DNA of 45,191 bases, taken from positions 1-45,191 of the forward strand of contig CAOKRT010000013.1 in NCBI GenBank assembly GCA_948471205.1. Reading direction: 5' to 3'. Positions 1 through 45,191 of this stretch are shown piece by piece. A program made the position numbers and the translations under genes. Source of the DNA: an uncultured Oscillospiraceae bacterium. GTDB taxonomy: Bacteria > Bacillota > Clostridia > Oscillospirales > Acutalibacteraceae. Position 1 is the stretch's first letter. Every line of letters begins with the position of its first letter. The notes beneath the pieces are model-generated. The model was not told the DNA's origin and ran no database searches. It saw nothing but the letters and a program-made list of their open reading frames with translations.

Positions 1-2
1 AC

Positions 3-659
3 TTAAGCAAAGGCTTTTTTGTGAAAAAGGTTTGTGGTTTTATTGAAAAAGGCGGAGGTTCGGCAAGCGGTCAAAACTCGGGAAATCCTGAACCGATATG
101 GTATCCAAAAAATGGGGATGCCAAACGATTTTTAGGAAAACCGGGAGAAATGAAAGAAACTATTGATAAAAACGGAGAAAGGCGTTTAACTAAAATCGGT
201 AAAGACGGAAAGGCTGTTAAAGAACGACATTTTTCAAATCATAAAAGGCCTGATAAACACACAAATCCGCACGATCACGAAATTAATTGGAGCAATGGCT
301 ATCCTAATCCGCAGTCCCCTACAAATTATCCAAATGGGAATATACCCGAATTTAAATCATTGAAAGGAGTATATATGTATACTAAAAATGAACATATTCT
401 TGAATATCCTAATTATAATGACATAGATGATTTTAAGGAAAGTCTTATTTATGGTAAAGAAATTGAAATCAGATGGAAAGGAATTGATTTCACCATTGAA
501 TATGAGCAAGATAGAATCTTTTCAATTTGCGAAGCTTATAAACCCGAAACAGAAAAATCTTTTAAATCAATTGATAAATTACTCGAATTGAAATTAAATA
601 CCGGAGATGTTTTAAAAGATGTAGTTTTACAAGCAGAGATTATGTGGAGAAATATATGA
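3..659 (+). CDS. Partial polymorphic-toxin-like C-terminus running in frame into an immunity-like domain
   Basis: The frame is open to the left edge, so the 5' end lies outside the window; the GTG at 21 has no good ribosome site and is probably not a start. The first ~115 residues are rich in Gly, Pro, Asn and His, with a cluster RHFSNH...HTNPHDHEINW and then NYPNGNIPEFKS, which resembles the small toxin or processing modules at the ends of secreted or phage-derived polymorphic proteins. From residue ~119 the character changes to a compact acidic domain (GKEIEIRWKGIDFTIEY, then a helical end) like small immunity proteins. No stop codon separates the parts, and a Shine-Dalgarno site (AAAGGAG, 363-369) sits just before an internal ATG at 375. 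The barstar-like gene overlaps the end by 4 nt. The exact families were not identified; the toxin/immunity reading is inference. Confidence 0.6.
   Translation, partial: LSKGFFVKKVCGFIEKGGGSASGQNSGNPEPIWYPKNGDAKRFLGKPGEMKETIDKNGERRLTKIGKDGKAVKERHFSNHKRPDKHTNPHDHEINWSNGYPNPQSPTNYPNGNIPEFKSLKGVYMYTKNEHILEYPNYNDIDDFKESLIYGKEIEIRWKGIDFTIEYEQDRIFSICEAYKPETEKSFKSIDKLLELKLNTGDVLKDVVLQAEIMWRNI
375..659 (+). CDS. Possible separately translated immunity-like protein (internal start)
   Basis: This is an internal in-frame start inside the preceding open frame. AAAGGAG at 363-369 lies 5 nt before ATG 375, a much better initiation signal than anything upstream in view. The product would be 94 residues, acidic, with predicted beta strands around EIEIRWKGIDFTIEYEQ and a C-terminal helix, as in small cytoplasmic immunity proteins of polymorphic toxin loci. 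Its stop (657-659) overlaps the start of the barstar-like gene (ATG 656), which suggests translational coupling. It could equally be only the C-terminal half of one long protein. Confidence 0.5.
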   Translation: MYTKNEHILEYPNYNDIDDFKESLIYGKEIEIRWKGIDFTIEYEQDRIFSICEAYKPETEKSFKSIDKLLELKLNTGDVLKDVVLQAEIMWRNI

Positions 660-1066
660 ATACATTATACAAAATGACAACAGAAGAATTTGAAGAAAAG
701 AGAATACTTTATAAATTTAATGATGTAAAATATGTTGTTATGGACGGTAAAGGAATTGAAACCTACGAGCAATATTTTGATAAACTGTGGGATGTCTTTG
801 GATTTAGTGAAATACCTGAGGGTTGGAAAAAGGATTTTCATACAGAAGATGACTTTATGACGGAAATGGATGAATTGACAAAAGACAAGTATGTTTTCGT
901 TATTAAAAATTACAATGAATTTTTAGCTAACGATATTAAGGAGAAAGAAAAAATCGAAGATTATTATGAAAACTACTTGCTGCCATTCTGGGATGAAGAG
1001 GTTGAACGCGTAGTAGTTGAAGGAAAACGCAAGGATTTTGATATTTATCTGGTATCAAATGAATAA
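656..1066 (+). CDS. Barstar-like (barnase inhibitor family) protein
   Basis: A 136-residue protein from ATG 656, preceded by TGGAG at 645-649 and overlapping the previous stop by 4 nt (ATGA); the frame also contains a GTG at 644, but the ATG has the better spacing. The order of elements matches barstar: a first strand YVVMDG, the turn KGIETYEQYFDKLWDVFGF, then a Trp-containing loop, FMTEMDEL, the strand YVFVIKNY, a helical section and a last strand DIYLV. Barstar proteins bind and block secreted barnase-type ribonucleases in the cytoplasm. The upstream partial toxin module is not obviously barnase, so the cognate nuclease may be further upstream, lost, or belong to a competitor. The protein is strongly acidic, as expected. 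Confidence 0.6.
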   Translation: MNTLYKMTTEEFEEKRILYKFNDVKYVVMDGKGIETYEQYFDKLWDVFGFSEIPEGWKKDFHTEDDFMTEMDELTKDKYVFVIKNYNEFLANDIKEKEKIEDYYENYLLPFWDEEVERVVVEGKRKDFDIYLVSNE

Positions 1067-1089
1067 GCGAATTTTTATAGTCTACCCTT

Positions 1090-1441
1090 GACAACAGTAT
1101 GGCTGCAGAAAAGACCATATATGAATTTTTAAGAGATACAAGCACGAAACCGTCTGATTACGATTTGATTTTAACAGGGGATTTGGGCTGACAGGTTCAA
1201 AGCTTTTATATGAGCTCATGGAAAACGAACATGGAATCGATATACGAAATCAGCACAACGACTGCGGCTTAATGATTTATAATCTTGAAGAACAGGATGT
1301 AAACAGCGGTGGTTCCGGCTGCGGCTGTGCAGGCTCGGTTTTATGCTCTCACATTTTAAAGAAAATGCGGAATAATAAGCTTAAAAAGGTACTTTTCACT
1401 GCAACAGGAGCGTTAATGTCTCCAGCGTCAAGCAAGCAGTG
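1090..1441 (+). pseudogene. spoVAD: Remnant of spoVAD (stage V sporulation protein AD), C-terminal third, frameshifted and truncated
   Basis: Translation from 1090 gives DNSMAAEKTIYEF... then SDYDLILTGDLG followed by a stop at 1189-1191. Shifting frame at ~1188 continues the homology (LTGSKLLYELMENEHGID), then HNDCGLMIY, GGSGCGCAGSVLCSHIL, and LFTATGALMSPAS before a stop at 1439-1441. These blocks, in this order, are the conserved C-terminal third of SpoVAD, the thiolase-fold protein of the spore dipicolinate channel. The N-terminal two thirds are absent and the usual tail after GALMSP (IPxIAHGV-like) is missing. There is no start codon or ribosome site at the beginning, so it is a dead fragment. 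An intact copy may exist elsewhere in the genome. Confidence 0.85.
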
Positions 1442-1462
1442 AAATTTTAAGGAGAAAGCAAT

Positions 1463-1750
1463 ATGAAAAAAGAAATATTGGAGCAAATCAGAAAACTGGG
1501 AATAAAAGAATTTGAAAAAATTAGTGATCTTGATTTGCTGGACGGAAGCTATCTGAATTTGGAGGTTGCACTGCCAAGCGGTGAAAAAGTGAAACTGCTG
1601 AAGGATAATAAAAAATATTATGCAAATCAGGCTGAAATAGCGGGTAGTGATAAATGCTGCGGTGTTGCAGCGGACGACAGCTTTATCGCAGTATATCGGT
1701 ATGGATGCGAGGGCAGAGATGCTGATCTGATTTTATTGAAACGGATATAG
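1463..1750 (+). CDS. Small uncharacterised protein (95 aa)
   Basis: ATG 1463 has a good site (AAGGAG at 1450-1455). The N-terminus is an amphipathic helix (EILEQIRKLGIKEFEKI); the rest looks like a small all-beta domain with a Cys pair (DKCCGVAADD) and an ending typical of small immunity or accessory proteins (IAVYRYGCEGRDADLILLKRI). No family was recognised. It lies between the spoVAD remnant and a bidirectional terminator. Its position next to toxin/immunity debris makes an orphan immunity role possible, but nothing in the sequence proves that. Confidence 0.55.
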   Translation: MKKEILEQIRKLGIKEFEKISDLDLLDGSYLNLEVALPSGEKVKLLKDNKKYYANQAEIAGSDKCCGVAADDSFIAVYRYGCEGRDADLILLKRI

Positions 1751-1758
1751 AAATGAAC

Positions 1759-1785
1759 AAAAGGCACGGAAATCCGTGCCTTTTT
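1759..1785. terminator. Bidirectional intrinsic terminator
   Basis: The inverted repeat GGCACGGA / TCCGTGCC (1763-1770 / 1773-1780) is flanked by an A-run and a T-run. It serves the 95-aa gene on plus and the GTPase-NYN gene on minus. Confidence 0.85.
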
Positions 1786-1788
1786 ATA

Positions 1789-4374
1789 TCAGAATGTTTC
1801 GGAAATAATATTCCTGATGTCCTCTTCAGCCTGTTGAATTTCAAAAAGAAATTCTCTTGAAGAAACACGCAGAGCGCCGTTTCCCAAAATAATAAGCTGT
1901 TCCAGCGCATCTGAGGTTACAACCCGCACACGGTGTTTTTTTGCAAGCGTATGCGATGTTTTTTCAATATATAAATCGGCAGTTTCTGCCTGCTTTGTGT
2001 AAACGATACTGATATTATTGATTTTTTCAATCTCACGCATGCTGTGGTTTACTTTATACGCATCAAACACCAGAATAACTTCGCATTTTTTATAGCCCTG
2101 ATAGTTGCACAGAATATTAATCAGCGTGTTTCTGGCGCTTTCAATGCTGTCCTGCGCGATTTTTTTCAGACTGTCCCACGCAAAAATAACATTGTAGCCA
2201 TCTACAAGCAGATATTCCGTGCCGTCATAAGACGGTATATTTTTTCTTTTATACTTTTTATTATCTGTGCTTTCCGTAAAAGTAAAATGGTTTTGCATCG
2301 GTTGTTCCGAATGGCTTTTAATCGGACCATAGGTTTGTTCAAAAATATACATAAGCTCCTTATCAAGTGCAAAAAGATTTTCGGTATTTTTGCCGGAGGA
2401 AAGCGTTTGTTTTATGGAAAAATGTGTATATTCACTTTTAGGTGTGGATAATGCGCTTGGCAGATGCATACGGCTTTTTATTTCATTCCATTTCACCTGA
2501 TAGCCTGCCCCATGAGAACAGAAAACCGAATCACAGGGATTATCCGTATCGCCGTCACAGTCATAGCCGATTTCAGCTATGACTTCTTCTGTGTTATGAC
2601 ATGGTTCATAACCTTTCAGTGTGCACATAAGTTTCCCTGTCCCACGGGTGTACTGCATAAGCTCTTTGGAGTAGTTATACATTGTTGAAACAGGTGCAGA
2701 ACCGTTAATAATTGTACAGTCACCGTTTATTTCCGGCGGATTGAAAGTGCCGCACATTTTTTGAATATCAGCAATTGCTCTGCCGGTGTTTTCTGTTGGT
2801 ACTTCCAATGTAAATTCATATATCGGTTCAAGAAGAACAGACTTCGCACTGCGAAGTCCCTGTCTGACTGCTCTGTAGGTTGCCTGTCGGAAATCTCCGC
2901 CTTCGGTATGCTTATTATGTGCTTTGCCTGATGCAAGAATAATTTCCATGTCTGTAATAGGAGAACCTGTCAGAACCCCGATATGTGTTTTTTCATACAG
3001 ATGATTCAGTATCAGTCTTTGCCAGTTTTTGTCAAGTAAATCTTCTTTACATTCTGTTTTGAATACAAGTCCGCTGTTTCTTTTGGCAGGTTTCAGCAGC
3101 AGGTGAACTTCGGCATAATGTCTGAGCGGCTCAAAATGACCGATACCTTCCACCGTGTCTGCAATGGTTTCTTTATATATAATATTTCCTTTGCCGAAAA
3201 CTGCATGGATTCCGAATCGTTCTGAAATAATGGACTGAAGTATTTCAAGCTGCACATCGCCCATAAGCTGTATATGAATTTCGCTAAGCCGTTCATTCCA
3301 TATGATTTTTAGCTGCGGATCTTCATTTTCAAGAATTTTCAGCTTTTCCAGAGCTGTAAAGATGTCCGAATCATCAATAAGATTTAATTTATATGTCAAC
3401 AGCGGTGCAAGCATTGGCAGGCCGGTGTTTTTTTCAGCGCCAAGTCCGTCTCCGGGCAGTGTAAAGCTAATTCCCGTTACAGCACAGATTGTTCCTGGTT
3501 CTGCTGTTTCTGCTGCGGTAAACCTGTTTCCCGAATAAATGCGTATCTGATTAACCTTTTCGGAATGTTTGTTTTTGTCCGACTGCAGTATATCCTTTAC
3601 TTTAAGCACGCCGCCGGTTATTTTCATAAAGGTTAGCCGCTGTCCTTTTTCTTCGGAAATTTTATATACTTTGGCGGCAAATTCTTTTTTATAGTTCGGC
3701 ATTACAGTGTATTTATCAAGGCATTTCAGAAATGCATGGATGCCTGATAATTTCAGTGCGGAACCAAACATACACGGAAAAATTTTTCTGCTTTTGATTC
3801 TGCTTATAATATCTTCTGTCTTAATCGTTTCGTCTTCATAATAACGGTTCAAAAGCACTTCATCACATACGGCAATATTTTCAAAAAAGTCTTTTATATT
3901 GTCAGAACTGAAATCAATGCATCCGTCGCTGAATTTTGTTTTTAACTGACTGAGCACATTTTTCTTATCCGCACCGTCCAAATCCATTTTATTTATAAAA
4001 ATAAAGCAGGGAATATGATATTTGGAAAGCAGCTTCCAGAGTGTCAGTGTATGGCTTTGAATACCTTCGGCTGCACTGATAACCAAAACGGCATAATCCA
4101 GCACCTGTAATGTACGTTCTGTTTCGGCGGAGAAATCAATATGTCCCGGTGTGTCAAGCAGGGTGAATTCCGTGTTTTCATATTTTAATACGGCCTGTTT
4201 TGAAAAAATGGTTATTCCGCGGCTTCGTTCCAGTGAAAATGTATCCAAAAAGGAATTTTTATGGTCTACTCTTCCCAGTTTGTTTATATTTCCCGATTGA
4301 TATAATAATGCTTCTGAAAGTGTTGTTTTCCCCGAATCAACATGTGCCAGTATACCGATAACAATTTTTTTCAT
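1789..4374 (-). CDS. TetM/EF-G-type translational GTPase fused to a C-terminal YacP/Rae1-like NYN nuclease domain
   Basis: An 861-residue protein. Residues 1-~640 follow the Tet(M)/Tet(O) ribosomal protection and EF-G layout: G1 AHVDSGKTT (10-18), G2 RGIT (Thr55), G3 DTPGH (74-78), G4 NKMD (128-131), G5 GSALK (204-208), then beta-barrel, domain III/V and domain IV-like parts. A low-complexity linker (~640-720) leads to an NYN domain starting with YLLVDGYNVI (721 on), with acidic candidates Asp725, Asp771, Asp800 and Asp822. That domain matches YacP/Rae1, known in Bacillus subtilis as an endoribonuclease cutting mRNA in the ribosomal A site. Such GTPases enter the same site, so the fusion suggests a ribosome-directed nuclease (inference). 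ATG 4374 is preferred to GTG 4380. Tetracycline resistance should not be assumed. The gene is monocistronic with its own promoter and terminator. Confidence 0.88.
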   Translation of the reverse strand: MKKIVIGILAHVDSGKTTLSEALLYQSGNINKLGRVDHKNSFLDTFSLERSRGITIFSKQAVLKYENTEFTLLDTPGHIDFSAETERTLQVLDYAVLVISAAEGIQSHTLTLWKLLSKYHIPCFIFINKMDLDGADKKNVLSQLKTKFSDGCIDFSSDNIKDFFENIAVCDEVLLNRYYEDETIKTEDIISRIKSRKIFPCMFGSALKLSGIHAFLKCLDKYTVMPNYKKEFAAKVYKISEEKGQRLTFMKITGGVLKVKDILQSDKNKHSEKVNQIRIYSGNRFTAAETAEPGTICAVTGISFTLPGDGLGAEKNTGLPMLAPLLTYKLNLIDDSDIFTALEKLKILENEDPQLKIIWNERLSEIHIQLMGDVQLEILQSIISERFGIHAVFGKGNIIYKETIADTVEGIGHFEPLRHYAEVHLLLKPAKRNSGLVFKTECKEDLLDKNWQRLILNHLYEKTHIGVLTGSPITDMEIILASGKAHNKHTEGGDFRQATYRAVRQGLRSAKSVLLEPIYEFTLEVPTENTGRAIADIQKMCGTFNPPEINGDCTIINGSAPVSTMYNYSKELMQYTRGTGKLMCTLKGYEPCHNTEEVIAEIGYDCDGDTDNPCDSVFCSHGAGYQVKWNEIKSRMHLPSALSTPKSEYTHFSIKQTLSSGKNTENLFALDKELMYIFEQTYGPIKSHSEQPMQNHFTFTESTDNKKYKRKNIPSYDGTEYLLVDGYNVIFAWDSLKKIAQDSIESARNTLINILCNYQGYKKCEVILVFDAYKVNHSMREIEKINNISIVYTKQAETADLYIEKTSHTLAKKHRVRVVTSDALEQLIILGNGALRVSSREFLFEIQQAEEDIRNIISETF

Positions 4375-4404
4375 TTTCACACCACGCTTTAACTTATTTT
4401 CTAT

Positions 4405-4433
4405 ATGATACCATATAATCCGGTTCGTGTAAA
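4405..4433 (-). promoter_or_regulatory. Sigma-A-type promoter of the GTPase-NYN gene
   Basis: On minus, -35 TTTACA (4433-4428), a 17-nt spacer and -10 TATCAT (4410-4405). The 5' leader would be only about 25 nt, so there is no room for a tet(M)-type attenuating leader peptide. Confidence 0.6.
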
Positions 4434-4517
4434 TTGCCGCGGATTTATAATGGGCTGTTATCGTAATGATTCTGTTACAAAAGGCTGTATTAAAAAATCA
4501 ACTTTTTTAAGACAAAA

Positions 4518-4540
4518 AAAGGCAGGTGTAAACCTGCCTT
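4518..4540 (-). terminator. Intrinsic terminator of spoVAE
   Basis: The stem AAAGGCAGGT / ACCTGCCTTT is followed on the minus strand by seven T residues. It lies just after the spoVAE stop codon. Confidence 0.85.
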
Positions 4541-4550
4541 TCTGTTTGCT

Positions 4551-4904
4551 TTATTTATCCTTTGGTCTTGCAATAAGAGAAACAATAAGCCCTGAAAGAA
4601 CCGCTACGGTTACACCGCCGGCACATGCGGAAAGCCCGCCTGTAATGACGCCGATAAAGCCGTCTTTCTGAATGGCCTCTTTCACTCCGTTGGCAAGTGA
4701 GTTGCCGAACCCTGTAAGCGGAATGGTTGCGCCCGCACCTGCGAAATCCACAAGTTTATCGTACCAGCCGAAGGCGCCGAGCAGAACGCCCAGGCAAACG
4801 AAAAGTACAAGTATTCTTGCGGGAGTCATTTTTGTTAAATCAATCAGAAGCTGACCGACAACACAGATTAATCCGCCTATTAAAAAAGCATATAAAAAAA
4901 TCAT
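4551..4904 (-). CDS. spoVAE: Stage V sporulation protein AE
   Basis: A 117-residue integral membrane protein of the SpoVA complex, which moves Ca-dipicolinate across the inner forespore membrane. The family signature is clear: N-terminal FLIGGLICVVGQLLIDLT, the centre FAGAGATIPLTGFGNSLANG, and the C-terminal LSACAGGVTVAVLSGLIVS. The length is normal for the short SpoVAE form. In Bacilli and most Clostridia it directly follows spoVAC and spoVAD; here it follows a solo ABC ATPase on the minus strand, spoVAC lies 0.9 kb away in the other direction, and spoVAD is only a remnant at 1090-1441. Its ribosome site (AGGTGA) lies inside the 3' arm of a strong hairpin (4908-4946). Confidence 0.93.
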   Translation of the reverse strand: MIFLYAFLIGGLICVVGQLLIDLTKMTPARILVLFVCLGVLLGAFGWYDKLVDFAGAGATIPLTGFGNSLANGVKEAIQKDGFIGVITGGLSACAGGVTVAVLSGLIVSLIARPKDK

Positions 4905-4907
4905 AAA

Positions 4908-4946
4908 AAATCACCTGCTATATTTTTTACATATAACAGGTGATTT
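4908..4946 (-). terminator. Terminator hairpin overlapping the spoVAE ribosome-binding site
   Basis: On minus, two 15-nt arms (4946-4932 and 4922-4908) pair fully apart from one G-U wobble, followed by six T residues that abut the spoVAE ATG at 4904. It looks like the intrinsic terminator of the upstream ABC ATPase gene, but its second arm carries AGGTGA, the only plausible Shine-Dalgarno site of spoVAE. Read on the plus strand it is also followed by a T-rich run. Confidence 0.75.
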
Positions 4947-4964
4947 ATTCTTTTTTATTTAAAA

Positions 4965-5711
4965 TCAGCCTTCGTCAATCGGCTTTTTGTTGTCTTTCTT
5001 CGATTCTCTGCCGTATTTTTCCTCAAATCCCGGATTAATATAGTCTTCAACAATTCTGCCGTCTCTTATACGGATAACACGTTCAGCCTGTTCTGCTATT
5101 TCATTATCATGGGTAATAATAATAACTGTTCTTCCCTCATCTTTCAGATTGTGAAGAATCTGCATAACATCTTTTGTGGAACGTGTGTCAAGATTTCCGG
5201 TAGGTTCATCCGCAAGAATTACGGGCGGAGCAGCCGCTATTGCGCGGGCAACGGCTACACGCTGCTGCTGACCGCCTGAAAGAGCGGCTGGCAAATGATG
5301 CATTCGTTTTTCAAGACCAACCTTTTTTAATGCGGCTTCTGAAATTTCTCTTCTTTCGTTTTTGGGAATTCCTCTGTAAACAAGCGGAAGCTCCACATTT
5401 TCAATGGCATTCAGCGAAGCAATTAAATTGAAGCCCTGAAAAATAAATCCGATTTCTTCATTTCTTATTTCGCTAAGCTGGTCATCCGTTAAGTCATCAA
5501 GCAGTGTGCCGTTTATGTAATATTCACCGCTTGTGGGTGTATCCAGCAGACCAAGCATATTCATAAGCGTGGATTTACCTGAACCCGACTGACCGATGAT
5601 TGCAACAAATTCGCCTTCGTCAATTGTAAGCGAAATGCCGTCAAGCGCATTAACCTGGTTTTCACCGGGATTATAAATTTTATAAACATCTCTTACATCA
5701 ATAAGGTGCAT
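4965..5711 (-). CDS. LolD/MacB/FtsE-type ABC transporter ATPase (solo)
   Basis: A 248-residue nucleotide-binding subunit. Walker A is GQSGSGKST (~39-47), followed by the Q-loop FIFQGFNL, the signature LSGGQQQR, Walker [13 protein letters not shown] and the switch His in ITHD. This subfamily partners FtsX/MacB-type permeases in export of lipoproteins or peptides, or in mechanotransmission. No permease gene is next to it, so the partner is elsewhere. The last ~25 residues are a charged Lys/Glu tail. The ribosome site AAAGGAA lies 10 nt before ATG 5711. It has its own strong promoter and ends at the hairpin before spoVAE. Confidence 0.9.
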
Positions 5712-5744
5712 AACAATCTGTTCCTTTACAAAGTGTATATTTTT

Positions 5745-5773
5745 ATATTACAAACAATTATATAATTTGTCAA
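5745..5773 (-). promoter_or_regulatory. Strong sigma-A promoter of the solo ABC ATPase
   Basis: On minus, perfect -35 TTGACA (5773-5768), a 17-nt spacer and -10 TAATAT (5750-5745), about 35 nt before the ATG. It is divergent from spoVAC. Confidence 0.8.
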
Positions 5774-5829
5774 GAGATTTGTATAATTGTTAAGATATAT
5801 TAAATAATACTTAATGAGGTGTTAATAAA

Positions 5830-6273
5830 ATGAGTATAAGCAAAGATGAATACAGCAAAATGGCAGATAAGGCAAGCCCGAATTCTCCTATTATATTAAA
5901 TTGTGTAAAAGCATTTATTTTCGGAGGTTTGATATGCACATTCGGACAGCTTCTTAATACCGTTTTTTTAAATGCAGGCTTAAATGAAAAAGAAATAAAA
6001 ACAGCAACGCCGTGTTTGATTATTATTATAACCGCAATTTTAACGGGTATCGGCGTGTTTGACAAAATTGCACGCCATGCAGGTGCAGGCACGATTGTTC
6101 CGATAACGGGTTTTGCAAATTCCGTTGTTTCGCCGGCGCTTGAATTCAAGCATGAAGGAATGGTTCTCGGCACTGCGGCACAGATGTTTTCCATTGCAGG
6201 TCCTGTAATTGTTTACGGTGTGGGAAGCTCGGTTTTATACGGAATCATTATATATATTTTCCATCTTTATTAA
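5830..6273 (+). CDS. spoVAC: Stage V sporulation protein AC
   Basis: A 147-residue membrane protein. Hallmarks: the N-terminal SPNSPIILNCVKAFIFGG segment, GGLICTFGQLL, a helix around LIIIITAILTGIGVFDKIA, the shared SpoVAC/AE motif HAGAGTIVPITGFANSV, and a hydrophobic C-terminus. Length is normal. SpoVAC acts in the inner forespore membrane as a mechanosensitive channel component for dipicolinate passage. TGAGGTG at 5813-5819 precedes ATG 5830. The gene stands alone, with no spoVAD or spoVAE behind it; the next gene is an SCP2-like protein with its own ribosome site. I could not identify a convincing sigma-G promoter, though the upstream region is very AT-rich. Confidence 0.93.
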   Translation: MSISKDEYSKMADKASPNSPIILNCVKAFIFGGLICTFGQLLNTVFLNAGLNEKEIKTATPCLIIIITAILTGIGVFDKIARHAGAGTIVPITGFANSVVSPALEFKHEGMVLGTAAQMFSIAGPVIVYGVGSSVLYGIIIYIFHLY

Positions 6274-6370
6274 CTTTTAATAAAATCATCGTGATTTGAC
6301 AATAAATTGTTGAATATGAATTTGATATATGATACTATAATAATATATTAAATTTTTGGAGGAATTTATT

Positions 6371-6706
6371 GTGGGAATGACATATGAATCAATTGTTGAA
6401 ACAGTCAGAAATAAATTTAAAACCGTTGATGTAAGCTCTGTTCCGGGCACACTTGCATATCAGTTTAATATTGAAGGAAAAGTCAGCGGCATATTTTATG
6501 TTGAAATTAAGGACGGTCAGGTTCATGTTGAGCCTTATGAGTATTATGACCGCAATGCAATCCTGATTCTGAACGGAACAAATCTGATTAAGCTTATCAA
6601 TGGCAAGCTGGATCCTGTAATTGCATTTACAACCGGAAAGCTTAAAGTAGAGGGCGATATCAATGCTGCGCTGGAATTAACCAAATTTTTAAAGCAGGCA
6701 AAATAA
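6371..6706 (+). CDS. SCP2 sterol-binding-domain family protein
   Basis: A 111-residue cytosolic protein. The pattern AYQFNIEGKVSGIFYVEIKDGQVHVEPYEY, a short loop, LIKLINGKLDPVIAFTTGKLKVEGD and a final helix is that of the bacterial SCP2 (sterol carrier protein 2) fold, which binds lipids or acyl groups; the ligand in clostridia is unknown. The start is set at GTG 6371 because GGAGGA (6358-6363) sits 7 nt upstream; ATG 6377 is the alternative. The earlier TTG at 6356 overlaps the ribosome site and is rejected. The upstream region is AT-rich and contains TTGACA at 6296-6301, but no well-spaced -10 goes with it. Confidence 0.8.
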   Translation: MGMTYESIVETVRNKFKTVDVSSVPGTLAYQFNIEGKVSGIFYVEIKDGQVHVEPYEYYDRNAILILNGTNLIKLINGKLDPVIAFTTGKLKVEGDINAALELTKFLKQAK

Positions 6707-6718
6707 GTTTATATCCGA

Positions 6719-6754
6719 AAGCCGTGGGATTTATTATCCTTCGGCTTATTTTTT
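6719..6754 (+). terminator. Intrinsic terminator after the SCP2-like gene
   Basis: The stem AAGCCG-(T)-GGGAT / ATCCT-(T)-CGGCTT has one T/T mismatch and a 5-nt loop, and is followed by a run of seven T. Confidence 0.85.
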
Positions 6755-6816
6755 TGTTAAAAGCTATATTTTCTTCAGCGTGTATTTTACATATTTTACA
6801 ATAATTTCAAATTTGC

Positions 6817-6845
6817 TTGTATTAAGCATATATTTAATATATAAT
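6817..6845 (+). promoter_or_regulatory. Promoter of the GH3 gene
   Basis: -35 TTGTAT (6817-6822), a 17-nt spacer and perfect -10 TATAAT (6840-6845), about 34 nt before the start codon. Confidence 0.6.
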
Positions 6846-6878
6846 AATGAGGATGTGAATAACATGGAGGAAAAATTT

Positions 6879-9353
6879 ATGAAACATGCAGATATTGTAA
6901 AAAAAATGAGTCTGAAGCAGAAAGCAGATTTTGTTTCGGGATATGATTACTGGCATCTTGAAGCAGATGAAAGCCTTGGGCTTCCGAAAATTATGATTAC
7001 AGACGGACCGCACGGACTTCGCAAGCAAAATCCAAACGGCGGCGGTGTAGGGCTTGGCAATTCATATCCTGCTACCTGTATGCCTCCTGCCGCAACATCA
7101 GCCTGTTCATGGGATGAAGCGCTTCTTAAAGAAGAGGGTGAAGCACTTGCAGAGGAATGTATTCAGGAAAAGGTTTCCGTCATTCTCGGACCGGGAACCA
7201 ATATTAAGCGTTCACCTGTTTGCGGACGCAATTTTGAATATTTTTCAGAAGATCCTTTGCTTGCCGGTAAAATGTCGGCGGCACTTATAAACGGCTGTCA
7301 GTCAAAGGGAATAGGCACTTCCCTTAAACATTTTGCATGCAATTCGCAGGAAGCTTTCCGTATGATTATCAATGAGGTTATTGATGAACGTACAATGAGA
7401 GAGGTTTATTTCCCTGCGTTTGAAATTGCGGTTAAGGAATCACAGCCATGGACAATTATGAATTCTTATAACAGAATTAACGGTGTTTATGCTTCTCAGA
7501 ATGATTGGCTTCAGAATCAGGTGGCAAGGGGCGAATGGGGCTTTGAGGGCTTGTTTGTTACAGACTGGGGTGCATCGGTGGACCGTGTGCCGGGCTTGAA
7601 AGCGGGAACAGATCTTGAAATGCCGTCGTCAGGCTCACTTAATTCAGAAAGAATTATTGCGGCTGTTGAAAACGGTATGCTGGATGAAACAGTGCTGGAT
7701 GAAAGGGTAGACACAGTTGTTGATTTGATTATCAAATCAAAACCGGCTCTTGAACAGGATTACAAATTTGATATTGAAAAACACCATGCCCTTGCAAGAA
7801 AGGTTGCAGAAGGTTCTATGGTGCTTCTTAAAAATGATGACCGGATTCTGCCGTTGAAGAACGGTGCAAAAATTGCCGTTATAGGCGAAATGGCAAAGGC
7901 GCCCCGTTTTCAGGGACCGGGTTCATCTGTTGTTAATCCTACAAAGATTGATAATGCTTATGACTGCCTTGCAGATCTCGGCGCAGATGTTACATATTCA
8001 CAGGGCTATTACAAAGCTCCGCCGACCAAAAAGGATAAAAACAGAAAAGCGGATGCAGAACTTATTGCCGAAGCTGTTGCAGCAGCAAAAGCGGCTGATA
8101 CGGCAGTTGTTTTTGTTGGTTTAACCGAAGGCTTTGAAGCAGAGGGTTATGACAGGGAAACAATTGATATGCCCGAAAACCATAATATTCTTGTTTCTGA
8201 AGTTGCCAAGGCGAACCCGAACACCGTTGTTGTTCTTGCAGGCGGTTCTGTTGTTACAATGCCGTGGATTAATGAGGTTAAGGGTGTTCTTAATACGGGA
8301 TTAAGCGGGCAGGCTGTTGGTTCTGCTACTGCAAATATTCTTACGGGCAGAGTGAATCCAAGCGGTAAAACCGCAGAAACATATCCTGTTTCCTTTAACG
8401 ATAATCCCGTTTACGGAAATTATCCGGGCAGTCCTGTTATTTCAGAGCATAAGGAAAGCGTTTATATAGGTTACCGTTATTATGATACAGCGAAAAAGAA
8501 TGTTCTTTTCCCGTTTGGTTTCGGTCTTTCCTATACAACCTTTGAATACAGCGATATTAAAATATCTGCAAATGAAATAAAAGATAACGAAACGGTTGAC
8601 GTTACATTTAAAATCAAAAATACAGGCAGTACGGACGGTGCAGAAATAGCGCAGGTTTATGTTGCGGATAAAGATTCAACAATTTTCCGCCCCGAAAAAG
8701 AACTCAGGGCATTTACCAAAGTATTTCTTAAAGCCGGCGAAGAAAAGGAAGTTACTCTTACACTCGGAAAACGTGCTTTTGCATATTATAATGTTAATAT
8801 CGGTGACTGGCATGTTGAAACAGGTGAATTTGATATACTTGTAGGTGCATCCAGCCGCGATATAAAACTGGTATCCACTGTGCATGTGGTTTCAACAGTT
8901 GATGCAGAAGTTCCTGATTTCAGGGAAACTGCACCGGCTTATTATACTGCTGATTTGTCCGGTATGGACGGTACGCAGTGGGCTGCGGTTTACGGTCAGC
9001 CGCTTCCGTCTGCACAGCGTGATACAACGGCTAAAATTAATATTTATAACTGCCTTGATGATGCTTCACATACAAAGTGGGGCGGAAGAATCGGTAAAAT
9101 TGTAAAAAGTGTTATAAACCGGTTTGCCGGCAGTGCTGAAAACGGTGACGGTGCAATGCTTCAGGCAATGGCTGTTCAGATACCAATCAGAAACTTTATT
9201 TCTATGTCTATGGGTGTATTCAGCCCGAAAATGGCAGAAGGTCTGCTTCAGATTCTGAATGATGACGAAAGCACTGTTAAAGGAATCGGAAAAATTCTCG
9301 GCGGTCTTCCAACTGCAATTAAAAAGCTGCCGAATCTTATTAAATCCATTTAA
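6879..9353 (+). CDS. Glycoside hydrolase family 3 beta-glucosidase
   Basis: An 824-residue cytoplasmic enzyme with no signal peptide, expected to cleave terminal beta-linked glucose or similar sugars from imported oligosaccharides. The TIM-barrel part shows the substrate-binding motif RNFEYFSEDP (~117-126), KHFACN (Lys150-His151) and the nucleophile motif FVTDWGAS with Asp229. The alpha/beta sandwich contains GLTEGFEAEGYDRE, where the acid/base Glu usually lies, then SGKTAETYP and the fibronectin III-like domain (from ~560). About 125 extra C-terminal residues after FnIII form a helical tail. GGAGGA at 6866-6871, 7 nt before ATG 6879, fixes the start; the earlier start codons lie in the promoter. 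Terminator follows. Confidence 0.93.
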   Translation: MKHADIVKKMSLKQKADFVSGYDYWHLEADESLGLPKIMITDGPHGLRKQNPNGGGVGLGNSYPATCMPPAATSACSWDEALLKEEGEALAEECIQEKVSVILGPGTNIKRSPVCGRNFEYFSEDPLLAGKMSAALINGCQSKGIGTSLKHFACNSQEAFRMIINEVIDERTMREVYFPAFEIAVKESQPWTIMNSYNRINGVYASQNDWLQNQVARGEWGFEGLFVTDWGASVDRVPGLKAGTDLEMPSSGSLNSERIIAAVENGMLDETVLDERVDTVVDLIIKSKPALEQDYKFDIEKHHALARKVAEGSMVLLKNDDRILPLKNGAKIAVIGEMAKAPRFQGPGSSVVNPTKIDNAYDCLADLGADVTYSQGYYKAPPTKKDKNRKADAELIAEAVAAAKAADTAVVFVGLTEGFEAEGYDRETIDMPENHNILVSEVAKANPNTVVVLAGGSVVTMPWINEVKGVLNTGLSGQAVGSATANILTGRVNPSGKTAETYPVSFNDNPVYGNYPGSPVISEHKESVYIGYRYYDTAKKNVLFPFGFGLSYTTFEYSDIKISANEIKDNETVDVTFKIKNTGSTDGAEIAQVYVADKDSTIFRPEKELRAFTKVFLKAGEEKEVTLTLGKRAFAYYNVNIGDWHVETGEFDILVGASSRDIKLVSTVHVVSTVDAEVPDFRETAPAYYTADLSGMDGTQWAAVYGQPLPSAQRDTTAKINIYNCLDDASHTKWGGRIGKIVKSVINRFAGSAENGDGAMLQAMAVQIPIRNFISMSMGVFSPKMAEGLLQILNDDESTVKGIGKILGGLPTAIKKLPNLIKSI

Positions 9354-9363
9354 ACAATCAATA

Positions 9364-9403
9364 AATAACCGCCTGTCTTTCATTTGAAAGACAGGCGGTT
9401 ATT
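9364..9403. terminator. Bidirectional intrinsic terminator
   Basis: An 18-bp perfect stem (9364-9381 with 9386-9403) around the core ACCGCCTGTC, with a 4-nt loop, between the convergent GH3 and acyltransferase genes. Confidence 0.85.
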
Positions 9404-9404
9404 C

Positions 9405-10691
9405 TTATGCCGCGGTATTTTTCTTTTGTTTTTCAGCATTTTTGATGCCGGATATAATTCCTTCGGCTTTGATGGAATCTATAAAATATTTTTCAATACT
9501 GTTTTCCTTGGTAACGGAAGAAACCGTTACAGAAAGTTTGTTTCCAAAACCAACCGCTGTGCAGTATACGCAATTGAAAGGTGTTTCTCCGATAACGGAT
9601 TCAAACCGGTCAATATAAGGTCTCATTGTTTCGGGAACATCTACGAATCCAAGATTGGAAAAAGGACTTGTATATTTCTTTTCGCCGAATTCATGAAAGC
9701 AAAATTTCATAACAAGTTTCTTTAATATATTGGGGGCAATTTTTGTAATCAGCATTTTTTCTTCCGCCACATTTTGGCTGACTGTTTTTTGAAGTTTTTT
9801 CATTTGTATCAATAAACGCATTTCTTTTTTTACCGCATTTATTGAATCGGCAAGTGAATGAATTTTGTTCGGATAAACGCATACGTTTACAAAGGTAGCA
9901 AAATTGCGGAGTGTTTTGCTGTTGTAATAAGGACGAAGATTAACGGGAACCGAAATTTTAACAGGCAGGCCGGGCTGCCTGTTTTCATAACTTTTATACT
10001 GCTGTACAAAAGCATAAGCGTATATTCCGGCTAAATATTCTGTAACAGTGCATCCGTATTTTTCTTTTGCGTTTTCTTTCAGCTTATCAATCGGTAGAAT
10101 AATATTTGTTGTTTTCAGAAAATTCTTTTCACGCTTTGGCTTATACTGATAAGCATTTTTTTCATTACGGCTTTGGCGTTTGCTTTTTTTGTAAACGCCT
10201 TGAAAAGCATCAGCCATTTCATTACTTTGTGCAGGTTCATTTGGGTCCAATACACCGTTTGTTTTTTCAATGGTGCCGCCGGCAAGTTCAATATATCTGG
10301 CGGTTAATGTTTTTAAATAGGTAATTGCACCGGTTCCGTCAGTAACGGAATGAAAAAATTCTGCTGTAATTTTGTTATCGGAATAAAGCACTCGGAACAT
10401 CGGCTTCTTTCCCTGACCCACGGCAATAGGGCGGCACGGATAGTCTGTTGCTTCTGAAACAATATCAAAATCTGTTGCAGGGATTAAATAATCCCAAAAA
10501 AATCCTTTATGAAGTTGGGTATAAAATGTCGGAAAGCGCGGCGCAAGTTCTCTGACGGCAAGTTTTAAAAGTGCGGGATTAACCTTGATTTTCAGATATA
10601 CGGATACATTAAATACGGAATTCCATTTTTTGTTCATAGCGGCTGTGTATATTTTCGCAGCATTGTCAAGCGGATAGTAAATATTGCTCAT
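9405..10691 (-). CDS. Condensation-fold (alcohol O-acetyltransferase/wax ester synthase-like) acyltransferase
   Basis: A 428-residue protein from ATG 10691 (GAAAGG upstream). The acyltransferase motif HxxxDG appears as HSVTDG (His114-Gly119), preceded by strands matching the CoA-dependent acyltransferase fold. A second half carries ISVPVNLRPYY and SNLGFVDVPETM, the counterparts of the DFG-like and latch regions of condensation domains. No signal peptide and no partner polyketide or NRPS genes are nearby, so the acyl donor and acceptor are unknown; a stand-alone acetyl or acyl transfer to an alcohol or sugar is the simplest reading. The ~55 codons upstream of ATG 10691 in the same frame are leader. 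An AraC gene lies just upstream on the same strand. Confidence 0.75.
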   Translation of the reverse strand: MSNIYYPLDNAAKIYTAAMNKKWNSVFNVSVYLKIKVNPALLKLAVRELAPRFPTFYTQLHKGFFWDYLIPATDFDIVSEATDYPCRPIAVGQGKKPMFRVLYSDNKITAEFFHSVTDGTGAITYLKTLTARYIELAGGTIEKTNGVLDPNEPAQSNEMADAFQGVYKKSKRQSRNEKNAYQYKPKREKNFLKTTNIILPIDKLKENAKEKYGCTVTEYLAGIYAYAFVQQYKSYENRQPGLPVKISVPVNLRPYYNSKTLRNFATFVNVCVYPNKIHSLADSINAVKKEMRLLIQMKKLQKTVSQNVAEEKMLITKIAPNILKKLVMKFCFHEFGEKKYTSPFSNLGFVDVPETMRPYIDRFESVIGETPFNCVYCTAVGFGNKLSVTVSSVTKENSIEKYFIDSIKAEGIISGIKNAEKQKKNTAA

Positions 10692-10729
10692 AATAATTAA
10701 CCTTTCTTTTTCGCTTAAATAGTTTGTTT

Positions 10730-10746
10730 GCACAAATCTTTTGTGC
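10730..10746. promoter_or_regulatory. Candidate operator upstream of the acyltransferase gene
   Basis: Perfect 7-bp inverted repeat GCACAAA-TCT-TTTGTGC, 39-55 nt upstream of the start codon. A related element, GCACAAATTGTG, lies upstream of the araC-type gene at 11751-11762. Function is inferred. Confidence 0.4.
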
Positions 10747-10803
10747 CTGCTGTCAGTATAGCCAAATGGCATTGAAATTTCTAACAATCTTGCTTTACAT
10801 AAT

Positions 10804-10832
10804 AAAAAAATCCCGCAACCGTAAGGTGCGGG
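10804..10832 (-). terminator. Intrinsic terminator of the AraC regulator gene
   Basis: On minus, the stem CCCGCACC / GGTTGCGGG with one bulged base and a short loop is followed by seven T residues. Confidence 0.75.
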
Positions 10833-10869
10833 CGCAGAATGAAGCGTAAAAATCAAGGTGAAAGCTTAT

Positions 10870-11715
10870 TTATATTTGCCTGGAAAATTCTGACGGTGTA
10901 CAGCCGAATTCCTTTTTAAAGGCCTTCAGGAAAACAGAATAATTATTAAATCCGCTTTCAAAGCAGGCGGTTTTAGCAGTTTCACCGCTACTTATAAGCG
11001 AAGCGGAATAAATAAGCCGTTTTGAAATGATATAGTTGTAAATGGTTTTGCCTGTTATTCTTTTAAATTTATGCATCAGGTAATACCTGTTTAAATAAAA
11101 TTCGTTTGAAATTCTGTCCAAAGTTAAATCATCAGACAGATGGTTGTTTATGTATTCTATAATTTCATCTGTAAGTTTATCGCTTTTATAATCAATCGGA
11201 ATGCCATTGTAGTTTATAACGGCTCGGTTAATCAGAATCATAAATTCCGTAAAAATACAATCCTGCATCAGCTTTGCCGCAAAGATATCGGAATCTTCAT
11301 GAATTAATTTTTCAATAATACTGAAAATTTCCTTTGCATGGTTATCTGCCAGCCTGATTAAATGAATATGATTTTCTGCCGCTTTATCAAAGCAAGCGGA
11401 AAGTCCGTCTGCAGATTTCAGAAAACTGCTGTTTATCCAGATTACGATTCTTTCATACGGAACATTTGATTTGATAACCGGCTTGTGAATATCACCGTGG
11501 CGAACCAACAAAATGTCATTCGGCTTTAGGCAGTATTCCTTTCCTTCAATAATATAAGATGCTTTGCCGGATTTGAATAAAATAATTTTATCAAATTCAT
11601 GATAATGAAATCTGAAATCCTGCCTGCAGTAATCATTGATATTGAAAATTCTGTAATTTTCTTTTAAATATCCTCTTTTGCCGTATTCGGCATCCATCAT
11701 ATATAAATCATCCAT
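10870..11715 (-). CDS. AraC/XylS family transcriptional regulator with cupin-type sensor domain
   Basis: About 281 residues. The N-terminal half is a cupin ligand pocket (FHYHEFDKIILFKSG, then GKEYCLKPNDILLVRHGDIHK). The C-terminal ~100 residues hold the two AraC helix-turn-helix motifs (LTLDRISNEFYLNRYYLMHKF and TAKTACFESGFNNYSVFLKAFK, ending GCTPSEFSRQ). These proteins usually respond to sugars or glycosides. ATG 11715 is taken as the start; residues upstream in the frame are encoded by the promoter. The -10 box ends 7 nt before this ATG and there is no Shine-Dalgarno site, so the message may be leaderless; ATG 11703 or 11700 are alternatives. The probable target is the acyltransferase gene downstream. 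Confidence 0.88.
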   Translation of the reverse strand: MDDLYMMDAEYGKRGYLKENYRIFNINDYCRQDFRFHYHEFDKIILFKSGKASYIIEGKEYCLKPNDILLVRHGDIHKPVIKSNVPYERIVIWINSSFLKSADGLSACFDKAAENHIHLIRLADNHAKEIFSIIEKLIHEDSDIFAAKLMQDCIFTEFMILINRAVINYNGIPIDYKSDKLTDEIIEYINNHLSDDLTLDRISNEFYLNRYYLMHKFKRITGKTIYNYIISKRLIYSASLISSGETAKTACFESGFNNYSVFLKAFKKEFGCTPSEFSRQI

Positions 11716-11721
11716 ATAGAA

Positions 11722-11750
11722 ATTATATAGCACTATTTGTATATTGTAAA
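11722..11750 (-). promoter_or_regulatory. Promoter of the AraC regulator
   Basis: On minus, -35 TTTACA (11750-11745), a 17-nt spacer and -10 TATAAT (11727-11722). The predicted transcription start coincides with ATG 11715. A short palindrome CACAA-A-TTGTG (11752-11762) adjoins the -35 box. Confidence 0.7.
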
Positions 11751-11825
11751 GCACAAATTGTGATTTTAAATGCAAATATACAGTATTATACTTGTTTTTA
11801 ATAAAGAATTTGAAAAGGTGATTTT

Positions 11826-12818
11826 ATGAAAATTTTGGTTTTAGCCGGAGGATTAAGTCCGGAAAGGGATGTGTCGCTTGTATCTGCTTCAAAAATTGCA
11901 AAAGCGCTTATTAACAAAGGGCACCGTGTGTTTGTTTTAGACCTGTACTATGGAATTTCTGATGTAAAGCTTGCTCACTTTACATTAGATGCAGATAAAA
12001 TAAAGGTGTATTCTGTGTCTGAAAATGCACCTGAAATAAAGAAATGCGGTAATAGAGAAAGCGGTATTGGTAAAAATGTAATTGAATGCTGCAAAACGGC
12101 AGATGTTGTTTTTATGGCACTTCACGGCGATATAGGCGAAAACGGCAGGGTTCAGGCATTGCTTGATATGAACGGTATCAAATATACCGGCTCCGGTTAT
12201 GAGGGCTGTTTGCTTTCTATGAATAAAAATATTTCAAAAGCGCTGGTATCGGCGCATCATATAAAAACGGCAGAATGGTGTGTGAATGAAAACGATAATT
12301 CAATCGGTTTTCCGTGTGTTGTAAAGCCGGTAAGCGGCGGTTCAAGCATAGGTGTTTCCATAGTTGAAAATCAGGCACAGTTTAACAGCGCTGTTCATCT
12401 TGCAAAGCAATATGACTGTGATGTGCTGATAGAAAAGGAAATAAACGGCCGTGAATTTTCAGTAGGAATTCTGAATAATATGCCTTTGCCCGTTATAGAA
12501 ATCAAACCGAAAAACGATAGTTTTTATGATTACAGAAATAAATATCAGCCCGGAAACACGGCGGAAATATGCCCTGCAGATATTCCGTTCGGTTTAACAC
12601 AGCAGCTTCAGAAAACCGCACAGGAAATACATAATATTCTGAATCTTAAATTCTATTCCCGAATTGATTTTATGGTTGATTGGGAAAATAATATTTATTT
12701 TCTTGAAGCAAATTCACTGCCGGGTATGACGCCTGCAAGCCTTTTGCCGCAGGAGGCAGAAGCGGCAGGTATTTCCTATGATGACTTATGCAGTATGATT
12801 GCGCAAAGTGTTTTTTAG
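11826..12818 (+). CDS. ddl: D-alanine--D-alanine ligase
   Basis: A 330-residue ATP-grasp enzyme making the D-Ala-D-Ala dipeptide of peptidoglycan. It shows the N-terminal GGLSPERDVSLVSA, ALHGDIGENGRVQALLD, the ATP-grasp segment FPCVVKPVSGGSSIGVS, the loop FYDYRNKY and the C-terminal FLEANSLPGMTPASLLPQEAEAAG. The YDYxxKY loop with Tyr is typical of D-Ala-D-Ala rather than D-Ala-D-Lac (VanA-type) ligases. AAAAGGTG precedes ATG 11826. It sits upstream of, but is transcribed separately from, a Bce-type antibiotic-sensing module, which suggests an extra ligase tied to cell-wall stress. Whether another ddl exists in the genome is unknown. Confidence 0.93.
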   Translation: MKILVLAGGLSPERDVSLVSASKIAKALINKGHRVFVLDLYYGISDVKLAHFTLDADKIKVYSVSENAPEIKKCGNRESGIGKNVIECCKTADVVFMALHGDIGENGRVQALLDMNGIKYTGSGYEGCLLSMNKNISKALVSAHHIKTAEWCVNENDNSIGFPCVVKPVSGGSSIGVSIVENQAQFNSAVHLAKQYDCDVLIEKEINGREFSVGILNNMPLPVIEIKPKNDSFYDYRNKYQPGNTAEICPADIPFGLTQQLQKTAQEIHNILNLKFYSRIDFMVDWENNIYFLEANSLPGMTPASLLPQEAEAAGISYDDLCSMIAQSVF

Positions 12819-12828
12819 GTTAATCGGA

Positions 12829-12857
12829 TTTACAAAAAAAGATTGCTGTGATAAAAT
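12829..12857 (+). promoter_or_regulatory. Promoter of the Bce-like two-component system
   Basis: -35 TTTACA (12829-12834), a 17-nt spacer and -10 TAAAAT (12852-12857), just after the ddl stop codon. It shows the regulatory genes can be transcribed independently of ddl. Confidence 0.7.
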
Positions 12858-12889
12858 GAGTTTGATATTTGCAGAAAGGAACAGCAGTG

Positions 12890-13573
12890 ATGTATCGTAT
12901 TTTAATCGTTGAGGATGACAGGGGAATTGCCGATGCAATCTCTCAGCAGCTTAATATGTGGAATCTGGAATCAAAAACAGTTGATGATTTCAGAAATGTA
13001 CTTGCACAGTTTTCGGAATACAGCCCGCATCTTGTATTGCTGGATATTTCTTTGCCGTTTTTTAACGGATATCACTGGTGTTCGGAAATCAGAAAAGTAT
13101 CAAAGGTGCCTGTTATTTTTATTTCATCAGCTTCTGATAATATGAATATTGTTATGGCTATGAATATGGGTGCAGATGATTTTATTGCAAAACCGTTTGA
13201 CCAAAGTGTAATGATAGCCAAAATACAGGCAATGCTCAGAAGAACATATGATTTTTCTTCGTCTGTAAACGTACTGGAACACAGAGGCGCAATGCTTGAT
13301 ACGGCAGACGGCACATTTGTTTATAACGACAATAAAATTGCGCTTACAAAGAATGAATTTATTATTCTGCGCATGCTGATGGAAAATAAGGGCAAAATAA
13401 TAAGCCGCGACAGACTTATGGAGCAGCTTTGGGAAACGGACAGTTTTGTTGATGAAAATACGCTTACTGTGAATGTAAGCCGCCTGAGAAAAAAACTTGA
13501 TTCGGAAGGTCTTGAAGATTTTATTTCAACAAAATTCGGAATGGGATATATTATCAGAGAACAGGATGTCTGA
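12890..13573 (+). CDS. BceR/YxdJ-like OmpR-family response regulator
   Basis: A 227-residue protein. The receiver domain has the acidic pair Glu8/Asp9-Asp10, phospho-acceptor Asp52 (LVLLDISLP), Ser80 and Lys101 (FIAKPF). The winged-helix OmpR domain occupies ~130-225 (LTKNEFIILRMLMENKGKIISRDRLMEQLW, then VNVSRLRKKL and FGMGYI, read as blocks). GAAAGGA before ATG 12890 fixes the start; the ATG at 12869 lies seven codons earlier and is rejected. The histidine kinase starts 2 nt after the stop. The expected target is the BceR-type inverted repeat at 14567-14586 ahead of the transporter genes. Confidence 0.92.
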   Translation: MYRILIVEDDRGIADAISQQLNMWNLESKTVDDFRNVLAQFSEYSPHLVLLDISLPFFNGYHWCSEIRKVSKVPVIFISSASDNMNIVMAMNMGADDFIAKPFDQSVMIAKIQAMLRRTYDFSSSVNVLEHRGAMLDTADGTFVYNDNKIALTKNEFIILRMLMENKGKIISRDRLMEQLWETDSFVDENTLTVNVSRLRKKLDSEGLEDFISTKFGMGYIIREQDV

Positions 13574-13575
13574 TT

Positions 13576-14565
13576 ATGAAATTTTTCTTTCACTATTTTA
13601 AACAGAGAAAAACGGCTGCCGTTTTATTTGTTTTGTTTGTTTTATCATTTTTGGTTTCTTTTATTCTATATAAAATTCCTGCGGGCGCAGTTTTATATCC
13701 GTCTGTTCTTTTTGCTTTTTTTGCAGCCGTTTTCATTTTTTTGGATTACAGGCAGGTTTTGAAAAAACATAAAAAGCTTTGTGCATTTTTGGATTACACA
13801 GAGGATTTAACAGATTTTCTGCCTGTTCCCGAAACGGCCGATGATTATGATTATCAGAAAATTATTTATCTGATTACGGATGAACAGAAGCGGCGGAATC
13901 TTGCAATGAATATGAAATATTCGGATATGGTGGATTATTATACCGTTTGGGCGCATCAGATAAAAACCCCTATTGCCTCCATCAAACTTACGCTTCAGAA
14001 TCATGAATCCGAGCTTTCAAAAATTATTGCAGACGATTTGTTCAGAATTGAACAGTATGTGGAAATGGTGTTAATGTTTCTTCGTCTTGATTCTGATTAT
14101 ACAGATTATATCATTCAGGAATACAGCCTGGATCATATTATAAAATGTGCAGTTAAAAAATTTGCCGCTCAGTTTATAAGAAGAAAGATTACTCTGCAAT
14201 ACCAACCGCTTAATACCAATGTTATTACGGATGAAAAATGGCTTTCGTTTGTGATAGAACAGGTTATATCCAATTCACTTAAATATACACCCAAGGGTGA
14301 AATTTCCATTTATTTGGAAGGCTCTAAAACATTGTGTATCAAGGACACGGGAATCGGTATTGCGCCGGAAGATATTGCCAGGATATTTGAAAAAGGCTAT
14401 ACGGGCTATAACGGAAGAACAGATAAAAGAGCAAGTGGCATCGGTCTTTATTTATGTAAAAGAATATGCAAAAATCTCGGTCACAGTATTTCAGCATTTT
14501 CAACTCCGGGAAAGGGAACGGTAATAAAAATTAATTTGGATAAGAAAAAACTGTTTTTTGAATAA
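13576..14565 (+). CDS. BceS/YxdK-like intramembrane-sensing histidine kinase
   Basis: A 329-residue kinase with two N-terminal transmembrane helices (~13-31 and ~38-56) separated by only a few residues, so no extracellular sensor domain. This is the hallmark of BceS-type kinases that sense peptide antibiotics through their cognate ABC transporter. The phospho-acceptor is His127 in VWAHQIKTPIASIKL; the ATPase domain has the N-box EQVISNSLKYT, the G1 box IKDTGIGIAPED, and the G2 box ASGIGLYLCK. It overlaps nothing and immediately follows the regulator. The BceR-type operator starts 2 nt after its stop codon. Confidence 0.93.
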   Translation: MKFFFHYFKQRKTAAVLFVLFVLSFLVSFILYKIPAGAVLYPSVLFAFFAAVFIFLDYRQVLKKHKKLCAFLDYTEDLTDFLPVPETADDYDYQKIIYLITDEQKRRNLAMNMKYSDMVDYYTVWAHQIKTPIASIKLTLQNHESELSKIIADDLFRIEQYVEMVLMFLRLDSDYTDYIIQEYSLDHIIKCAVKKFAAQFIRRKITLQYQPLNTNVITDEKWLSFVIEQVISNSLKYTPKGEISIYLEGSKTLCIKDTGIGIAPEDIARIFEKGYTGYNGRTDKRASGIGLYLCKRICKNLGHSISAFSTPGKGTVIKINLDKKKLFFE

Positions 14566-14566
14566 C

Positions 14567-14644
14567 TTCTTACAAAAGTGTAAGAAATAAGCGGAGAAAT
14601 GTAAGCCTAATCAATGGAATTGCATTTCTCTTTTTTGATATAAT
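14567..14644 (+). promoter_or_regulatory. BceR-type operator and transporter promoter
   Basis: Perfect inverted repeat TTCTTACA-AAAG-TGTAAGAA (14567-14586), containing the TNACA-N4-TGTAA pattern known for BceR-like regulators. Downstream lies -10 TATAAT (14639-14644) with only a weak -35 (TGGAAT, 14615-14620), as expected for an activator-dependent promoter. It would drive the ABC transporter and yxeA genes. Confidence 0.75.
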
Positions 14645-14697
14645 CACTTCAGAAAGCACAAACAGAAACCATGTGCTTCAATTAAGGAGGATTTTAT

Positions 14698-15462
14698 ATG
14701 AGTATACTGGAAGTAAATGCTCTGCGAAAGGTGTATACAACACGTATGGGCGGAAACAAGGTTGAAGCCCTGCGCAATGTAACCTTTTCTGTAAATGAAG
14801 GTGAATATGTTGCCATTATGGGTGAATCCGGCAGCGGTAAAACCACGCTTTTAAATATTCTTGCCGCACTTGACAAGCCCACAGGCGGCAGTGTAAAACT
14901 TGCCGGCAGTGAAATATCAAATATCAGGGAATCCGAAATCGCCGCTTTCAGGCGTAATAATCTTGGCTTTGTTTTTCAGGATTTTAATTTGCTGGATACT
15001 TTTTCGATAGAGGATAATATATACCTGCCGCTGGTTCTTGCCGGTGTTCATCATACGCAGATGAAAGAAAGGCTTATACCCATTGCAAATCAGCTTGGAA
15101 TTTCCGATTTGCTGAAAAAATATCCGTATGAGGTTTCTGGCGGACAAAAGCAAAGAGCCGCTGTTGCAAGGGCTCTTATTACAAATCCCAAGATTATTCT
15201 TGCCGACGAACCCACCGGTGCACTTGATTCAAAAGCGTCTGATGAGCTGTTGGCGATGTTTTCAAAAATTAATCTTGTAGGGCAGACCATACTTATGGTT
15301 ACACATTCTGTTAAAGCGGCAAGCCGTGCCAACAGAGTGCTGTTTATTAAGGACGGGGAAGTATTTCACCAGATTTATCGGGGTGTGTCAACAGATGAAG
15401 AGCTTTATCAGAAAGTATCTGATACTTTGACATTGCTTGCAACAGGCGGTGACGGCAGATGA
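14698..15462 (+). CDS. BceA/YxdL-like ABC transporter ATPase
   Basis: A 254-residue ATPase with Walker A GESGSGKTT (~42-50), Q-loop FVFQDFNLLDTF, signature VSGGQKQR, Walker [13 protein letters not shown] and switch His in VTHSVKAA. The FQDFNLLDT segment is typical of BceA-type peptide antibiotic resistance transporters. TAAGGAGG gives strong initiation at ATG 14698. The stop overlaps the permease start by 4 nt (ATGA), indicating translational coupling. With the permease it would remove or shield cell-wall-active peptides and, through the kinase, signal their presence. Confidence 0.94.
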   Translation: MSILEVNALRKVYTTRMGGNKVEALRNVTFSVNEGEYVAIMGESGSGKTTLLNILAALDKPTGGSVKLAGSEISNIRESEIAAFRRNNLGFVFQDFNLLDTFSIEDNIYLPLVLAGVHHTQMKERLIPIANQLGISDLLKKYPYEVSGGQKQRAAVARALITNPKIILADEPTGALDSKASDELLAMFSKINLVGQTILMVTHSVKAASRANRVLFIKDGEVFHQIYRGVSTDEELYQKVSDTLTLLATGGDGR

Positions 15463-17477
15463 AAACAGGACTTTATTCACGCCTTGCATTAAATGGCATA
15501 AGAAAAAACAAGCGTCTTTATATTCCGTATATTATAACCTGTTCAGGCATGGTTATGATGTTTTATATCATTTCTTTTTTATCGGAAAGCGAAGTAATCG
15601 GCACCACATTCGGTGCATCCGTTATGCAGCTTTGTTTACGATTGGGCTGTATTGTAATAGGTGTGTTTTCGCTTATATTCTTATTTTACACAAACTCTTT
15701 TTTAATCAGACGGCGAAAAAAAGAATTCGGGCTTTATAATATACTTGGAATGGGCAAATGGAATATTGCACGTGTGCTTACACTGGAAAGTATGATGGTT
15801 GCAGTTATTTCTATATTCGGCGGTTTATTCTGCGGAATCCTTTTTTCAAAGCTGGCTGAATTGCTGATGGTTAATATTCTTCGGATTGAAACAGATTTTA
15901 ATCTGCATCTTTCGGTTGGCGCGGTTTTATGGACAATGGGATTGTTTTCTGCCGTATTTCTGCTGATATTGCTTAATACTTTAAAGCAAATCAGACTGTC
16001 TAATCCTGTTGAACTTCTGCACAGTGAAAATTCAGGCGAAAAGCCGCCCAAGTCAAATTGGTTTTTGGCACTTGCCGGTATCATTATTATGGCACTTGCC
16101 TATTATATTGCAATTTCAATAGATGATCCAATCAGCGCACTTGTTTGGTTTATGATTGCTGTGGTAATGGTAATCACGGCTACGTATCTGCTGTTTATAT
16201 CGGGTTCGGTTGTATTTTGTAAAATCTTAAAAAAGAAAAAGAATTACTATTATAAAACCAATCATTTTGTATCTGTATCCTCTATGGTGTTCAGAATGAA
16301 GCGAAACGGAGCAGGTCTTGCATCTATCTGTATCTTATGCACAATGGTGCTGGTTATGGTGTCTTCAACCGTTTGTCTTTATATGGGGGCAGAGGATAGC
16401 CTCAGAAAGCGCTGCCCACGTAATATCGGCATTAATATTACTGTTGATGAATTTGAGGATCTTCATTCAAAACAGGTTAACAGCCTGAAAGAAGCTGCCT
16501 ACAGAACGGCTGCTGAAAGCGGAGAAAAGCCGGAAAATATTTTGTCTTACAATATGGTAAGTTTTTTGGCGGCAATAAATGAAAACAGGATTACAGCATC
16601 AAATCTTACCGATTATGCGGATGCCCATTCTGTATTTATTCTTGATATTGATGACTACAACAGAATGATGGATGCTTCGGAAACACTGAATAAGGGCGAA
16701 GCGCTTATTTATTTAACGGAAAATTATAAATTCAATGAAAGTACAGTGCAGCTTGAAGGCTGTGAGGCTCTTAAAATCAAAAAAGAGGTTGATACTTTTA
16801 TTGAAAACAGAGGTTCGGTAATCAGTATGACAGGCTCTATGTTTTTGTTTGTTTCCGATTTTCAGGAAACCGTTGCTCCGTTAATGCAGCTTGCAGATGC
16901 CAAAGGAGACCGATTTGTTACGCTTTCCGCATATTACGGTTATAATCTTTCCTGTGACGATGAAAAGCAGAAAGAAATATACAGTCAATATTCCGAAACA
17001 TATACATCTGACAACAGTGCAGTCAATTCCATAACGGTTGATTGTTCCGCAGAGGCAAAAACAGAATTCTATGGTCTTTACGGTTCATTGTTTTTCCTTG
17101 GTATTCTGCTGGGAACCGTTTTTGTGTTTGCTGCTGTTCTGATTATATATTACAAGCAGATTTCGGAAGGATATGAAGATCAGTCCCGTTTTGATATTAT
17201 GCAGAAAGTAGGAATGAATAAAAAGGAAATCAGGAAAAGCATTAATTCACAGGTGCTTACAGTATTCTTTTTACCGCTTCTTACCTCTGCTGTGCATCTT
17301 GGTTTTGCATTTCCGATGATATACAAAATATTAAAACTGTTTGCAATAACGGATTTATCGTTTTTGATTTTGGTTACTGTAAGCTGTTTCGCGGTGTTTG
17401 GTTTTTGCTATATTGTTGTTTATAAAATTACGTCAAAGGCTTATTATTCAATTGTAAGCGGCGCAAAAAAGGATTAG
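15459..17477 (+). CDS. BceB/YxdM-like ABC transporter permease
   Basis: A 672-residue permease with the layout of BceB: one N-terminal helix, a group of helices in the first ~290 residues (including the FtsX-like segment KKEFGLYNILGMGKWNIARVL), a large extracellular domain of roughly 200 residues (~310-530), and a last group of three helices (~535-665). The large external loop is where BceB-type permeases bind the lantibiotic, bacitracin-like or defence peptide. The yxdJKLM-yxeA order of Bacillus subtilis, which responds to cationic peptide, is matched gene for gene here. The ligand cannot be told from sequence. Confidence 0.93.
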   Translation: MKTGLYSRLALNGIRKNKRLYIPYIITCSGMVMMFYIISFLSESEVIGTTFGASVMQLCLRLGCIVIGVFSLIFLFYTNSFLIRRRKKEFGLYNILGMGKWNIARVLTLESMMVAVISIFGGLFCGILFSKLAELLMVNILRIETDFNLHLSVGAVLWTMGLFSAVFLLILLNTLKQIRLSNPVELLHSENSGEKPPKSNWFLALAGIIIMALAYYIAISIDDPISALVWFMIAVVMVITATYLLFISGSVVFCKILKKKKNYYYKTNHFVSVSSMVFRMKRNGAGLASICILCTMVLVMVSSTVCLYMGAEDSLRKRCPRNIGINITVDEFEDLHSKQVNSLKEAAYRTAAESGEKPENILSYNMVSFLAAINENRITASNLTDYADAHSVFILDIDDYNRMMDASETLNKGEALIYLTENYKFNESTVQLEGCEALKIKKEVDTFIENRGSVISMTGSMFLFVSDFQETVAPLMQLADAKGDRFVTLSAYYGYNLSCDDEKQKEIYSQYSETYTSDNSAVNSITVDCSAEAKTEFYGLYGSLFFLGILLGTVFVFAAVLIIYYKQISEGYEDQSRFDIMQKVGMNKKEIRKSINSQVLTVFFLPLLTSAVHLGFAFPMIYKILKLFAITDLSFLILVTVSCFAVFGFCYIVVYKITSKAYYSIVSGAKKD

Positions 17478-17481
17478 GGTG

Positions 17482-17829
17482 ATGAATATGAAAGGAAAAA
17501 TATTTGTATTATGTGCAGCGGTAATTATTGTTATAGGCGGTGCCGCAGGCATTTTTTACGGTTTTGAAAATTATAGTAAAATTTATTATACACAGATTGA
17601 TAACACACAAGTAACGAAAATAAATGACGATGATATGAAATATGAATATTCGCTGAGCAGTTATGATGAAAAAGGCAAAGAAAAACAGATCCGTTTCAAA
17701 ACCTCAAGAGAACTCAGGGAGGACGCTTTTTTATCACTGGAGGTTAGGGCTATGCTGGGTGTTCATAAATGGAAAGAGGTGCAGTTTGACGAACTTCCGG
17801 AAAAAGTGCAGGATAAATTAAAGCAGTAA
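17482..17829 (+). CDS. yxeA: YxeA family secreted or membrane-anchored protein
   Basis: A 115-residue protein. The N-terminus has a short basic stretch and a hydrophobic helix (IFVLCAAVIIVIGGAAGIFYG) that acts as a signal or anchor. It is followed by YYTQIDN and YEYSLSSYDEKGKEKQIRFKT, the pattern of the YxeA (DUF1093) family, ending in a charged tail. YxeA genes commonly close Bce/Yxd-type operons; their function is not established. ATG 17482 is chosen, with AAGGA upstream; GTG 17479 and ATG 17488 are alternatives. It lies 4 nt after the permease stop and before a strong terminator. Confidence 0.85.
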   Translation: MNMKGKIFVLCAAVIIVIGGAAGIFYGFENYSKIYYTQIDNTQVTKINDDDMKYEYSLSSYDEKGKEKQIRFKTSRELREDAFLSLEVRAMLGVHKWKEVQFDELPEKVQDKLKQ

Positions 17830-17838
17830 AAATAAAAA

Positions 17839-17872
17839 AACCACGGTGTGCAGAACAAGCACCGTGGTTTTT
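17839..17872. terminator. Bidirectional intrinsic terminator
   Basis: The stem AACCACGGTG / CACCGTGGTT is flanked by A-run and T-run, between yxeA and a convergent minus-strand gene. Confidence 0.85.
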
Positions 17873-17877
17873 TATAT

Positions 17878-18375
17878 TCATTGTTTTTTCTTTTTTTCCT
17901 CAACCTCTGCAATTTCCTTGTAGAAAGCATTTGCCTTAACATAAACCATTATAATATCGTGGATATGTTCGTACATTTCACCCTCTTTATATGGGTTTAA
18001 AATGATTCTTTCATCATCGTCAATACAAAGCGGACCTTTTTCCCAATCATTAAAGGTTGGCATGATGGAATAGTTTTTTTCTGTTTTAACCAGCGAGATA
18101 AGCGTTAAATCAGCAGTTGCATTTACAAAACCGCTTTTTTTCGTGTATCTTTCTATTGTTGAAACAGGATTTTCATCATTATGCTTTTTTGTATAGCAGG
18201 CATTAAATACCTTTTCTATAAAGTTTTCGGTTTGTTTTGCGGAATAGGGCGCTTTTAAAAGCAATACGGTATCTATATCTGCAATTCCGAATTTTTCGCT
18301 TTCACCGCAGGGTATGCCTATTAAATTTTCGTTTTTATCAACATAAACCGAAATTGTATAAAATTCTCTTTCCAT
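17878..18375 (-). CDS. Uncharacterised cytosolic protein (165 aa)
   Basis: ATG 18375 follows AAAGGTGATATT and is chosen over the upstream in-frame start at 18435, which falls inside the promoter region. No family was recognised. Visible features: an N-terminal beta strand pattern (REFYTISVYVDKNENLIGIPC), a middle part with ADLTLISLVKTEKNYSIM followed by PTFNDWEKGP, and a C-terminal helix ending in a very basic/acidic tail (EVEEKKKKQ). There is no signal peptide or membrane helix. The gene has a good promoter that shares its -35 region with the divergent SDR gene, so the two may be co-regulated. Confidence 0.65.
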   Translation of the reverse strand: MEREFYTISVYVDKNENLIGIPCGESEKFGIADIDTVLLLKAPYSAKQTENFIEKVFNACYTKKHNDENPVSTIERYTKKSGFVNATADLTLISLVKTEKNYSIMPTFNDWEKGPLCIDDDERIILNPYKEGEMYEHIHDIIMVYVKANAFYKEIAEVEEKKKKQ

Positions 18376-18391
18376 AATATCACCTTTTGTA

Positions 18392-18436
18392 ATTGTAACA
18401 CAGTTCGTTGAAAAAGACAACAGAATATGATACAAT
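18392..18436. promoter_or_regulatory. Overlapping divergent promoter pair
   Basis: Minus: -35 TTGTCT (18420-18415), 17 nt, -10 TACAAT (18397-18392), for the 165-aa gene. Plus: -35 TTGAAA (18408-18413), 17 nt, -10 TACAAT (18431-18436), for the SDR gene. The two -35 boxes are 1 nt apart, so polymerase binding at one should hinder the other. Confidence 0.7.
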
Positions 18437-18452
18437 AATTCAAGGTGATAGT

Positions 18453-19121
18453 ATGAAAAAGGTTCTTATAACAGGCGGTGCAACAGGCATTGGTAAAGCG
18501 GCAGCGCTTCTTTTTAAAGAAAAAGGATATGATGTTTATATAACATATAATAAAACTGCTCCTGATTTCAGCGGCATTACTGCGGTAAAATGTGATTTAA
18601 GCATAACTGCGGATATTGAACGGCTGTTTAAAACGGTGCAGGGAATAGATGTTCTTGTAAATAATGCAGGTGTAAGTCTTATTAAAATGATAAATGATAC
18701 AACTGCCGAAGATTATGAAACCGTTATGAATGTAAATGCAAGGGCGGTTTATTTTTGCTGTAAATATGCGGCGGTGCAGATGTTAAAAAAACACAGCGGT
18801 GCTATTGTTAACATTTCTTCTATATGGGGTGAAACCGGGGCTTCCTGCGAAACACTGTATTCCATGAGTAAGGCGGGAGTTATCGGTTTAACAAAGGCAC
18901 TTGCCAGGGAGCTTGCACCAAGCGGAATAACGGTTAATTGTGTGTCTCCCGGAATTATTGATACAAGAATGAATGAAATGTTTGATAAAAAAGAGCTTTC
19001 GGATGAAGTGCCGCTCGGCAGGCTCGGAACAGCCGAAGAAGCGGCAGCGGCAATTTTGTTTCTTGCGGAAAACTGTTATATAACGGGGCAGGATTTATCA
19101 GTAAGCGGCGGAATTGTTTAA
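18453..19121 (+). CDS. ymfI: SDR family reductase, probable EF-P 5-aminopentanone reductase (YmfI)
   Basis: A 222-residue short-chain dehydrogenase/reductase: cofactor motif TGGATGIG (7-14), NNAG (70-73), catalytic Ser123, Tyr136 and Lys140. The stretch NISSIWGETGASCETLYSMS and the following VNCVSPGIIDTRMN fit the YmfI group, which in Bacillus subtilis reduces the 5-aminopentanone on elongation factor P, better than generic FabG. Support also comes from the ymfF and ymfH homologues 8 kb downstream (26367-28920), which are neighbours of ymfI in Bacillus. The ribosome site AAGGTG precedes ATG 18453; an earlier ATG at 18408 lies in the promoter. FabG-like fatty acid function remains possible. 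Confidence 0.78.
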   Translation: MKKVLITGGATGIGKAAALLFKEKGYDVYITYNKTAPDFSGITAVKCDLSITADIERLFKTVQGIDVLVNNAGVSLIKMINDTTAEDYETVMNVNARAVYFCCKYAAVQMLKKHSGAIVNISSIWGETGASCETLYSMSKAGVIGLTKALARELAPSGITVNCVSPGIIDTRMNEMFDKKELSDEVPLGRLGTAEEAAAAILFLAENCYITGQDLSVSGGIV

Positions 19122-19204
19122 ACTGTAAAATTATTTTCGGTTTTTTGTAACACTTCTTTTTGCTTTTCATAGGATAGTTTAGAAAAGCGAAAGGGGGTAC
19201 GGCT

Positions 19205-19336
19205 ATGGGTTGCGGATGCAATAACGGTTGCGGCGGTTCTTCTTGGATTATCATTCTCATCATAATCCTTCTCCTCTGCGGTGGTTTTAACAACGGCTGC
19301 GGTTGCGGCAATAATGACTGTGGCTGCGGTTGCTAA
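19205..19336 (+). CDS. 43-aa Cys/Gly-rich single-span membrane peptide
   Basis: A short frame with a very strong ribosome site (AAAGGGGG, 19190-19197). The product has 9 Cys and 12 Gly in 43 residues: an N-terminal GCGCNNGCGG, a 10-residue Ile/Leu hydrophobic run (15-24), then CGGFNNGCGCG and NNDCGCGC. The two ends both carry Cys-Gly-Cys motifs around the central hydrophobic segment. It resembles the YjcZ-type small sporulation proteins and peptides named high-cysteine proteins in clostridial genomes. A spore-associated or metal-binding role is inference only. It is followed by its own terminator, so it is an independent unit. Confidence 0.8.
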   Translation: MGCGCNNGCGGSSWIIILIIILLLCGGFNNGCGCGNNDCGCGC

Positions 19337-19352
19337 TTAGTTAGCAAAAAAC

Positions 19353-19391
19353 ATACACTCGGGCAGAAATGTCCGGGTGTATATTTTTTTT
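19353..19391 (+). terminator. Intrinsic terminator of the Cys-rich peptide gene
   Basis: The stem ATACACTCGG / CCGGGTGTAT has one wobble and is followed by a long T-run (19383-19391). Confidence 0.88.
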
Positions 19392-19409
19392 GAAAATTTT
19401 TATAAAAAT

Positions 19410-19466
19410 CTTGACTTTGTTTGACCTTTGTGCTAATATAACAATGAAAAGTCAAAGAAAGTCAAA
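19410..19466 (+). promoter_or_regulatory. ctsR operon promoter with two CtsR operators
   Basis: -35 TTGACT (19411-19416), 17 nt, -10 TAATAT (19434-19439). Operator A on minus reads GGTCAAA-CAA-AGTCAAG (19426-19410) and covers the -35. Operator B on plus reads AGTCAAA-GAA-AGTCAAA (19450-19466) and covers the transcription start. Both are the tandem heptads spaced by 3 nt that CtsR binds, so the operon is autoregulated. Confidence 0.9.
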
Positions 19467-19517
19467 GTCAAGAACGTGATTTAAAGACTTTATTTCATAG
19501 GATGGGAAGTGGAAAAA

Positions 19518-19967
19518 ATGAAAATGACCGACCTGATAGCCGATATGATTCTTGGTATGTTTGATGATGATAACAGCACCATTCAGATTCAGCGCAATGA
19601 TTTGGCATCACAGCTTGGCTGTGTGCCCAGCCAGATAAATTATGTTATTACATCACGCTTTACGCCTGAACAGGGTTACAGAATTGAAAGCCGGCGCGGC
19701 GGCGGCGGATGCATTTATATAACAAGGGCAGATGATAAAAATGCCGCGGTTGTTGCATTAATCAACAGCGTTGGGGCGTCTATTGATGAACGTTCTGCCA
19801 AAGCAAATATATACAATCTGAATTATCAGAATCTTATTGATGATAAAACAGCAAGGCTTCTTGTTGCCGCCACGGCAGACAGCAATTTAAGGGGGCTGCC
19901 TGCAGAAGTGCGCAATGCAATAAGGGCAAAGCAATTTAAACAGATGCTTCTTGCATATATTGATTAG
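19518..19967 (+). CDS. ctsR: CtsR, repressor of class III stress genes
   Basis: A 149-residue repressor. The N-terminal winged helix includes the QRNDLASQLGCVPSQINYVI recognition helix, followed by the Gly-rich wing ESRRGGGGCIYI, whose Arg residue is the target for arginine phosphorylation in Bacillus. The C-terminal helical domain starts around residue 75. CtsR represses the clp genes until heat or protein stress. It is first in the operon ctsR-mcsA-mcsB-clpC, behind two perfect-looking CtsR operators. ATG 19518 is taken as the start (GAAGTGG upstream); GTG 19509 and ATG 19524 are alternatives. Confidence 0.95.
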   Translation: MKMTDLIADMILGMFDDDNSTIQIQRNDLASQLGCVPSQINYVITSRFTPEQGYRIESRRGGGGCIYITRADDKNAAVVALINSVGASIDERSAKANIYNLNYQNLIDDKTARLLVAATADSNLRGLPAEVRNAIRAKQFKQMLLAYID

Positions 19968-19984
19968 GAAAGGATGAATTTATT

Positions 19985-20497
19985 ATGAAATGTGAACACT
20001 GCAACAAAAGGGAAGCAACAACCCATATTAAAAAGAATATCAACGGAAGCAAAACAGAATTGCATCTTTGCAGTGAATGTGCTTCGGAACTTGGCGTAAT
20101 GGAAGAATTTTCTGCAGAAAATCTTTTTGCCGATACTTTTTTCGGAAATCTGCTTGGTGCAGGTATTCCTGCAATGAATGTGCTTTCCGGTGTGGACAGA
20201 TGTGAATACTGCGGTTCATCATTCAATGACATTGTAAAAAACGGAACAGTGGGCTGTGCGCACTGTTACAGCAGATTTGAGGATAAGCTTGAACCGTCTA
20301 TTATTAAAATTCATGGAAAAACCAGGCACGTAGGCAAAAATGTTACGTATACGTCAGATGAATCTTCTAAAGCAGAAGCACCTGTAAATTCTGTTGCAAT
20401 TCTTAAAGAGGATTTAAAACAGGCTATTAAGGAACAGCGCTTTGAAGATGCGGCGGTGCTCAGGGATAAAATAAAGGATTTGACACAGGAGGGATAA
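19985..20497 (+). CDS. mcsA: McsA, zinc-binding activator of McsB
   Basis: A 170-residue protein with four CxxC motifs (CEHC, CSEC, CEYC, CAHC) in its first ~100 residues, which make two zinc-binding folds, and a C-terminal UVR motif (LKQAIKEQRFEDAAVLRDKI) for binding partner proteins. In Bacillus, McsA activates the arginine kinase McsB and helps deliver substrates to ClpC. It lies 17 nt after ctsR and 5 nt before mcsB. All zinc ligands appear intact, in contrast to the altered McsB next to it. Confidence 0.95.
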   Translation: MKCEHCNKREATTHIKKNINGSKTELHLCSECASELGVMEEFSAENLFADTFFGNLLGAGIPAMNVLSGVDRCEYCGSSFNDIVKNGTVGCAHCYSRFEDKLEPSIIKIHGKTRHVGKNVTYTSDESSKAEAPVNSVAILKEDLKQAIKEQRFEDAAVLRDKIKDLTQEG

Positions 20498-20502
20498 GTA
20501 AA

Positions 20503-21495
20503 ATGGCGAAATGGTATAATGGCGGGGGCGCAGATAACGATGTGGTTCTTTTTTCCAAAATAAGACTTGCAAGAAATCTGGCAGATACCCCATTTAAAAG
20601 CCGAATGAGCAGGGATATAAGAAAAAACACGGTTAAAAAGCTTTATGCAAGCGTAAAGAATTCCGAGCTTGCAGGAGATTTTAATTTGATAGATTTATCC
20701 GCTGCGTCGGATATTCAGGCCGTTTCTTATGCTGAAAAGCAGCTTGTCAGCCCTGAATTTGCAAAGGAAAAGGGCGCATTTCTTCTTTCTTTAAATGAAA
20801 ATGCTTCTGTAATGCTTTGCGAAGAGGATCATATAAGAATTACAGCGTTTGCCGGAGGTTTGGCAACGGCGCAAGCATACGCAACAGCAGACAGAATTGA
20901 TACTGTTTTTGTTGAAAATTTACCTGTTGCATATGATGACAGGCTTGGTTTTTTAACCGCAAGCCCTATTAATTTAGGAACAGGGCTGAAAGTTTCCGTT
21001 GCCCTTCATCTGCCGGCAATCAAATCAAACGGTTCCATTGCCAAGCTTGCTTCCATGGTTGGCAAACTGGGACTTTCGCTTCGTTCATTATACAGTGATA
21101 AAGGTGCGTTTTATCTTCTTTCCAATCAGATTTCAATGGGAATAAGCGAAAAGGCAGCTATAGACAATATAAATGCTGTTGCCGCCCAAATAATCAGGCA
21201 GGAAAGAAATTTGCGTGATGTTATGAAAAACAGTGAAATTTGGGAGGATAAATTATACAGAAGTCTGGGCACACTCAAAATGGCAAGACGTTTGGAATTC
21301 GGTGAATTTGTACAGCTTATTTCGGATGTCCGTCTTGGTATATCTCTTGGTATTTTCAAAGAAAGCCTGACATCTGCGGATTATCTGATTCATAATCTTG
21401 CAGACGGCACGGTGCTTGCGGATCATAACAGTGAAAATGCACCGGAGCTTGCTCCTAAAATCAGAGCAGAAATCATAAGAAACAAATTACAATAA
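20503..21495 (+). CDS. mcsB: McsB-type protein arginine kinase, with altered active-site residues
   Basis: A 330-residue phosphagen-kinase-fold protein, slightly shorter than the usual ~355. McsB phosphorylates arginines to mark proteins for ClpCP. The family frame is clear (KIRLARNL, EEDHIRI at 107-113, NLGTGL, LSDVRLGI-like ISDVRLGISLGI). Compared with the well-known Bacillus protein (from memory), Cys in CPTN is Ser154 (ASPIN), the SSRIR arginine is Lys19 (FSKIR), the GLRASV arginine is Lys163 (GLKVSV), the GEGSEA loop is shortened (LYSDKGAF, 196-203), and RD of the C-terminal RDxxRA pocket is AP. Either a divergent kinase or a pseudokinase. Position in the operon is normal. Confidence 0.92.
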   Translation: MAKWYNGGGADNDVVLFSKIRLARNLADTPFKSRMSRDIRKNTVKKLYASVKNSELAGDFNLIDLSAASDIQAVSYAEKQLVSPEFAKEKGAFLLSLNENASVMLCEEDHIRITAFAGGLATAQAYATADRIDTVFVENLPVAYDDRLGFLTASPINLGTGLKVSVALHLPAIKSNGSIAKLASMVGKLGLSLRSLYSDKGAFYLLSNQISMGISEKAAIDNINAVAAQIIRQERNLRDVMKNSEIWEDKLYRSLGTLKMARRLEFGEFVQLISDVRLGISLGIFKESLTSADYLIHNLADGTVLADHNSENAPELAPKIRAEIIRNKLQ

Positions 21496-21515
21496 GAGGA
21501 TACGTTCCTCTTATT
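21491..21515 (+). other. Hairpin between mcsB and clpC
   Basis: Perfect 10-bp inverted repeat AATAAGAGGA-TACGT-TCCTCTTATT that includes the mcsB stop codon and ends 12 nt before the clpC ribosome site. It lacks a T-run, so it is more likely an RNA processing or stability element than a terminator. Confidence 0.6.
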
Positions 21516-21536
21516 ACATAATTGGGAGGAATTATA

Positions 21537-23963
21537 ATGTATAGATTTAACAGTTTTACGCAAAAAGCAAACGATGTTTTGAATCTGGCAATAAAGGCGG
21601 CAGAAAATTTCGGTCACACTTATGTTGGTTCAGAGCATATTCTTGTCGGTATTCTTAAAGAGGGGACAGGAGTCGGCGCTTTGCTTCTTGAAGAAAAAGG
21701 TGTATCGCTTGAAAAAATTGAGGAATTAATTGAAAAAAATATAGGCACAGGAACTGCTACACGTTTGTCACCGGATGATTTTACACCAAGAAGCAAAAGA
21801 ATTATAGAGGTAAGTTTTCAGATAGCAAGAGGCATGCTGAATTCGTTTGTGGGCACAGAGCATATTTTGCTGGCACTTCTTCGGGAAAGCGATTCCTACG
21901 CCGTAAAATTCCTCAATATATGTTCTATTGATGAACAAACACTGCTTGAAGAGGTATGTTCTTCGCTTGGGAAAACAGAAGCAGATTTCAGAAACAGCGG
22001 AAAAAGCCAAAGAAAAGGCAAAAGCACCACACCTACTTTGGATGAATTCGGAAAGGATTTAACAGATTCCGCAAGAGACGGTAAAATAGATCCGGTAATC
22101 GGAAGAGACAAAGAGATTGAACGGGTTATACAGATTCTTTCAAGAAGAACAAAGAATAATCCCTGCCTTATCGGTGAACCGGGCGTTGGTAAAACTGCTA
22201 TAGCAGAAGGTTTGGCTCTTAAAATCGTTAAAGACGAGGTGCCGGAACTTCTGGCAGGCAAAAAAATAGTGGCGCTTGATTTAACTTCTATGGTGGCAGG
22301 TACGAAATACCGAGGCGATTTTGAAGAACGCATTCAGAAAGCTATGGATGAGGTGCGCAATTCAAAAGATGTCATTCTGTTTATTGATGAAGTGCATACA
22401 ATTATGGGGGCAGGCTCGGCAGAAGGTGCCGTGGATGCGGCCAATATTCTGAAACCGTCGCTTGCCAGAGGAGAAATTCAGGTTATCGGCGCAACGACAA
22501 TTGATGAATACAGAAAGAATATTGAAAAGGATTCAGCACTTGAACGCCGTTTCCAAAGTGTAATGGTAGGCGAGCCGACTGAGGAGGAAACGGTTCTGAT
22601 TCTGAAAGGTCTGCGTGACAAATATGAAGCCCACCATAAAGTTAAAATTACAGATGAAGCAATAGATACAGCCGTTAAAATGAGTTCTCGGTATATTGCA
22701 GACAGATTTTTGCCGGATAAGGCAATTGATTTAATTGATGAAGCTGCCTCACGCGTAAGGTTAAAAGCCTTTACAGCGCCGCCGAATCTTAAAGAGATGG
22801 AAAATGAGATAAAAAGACTTCAGGAAGAAAAGGCTTCTTCCGTAAGAAGCCAGGATTTTGAAAATGCGGCAAAAATCCGTGACAGGGAAAAGGAATTGCA
22901 AACGCTTCTTGACGAGGAAAAAGAAAAATGGAAAAACAGCTCTTCTCATGATGTTAAGGAAATTTCAACAGAGGATATTGCCTCGGTTGTTTCTGCATGG
23001 TCGGGCATTCCGGTTAATCAGCTTACCAAAGAGGAATCTGAAAAACTGCTTAATATGGAGCAGATTATGCATGAAAGAATTGTGGGGCAGAATAAAGCGG
23101 TTTCCTCTATTGCAAGGGCAATCCGCCGCGGCAGAGTTGGTTTGAAAAATCCTGACAGACCGTTGGGTTCCTTTATATTTCTCGGACCTACCGGTGTGGG
23201 TAAAACAGAATTGTGCAAAACGCTTGCGCAGGCAATGTTCGGTAATGAGGATGCAATTATAAAACTTGATATGAGTGAATATATGGAAAAACACACAGTA
23301 TCAAAGCTTATCGGAGCGCCTCCCGGATATGTTGGCTTTGACGAAGGCGGACAGCTTACTGAAAAAATAAGAAGAAAGCCTTATTCTGTTGTTCTTTTTG
23401 ATGAAATTGAAAAAGCACATGCAGATGTTTTCAATATGCTTCTTCAGATTCTGGAGGACGGAGTTTTAACAGACTCGCAGGGCAGAAAGGTGTCTTTTAA
23501 AAATTCAATTATTATTATGACATCTAATGTCGGCGCTTCCAAAATTACCGATAATAAAACAGCACTTGGCTTCGGCAGAAACGAAGACGCTGAACATAAT
23601 ATTGAAACACTTGTAATGGCTGATTTGAAGAAAACGTTCAAGCCGGAATTTTTAAACAGAATTGATGAAATTATTGTATTCAATCAGCTTGAAAAAGAAG
23701 ATATTAAAGAAATTGCAAAGCGTATGCTTGCTTCACTTGAAAAACGTCTTAAAGATTTGGAAATTGAAATTCGGTTTACAGATGAAGCTGTAAGCGCACT
23801 TGCAGATGCGGGTTTTGATAAGGTGTACGGGGCAAGACCTTTACGCCGAGCAATACAGCAAAAGATTGAAGATCCGCTTTCAGAACTGATTCTTGAAGAA
23901 AAAATAAATAAAAACAGCAAATGCACGGTTGATTTCAGAAACGGTGAATTTATTTTTGAATAA
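21537..23963 (+). CDS. clpC: ClpC, AAA+ unfoldase of the ClpCP protease
   Basis: An 808-residue protein from ATG 21537 (GGGAGGA upstream). Two Clp_N repeats (1-~145) carry GSEHIL and GTEHIL; Glu33 and Glu108 correspond to the glutamates that dock phospho-arginine in Bacillus ClpC. AAA domain 1 has Walker A GEPGVGKT (213-220) and Walker B VILFIDEVH. The middle domain has a UVR-like coiled coil (EIKRLQEEKA...FENAAKIRDREKE). AAA domain 2 has GPTGVGKTE and VVLFDEIEKAH. The C-terminus holds the D2-small domain. It unfolds proteins for ClpP and is regulated by CtsR and adaptors. It ends the ctsR operon. Confidence 0.96.
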   Translation: MYRFNSFTQKANDVLNLAIKAAENFGHTYVGSEHILVGILKEGTGVGALLLEEKGVSLEKIEELIEKNIGTGTATRLSPDDFTPRSKRIIEVSFQIARGMLNSFVGTEHILLALLRESDSYAVKFLNICSIDEQTLLEEVCSSLGKTEADFRNSGKSQRKGKSTTPTLDEFGKDLTDSARDGKIDPVIGRDKEIERVIQILSRRTKNNPCLIGEPGVGKTAIAEGLALKIVKDEVPELLAGKKIVALDLTSMVAGTKYRGDFEERIQKAMDEVRNSKDVILFIDEVHTIMGAGSAEGAVDAANILKPSLARGEIQVIGATTIDEYRKNIEKDSALERRFQSVMVGEPTEEETVLILKGLRDKYEAHHKVKITDEAIDTAVKMSSRYIADRFLPDKAIDLIDEAASRVRLKAFTAPPNLKEMENEIKRLQEEKASSVRSQDFENAAKIRDREKELQTLLDEEKEKWKNSSSHDVKEISTEDIASVVSAWSGIPVNQLTKEESEKLLNMEQIMHERIVGQNKAVSSIARAIRRGRVGLKNPDRPLGSFIFLGPTGVGKTELCKTLAQAMFGNEDAIIKLDMSEYMEKHTVSKLIGAPPGYVGFDEGGQLTEKIRRKPYSVVLFDEIEKAHADVFNMLLQILEDGVLTDSQGRKVSFKNSIIIMTSNVGASKITDNKTALGFGRNEDAEHNIETLVMADLKKTFKPEFLNRIDEIIVFNQLEKEDIKEIAKRMLASLEKRLKDLEIEIRFTDEAVSALADAGFDKVYGARPLRRAIQQKIEDPLSELILEEKINKNSKCTVDFRNGEFIFE

Positions 23964-23978
23964 TGCGGCTGACTGCTG

Positions 23979-24017
23979 AACAGAAACCCCTATGCCTTAG
24001 GCATAGGGGTTTCTGTT
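23979..24017 (+). terminator. Very stable stem-loop after clpC
   Basis: An 18-bp perfect stem (23979-23996 with 24000-24017; core AAACCCCTATGCC) with a 3-nt loop. The T-run behind it is weak (ATGGTTTT), but the position between convergent genes fits a terminator. Confidence 0.7.
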
Positions 24018-24034
24018 ATGGTTTTATACTGTTT

Positions 24035-24694
24035 TCAGATTTTGCATATCTTTAAAATGTAATCGGCAATTTTTGTGCTGTTTACAATATATGTGCCGTG
24101 CAGTTCATTTTTAAATATAGTAAGTGTGCTGTTTGGTATATGGTCTGCAATTTCTTTCATATGTGACTGTTTTATCATATCCTTGTCGCCGCCTGTTATA
24201 TCAACAGGAAGCTTCAGCGTTTTCAGCATATCGTTTGAAATGTTCGGCTCGGTAAGAATAACTTTAATTCGCTTTGCTCTTGAAAAGAAATATGCAAATT
24301 TATACATGGCAGTTTGTGCTGTAACAAGTCCTTCCGGTCGGGTATTAACACCGCTTATTATGATTCTTTCCAGTATTTCCTGGTGTTTCAGCGCAAGAAT
24401 AAGCGCAATGATGCCTCCGTCACTGAAGCCGTAAACAATGGGCTTTTCAAGATTTAATCCGCAGATAAATTCGTAAACATCCTGCGCCATATCATCATAA
24501 TGAAGCTCGCTTACCTTTGAACTTTTTCCGTGATTTCGTGTGTCTATTGCATACACGGTAAAATGCTTTTCCAGTACAGTGATTGCTTTTTTAAAAATGG
24601 TGCAGTCCTCTCCGCTGCCGTGAAGCATGATAAGCGGCTTACCGCTGCCGTATTTTTCATAATAAAGGCTTACTGCCGAAGTTTTAAGTATCAT
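24035..24694 (-). CDS. Alpha/beta hydrolase
   Basis: A 219-residue cytosolic hydrolase. It has the oxyanion-hole motif MLHGSGE (24-29 region), nucleophile Ser91 in YGFSDGG, the acid Asp in DITGGDKD and the catalytic His in NELHGTY. The substrate is unknown; the small cap suggests an esterase, lactonase or peptidase of the proline iminopeptidase-like group. It starts 12 nt after a YfcE-type phosphoesterase gene on the same strand, with ribosome site CGGAGA. The two probably form an operon. Confidence 0.88.
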   Translation of the reverse strand: MILKTSAVSLYYEKYGSGKPLIMLHGSGEDCTIFKKAITVLEKHFTVYAIDTRNHGKSSKVSELHYDDMAQDVYEFICGLNLEKPIVYGFSDGGIIALILALKHQEILERIIISGVNTRPEGLVTAQTAMYKFAYFFSRAKRIKVILTEPNISNDMLKTLKLPVDITGGDKDMIKQSHMKEIADHIPNSTLTIFKNELHGTYIVNSTKIADYILKICKI

Positions 24695-24706
24695 AAGTTT
24701 TCTCCG

Positions 24707-25177
24707 TTATAATTTTAAATTTCTGCATTCGATTTTTCCGCTGTTTATATCAACAATGCTGTAACATCCAATTGAAGCAGTGCCGGGATTAACAATATAC
24801 ATTCCGTTTTCGCAGCTGATATGAGGATGATGGGTATGACCGAAAAAGGCGATATCTGCATTGATGCTTTGCGCATGGCGAATAAAAGCGAGATAAGTTG
24901 CTTTCACATTGTATGTATGTCCATGGCACATCGTTATCCGTTTATCAGCCAGCTTAAATTCTCTTTCAAGGGGTTCGGCAGATTTCCAATCCGTATTGCC
25001 GCGAACGGAAATAATGTTTAATTTGCTGCCGAAATAAATCATCGCATCTTCAAAATCTTCATTGCTGCAGCAATCGCCAAGGCAAAGAAAATAATCTGTA
25101 TTTTCAATGTTTTTTTCAATTATATCAAAAACTGTTCCTTTTCTTCCGTGGCTGTCGGATAATATAACCAATCTCAT
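24707..25177 (-). CDS. YfcE/MJ0936-type metallophosphoesterase
   Basis: A 156-residue two-metal phosphodiesterase. Metal-binding motifs are all present: SDSHG (7-11), CLGDC (a variant of GD), RGNTD (a variant of GNCD), CHGHTYN, and FGHTHHPH. The length fits the compact YfcE family, which hydrolyses phosphodiester model substrates and whose natural substrates are unclear. AGGTAA lies 8 nt before ATG 25177. It is the first gene of a two-gene minus-strand unit with the alpha/beta hydrolase. Confidence 0.9.
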   Translation of the reverse strand: MRLVILSDSHGRKGTVFDIIEKNIENTDYFLCLGDCCSNEDFEDAMIYFGSKLNIISVRGNTDWKSAEPLEREFKLADKRITMCHGHTYNVKATYLAFIRHAQSINADIAFFGHTHHPHISCENGMYIVNPGTASIGCYSIVDINSGKIECRNLKL

Positions 25178-25212
25178 TCATATATTACCTGCCGTTTTCA
25201 TAATAATGATAT

Positions 25213-25246
25213 AGGATTATTATTAATCCTGTTATTTAATTATATT
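25213..25246 (+). promoter_or_regulatory. Candidate operator/promoter of the three-gene cassette
   Basis: Perfect inverted repeat AGGATTA-TTAT-TAATCCT (25213-25230), then a -10-like TATATT (25241-25246). The expected -35 position falls inside the repeat, so a repressor could bind there. Tentative. Confidence 0.35.
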
Positions 25247-25274
25247 AAATGTGAAAGGGGAAAACAAGCATAAA

Positions 25275-25517
25275 ATGAATTTAAGCGAAGAACAGCTGAA
25301 AAAGCTGATGAAAAATGCATCCAAAAAAACAGGTGTGGATGTAGGAAAAATGAAAAATGCGGCAGAAAGCGGAAAACTGGATGATTTTATCGGTCAGAAT
25401 CTTTCGTCAGATGCATCTCAGAAATTAAAATCTGTGTTAACAGATAAAAGCGCAGCCGAAAAACTGCTTTCAAGCCCGGAGGCAAAGGAGCTTCTTAAAA
25501 ATTTATTAAAGGGATAA
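25275..25517 (+). CDS. Small helical uncharacterised protein (80 aa), first of a three-gene cassette
   Basis: From ATG 25275, with AAAGGGG at 25254-25260 at a rather long distance; GTG 25251 in the same frame precedes that site and is rejected. The protein is Lys/Ser-rich and almost wholly helical: LSEEQLKKLMKNASKKTG, LDDFIGQNLSSDASQKLKSVL, and a C-terminal SPEAKELLKNLLKG. No membrane segment or signal peptide. No named family was recognised. It lies 3 nt upstream of the second gene, and the three genes share a terminator, so they form one operon. Confidence 0.75.
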   Translation: MNLSEEQLKKLMKNASKKTGVDVGKMKNAAESGKLDDFIGQNLSSDASQKLKSVLTDKSAAEKLLSSPEAKELLKNLLKG

Positions 25518-25520
25518 GGT

Positions 25521-25880
25521 ATGGATAATTTAAACGATATTATTTCAAGTTTATCATCTGATGATATAAACATGCTTAAAGGCGTTGCATCCTCTATTCT
25601 CGGAGAGGATGCTTCTGAAAAAAGCAATAAATCTGCGCCGGCTTCCAATGAAAGCAGTGCCAACGGACTTACGGCTCTTGGCTTTAACGGCGACGATTTT
25701 AATATGATTATGAAAGCGAAGTCTATGTTTGACAGAATGAATAAAACCTCCAATAAAAACACTGATTTGATTTTGGCACTGAAACCGCATCTTTCTCCTG
25801 AAAACAGAAATAAGGCAGATACAGCAATAAGAATTTTAAAAATGTTTGAAATGCTGCCTCTGCTGAAGGATTTGTTTTAA
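25521..25880 (+). CDS. Uncharacterised protein (119 aa), second of the cassette
   Basis: ATG 25521 follows AAAGGGATAAGGT, overlapping the end of the previous gene. The N-terminal ~35 residues are helical (LNDIISSLSSDDINMLKGVASSILG), a Ser/Ala/Asn linker follows (~36-52), and the C-terminal half ends in ALKPHLSPENRNKADTAIRI and LKMFEMLPLLKDLF. The C-terminal pattern (a LKP-L-PE-R---A-I--L motif) seems to recur in small clostridial proteins, but I cannot attach a function. The third gene starts on the next base after its stop. Confidence 0.75.
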   Translation: MDNLNDIISSLSSDDINMLKGVASSILGEDASEKSNKSAPASNESSANGLTALGFNGDDFNMIMKAKSMFDRMNKTSNKNTDLILALKPHLSPENRNKADTAIRILKMFEMLPLLKDLF

Positions 25881-26192
25881 ATGCCGTCTTTTTCCAATAT
25901 GGATATTGAGGAAGCTAAAAGACGTGTGCGGGAAATGCATAGCAGGGCAGAAAGCTATGTTTCAACAGGAAAAGGAAAGCCAACCAGTGTTCAATCTGAA
26001 AAAAAGAATATAGTTGTTCCGCCGCCTGCGGCAGAGAAAAAGCAAAAAAAAGACGAACCTCCTGAAGAAAAAACAGAAGAATCTTTATTTTCGGGAGATT
26101 CAAGTTTTATTATTCTTGTTTTGCTGATGCTTTTGTCTCATGAGGGTGCGGACAGCAAACTGCTGCTTGCGCTGCTGTATCTGCTTCTTTAA
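25881..26192 (+). CDS. Uncharacterised protein with C-terminal hydrophobic hairpin (103 aa), third of the cassette
   Basis: ATG 25881 abuts the previous stop. The N-terminal third is a charged helix (MDIEEAKRRVREMHSRAESY), the middle is a Pro/Lys/Glu-rich disordered linker (~35-68), and the C-terminus is two hydrophobic stretches joined by SHEGADSK (FIILVLLMLLS and LLLALLYLLL). The tail looks like a membrane or coat-surface anchor and resembles the ends of some small clostridial spore-associated proteins, but that link is inference. The stop codon overlaps the terminator stem. Confidence 0.75.
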   Translation: MPSFSNMDIEEAKRRVREMHSRAESYVSTGKGKPTSVQSEKKNIVVPPPAAEKKQKKDEPPEEKTEESLFSGDSSFIILVLLMLLSHEGADSKLLLALLYLLL

Positions 26193-26217
26193 ACGGTTGC
26201 TTGTTATACCGTTTTTT
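26191..26217 (+). terminator. Intrinsic terminator of the three-gene cassette
   Basis: The 7-bp stem AAACGGT / ACCGTTT with a 10-nt loop is followed by T residues; it overlaps the last stop codon. Confidence 0.65.
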
Positions 26218-26366
26218 GAGGCGGGGCGCAGGCAGCATTGTTTTTAATAAATTCAATAAATTATGGAAATAATTGTATTGTTATGTTATTATATAAAATA
26301 ATAATTTATTTAAAACAGCAAGTATCGGTGTACTGCATGATTCTCGCTGAATAGTCGGAGGGTAAA

Positions 26367-27647
26367 ATGGCTGATTTTACAAAACAAAATATCAGTAGCG
26401 GAATTGATGTTCTTTCCGTTCCTGTATCTCGGTTCAAAACAAATGAGATATCCATTTCAATTGCAGTGAATCTTTCAAAGGAAACGGCATCGTTAAATGC
26501 AATTGTGCCAATGCTGCTTTGCAGAAGTTCAAAAGATTATCCTGATTTAACAGCGCTTAATACAAAACTGGCATCTCTTTACGGAGCTGTTCTTCAGCCG
26601 TCTGTTTCAAAAATCGGTGAAACACAGCTTTTAAGAATGGGCTTAACCTGTGTGGACGACAGATTTTCATTTGACAATGAAAAAATCTCAATGGAATGTG
26701 CAAAGCTTTTGATTTCCCTTCTTTTTGAGCCAAGGCTTGATGAAAACGGCAGCTTTTTCGGAAATGATGTTGAAAGGGAAAAAAGAATTCTTGCGGAAAA
26801 AATCGAAAGCGAGGAAAATGAAAAACGCACATATGTTATTCGCAAAGCAGAGGAGGCTATGTTCAGCGGTGAACCGTATGCAACAGGCCGTTACGGCTCA
26901 AAGGAAGATGTGGCGCAAATAACAAGGGATAAGGTTTTTTCGGCTTGGAAAAACTTGCTTGAAACCGGACAGGTGCTTTTGACGGTAGTAGGCAGTGCGG
27001 ATGTTTCGGAAATAACACAGCTTCTGAAAGCTTGTTTTGATCAGGTTGACAGAAAATTCCAGCCGTTGAATAAGGCTGTTTTTATTCCGGAGGCGGCAAA
27101 GGAAAAAGAAATTAAGGAAAGCATGAATGTTAAGCAGGGCAAGCTTGTGCTTGGTTTCAGAGTTAATATGAAACCTGACAATGAACTGACATATGCAATG
27201 CGTTCATTCACAGATATTTTCGGCGGCGGACCGTATTCAAGGCTGTTTACAAAGGTACGCGAAGAAATGAGCCTTTGCTATTACTGCTCGGCACGTTATA
27301 TCCGTCAGAAGAGTTTTATACTTGTTCAGTGCGGCTGTGAAGAAGAAAATATGGACAAGGCTGTTTCGCAGATACTGAAGCAGATTGATGAAATTAAAAA
27401 CGGCAATTTTGATTATGAATTCCGGTCTTCAAAAATCAGTTTAACAGATTCTATAAACTCTGTTTATGATGCACCTGAAACGCTTGAAGGCTGGTATGTT
27501 TCACAGATGAATGACAAGCACTTTGTATCTCCGGTTGAAAGTGCCGCTTTAAATAACACAGTAACCAAAGAACAGATTATTGAATGCGCAGGTCTTTTAT
27601 CTCTTGATACTGTATATAAGCTTGTTTCGGCAGAGGGGGTAGAATAA
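26367..27647 (+). CDS. ymfF: M16 peptidase-like protein YmfF (EF-P modification-associated), non-catalytic partner
   Basis: A 426-residue protein with the two-domain M16 (pitrilysin) fold but without the HxxEH zinc motif: the expected place reads LCRSSKDYPDLTALNTKLASLYGA. It retains fold markers such as EREKRILAEKI, DIFGGGPYSRLF and the aromatic YYCSARY. In Bacillus subtilis, ymfF, ymfH and ymfI are needed for 5-aminopentanol modification of EF-P. Non-catalytic and catalytic M16 subunits usually work as a heterodimer, and the catalytic one follows here with a 1-nt gap. CGGAGGG precedes ATG 26367. The operon continues into lgt and folD. Confidence 0.88.
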   Translation: MADFTKQNISSGIDVLSVPVSRFKTNEISISIAVNLSKETASLNAIVPMLLCRSSKDYPDLTALNTKLASLYGAVLQPSVSKIGETQLLRMGLTCVDDRFSFDNEKISMECAKLLISLLFEPRLDENGSFFGNDVEREKRILAEKIESEENEKRTYVIRKAEEAMFSGEPYATGRYGSKEDVAQITRDKVFSAWKNLLETGQVLLTVVGSADVSEITQLLKACFDQVDRKFQPLNKAVFIPEAAKEKEIKESMNVKQGKLVLGFRVNMKPDNELTYAMRSFTDIFGGGPYSRLFTKVREEMSLCYYCSARYIRQKSFILVQCGCEEENMDKAVSQILKQIDEIKNGNFDYEFRSSKISLTDSINSVYDAPETLEGWYVSQMNDKHFVSPVESAALNNTVTKEQIIECAGLLSLDTVYKLVSAEGVE

Positions 27648-27648
27648 T

Positions 27649-28920
27649 ATGAAAGAAATAAAATCAGATATTCTGCAGGAAAGATATTATGAAATAAACC
27701 ACAAGTCCGGTTTAAAAATATTTGTTATGCCGAAAGAAAACTACAAATCGGCTTATGCCATTTTCGGCACAAAATACGGCTCCATTGATAACCGTTTTAA
27801 AAGAAGCGACAAAGCTGATTACACAGTTGTTCCGGAAGGCATTGCACATTTTTTGGAGCATAAGTTGTTTGAAAGCGAGGAGCTTGACGCATTCACAAGA
27901 TATGCCGAAACAGGCGCTTCTGCAAATGCATATACATCGTTTGATAAAACCTGTTATCTTTTTCAGTGCAGTGACCGTTTTGAAGACAGCCTGAAAATTC
28001 TTCTTGATTTTGTAACACATCCGTATTTTACAAAAGAAACTGTTGAAAAAGAGCAGGGCATTATCGGTCAGGAAATTACAATGTATTACGATGTTCCGGG
28101 TTGGATGAGCACTTTCAATCTTTTAAAATGCCTTTATAAAAACCATCCTGTTAGGATTGATATTGCCGGAACGGTGCAGTCTATTTCAGAAATTACAGAC
28201 GAACTGCTTTATGAATGCTATAATACTTTTTACAACCTGAATAATATGGCGCTGGTTGTGGTTGGAAATGTTAATGCAGAAAAGGTTATTGCATTATGTG
28301 ATGAATATCTGAAACAGGCAGACAATGTAACGGTTCAGCGTGTTTTTGAGGATGAGCCGAGGGAAATTGTTAAACCGTATGCGGAATACAATCTGGCAAT
28401 GAGTATGCCTGTTTTTTCTTTTGGATATAAGGAAGCATGCCAAACGCCCGAAAGAACACATAAAGAAATTATTGAAACGGAAATTCTTCTTGAAATTATT
28501 GCCGGTGAAACATCACCGTTATACAGCAGGTTATTTAACGAAGGCTTGATTAATGCAAGTTTTTCAAAAGAATATTTTGTGGGTTACGGTTATGAAGCCG
28601 TTATATTTGACGGTGAAAGTGTAAACCCGCAGGCTGTAGCGGATGCTATTAAAAAGGAAGTTGCCAGACTGAAGAAAGAAGGCATAAGCAATGCGCTGTT
28701 TGAAACGGTTCGCCGAAATCTTTACGGCAGGGAAATTATGGAATATAATGATATAGACGGTGTTGCAAATGCGATGATAGGCTGTTATTTTGCAGGTTAT
28801 GAGTTGTTTGAAACAATGGATATTTATAAATCCGTTACAAAAGAAGATATTGAAAATCGCCTTTCGCATATGATGAAGGAACAGTACAGTGCGTTATCCG
28901 TGGTTAAATCAAAGGAATAG
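27649..28920 (+). CDS. ymfH: M16 zinc peptidase-like protein YmfH (EF-P modification-associated), catalytic partner
   Basis: A 423-residue M16 family protein with the inverted zinc motif HFLEH (HxxEH) around residue 68, followed by the usual Glu-containing segment (EKEQGIIGQEITMYYD), plus AYTSFDKTCYLFQ. It pairs with the non-catalytic YmfF upstream. The role of these peptidase-like proteins in EF-P modification is known genetically, but the chemistry is unclear. The gene is directly followed by lgt. The YmfI-like reductase for the same pathway lies apart, at 18453-19121. Confidence 0.9.
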   Translation: MKEIKSDILQERYYEINHKSGLKIFVMPKENYKSAYAIFGTKYGSIDNRFKRSDKADYTVVPEGIAHFLEHKLFESEELDAFTRYAETGASANAYTSFDKTCYLFQCSDRFEDSLKILLDFVTHPYFTKETVEKEQGIIGQEITMYYDVPGWMSTFNLLKCLYKNHPVRIDIAGTVQSISEITDELLYECYNTFYNLNNMALVVVGNVNAEKVIALCDEYLKQADNVTVQRVFEDEPREIVKPYAEYNLAMSMPVFSFGYKEACQTPERTHKEIIETEILLEIIAGETSPLYSRLFNEGLINASFSKEYFVGYGYEAVIFDGESVNPQAVADAIKKEVARLKKEGISNALFETVRRNLYGREIMEYNDIDGVANAMIGCYFAGYELFETMDIYKSVTKEDIENRLSHMMKEQYSALSVVKSKE

Positions 28921-28926
28921 AGGTAT

Positions 28927-29940
28927 ATGAAAATGAGCGATTATACAAGAGTTTATTTTGACGGACTGGGGATTGATTTTGATTTGCCGTCTGTTGCCTT
29001 TTCAATAGGCGGATATGAGGTGCATTGGTACGGAATTATAATTGCATTCGGTTTTGCGCTTGCCGTGTTTTACGGAGGCAGAATGGCATATAAATGGAAA
29101 ATGAGCCTTGACGGAATGACAGATGTTTTGCTTTGGGGTACAATATTCGGCATCATCTGCGCAAGAGCATATTATGTTATTTTTCAATGGGATTATTACA
29201 GTTTGCATCCGGGGGAAATAATAGCAATCTGGAATGGCGGTATTGCAATATACGGCGGTATAATAGGTGCGCTTATCGGTGCGGCAATAGGCTGTAAAAT
29301 AGGAAAAATCAATTTTCAGAATCTGCTGGATTTAGGTGCATTGGGGCTTTTGATCGGACAAGGTATCGGCAGATGGGGAAATTTCTTCAATCAGGAAGCC
29401 TTCGGCACCAATACAGATACAGCGCTGTTTCGTATGTGGTCTTTAAAAATAAAAGAAACACTGCAGGCGGATCAGGCAGATTTGCTGCTGAAGGGTATAG
29501 AAACAGACCCGGAAAAAGCAGTGCATCCCACATTTCTTTATGAAAGTGTATGGTGTCTTGTTCTTTTTGTTGTACTTCATATAATTGTAACAAGATTTAG
29601 AAAGTTTAAGGGCGAAATATTCCTGCTTTACGGAATTTTCTATGGACTTGAGCGAATGATTGTTGAAGGAATGAGAACAGACAGCCTTTATATTGCTGAT
29701 ACTACCATTCGTGTAAGTCAGCTTCTTTCTGCTGTAATTGTAGTTATATTTACTGTTTGGTTTGCAGTTATGTTTGTAAAACTGAAAAAGGGTACGCTTT
29801 CAAGGAAGTATCTTTTAAATCCGCCGCCTTTGCCGTTTAAACTGCCGAATGCGCCTGTTGCGGCAGAATATGTTTATGCAAAGGGTAATCCGAAATCGGC
29901 TGAAACAGACTTTTTTAAAGTAAAAAAGGAGGAAAAATAA
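28927..29940 (+). CDS. lgt: Prolipoprotein diacylglyceryl transferase
   Basis: A 337-residue membrane enzyme that transfers diacylglycerol from phosphatidylglycerol to the lipobox Cys of prolipoproteins. Signatures: VHWYGIIIAFGFALA, the Arg-rich ICARAYYVIF, NGGIAIYGGIIGAL, the family motif GRWGNFFNQEAFG, HPTFLYES, and GLERMIVEGMRTDSL. About seven membrane segments. It has ~50 extra cytoplasmic C-terminal residues with a Pro-rich segment (NPPPLPFKLPNAP), longer than most Lgt. ATG 28933 is an alternative start with slightly better spacing. folD begins on the next base after its stop. Confidence 0.95.
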   Translation: MKMSDYTRVYFDGLGIDFDLPSVAFSIGGYEVHWYGIIIAFGFALAVFYGGRMAYKWKMSLDGMTDVLLWGTIFGIICARAYYVIFQWDYYSLHPGEIIAIWNGGIAIYGGIIGALIGAAIGCKIGKINFQNLLDLGALGLLIGQGIGRWGNFFNQEAFGTNTDTALFRMWSLKIKETLQADQADLLLKGIETDPEKAVHPTFLYESVWCLVLFVVLHIIVTRFRKFKGEIFLLYGIFYGLERMIVEGMRTDSLYIADTTIRVSQLLSAVIVVIFTVWFAVMFVKLKKGTLSRKYLLNPPPLPFKLPNAPVAAEYVYAKGNPKSAETDFFKVKKEEK

Positions 29941-30792
29941 ATGAATATTATTGACGGAAAGGCAGTTTCAAAGGCAGTTCGTACAAGAGTTGCACAGGAA
30001 ACAGCAGCACTGAAGGAAAAGGGTGTTACACCGGGGCTTGCAGTAATTATTGTTGGTGAAGACCCTGCTTCTCAGGTGTATGTAAGAAACAAGGAAAAGG
30101 CGTGTGAGGAGGTTGGCTTTTACAGTGAAAAATTTGCTTTGCCCGAAAGCACTTCACAGGAAGAACTGAATGCACTTGTGAAAGAACTGAATGCACGCAG
30201 GGATATTAACGGCATTCTTTGCCAGCTTCCGCTTCCGAAGCATCTTGATGATAAAGAAGTTATTAATCTTATTAACCCGATTAAGGATGTGGATGCTTTT
30301 CATCCTGTAAATGTCGGCGCTATAATGATTGGCGATTATAATTTTCTGCCTTGCACACCTGCAGGCGTAATGGAACTTATTCATGCAGCAGGCGTTGAGG
30401 TAAGCGGCAAAAAGGCTGTTGTTATCGGAAGAAGCAATATAGTAGGAAAGCCTATGGCTATGCTGCTGCTTCACGAAAATGCCACAGTTGAAATTACGCA
30501 TTCAAAAACACAGAATCTTTCGGAAATTACGGCAGATGCCGATATTTTGGTTGCTGCTATCGGAAAGGCAAAATTTGTAACATCTGATATGGTTAAAGAC
30601 GGTGCAGTTGTAATTGATGTTGGTATGAACCGTGATGAAAACGGTAAGCTTTGCGGTGATGTTGATTTTGAAGCTGTTAAGGATAAATGCGCTTATATTA
30701 CACCGGTGCCGGGCGGAGTAGGACCTATGACAATTTCCATGCTTATGCAGAATACACTTACTGCCGCAAAAATCCAAAACGGTTTAAAATAA
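29941..30792 (+). CDS. folD: FolD, methylenetetrahydrofolate dehydrogenase/cyclohydrolase
   Basis: A 283-residue bifunctional cytosolic enzyme that converts 5,10-methylene-THF to 10-formyl-THF. Motifs: [25 protein letters not shown] region with Tyr and Lys of the active site (YVRNK), [29 protein letters not shown], the Rossmann motif [11 protein letters not shown], and the C-terminal [18 protein letters not shown] overlapping the end of lgt gives very efficient initiation at the abutting ATG. The last gene of the ymfF-ymfH-lgt-folD operon. Confidence 0.96.
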
Positions 30793-30823
30793 TGGGATTG
30801 TAATTTTTGAAACATATCATTGT

Positions 30824-30867
30824 GCTGAAGATGGGAGCGTTAAGAGAAATCTTAAAGCATTTTCAGC
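30824..30867 (+). other. Two-tier RNA hairpin downstream of folD
   Basis: Outer arms GCTGAAGATG (30824-30833) and CATTTTCAGC (30858-30867) enclose an inner perfect stem TTAAGA-GAAA-TCTTAA (30840-30855) capped by a GAAA tetraloop. It lies in the 3' UTR between folD and the terminator, without a T-run. Confidence 0.45.
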
Positions 30868-30893
30868 GGTTTAAAAAAGTCCATATAAATATA

Positions 30894-30926
30894 AAAAGGT
30901 ACGGAATATTCCGTACCTTTTATTTT
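30894..30926. terminator. Bidirectional intrinsic terminator
   Basis: The perfect 20-bp palindrome GGTACGGAATATTCCGTACC with A- and T-runs on each side lies between the convergent folD and phosphoesterase genes. Confidence 0.85.
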
Positions 30927-30931
30927 TTACT

Positions 30932-32299
30932 TTAATCTTCCAGTATCAATTCAGCATTGTAATCGTCAATGCCGTAATTTCCTGCCGAATTCTTCAGAAT
31001 GTCAAATAAGTCCACTCTGATACCGTCTGTATTTTTCAGATTGATACGTTTCAGAATAAAATTAAATCTTTTCAGAAACCTTAAAAGTATATCTCCCTTT
31101 GGCGTACCTTCTTTGAAGGTCTGATTTCCGCTGAAAAGATTTCTTACAAGTTCTGCTATATAGTTTTTAAGCAGTATATGTTTTATGGATTTATCACATT
31201 TGATACAAAGCAGACGTGCAGTTGTGCCCACCGTAAGTTTATTCAGTGCATTGCCTGTTCTTTTTACAATCGGAAACAGTTTTGTTTTATCACCTGCCCC
31301 GAATTTGCCAAGCATTCTTTCTGGGTTATTCCGCATATCGTCTAACATGTTAAGAATCATACTGTCAAACATGTCATCCAGATATTTTGTGCAGGTTCTT
31401 CCGTTTGTTTCCCATTCAAAGTCGGGACAGTTTATTGTTTTTATTTTAACTTTTTTTCTGCTTTCAACAGTAACCAGTCTCATAACAGAGGGGCTTGCAA
31501 TAACGGACCCTGTGCAGACATCATAAAACTTATTGCCGTTTGGTGTGATTTTTTCATTTATGCTTTGATTATGCATATGCCCCGTAAAAACAAGATGCAC
31601 CCCTTCATCTGCAAGCATTGTTGTTATTTCTCCTGCGTTTTGCTGCACGGCAGAAGGAACTACGGAAAATATAGGCTGACCAGGAAGCAGCGGATAATGA
31701 TTCATTGCTATCATTAATTGTTTATCCTGTCTGGCTTTGGCAGTTTGTTCTTTTATCCATGCAAGCTGTTCATCATCATATGTTTTGAAATCCCGGCAGT
31801 TGCCGTCATTATTGAGCGCCAGCAGGCGGATTCCGTCGCAAAGCTGGGCAACATAGGAAAGGTGCTTTTTGTCTATAGCAATTGCATCTTTAAACCCAAA
31901 TTCATAATACAGATCAAAAAGCTCATCACGTCCGGCTGCTTTCGGCGCATAGCGACCTTCTTCTGTAAAGGCAAATGCCTTGTCATCATCTCTTTTAAAA
32001 TCATGATCGGCCGTAATGGTGAAAACTCGTTTTCCGCTATCCCTTAGTTTTTTTAGAAGTTCAATAAAACCCAGATGGCTTTCATATTCACCGTTAAATG
32101 ATAAATCCCCTGCAATCAGAACCGTATCGGCAAGGTCTGTTTTGTTAAGCCAGTTAAAAACGGATTGGTTTATTGATTCTGTTTCTGCAAAGCATTTCTG
32201 CTCAAAGCGCATGAATTCATCATATTCTTTTCCGGTTGCACCAAGTGAATTTTTAAAGAAATGGGTGTCTGTAAGTACAATAAAGTTAAATTTATCCAT
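30932..32299 (-). CDS. Calcineurin-like metallophosphoesterase with C-terminal helical extension
   Basis: A 455-residue cytosolic protein. The catalytic domain (1-~290) has DTH (Asp11, His13), IAGDLSFNGE, MNHYP and FTGHMHNQ. The canonical GNHD metal box reads ADHD, an Asn-to-Asp change that may mark a subfamily. The C-terminal ~160 residues are helical, with no assigned domain. No signal peptide, so a cytoplasmic phosphodiesterase or phosphatase. It is the last gene of the operon transporter / MBL-fold / GtaA-like / phosphoesterase and starts 7 nt after the previous stop, so it probably processes a product of that pathway. Confidence 0.85.
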   Translation of the reverse strand: MDKFNFIVLTDTHFFKNSLGATGKEYDEFMRFEQKCFAETESINQSVFNWLNKTDLADTVLIAGDLSFNGEYESHLGFIELLKKLRDSGKRVFTITADHDFKRDDDKAFAFTEEGRYAPKAAGRDELFDLYYEFGFKDAIAIDKKHLSYVAQLCDGIRLLALNNDGNCRDFKTYDDEQLAWIKEQTAKARQDKQLMIAMNHYPLLPGQPIFSVVPSAVQQNAGEITTMLADEGVHLVFTGHMHNQSINEKITPNGNKFYDVCTGSVIASPSVMRLVTVESRKKVKIKTINCPDFEWETNGRTCTKYLDDMFDSMILNMLDDMRNNPERMLGKFGAGDKTKLFPIVKRTGNALNKLTVGTTARLLCIKCDKSIKHILLKNYIAELVRNLFSGNQTFKEGTPKGDILLRFLKRFNFILKRINLKNTDGIRVDLFDILKNSAGNYGIDDYNAELILED

Positions 32300-32305
32300 A
32301 ATATA

Positions 32306-34210
32306 TTATCCTTGTTTCATCAATTTGTTTTTCAGAACAGGCATCCACAAACCGGCCTGCACAGACCTGTGGTTAAATCCGCATTCAGATGCTGTAACTG
32401 TATCGTACCAATCGGTAAAGCAGTTTTTATCTGATGTGGTTTCAAGATATTTTACAATACATTCTGAAAATGCTTTTGTTGTTTGCTCCGTACTGTCAAG
32501 GCAGGATGCCCAAAGCATCCAGTCGGTTTTGGTGAAATCCTTTCTGTAATCGAGCGGAGTGCCAAAGCGGTTTTTCATTTTGTGATACTGTTTAATTTCA
32601 TATGCATATATACTTTTGTCAAACAGATTAAATCCAAACAAAATGTCCCAGATAAGATTATATTTAAGGCTCCAGCTTTTCTCTTCACCAACAGAAAAGC
32701 TTAAATAGCCGTTCTTTGTTTTTGAAAGCTTTATCAGTTTTTGTGCATTTGCCTTTGCAATTTCAAAAGAATGGTCTTCTTCTTCCAATGCTTCTGAAAT
32801 TTTTGAAAAACAGGCAATGCCCATAATACTTTTTACAGCAAGGTTAACATTTTTTTCACTGTGACCGGCAAAATCATCTGTACAAAGCTGATTTTCAAGG
32901 GTAACGCCGCACTTAATCAAATAATAATTCCATTTTTTCAGCAAATCATAATTGGCTTCAAGCTGTGATTTATCATTTGTTAAAACAAAATAGGCATAGC
33001 TTGCTATAAGCATATTTCCACATTCTTCAATCGGCATATGGCATGCAGGATTCAGCACATTCTTTTTCATCTGAAAAAGCACTTTTTTCTTGTGGTAATA
33101 AATTCTGTTTAATCCGTAAACCTGCCCGTTTGCAATAGGATATTGCCCGATATCGTGGGGAGCAAAGTCATTTCTCCAGGCATCGGTGCGTGAAAATGCA
33201 AAGATGCCGGTTAGCATGGCTTTTACAAGCTCCGGACGGTAAAGAAGAAACATAGGAATTGCAGGATATGTAACATCAACAGTATTAATACAGCCGTTTG
33301 AGTTGCATTCTTTTGAAAAGTAAAGTAATTCCCCTTTACTGTTTCTGAACAGCTTATGGGCCGCTAAAACCTGCCTTGCCGCGGCGGTCAGTATATGGCA
33401 GTAATCATTTCCGTATATTTTTGCATCGTTCAAAATCATTTTATTCTGCTTTAAAAGTCTGTTGTATAATTCTTCTTTATGATTAAAGCAGTAGCTTACG
33501 GCGTTTTCAATGGTTTTGTGTTTTTCTGTCCACAATCCCTTATATTTTGTTCCCATATATTCAATGGAATATATATCGTCAAATGCTGCAATATGAAAAC
33601 AGGAAGCATTTTTTACAACTGTCAGCGAGCAGTCTGATGAAACAGAATTTTTATTTACCGCCGGTTCACCGCCAAACAGATAAAAATAACCCCAGTCGGC
33701 AGCTACGGCATCACCGCTTTTATAAATCGGTTTCTGTGTTTTTCTGCCCATTACTGCGGCTTTCCCGCAGGACATGGAAACAATTTTTTTCATAACACTT
33801 TTCTTTATATTATAACAAAAGTTTTCATGCATGGATAAGGATATATTTACCGTATGCTTTTTGCTGTCATTAAAACGTATATCATATTCAATGAAAGAAC
33901 AGGGCAGTGATAAATCGTATAAATTATCCAGCAAAAGTGGTGTCCAAAATTTAACTGTAAGTGCAAAATCTGCGTTTTCAAACGTATAAAAGGTTATATA
34001 GGGTGTTACTTCAAGCGCTGTCTGCGGTATAATGGGTTCTTTTCCCAAGCCCATAAAGCGGTAAATTCTACCGTCAACATTTATTTTGCCGGTAAGTTCT
34101 TTTTTCAGCCCGCACCAAAGCACGGTGTTACTGTCATATAATTTGTCTGATTTGGACCAAATGCTGAAAAACGGATCAACCGTTATCAGCGGATAGGCAG
34201 GCAGTTTCAT
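32306..34210 (-). CDS. GtaA/DUF4965-type glutaminase-like or glycosidase-like hydrolase
   Basis: A 634-residue protein with no signal peptide. The N-terminal domain (LPAYPLITVDPFFSIWS, then NTVLWCGLKKELTGKINVDG, and IIPQTALEVTPYITFYTFE) and the C-terminal (alpha/alpha)6-like domain with FGTPLDYRKDFTKTDWML and a final FTDWYDTV match the family called glutaminase A-like, DUF4965/DUF5127/DUF1793. Fungal GtaA is named a glutaminase, but bacterial members sit with sugar genes and may be glycosidases. The start at ATG 34210 is set by TGAGGT at 34222-34217; ATG 34216 touches that site and is rejected. Co-transcribed with a GPH-type transporter, so the substrate is probably an imported glycoside. Confidence 0.8.
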   Translation of the reverse strand: MKLPAYPLITVDPFFSIWSKSDKLYDSNTVLWCGLKKELTGKINVDGRIYRFMGLGKEPIIPQTALEVTPYITFYTFENADFALTVKFWTPLLLDNLYDLSLPCSFIEYDIRFNDSKKHTVNISLSMHENFCYNIKKSVMKKIVSMSCGKAAVMGRKTQKPIYKSGDAVAADWGYFYLFGGEPAVNKNSVSSDCSLTVVKNASCFHIAAFDDIYSIEYMGTKYKGLWTEKHKTIENAVSYCFNHKEELYNRLLKQNKMILNDAKIYGNDYCHILTAAARQVLAAHKLFRNSKGELLYFSKECNSNGCINTVDVTYPAIPMFLLYRPELVKAMLTGIFAFSRTDAWRNDFAPHDIGQYPIANGQVYGLNRIYYHKKKVLFQMKKNVLNPACHMPIEECGNMLIASYAYFVLTNDKSQLEANYDLLKKWNYYLIKCGVTLENQLCTDDFAGHSEKNVNLAVKSIMGIACFSKISEALEEEDHSFEIAKANAQKLIKLSKTKNGYLSFSVGEEKSWSLKYNLIWDILFGFNLFDKSIYAYEIKQYHKMKNRFGTPLDYRKDFTKTDWMLWASCLDSTEQTTKAFSECIVKYLETTSDKNCFTDWYDTVTASECGFNHRSVQAGLWMPVLKNKLMKQG

Positions 34211-34223
34211 ATTCATACCTCAT

Positions 34224-35111
34224 TTATCTGTGAATGTTATTAAAATATTCTATTTGTCCGTTATCGCCTACTGCGGCAATAATGCCGTTTTCAGTTCCTG
34301 TAATAAATATATCTGAATGTGCAAAAAGTTTTATTTTAAATAAAGTTCTTTTATCTGCTCCCTTGTGTCTGTTTGTAACAATGCTGGTATTTGGTTTCAG
34401 TGTTTTCAGCCAGTATACTGATGAGGAGCCCCGGTAACTGTGGTGACCTACTTTCAGCAAATCAATTTTTCCGATCTGCGGCGCAAGCCTTTTTTCGTCA
34501 CCGCTGAAATTATCTATATCGCCGGCAAGAAATATTTTTGTGCCGTTCTTTTCAAGCAGAACACCAAGGGATCTGTCATTTTCTCCAACCCTTTTTTTAT
34601 CGTTATCTTCTGTATTGAAAAGGGTTATTTTGAAATTTCCAAGCATAAAAGGTGTATTGTCCGGATGAAAAATTATTGGTATGCGATTATTGTTCAGTGC
34701 ATCCACCATTTGGCGGTAAACCTCTTTATTATCCCACATTTCAATTTCGTATTCTGTTATTTTGCTTTCATCATATTCTTTAAGATAAGCTCTGCCTATA
34801 TGAACAGCAGGGTTTGATACAATTGTATCAAACCCTCCTATATGGTCAGAATGGCTGTGTGTGCCAAGTACAAAATCAAGGCACACATTTCCGTTTTTAT
34901 CGGCTGCATTTTCTTTTAAATATTTAAGCACCAAATCCTCATATCCCTTATATGCAAGAGCTTTAAAGCCGCGGGGATTGTCGTTGTCTTCAGCGCAGTC
35001 TACAAGTGCGAATTTTCCGCAGCTTTCAATTAAAATAGCATCGGATGCACCTGTATTCAAAAAATGAATTCTGTCTGTATTTATATTTGTTTTGTTATAT
35101 TCGGCTATCAT
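34224..35111 (-). CDS. ComEC/Rec2-type metallo-beta-lactamase-fold hydrolase
   Basis: A 295-residue cytosolic protein of the MBL fold with HSHSDHIGG (zinc motif HxHxDH), LAGDI and GHHSYRGSS. It is equivalent to the soluble C-terminal domain of ComEC but without the membrane channel, so it is not a DNA uptake gene by itself. Substrates of such stand-alone proteins are unknown (nucleotide, phosphodiester or lactone). Its ATG abuts the transporter stop codon, indicating translational coupling; the next gene starts 13 nt after its end. Confidence 0.85.
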   Translation of the reverse strand: MIAEYNKTNINTDRIHFLNTGASDAILIESCGKFALVDCAEDNDNPRGFKALAYKGYEDLVLKYLKENAADKNGNVCLDFVLGTHSHSDHIGGFDTIVSNPAVHIGRAYLKEYDESKITEYEIEMWDNKEVYRQMVDALNNNRIPIIFHPDNTPFMLGNFKITLFNTEDNDKKRVGENDRSLGVLLEKNGTKIFLAGDIDNFSGDEKRLAPQIGKIDLLKVGHHSYRGSSSVYWLKTLKPNTSIVTNRHKGADKRTLFKIKLFAHSDIFITGTENGIIAAVGDNGQIEYFNNIHR

Positions 35112-36554
35112 TTAATCATTGTCACTTTCGTTAATAAGTTGTTTTTCACGCTGTGCAATAACGGCATTGTGCATATCTTCCTTTGTTTTGCCTGTTAACT
35201 TGTAGAAGAAGAAAGGCACGCCGGCAAGGAACATCATAATTCCGTGAACGATTGTGTAGAAGAACAGTAAAAGAATTTTTGTTTTCAGGCTCTGAACTGG
35301 CTCGGGAACGGCATCTGTCGGCTGAATGTATCCGATAATAGAACTGTTGCCGTAAAGTACAAGCGGTGCAAGCGTGCTTGCAATTGTTCCGCTTATTAAA
35401 GTGCCGATACCGATAACGGTTGGAAGCGTTGCATCAAGCCTTTTTCCTGTTTTAAGCTCAATATCTTCAAGTACATCTGCCTTGAACATATTTGGCAGAA
35501 GGTTGGATGCGCCGAACTGCAAACCGATAAGGAAAAGAAAAACAATAAATACAATCTGCAGCACAGGGCTTGGATTTTTAAAGTATATATAGCCTATTGC
35601 AAAGGCGGCGGAATTGGCAATGATTGAATAAACACCGCTTGCAATATATAAAATTTTTGAATTGAATTTTTTCAGCAGGAAATTTATAACCAGCATGCCT
35701 ACTGCCGTTCCGATGCCTGTAGGCAAACCGAAAAGAAGGAATTTTGATGTGCTGCCAAGAAGCGCTGCAGCAAGGAAAACACCCATATATGTTGATACGT
35801 TTCTGAAACTTTTTAAGAATTCTGAAATAATGATAACCCACGCATATTTATTTTTAACTACATCGCCGAAACCTGCAATTGGATTTTTCTTTTCATTGCT
35901 GTATGTTGTACGTTCTTTAACGGCGCTCATACCAAGCAATATTGTAATTACGCCAACAGCACTGCAGAGCCCTGCACCGATAATATACTGTGTGCCTTCG
36001 TTTTTCCAGATAAGACCGATAACAAGCACAATAACAAGCGGTGCGGAATTTCCGATTGCCGAAGCAATGCTTTTAAAGGAAATGACATTGTCACGTTCCT
36101 TCATATTCGGTGTCATAACAAAGGATACCATGTTGATTGCTTCACCGAATCCGCAGCAAACTGCCCATGCAACCGCAACCGTAACAATATAAACCATAAG
36201 AAGTGTTCCCGCAAGCGCAGGGGGGGTCCAGAAGGTGAGAACAAGAAGAATACCTAAAGGAACAGCCACAAGCAGCGCAAGAGGTCTGAACTTGCCGGAT
36301 TTGCCTGTTTTTCTGTTGTCTATGTACATTGCAATAAAGAAATTAAGAATAAAAGGAATGACACTTGTAAGCGTATTAAAAAGAGCAGTTTGCCCCTCCT
36401 GCAATCTTAAAACGTTAACAAGATAAGCACTTCTGTATGAACCGATCATACCTGTCATGTTTGTGTAAAAGAATACAGCCATTAAATAGAGTATCCATTC
36501 CTTTAGCTTCAGATGCTTTATATTTACATCTGAAATTGAACTCTGTGTTTGCAT
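35112..36554 (-). CDS. GPH-family (MelB-like) sugar transporter
   Basis: A 480-residue permease with about 12 membrane segments. The N-terminal part LKLKEWILYLMAVFFYTNMTG, the loop YIDNRKTGKSGKFRP (the conserved charged loop between helices 2 and 3 of the glycoside-pentoside-hexuronide:cation symporters), and FVMTPNMKERDNVISFKS are characteristic. It would import a glycoside with a cation. First gene of a four-gene operon, with a good promoter and divergent from a GntR/LacI hybrid regulator, which probably senses the same sugar. Confidence 0.88.
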   Translation of the reverse strand: MQTQSSISDVNIKHLKLKEWILYLMAVFFYTNMTGMIGSYRSAYLVNVLRLQEGQTALFNTLTSVIPFILNFFIAMYIDNRKTGKSGKFRPLALLVAVPLGILLVLTFWTPPALAGTLLMVYIVTVAVAWAVCCGFGEAINMVSFVMTPNMKERDNVISFKSIASAIGNSAPLVIVLVIGLIWKNEGTQYIIGAGLCSAVGVITILLGMSAVKERTTYSNEKKNPIAGFGDVVKNKYAWVIIISEFLKSFRNVSTYMGVFLAAALLGSTSKFLLFGLPTGIGTAVGMLVINFLLKKFNSKILYIASGVYSIIANSAAFAIGYIYFKNPSPVLQIVFIVFLFLIGLQFGASNLLPNMFKADVLEDIELKTGKRLDATLPTVIGIGTLISGTIASTLAPLVLYGNSSIIGYIQPTDAVPEPVQSLKTKILLLFFYTIVHGIMMFLAGVPFFFYKLTGKTKEDMHNAVIAQREKQLINESDND

Positions 36555-36591
36555 AAAAATATCCCCTTTTTATAATTTATTTACACATTAT

Positions 36592-36620
36592 ATTTTATAA
36601 TAAGCAGGTTTGCTTTTCAA
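36592..36620 (-). promoter_or_regulatory. Promoter of the GPH transporter operon
   Basis: On minus, -35 TTGAAA (36620-36615), a 17-nt spacer and -10 TAAAAT (36597-36592), about 38 nt before the ATG. Confidence 0.65.
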
Positions 36621-36655
36621 TGATTTGAATAACCAAAAATATTGCCCCGTGTTTG

Positions 36656-36703
36656 TTGACAATTTATTGTTAATGATATATCATTTAATTGTAAATGATA
36701 TAT
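36656..36703 (+). promoter_or_regulatory. Promoter and repeated operator of the GntR/LacI regulator
   Basis: -35 TTGACA (36656-36661), 17 nt, -10-like TATCAT (36679-36684). The 14-bp palindrome AATGATATATCATT (36672-36685) covers the -10, and its half AATGATATAT recurs exactly 22 bp later (36694-36703). This is the geometry expected for a dimeric, autoregulating repressor. Confidence 0.6.
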
Positions 36704-36718
36704 TTTGGAGCGGATATT

Positions 36719-37771
36719 TTGAAATTATATGATAAAATATATAAGAATTTAAAATCACAGATTGCTGATGGAATATATGATAACGGAAAGCTGCTTCCAA
36801 CTGAAATTTCGCTTCAGAATGCGTATGGGGTAAGCAGAATTACAGTGAAGCACGCATATGAAAAGCTCGTTTCCGAGGGACTGGTTGTGCGTGCGCCGGG
36901 AAGAGGCACGCTTCTGGCGGAGCATGTAAAAAAACGCGGCAATAAAATGATAGGGCTTGTACTTTGTGATTTTAATCAGTCTTTTGGGCTGGAACTGGTT
37001 AAAAGCATTGAACGGTATGCTGCTGAAAACGGATACAGCGTTGTGCTGAAAATCAGCAGGGATGATCATGAAACAGAACGCTGTGTGCTGTCTGAACTGA
37101 CGGCGCTTAATGTAAGCGGCATCATCATTCAGAACTGCCACGGCGAATTTACAAAAAATCTTATTGAACTGTCCATAAAGGGATTTCCACTGGTTTCGAT
37201 AGACCGATATGCAAAGGGACTGCTGATTCCCTCTGTAACATCCGATAATTTCAATGCATCTTTTAAAGCGACTGAATATTTTTTAAAACAGGGTAATAAA
37301 AAAATTCTTTTTGCATCTGCCTCGCCCCAGAATACCTCTACATTAACAGAACGGTTTGAAGGCTTCAGACAGGCATATGTTGACAATGGGGTGCTTTTGT
37401 CTGCCGATAATTTTATTACAGATTTGAAAAGCCCTGTTGAATATACAGATGAAAATAAGGAACAGGATACAGAAAAAATTGCGAATGCTTTGCGTGAAAA
37501 CAACATTACATCCGTTATTGCTGCGGAAAGCGGTGCAGGTGCGCTGTGCGCGGTGGCTGCTGAAAAAGCAGGCAAACATTTTTCCGAAGATTTTGAAATG
37601 ATTTGTTTTGATAAAAGCAGTAAAATGCCGCAGCATAAAAACATTACAAGCATTCTGCAGAATGAGCAGGAAATGGGGAAGGCGGCCGTTAACCAGCTTA
37701 TGCATATTATTCATAATGAATCGTTTGATATGAGAACGGTTATTGATACCCGCTTTTTTTCTGCTATTTAA
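36719..37771 (+). CDS. GntR/LacI hybrid (AraR-like) transcriptional regulator
   Basis: A 350-residue regulator. The N-terminal ~70 residues are a GntR winged helix (LYDKIYKNLKSQIADGIYD, LLPTEISLQNAYGVSRITVKHA, GLVVRAPGRGTLL, read as blocks). From residue ~75 a LacI-type periplasmic-binding-protein fold begins (MIGLVLCDFNQSFGLELVKSI, IIIQN, FPLVSIDRY, VTSDNF), ending with the usual FxSAI-like tail. The combination is that of AraR. A TTG start at 36719 is chosen because TTGGAG lies 8 nt upstream; the earlier ATG at 36695 is in the operator. It probably represses the divergent transporter operon and itself. Confidence 0.88.
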   Translation: MKLYDKIYKNLKSQIADGIYDNGKLLPTEISLQNAYGVSRITVKHAYEKLVSEGLVVRAPGRGTLLAEHVKKRGNKMIGLVLCDFNQSFGLELVKSIERYAAENGYSVVLKISRDDHETERCVLSELTALNVSGIIIQNCHGEFTKNLIELSIKGFPLVSIDRYAKGLLIPSVTSDNFNASFKATEYFLKQGNKKILFASASPQNTSTLTERFEGFRQAYVDNGVLLSADNFITDLKSPVEYTDENKEQDTEKIANALRENNITSVIAAESGAGALCAVAAEKAGKHFSEDFEMICFDKSSKMPQHKNITSILQNEQEMGKAAVNQLMHIIHNESFDMRTVIDTRFFSAI

Positions 37772-37966
37772 ATACAGATATGGGCTGTTTTGCTTAAAGA
37801 ATTATAAAATTTATATAATTATGAAAACGAGGTCGGTGCAGTCATCGGCCTCTATGTATTTTGATTATTATTTGCCCTTTTGTTTTATCTTTCAGTATTT
37901 TATTGGTATACTGAAAGAAGTTTTCGGCCGCTTGTGCTTAAAAAATTGCCGATTATGAAAAATATA
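37772..37966. other. Intergenic region with two inverted repeats
   Basis: No gene is supported here. A weak repeat GAGGTCGGTG / CATCGGCCTC (37829-37852) may end the regulator transcript. A perfect 11-bp repeat TCTTTCAGTAT / ATACTGAAAGA (37888-37898 / 37908-37918) has a 9-nt spacer; its half ATACTGAAA recurs at 37997-38005, around the transcription start of the LytTR gene. Confidence 0.5.
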
Positions 37967-38005
37967 TTGTTTTGGTAAAGCGGAATTTATATAATGATAC
38001 TGAAA
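37967..38005 (+). promoter_or_regulatory. Promoter of the LytTR-DUF3021 pair
   Basis: -35 TTGTTT (37967-37972), 17 nt, perfect -10 TATAAT (37990-37995), followed by ATACTGAAA (37997-38005), a repeat of the upstream palindrome half-site. Confidence 0.65.
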
Positions 38006-38021
38006 CAAGGAGGGGTGTACA

Positions 38022-38462
38022 ATGCAGATTGAATTAAAAACGGATGCTTCCTGCATTGAGCCGAAAATCATAATTTTGACTGCCTCGGTTACAGAAGAGG
38101 TTAATAAAATTATGAAAAAGCTTACAGAAGAATCAACGCTTATTATAACAGGCAGCCGTAACAGCAGAATTGAAATTCTAGAGCAAGCAGAAATAATCAG
38201 AATTTATTCCGCAAATGCAAAGGTGTTCGCTGTTACAGATAACGGTGAATATGTTTTGCGTATGCGTCTTTATGAGGCGGAAGAAAAGCTGAACAGTGAA
38301 AGATTTGTTCGTATTTCAAATTCTGAATTAATCAATATAAAGAAAGCCGTAAGCTTTGATTGCAGTATTACAGGAACAATATGCGTAAGGCTTAAAAATG
38401 GGCAAAACGCCTATGTTTCAAGGCGGTATGTTTCTAAAATAAAAAAAATGTTGGGGTTATGA
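38022..38462 (+). CDS. LytTR-domain transcriptional regulator
   Basis: A 146-residue protein without a receiver domain. After a short N-terminal part (1-~42), the LytTR fold covers the rest: IRIYSANAKVFAVTDNGEYVLRMRL, LYEAEEKLNSERFVRISNSELIN and KNGQNAYVSRRYVSKIKKML, read as blocks. LytTR proteins bind direct repeats. A strong site (AAGGAGGGG) precedes ATG 38022. It is followed 10 nt later by a DUF3021 membrane protein, the arrangement of LytTR regulatory systems in which the membrane protein restrains the regulator. Autoregulation through the ATACTGAAA repeats is likely but inferred. Confidence 0.92.
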   Translation: MQIELKTDASCIEPKIIILTASVTEEVNKIMKKLTEESTLIITGSRNSRIEILEQAEIIRIYSANAKVFAVTDNGEYVLRMRLYEAEEKLNSERFVRISNSELINIKKAVSFDCSITGTICVRLKNGQNAYVSRRYVSKIKKMLGL

Positions 38463-38472
38463 GGTGGAAAAA

Positions 38473-38925
38473 ATGAAAAAGAAAATAATTTCACGCATTG
38501 TTTCGGGGAGCGTTATTGGTATTGCAATCGGATACATCATTTCAATCCTTATTTCGCTGATATGGGCAAAAGGGTATTATTCGCCATGTGTGCCCGAATT
38601 AAAAGCAGTTATGGGAAGTGAAATCAATGCGGTTTTGTTTCAAACAGTGCTGTGCGCTCTGCTTGGTGCAGGTTTTTCTGTTGCTTCCCTTATATGGCAG
38701 AAGGAAAGCTGGAGCCTTGTGAAGCAAACAGGCATTTATTTTATTGTTATATCTGTTATTATGCTTCCCGTTGCATATTTAACCTATTGGATGGAGCATA
38801 CTGTTGCAGGCTTTTTTTCCTATTTCGGCATATTTGCTTTCATTTTTGTTATTGTGTGGCTTGTGCAGTTTGCTATAGCAAAGCAGACTGTAAAAAAAAT
38901 GAATGAAAAATTGAATAATAAATAA
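38473..38925 (+). CDS. DUF3021 family membrane protein
   Basis: A 150-residue protein with four membrane segments (about 10-30, 52-74, 88-108 and 116-140 judged by hydrophobicity) and a basic, Lys-rich C-terminus. This layout, directly after a stand-alone LytTR gene, is typical of DUF3021. In comparable streptococcal pairs such as HdrRM and BrsRM, the membrane partner holds the LytTR protein inactive until a signal arrives; the signal here is unknown. GAGGTGG before ATG 38473 fixes the start, and GTG 38464 is rejected because it lies within that site. Confidence 0.88.
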   Translation: MKKKIISRIVSGSVIGIAIGYIISILISLIWAKGYYSPCVPELKAVMGSEINAVLFQTVLCALLGAGFSVASLIWQKESWSLVKQTGIYFIVISVIMLPVAYLTYWMEHTVAGFFSYFGIFAFIFVIVWLVQFAIAKQTVKKMNEKLNNK

Positions 38926-38930
38926 AAATC

Positions 38931-38960
38931 AGCACGGTATTTTAGATACCGTGCTTTTTG
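38931..38960. terminator. Bidirectional intrinsic terminator
   Basis: The stem AGCACGGTAT / ATACCGTGCT with a 5-nt loop is followed by a T-run, between convergent DUF3021 and AraC-type genes. Confidence 0.85.
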
Positions 38961-38968
38961 TTTGCAGA

Positions 38969-39844
38969 TTATTTTTTCTTTTTGATCGGAATCCAGACTT
39001 CGCTTCTGTAATCCTTGGCGTTCATAGCCATTGCGGGGTAGGCCTCTATATCCATTTCATAGGTTGGCTCATAATCTGTTGACGGGAAAATTTCAGAAAT
39101 GATTTTGTGCCAGGTTTCCTGCATAGCTTCCGGCATAGGACCTATACATTCAAATACAAGCCAACTTCCGGCAGGAATTTCATTTATTCTGAAGCCATTG
39201 GGAATTTCGGTGTTTTTTTCACATAAAGCCGCTATGGAATAATCAAAGTTTTTTTTATCGGATGGTGCATTGCCGTAGCAGATTCCGAAAATAAAGGATT
39301 TGTCATAGGTTGCATTTAAGAGGGTTGCAACTGTTCCGTCTTTATGCGACCTATCCCAGAATGCAGGAATGGTATTTTTGTTTACGCTGTTGTCAATATC
39401 CTGCTTTTCCACCTTTTCAAGCACTGTGAAGGATTTCTTTTCAATTAATTTGTAGTTCATTAAACTACCGCCTTTCAATATTAAGTTTACAGACAGGCGG
39501 GAAAATGATGTAAGGGCTGCACCGTTTCTTTTTGCTTCAGACGGTGCAATTGTGTGAAATTCCCTGAATGCTCTTGAAAAGCTTTCGGGAGAATTGTAAC
39601 CGTATTTTAATGCGATATCTATTACTCTGCTGTTCTTCAAGGCTAGTTCTTTGCCGGCAAGAGTAAGCCTTCTGTATCTTATATATTCACCGAGTGAATA
39701 TCCGCACAATACATTGAAAATTTTCTGAAAATAAAAAGCCGATGCAGCAGATTGCTTTGCGATTTCTTCGTAATCAAGCTCCTCGGTTATATGATTTTCA
39801 ATGTAATCAATCGCCTTTTGAATACCGTTTGCCCAATCCATCAT
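38969..39844 (-). CDS. AraC-type regulator with C-terminal GyrI-like effector-binding domain
   Basis: A 291-residue regulator. The N-terminal ~105 residues hold two AraC helix-turn-helix motifs (LDYEEIAKQSAASAFYFQKIF and VIDIALKYGYNSPESFSRAFR, ending IAPSEAKR). From ~125 a GyrI/Rob/BmrR-type effector domain follows (YKLIEKKSFTVLEKVEK, FGICYG, IPAGSWLVFECIGPMPEAM, then EAYP and WIPIKKK). Such proteins sense small hydrophobic or amphipathic drugs or metabolites. AAAGGAG precedes ATG 39844. It is monocistronic and divergent from fucO; whether it controls fucO is unknown. Confidence 0.9.
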   Translation of the reverse strand: MMDWANGIQKAIDYIENHITEELDYEEIAKQSAASAFYFQKIFNVLCGYSLGEYIRYRRLTLAGKELALKNSRVIDIALKYGYNSPESFSRAFREFHTIAPSEAKRNGAALTSFSRLSVNLILKGGSLMNYKLIEKKSFTVLEKVEKQDIDNSVNKNTIPAFWDRSHKDGTVATLLNATYDKSFIFGICYGNAPSDKKNFDYSIAALCEKNTEIPNGFRINEIPAGSWLVFECIGPMPEAMQETWHKIISEIFPSTDYEPTYEMDIEAYPAMAMNAKDYRSEVWIPIKKKK

Positions 39845-40081
39845 TTACGCTCCTTTCTGCATGCTTTCATTATAAAGACAAAGTTTATTTTAATCCTAAC
39901 ATTATATGCTTTCTTTTGCAAGGCTAAGTTTAACGAAAAATGTATATTTTGCATAAACACTTTTGATTTGTATTATAAAAATTATTTATTATTTACAAAT
40001 TTTGCTTGCGGCTGTGATGTTAAAGTAGTAAAATAAATATGCAGATTTATGCTGCCATAAATTTTTTAGGAGTTGTAAGAT
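39845..40081. other. Divergent intergenic region, AraC-type gene / fucO
   Basis: AT-rich. The only plausible plus-strand promoter for fucO is a weak -35 TTGCGG (40006-40011), 17 nt, -10 TAAAAT (40029-40034), which suggests an activator. TAGGAG (40070-40075) is the fucO ribosome site. Nothing else is recognisable. Confidence 0.4.
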
Positions 40082-41227
40082 ATGCAAAGATTTGTTCTTA
40101 ATGAAACAAGCTATCACGGTGCAGGTGCAATAAATGAAATTGCGGCTGAAGTAAAGGGCAGGGGCTTTAAAAAAGCATTTGTTTGTTCAGACCCGGACCT
40201 GATTAAATTCAATGTAACAAAAAAAGTTACGGATGTGCTTGAACGTGCAGAGATTGATTATGAAATGTACAGTGAAATAAAGCCAAACCCAACAATTGAA
40301 AATGTGCAGACAGGTGTTGAGGCCTTCAAGGCTTCCGGTGCAGACTGTATTATTGCAATCGGCGGCGGATCTTCCATGGATACGGCAAAGGCAATCGGCA
40401 TTATTATTAAAAATCCCGAATTTGCGGATGTACGTTCTCTTGAAGGTGTTGCACCTACAAAAAATAAGTGTGTACCGATTATTGCTGTTCCCACAACAGC
40501 GGGCACAGCCGCAGAGGTTACAATAAACTATGTTATTACCGATGCCGAAAAAAACAGAAAAATGGTTTGTGTGGATGTACATGATATCCCTGTTGTTGCA
40601 GTTGTTGATCCCGATATGATGGCTTCTATGCCAAAAGGGCTTACGGCGGCAACAGGAATGGATGCACTTACGCATGCCATTGAGGGATATATTACGGCAG
40701 GCGCATGGGAAATGAGTGATATGTTCCATATTAAAGCTATTGAAATCATTGCGAAGAATTTAAGAGGAGCGGTTGAAAACACGCCGGAAGGCAGAGAGGG
40801 AATGGCGCTTGGTCAGTATATTGCAGGCATGGGCTTTTCCAATGTAGGGCTTGGCATTGTGCACTCTATGGCGCATCCGCTCGGTGCAGTTTATGATACA
40901 CCTCACGGTGTTGCAAACGCAATTATTCTTCCTGCCGTAATGGAATACAATGCACCTGCTACAGGTGAAAAATACAGGGATATTGCAAAAGCTATGGGTG
41001 TAAGCGGTGTTGATGAAATGACGCTTGATGAAGCAAGAAAGGCTGCTGTTTCAGCCGTGAAACAGCTTTCAGAAGATGTTGGAATTCCTGCTAATTTAAA
41101 GGAAATTGTTAAGCCGGAAGATATTGATTTTCTTGCGCAGTCCGCTTATGATGATGCCTGCCGACCGGGTAATCCGAGAGAAACAAGTGTGGAGGAAATA
41201 AAAGAACTGTATCTTTCACTGATTTAG
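40082..41227 (+). CDS. fucO: Lactaldehyde reductase (iron-containing alcohol dehydrogenase, FucO-like)
   Basis: A 381-residue enzyme, essentially the length of Escherichia coli FucO. NAD-binding motif GGGSSMDTAK (94-103); iron ligands Asp194, His198, His261 and His275 (in DALTHAIEGY and HSMAHPLGAVYDTPHG) have exactly the spacing of FucO. It reduces L-lactaldehyde to 1,2-propanediol in anaerobic fucose or rhamnose breakdown. The GH29 fucosidase 2.3 kb downstream supports fucose as the source. Microcompartment and fucose isomerase/kinase/aldolase genes are not in this window. Other iron alcohol dehydrogenases are similar, so substrate is inferred. Confidence 0.88.
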   Translation: MQRFVLNETSYHGAGAINEIAAEVKGRGFKKAFVCSDPDLIKFNVTKKVTDVLERAEIDYEMYSEIKPNPTIENVQTGVEAFKASGADCIIAIGGGSSMDTAKAIGIIIKNPEFADVRSLEGVAPTKNKCVPIIAVPTTAGTAAEVTINYVITDAEKNRKMVCVDVHDIPVVAVVDPDMMASMPKGLTAATGMDALTHAIEGYITAGAWEMSDMFHIKAIEIIAKNLRGAVENTPEGREGMALGQYIAGMGFSNVGLGIVHSMAHPLGAVYDTPHGVANAIILPAVMEYNAPATGEKYRDIAKAMGVSGVDEMTLDEARKAAVSAVKQLSEDVGIPANLKEIVKPEDIDFLAQSAYDDACRPGNPRETSVEEIKELYLSLI

Positions 41228-41253
41228 TTTAGAAAGTAAATATACATTATTTT

Positions 41254-41291
41254 AGGGATACGGCTGCATTAGCAGTCATATCCCTGTTTTT
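41254..41291 (+). terminator. Intrinsic terminator of fucO
   Basis: The imperfect stem AGGGATACGGCTGC / GCAGTCATATCCCT around ATTA is followed by a T-run. Confidence 0.75.
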
Positions 41292-41301
41292 TATTTATGG
41301 A

Positions 41302-41330
41302 TTGAAAATACAGAATGTTTATGTTAAACT
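41302..41330 (+). promoter_or_regulatory. Promoter of the GH18 gene
   Basis: -35 TTGAAA (41302-41307), 17 nt, -10 TAAACT (41325-41330), about 38 nt upstream of the start codon. Confidence 0.5.
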
Positions 41331-41368
41331 GTGTGTATTAAGAAATAAAACAAAGGGGAATATTTTTT

Positions 41369-43357
41369 ATGAGAAAGATTTCATCATTCCTGCATTCACG
41401 CGGCTGTTCATATCTGTTTTTTGTTTTATCGGTATGTTCATTCGTGTTTTTGCACAGTGCAACATGGGCATATGGCTGGATTGCAGATTTATATCCGCTG
41501 GGCGATAAATTTGTGCCGGTAATGCTTGGCGTCATTTCTGTTTGCATAGCGGTTACATTCGGCTATCTGCTTTTTTCTGCATTTGCAGGCAAGAAAAAAG
41601 ACAGTATGAAAGGAATTATGGCTGTTCATATAATTCACACAGTATTTTCTGTTCTTTCAATCGTTACATTTCTTTATACGTTTGTTCTTATTTTCGGAAT
41701 AGACAGGGGATTTACGGCCGGCGGTTTTGCAAACGGATTCAGCGCCGTTTCATCGTCGTTGGTTTATATCTGTCTTGCATGCGGCATGGGTTTGGTTCTT
41801 GTTTTCTGCGAAAGCAGAAAAAAGACCTGGCAGGCACTGGTTGCAGGTGCAGTTGTCAGCGCATTGGTGGTTTCCTCAACTTTTTTTGGTGATGTGTTAA
41901 AAGGAGAAAATGCAGATATGAATTTTATACCTGTTCATTTTCAGTCCGAAAATCTTTTAGACGGTGCAAAGGTTGTATTTGAAAGTCTTAAAGACGGTGA
42001 AAAGGCCGATGCTGAAAATATTTTGACCGATAATAATAGCTGCTGGACTGCACAGGCCCCGAACCGCAGACCTGCCGAAGGATTTGCAGATGCCAATAAC
42101 AGCTATGTTGAAATTGAACTTTCAAAGCCAACCGAAATAAATACGGCTGTTATAGAGGAAGTCGGTAATCAAGCACAGTATTTTCGCTTGCAGGCTTTCA
42201 TTGACGGTGTGTGGATAACCTGTTATCAGAGTGAAAAAATTCAGGATATGCGCTTGTGCAGTTTTGATGCGGTTACCACAAGCCGTATCCGTCTTTCCAT
42301 TGATAAATTCAGAGATGCAGATACACCTGTAAAAATTAAATCAATAAAGCTTTATAATGAACCTGCAAGGAATGCCGGTGATTTTGAAGTTACGGCTTAT
42401 CAAAGACTTGACGGGGATGTGCCGACGGAAATTCTTGCAAAGGGCGAAGACTATGTTAAGAATTATGCAAGATTTTACGATGTTTATAGCACGGTAATTG
42501 TGTTTGCGGCTGTACATTGGGACGAAAACGGCAATATGCATTTCGGCGAAGCAGGCGAAGAAAAATTTGCGAAGGAAATTTCTGCGCTTAAAGAGATTAT
42601 TGCAAACCGTTCCAATCCGGAGCACAATGTAAAACTGATTGTAACGGCACTTGCAGACGGAGCATGGGGCAACGGTCATAACGGAGTGAATACATATATG
42701 GAAAGTCACTGGGAATCTGTTGCGGATCAGATAACCGCATTTGCACAGAAATATGATATTGACGGTGTTGATATAGACTGGGAATATCCCGCAAGCGCTG
42801 ATGACTGGAAGAATTATGACAGTTTTATTCAGAAGCTGAGTAAAGACTTAAAGGCATATAAAGAAACCTCCATTATTTCTACTGCGCTTTCTGCCGGACA
42901 GCTTGGACTTTCCAAAGAAACCTTCGGCTGTATAGACCAGATTCAGTTTATGGCTTATGACGGCAATGATATGGACGGTTACCAAAGTTCTTTGCAGCAG
43001 GCAGAGGAAGGCTTGAAAGAGTTTGTGGATAACGGCTGTGATTTAAGCAAAATCAATATCGGAATTGCCGCATACGGCAGACCTGTAAACAATACGCCTT
43101 ACTGGGCAACCTGGCGCGATTTAAAACAGGCAAACTATTGGGACAGCAAATATTATAATGTTCCTGATGCAGGGCAGATTTACGACGGCACGTTTTGTTC
43201 TCCTGCTCTTGCAGGTGATAAAACCGCATATGCCTTGTTCAGTGGTGCAGGCGGTGTAATGGTATTCCGTGTTGCCTGTGATAAAACGATGGATGATTCG
43301 AATTCCGTTGCCTGTGGAATAGAAAACACATTAAACAGATATATTTATAACTGGTAA
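41369..43357 (+). CDS. Multi-span membrane-anchored GH18 glycosidase with a discoidin-like domain
   Basis: A 662-residue protein. The N-terminus has five hydrophobic segments (about 13-36, 48-72, 83-110, 123-147, 154-175), which would place the rest outside the cell. Residues ~195-335 look like an F5/8C (discoidin, CBM32-like) sugar-binding domain (NNSCWTAQAPNRRP, YVEIELSKPTEINTAVIEE, FRLQAFIDGVWITCYQ, read as blocks). From ~345 a GH18 barrel follows with the catalytic DxxDxDxE motif in DGVDIDWEYP (Asp465, Asp468, Asp470, Glu472) and IQFMAYDGND. It could be an endo-beta-N-acetylglucosaminidase or chitinase. AAAGGGGA precedes ATG 41369. Confidence 0.88.
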   Translation: MRKISSFLHSRGCSYLFFVLSVCSFVFLHSATWAYGWIADLYPLGDKFVPVMLGVISVCIAVTFGYLLFSAFAGKKKDSMKGIMAVHIIHTVFSVLSIVTFLYTFVLIFGIDRGFTAGGFANGFSAVSSSLVYICLACGMGLVLVFCESRKKTWQALVAGAVVSALVVSSTFFGDVLKGENADMNFIPVHFQSENLLDGAKVVFESLKDGEKADAENILTDNNSCWTAQAPNRRPAEGFADANNSYVEIELSKPTEINTAVIEEVGNQAQYFRLQAFIDGVWITCYQSEKIQDMRLCSFDAVTTSRIRLSIDKFRDADTPVKIKSIKLYNEPARNAGDFEVTAYQRLDGDVPTEILAKGEDYVKNYARFYDVYSTVIVFAAVHWDENGNMHFGEAGEEKFAKEISALKEIIANRSNPEHNVKLIVTALADGAWGNGHNGVNTYMESHWESVADQITAFAQKYDIDGVDIDWEYPASADDWKNYDSFIQKLSKDLKAYKETSIISTALSAGQLGLSKETFGCIDQIQFMAYDGNDMDGYQSSLQQAEEGLKEFVDNGCDLSKINIGIAAYGRPVNNTPYWATWRDLKQANYWDSKYYNVPDAGQIYDGTFCSPALAGDKTAYALFSGAGGVMVFRVACDKTMDDSNSVACGIENTLNRYIYNW

Positions 43358-43362
43358 AATAA

Positions 43363-43391
43363 AATCCCGCTTTTCCGGCGGGATTTTTTAT
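43363..43391 (+). terminator. Intrinsic terminator of the GH18 gene
   Basis: The stem AATCCCGC / GCGGGATT is followed by a T-run. Confidence 0.85.
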
Positions 43392-43481
43392 ATAATCTTT
43401 TTATAACGAATAATTAAGAATTTCAGATACAGCAGATTTATATGATTTCCGATTCTTATATGCTTTGTTCTCTATTATATA

Positions 43482-43510
43482 TTTACTTTCATTTGTGCTT
43501 CATATATAAT
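43482..43510 (+). promoter_or_regulatory. Promoter of the GH29 gene
   Basis: -35 TTTACT (43482-43487), 17 nt, -10 TATAAT (43505-43510), about 46 nt upstream of the start. Confidence 0.6.
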
Positions 43511-43556
43511 CAAAATTATATAATAACTTTTTAATGAAATGCAAGGGGGTAAAGGC

Positions 43557-45023
43557 ATGGATAAAATAAATGAATATCTTGAAAAAATAAACAGCGTTAT
43601 TGAAAACGGAACATTTCAGGATAACTGGGAAAGTTTATCTCAGTTCAAAATTCCGTCTTGGTATCGTGAAGGAAGATTTGGAATTTTTATACACTGGGGT
43701 GTATACTCCGTTCCTGCATATTTTAATGAATGGTATCCTCGTCTTATGTACAGAAAAGCGCATACGGTAAGTATTCATCATAATAAAAAATACGGCAGAA
43801 ATTTCGAATACCGCCATTTTATAGAAAAATTCAAGCCGGAAGCGTTTGATGCCGATGAATGGGCTGATCTTTTCAAAAAAAGCGGCGCAAAATATATTAT
43901 GCCAGTCGGAGAACATCATGACGGTATAAAAATGTATGAAAGCAGTTTGAATCGCTGGAATATGATGGAACTTAACGGTCGGGATTATATAGCAGAACTT
44001 CATTCCGCTTGTGATAAGGCAGGGCTTGGCTTTATGATAAGCAACCACAGGGCAGAGCATTTTTGGTTTTTCAACGGGGCAAGAAGATTTTTTCCCGATT
44101 CGGAGGTTGCACAGAATCAATATGCTGATTTATACGGACCGGCTTTTCTTCCGGATACAGGTCGTGAAGATAATTTTGATGCTGAAATTACAGCAAGCAC
44201 AGATTTTCTTGAGGAATGGCTTGCTACTGCGTGCGAAATGATAGACCGAAACAAGCCGCTTGCTGTTTATTTTGACTGGTGGGTACATAATGATGAATTC
44301 AGACCTTATTTAAAAAAGTTTCTTGCCTATTATTATAACCGCGGTATTGAATGGGGAAAAGAAGTTTGTGTTTTTTATAAATGGGGCGCATTGTTTGACG
44401 GCTGCGGTGTATTTGATGTGGAAAGAGGCCAGATAAACGGAGTTTCACGTAAGCTGTGGCAGAATGATACAGCTATTGCAAAAAATTCATGGGGCTATAC
44501 AGACGGCAATAAATTTAAAACACCCGGTGAAATAATACGAAATATGATAGAAGTATTTTCAAAAAACGGATGTTATATGCTCAATGTCGGTCCTATGTCA
44601 AACGGCAAAATCTGCGAAGAAGAAAAATCTGTTTTGCTTGAAATAGGAAAATGGCTTGAAGTAAACGGCAGTGCGGTTTACGGTACATATCCTTTTGAAG
44701 TTTGCTGTTTTGAAGGCAAAAAAAGCAAAAACGGCTCTTTTAAAGAAAATAAAAAATTCTCATCAAAAGATTTTTGCTTTACAGCGAGCGCAGGCAAAAT
44801 TTTTGTGTTTCCAATGGGAAACATGATTCGTGAAAAAATTAAAATTAAATCACTGCGCAAGGCAAATGAGGGCGGAATAAGATATTCTATAAAAAAAATA
44901 TCCATTCTTGGGGAAGAAAACAGCAATCTTTCCTTTTTGCAGGATAGTAAATGTCTTACTGTTTATATGGGCAGTAAAATGAATAATGAAATTCCGAAAT
45001 GTATTTGCATAGAAGTTGAATAA
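43557..45023 (+). CDS. GH29 alpha-L-fucosidase (cytoplasmic)
   Basis: A 488-residue enzyme without signal peptide. Family landmarks: WYREGRFGIFIHWGVYSVPA (His46), NEWYPRLMYR, FKPEAFDADEWADLFKKSGA, GEHHDG (His120-His121), the nucleophile candidate Asp240 in AVYFDWWVHND, FDVERGQ, and NMIEVFSKNGCYMLNVGP. A C-terminal beta domain starts near 390. It removes terminal fucose from oligosaccharides; lack of a signal means substrates are imported first. GGGGG just before ATG 43557 sets the start (ATG 43539 is upstream of that site). fucO upstream supports a fucose route to propanediol. Confidence 0.93.
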   Translation: MDKINEYLEKINSVIENGTFQDNWESLSQFKIPSWYREGRFGIFIHWGVYSVPAYFNEWYPRLMYRKAHTVSIHHNKKYGRNFEYRHFIEKFKPEAFDADEWADLFKKSGAKYIMPVGEHHDGIKMYESSLNRWNMMELNGRDYIAELHSACDKAGLGFMISNHRAEHFWFFNGARRFFPDSEVAQNQYADLYGPAFLPDTGREDNFDAEITASTDFLEEWLATACEMIDRNKPLAVYFDWWVHNDEFRPYLKKFLAYYYNRGIEWGKEVCVFYKWGALFDGCGVFDVERGQINGVSRKLWQNDTAIAKNSWGYTDGNKFKTPGEIIRNMIEVFSKNGCYMLNVGPMSNGKICEEEKSVLLEIGKWLEVNGSAVYGTYPFEVCCFEGKKSKNGSFKENKKFSSKDFCFTASAGKIFVFPMGNMIREKIKIKSLRKANEGGIRYSIKKISILGEENSNLSFLQDSKCLTVYMGSKMNNEIPKCICIEVE

Positions 45024-45074
45024 AATGCAAACGGTTTTTGAAACAAAAAGCACGAGTCTATATATTAATTACAA

Positions 45075-45107
45075 AAAAAGAGGTTATCATAACGATAACC
45101 TCTTTTT
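45075..45107. terminator. Bidirectional intrinsic terminator
   Basis: The stem GAGGTTATC / GATAACCTC with flanking A- and T-runs serves the fucosidase on plus and the tRNA on minus. Confidence 0.85.
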
Positions 45108-45182
45108 GGAGCTGATGATCGGATTTGAACCGACGGCCTACTGATTACGAATCAGTTGCGCTACCAGCTGCGCCACATCAGC
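45107..45182 (-). tRNA. tRNA-Thr (anticodon CGT)
   Basis: Read on minus, the acceptor GCTGATG pairs with CATCAGC, the D-stem GCGC/GCGC, the anticodon stem ACTGA/TCAGT with loop TTCGTAA (anticodon CGT, reading ACG), and the T-arm GTCGG-TTCGAAT-CCGAT. A discriminator T and encoded CCA (45109-45107) complete 76 nt. A terminator follows directly. Confidence 0.95.
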
Positions 45183-45191
45183 ATATTTTAT

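Follow-up and report, generated by a model that had tools for sequence, protein, structure and literature searches.

Rae1/YacP of Bacillus subtilis (PDB 5mq8, 5mq9) is a free NYN-fold protein of ~170 aa whose C-terminal region carries W-R-R, and published passages on it describe an A-site mRNA endonuclease which can free the site for tmRNA and which acts without a GTPase (PMC6613710, PMC12320835). Atkinson 2015 reported NYN-bearing 'Tet' proteins from ten Clostridiales species, with a Tet/EF-G-like GTPase followed by a C-terminal YacP-like NYN, and in one sentence suggested a resistance mechanism for them (PMC4342817). The protein analysed here, encoded in a 45,191-nucleotide stretch of DNA from an uncultured Oscillospiraceae bacterium (the window), has the same layout, and the fusion itself is not new, its architecture having been in print since that study. 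New here are the position of the GTPase apart from Tet proteins, the single group formed by the fused NYNs sampled, the lack of a co-occurring free YacP above cut-off in the sampled genomes, the absence of a C-terminal motif and a linker helix. Atkinson 2015 files the proteins as Tet (PMC4342817); on our tests this GTPase falls outside the curated Tet family, and we favour replacement of Rae1.

Both modules lie in a single open frame

The gene analysed was as follows.

1789..4374, minus strand, whole gene: EF-G/TetM-like GTPase, linker and YacP-type NYN nuclease, 861 aa

The fusion ORF, on the minus strand, opens with an ATG at 4374 and closes with a TGA at 1789-1791; an alternative GTG start at 4380 would give 863 aa, and residues are numbered on the 861-aa form. 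Frame 1 of the plus strand is crowded with stops at 1789-4374. A preliminary description of this DNA had proposed the fusion of a TetM/EF-G-type GTPase with intact G1-G5 motifs to a Rae1/YacP-like NYN domain with its conserved acids, and each of these elements was borne out by the results below. Loci from named records were selected with two GTPase patterns and by their tblastn rank, and in 79 of the 80 taken (the best 80 of 590 for the fused query) both halves were found in a single open frame; L196, with a broken frame, was left out of the counts. Since the joined frame recurs in 79 of these best 80 loci, it cannot be a product of chance or of chimeric assembly, and the fusion is real. As the best 80 of 590 for a fused query, the loci give no measure of fusion frequency. 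Set A2 comprised 62 of the 80 loci and the window. One earlier set of rows had been chosen by a VDGYN-type pattern, making the conservation of those letters circular; the 79/79 figures are unaffected. Domains I-V of a translational GTPase and a C-terminal YacP-like NYN in a single frame, by which the class of Atkinson 2015 is defined, are all present.

The GTPase is EF-G-like and falls outside the curated Tet family

The GTPase half comprises the following features.

3706..4365, minus strand, G domain with G1-G5 (Pfam GTP_EFTU, 173.7 bits)
3442..3681, minus strand, domain II (Pfam EF-G_D2, 29.4 bits)
3193..3348, minus strand, domain III (Pfam EFG_III, 22.9 bits, below the cut-off of 27)
2842..3186, minus strand, domain IV (Pfam EFG_IV, 61.9 bits)
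2890..2928, minus strand, domain IV tip loop, residues 483-495, GKAHNKHTEGGDF where Tet has GLYYSPVSTPADF (from the alignment)
2593..2838, minus strand, domain V (Pfam EFG_C, 67.2 bits)
2464..2592, minus strand, conserved GTPase C-terminal segment, residues 595-637, ...CSHGAG...MH, common to unfused relatives

The motifs G1-G5 are intact, with their key residues invariant or nearly so in 79 relatives (best 80 of 590 loci), and the G3 His and domains II-V are likewise present, domain III below the Pfam cut-off. When the full model was used in a fold search, all 50 of the listed matches were EF-G/EF-2-type chains. The domain plan of elongation factor G is thus common to the fusion, and His486 falls in the tip-His column of the four rows taken as EF-G; identity to these rows is 27-28%, the tip is otherwise different and the fusion carries a nuclease tail in addition. 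With TetM/TetO the fusion shares five domains and the GTPase motifs, at 29-30% identity to six Tet rows. The 'Tet' and 'EF-G' rows are unannotated viral-contig loci named by similarity and tip sequence. Nearer relatives are unfused proteins of the same GTPase group (43-52% identity; for example from Ligilactobacillus salivarius plasmid pMP118), which are annotated as 'translation factor GTPase family' or TetM-like and in most rows share the tip HxKHTxGGDF with the fusion. In contrast to the fusion, they stop at ~640-680 aa and have neither linker nor NYN.

It could be envisaged that the protein is a tetracycline ribosomal protection protein in which the NYN provides an extra resistance mechanism, along the lines of the brief suggestion in Atkinson 2015, where NYN-bearing proteins are filed as Tet (PMC4342817). 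The fusion is similar to TetO and TetM from end to end, its best NCBIfam model is tet_protect (NF012153), and RefSeq labels the Agathobacter rectalis fusion, as well as several unfused relatives, TetM/TetW/TetO/TetS resistance proteins. However, the tet_protect score was 427.1 bits against a curated cut-off of 775, and the fusion group stood apart from the six Tet rows, themselves named by similarity and tip, in the GTPase tree. That tree left out L034, L039, L119 and L121 (the first three are fused, though counted as unfused in one fused/unfused sorting) and contains several rows of unusual composition. The YYSPV tip, found in 6/6 Tet rows, was absent from every fused or unfused row shown, and the column of TetM Pro509, a residue placed within the drug site in a passage of PMC8161019, holds Lys488 in the fusion and Lys in 78 of the 79 intact loci (best 80 of 590). 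Nor was any mobile context of the fusion seen, and a mobile resistance gene was rejected, with at least 80% query cover in 2 of 72,556 plasmid records; these two are 518 and 252 kb long and one carries secA. A plain Tet protein was rejected by the sub-cut-off score, the separate tree group and the different tip loop, upholding the earlier view that this is no plain tetracycline resistance protein; protection is unlikely, and the resistance reading as a whole appears quite improbable to us. For resistance surveys, the sequence evidence argues against the RefSeq TetM/TetW/TetO/TetS naming of the fusion.

The linker carries a conserved helix

2218..2463, minus strand, linker, residues 638-719, pLDDT <50 at 646-670 and 686-712
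2326..2364, minus strand, linker helical motif, residues 671-683, consensus D-x-E-L-x-x-I-F-E-R-T-Y-G (from conservation and models)

EFG_C ends at residue 594, the conserved GTPase segment extends to ~637 and the NYN starts from ~720. The spacing of 80 residues first given between the GTPase module and the NYN therefore holds when counted from 637. Within the linker, residues 671-683 were helical in both structure models, and E673, I677 and G683 were conserved in 74, 77 and 68, respectively, of the 79 intact loci (best 80 of 590).

The NYN is Rae1-like and lacks the C-terminal motif of most free YacPs

1804..2211, minus strand, NYN_YacP domain (Pfam, 166.7 bits, cut-off 24.6)
2200-2202, minus strand, D725, NYN acid
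2062-2064, minus strand, D771, NYN acid
1975-1977, minus strand, D800, NYN acid
1909-1911, minus strand, D822, NYN acid

The domain starts YLLVDGYN, and D725, D771, D800 and D822 align with Rae1 D7, D53, D81 and D104, positions counted by hand on the alignment. All four aspartates are invariant in 79/79 intact loci from named records (best 80 of 590), none being lost in these homologues, and a dead nuclease was accordingly rejected. The sole PDB sequence relatives of the NYN were Bacillus subtilis Rae1/YacP (E 7.5e-26), and Rae1 also accounted for the top three matches in a fold search (E 1.0e-12 to 1.7e-11). NYN domains have been proposed to act in tRNA/rRNA maturation in a passage of Atkinson 2015 (PMC4342817), and the GTPase might thus deliver the NYN to the ribosome for the processing or degradation of tRNA or rRNA. 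As Rae1, the closest characterised relative, is described as an mRNA cutter in the passages cited (PMC6613710, PMC12320835), we regard action on stable RNA as very improbable.

The fold and the four acids are those of Rae1, but the C-terminal W164-R165-R166 region is missing from the tethered NYN, which, unlike Rae1, ends ~28 residues past the conserved Gly. A C-terminal E-[KRD]-[WMI]-R-R was found in 14 of 17 free YacPs, as against 0/31 and 0/79 fused proteins (the 79 from the best 80 of 590 loci), while a looser [WMI][RK]R occurred near the end in 5 of these 79; the free YacP of genome G712 is also without the exact motif. R166P, reported in a passage of PMC6613710 as a loss-of-function suppressor of Rae1, falls in this motif region, and a Rae1 W164L allele is named in a title among the fold-search matches. 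In the NYN tree, 43 fused NYNs lay on one side of a branch and 17 free ones on the other, with support of 100/99; both the tree and the tail counts took 17 of the 26 free-YacP loci fetched, the others having missed filters. The conserved linker helix, together with the missing motif in fused NYNs, suggests that the NYN has adapted to joining.

Sampled genomes with the fusion show no free YacP above cut-off

A check for genomes lacking a separate yacP, proposed at the outset, came out as anticipated in the window's own genome (98.9% complete), in which no second YacP domain was found. Among 299 genomes drawn from the phylum, 18 were fused and none of these had a second NYN match, whereas an NYN match was present in 145 of the 281 genomes without the fusion. 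Phylogeny accounts for part of this mutual exclusion, and taken by nine families the figure is only ~1.5e-3. Within one genus, five of six genomes were fused and without free YacP, and the sixth had a free YacP and no such GTPase.

No separate free YacP above the cut-off was found in any sampled fusion genome. Candidates carrying both forms were rejected: in the class draw three genomes list two matches, the second of ~21 bits, below cut-off and confined to profile positions 3-49, and three genomes of the order draw (G298, G322 and G340) also have two each, these being at two contig ends in G298, adjoining pieces of one broken frame in G340 and, in G322, a second match of 20 bits, again below cut-off. 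In both of these draws 'fused' was called by frame length only. G578, from the phylum draw, has two free YacP copies and no fusion.

Across 150 genomes of the family, the fusion was patchy (19 genomes), ten genomes had an unfused GTPase without any NYN, and neither module was found in 119 at the thresholds used; since so many lack both, the function is dispensable.

Proposed role of the fusion

On balance we lean towards the fusion being a chromosomal, housekeeping-type, ribosome-associated mRNA endonuclease which replaces free Rae1/YacP in many Clostridia. By binding at the ribosomal factor site, the EF-G-like GTPase would carry the tethered NYN to translating or stalled ribosomes. There the NYN may cut the mRNA in or close to the A-site codon, after domain IV has withdrawn from the decoding centre. 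The resulting non-stop ribosome would then be cleared by tmRNA, which is present in the window's own genome. The A site probably has no room for domain IV and the NYN together; as domain IV of EF-G/TetM and Rae1 are both placed there, the two would have to act in sequence. The use of GTP to enter stalled A sites, envisaged in the preliminary description, is conjectural, and cutting may also depend on GTP.

A fuller scheme, in which a quality-control nuclease gated by GTP and coupled to tmRNA has displaced free Rae1 in much of Clostridia, is offered tentatively and is in our view doubtful as a whole. Here the GTPase cycle would sample ribosomes whose A site is open, the GTPase and the linker helix would substitute for Rae1's C-terminal anchor, and hydrolysis of GTP would pass the A site, once vacated, to the tethered NYN. 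We know of no described translational GTPase that ends a translation event by mRNA cutting; if the GTPase gates the nuclease, this one would do so, its output being cutting rather than moving the message, and many Clostridia would possess a ribosome quality-control nuclease of this kind.

The two halves may instead have largely independent activities, an EF-G-like factor serving a role of its own alongside a Rae1-type NYN which enters the A site alone, GTP not gating it and the fusion merely holding both parts near ribosomes. Same-group unfused GTPases stand alone (10 complete in the family draw) or beside a free YacP (3/3 in the phylum draw), and because free Rae1 works without a GTPase in the passages cited above (PMC6613710, PMC12320835) and unfused GTPases persist without an NYN, neither half generally needs the other. 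The linker, moreover, is long, and the model gives most of it low confidence. Set against this are its conserved helix and the missing C-terminal motif, which suggest an NYN adapted to joining, and we consider independent activities unlikely.

Genomic context and transcription

The patchy distribution of the fusion in the family would also suit a factor for phage defence or growth arrest, cutting ribosome-bound messages once triggered, and RelE-family toxins are named in a passage of PMC12320835 as other nucleases of ribosome-bound mRNA. However, a PADLOC search at E 0.01 returned no family, the NYN was not matched by any of 49 viral-contig loci (no match extended past query residue 644), and no recurrent partner gene was found around the best 80 of 590 loci from named records, where the biggest neighbour clusters were shadow ORFs of the fusion gene itself and the commonest other cluster was a sensor kinase (12). 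The genes next to it in the window likewise speak against such a factor. The phage-defence role raised in the preliminary description thus did not hold up, and we judge defence or growth arrest the least probable of the alternatives, at the edge of what we would consider. A phage-borne gene was rejected too, with at least 80% query cover in just 2 of 113 matching phage records (MT835563, MT835514); the MT835563 stretch reads as ordinary bacterial genes, judged from its ORFs. Viral-contig loci L204, L205 and L233 carry a close unfused relative.

The neighbours of the fusion in the window are sporulation, transport and sugar genes. Signals flanking the gene were as follows.

4405..4433, minus strand, promoter-like site TTTACA-17-TATCAT upstream of the gene (sigma-70 scan)
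1759..1784, minus strand, terminator-like hairpin directly 3' of the gene (8 found, 2.6 expected)
4516..4543, minus strand, terminator-like hairpin 3' of the upstream gene (hairpin scan)

As the sigma-70 scan gave 9 promoter-like sites in the region against 8.6 expected by chance, it is the position of the site at 4405..4433 that speaks for it. The leader between this site and the fusion gene is only ~25 bases, less than would be expected of a tet(M)-type attenuator. As the upstream gene is followed by the terminator-like hairpin at 4516..4543, the fusion is probably transcribed alone.

The fused gene and its conservation

The fusion was located on the minus strand, frame 1 of the plus strand carrying stops throughout 1789-4374.

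1789-4374, minus strand: fusion gene, a single open reading frame of 861 codons from the ATG at 4374 (863 from the GTG at 4380)

Pfam placed GTP_EFTU, EF-G_D2, EFG_III (below the Pfam cut-off), EFG_IV, EFG_C and then NYN_YacP (166.7 bits) in this one frame. TetO (E 2.8e-74) and TetM (E 6.9e-68) aligned along the whole length of the GTPase half, and the PDB sequences matched by the NYN half at E up to 1 were two distinct ones, both B. subtilis YacP. AlphaFold2 models were built from family alignments. The full-length model had both halves folded (mean pLDDT 83.1, pTM 0.63), with low confidence at residues 646-670 and 686-712, together 52 linker residues at pLDDT below 50. The 50 PDB fold matches listed for it were all of EF-G/EF-2 type, judged by title or chain, and no Tet(M/O) entry was among those 50. 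A model of the C-terminal 222 residues (mean pLDDT 81.2) gave three PDB matches with E no higher than 0.001, each one to Rae1 (TM-score 0.69-0.75 by target length).

Named genome contigs were scanned for the fusion and the best 80 of 590 loci were used. GTPase and NYN formed an unbroken frame in 79 of these 80, the one broken frame (L196) being excluded from the conservation counts. The joining is thus a stable architecture, and the preliminary description of a GTPase and a nuclease domain in one frame was borne out. Carriers included Ruminococcus flavefaciens FD-1, Anaerovorax odorimutans, Fusibacter sp. 3D3 and Intestinimonas butyriciproducens, the remainder being mostly metagenome-assembled genomes. 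The G motifs were invariant or nearly so in the 79 fusions (G3 His 78/79, NKxD Asn 76/79), and the four nuclease acids, whose loss in homologues was to have told against the proposed mRNA-cutting role, were each kept in 79/79.

Relation to tetracycline resistance proteins

The proposal that this would not be a plain tetracycline resistance protein was supported by the tests available, and the fusion is probably not a Tet protein. It scored 427.1 bits against the NCBIfam tet_protect model, which requires 775. In a tree of 34 fused, 14 unfused, 6 Tet and 4 EF-G rows (58 GTPases in all), the fused proteins grouped with their unfused relatives (SH-aLRT 99) and the Tet rows formed a group of their own (SH-aLRT 100). 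The tip of domain IV reads GKAHNKHTEGGDF in the window protein against GLYYSPVSTPADF in 6/6 Tet rows. His486 (77/79) aligns with the tip His column of the four EF-G rows, which we take to be EF-G His573/583. Lys488 (Lys in 78/79) occupies the column of TetM Pro509, a residue that lies within the drug-binding site and contacts C1054 (PMC8161019). The RefSeq annotation is TetM/TetW/TetO/TetS protein for the fusion of Agathobacter rectalis and translation factor GTPase for that of Monoglobus.

Fused NYN domains as a group that may replace free YacP

An unrooted tree was built from 60 NYN domains. One of its branches (support 100/99) split the 43 fused from the 17 free domains, and this split was recovered in 200/200 bootstrap trees. 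The GTPase tree required three changes of the fused/unfused label. Twelve unfused rows formed a single group (support 95), and two more, from a Ligilactobacillus salivarius plasmid and from a viral contig, fell among fused ones (support 85 and 88), which suggests that these two have lost the NYN domain. The plasmid gene (pMP118 of L. salivarius UCC118) adjoins an rpsN (S14) gene, and RefSeq calls its product a TetM-type resistance protein.

The single NYN match of the source genome is the fused one, which places it among the genomes lacking a separate yacP that the preliminary description had in view. Genomes were sampled at four ranks. In the family draw, 19/150 genomes had an NYN match; the frame was 840 aa or longer in 17 of them, and the other two frames, of 780 and 142 aa, lay at contig ends. 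The GTPase was detected at E 1e-100 in 31/150. These were all 19 NYN carriers, ten genomes whose GTPase was complete and unfused and which had no NYN match, and two (G132, G039) in which a contig end cut the gene. The order draw gave 108 matches in 105/247 genomes. The frame was 820 aa or longer for 103 of them (one at 20 bits, under the cut-off), which were called fused from this length. The remaining five frames measured 465, 478 and 43 aa (contig ends) and 269 and 766 aa (one broken frame), with no intact free YacP among the five as far as could be told. In the class draw 164/243 genomes matched, and the 150 rows counted, likewise classed by frame length, comprised 79 with 840 aa or more, 65 with 160-220 aa and 6 of intermediate length.

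In the phylum draw, 163/299 genomes had an NYN match (161 above the cut-off) and 18 were fused also by the GTPase search. A second NYN match was found in 0/18 of these fused genomes, against an NYN match in 145/281 of the others; the chance of such exclusion under independence is 2e-6 by genome and 1.5e-3 by nine families, kinship partly remaining. Free YacP was present in 3/3 phylum-draw genomes with an unfused GTPase. Fused NYNs may accordingly be read as one group replacing free YacP, with the exclusion partly confounded by kinship. Three class-draw genomes of one genus had a second NYN-like match (L271, L272, L273) of about 21 bits, under the cut-off. These matches span positions 3-49 of the profile, their frames measure 163-165 aa, and they are perhaps members of another NYN or PIN family. 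The fusion occurred in 5/6 sampled genomes of that genus, and the sixth, G712, had a 168-aa YacP and no fusion-type GTPase at E 1e-100.

The NYN tail and the linker

From the conserved Gly to the end there are 51-58 residues in free YacPs versus 29 in the window protein. The motif E-[KRD]-[WMI]-R-R was present near the C-terminus of 14/17 free YacPs and of 0/31 and 0/79 fused proteins, and yet 16/31 and 32/79 of the latter extend at least 50 residues past the Gly. A looser pattern, [WMI][RK]R, occurred in 14/17 free and in 0/31 and 5/79 fused proteins. Since these counts are joined by the free YacP of G712, whose tail lacks the exact motif, we regard the motif as common but not universal in free YacPs. 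Counting positions in one free YacP puts the second Arg of the motif at residue 166; R166P in B. subtilis Rae1 is among the efp suppressors classed as loss of function by the authors of PMC6613710, and PDB 5mq9 is, per its title, a W164L mutant. Linker residues 671-683 (2326-2364, minus strand) form a conserved short helix (E673 74/79, I677 77/79) within an otherwise variable linker. We infer that the GTPase and linker may have assumed the function, docking or activation, that the motif region serves in free YacP.

The GTPase-NYN architecture is already known, Atkinson 2015 (PMC4342817) having described Tet proteins with an NYN domain from ten Clostridiales species. Among the papers listed, the literature search gave no further one evidently treating the fusion, save possibly a 2018 RNA Biology paper on Rae1 distribution. 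In the literature searched we met no account of fusion and free YacP excluding each other, of fused NYNs as a single group, of the C-terminal motif being absent from them, of a helix in the linker or of a placement outside the Tet proteins.

Proposed mode of action

As judged from sequence, both modules are intact and the NYN domain is Rae1-like; this is the demonstrated part, and all later steps are a proposal. The factor site lies under 100 angstroms from the decoding centre, and the linker should be long enough for the NYN domain to reach from one to the other. Tet-type proteins and EF-G have overlapping binding sites that extend to the A site (PMC8161019), and therefore this site should not have room for NYN and domain IV at once. 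Given this and the reach of the linker, the GTPase would dock on the ribosome, domain IV would depart and the NYN domain would then cut, leaving tmRNA to rescue. Rae1 is described in PMC6613710 and PMC12320835 as an endoribonuclease of the A site; ribosome stalling may increase its access, and its cutting frees the site for tmRNA-SmpB. The source genome encodes a tmRNA (147.3 bits, above the cut-off).

Gene setting

A role in phage defence, also raised at the outset, was not supported, as PADLOC gave no match for the fusion and no recurrent partner gene was found around the 80 named loci (best 80 of 590); it looks like a single housekeeping gene. Its Pfam-annotated neighbours are an SCP2 protein, a GH3 enzyme, an ABC transporter ATPase and, on either side of the ATPase gene, two SpoVAC/SpoVAEB-type genes.

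4551-4904, minus strand: SpoVAC/SpoVAEB-type gene (128 bits)
5830-6273, plus strand: SpoVAC/SpoVAEB-type gene (141 bits)

A promoter-like site lies 31-59 bases 5' of the fusion ATG, the number of such sites being no better than chance, and terminator-like hairpins flank the gene on both sides in a region holding 8 versus 2.6 expected. No Pfam family was found in the three ORFs before the fusion, two within 21-1066 (plus strand) and the third at 1463-1750. The first two (212 and 140 aa) share 16 bases; by eye, the former resembles a polymorphic toxin in its C-terminal part and the latter an immunity protein. In L255 (MT835563, filed as bacteriophage) the fusion sits among genes resembling ordinary bacterial ones, and the record is therefore probably bacterial DNA.
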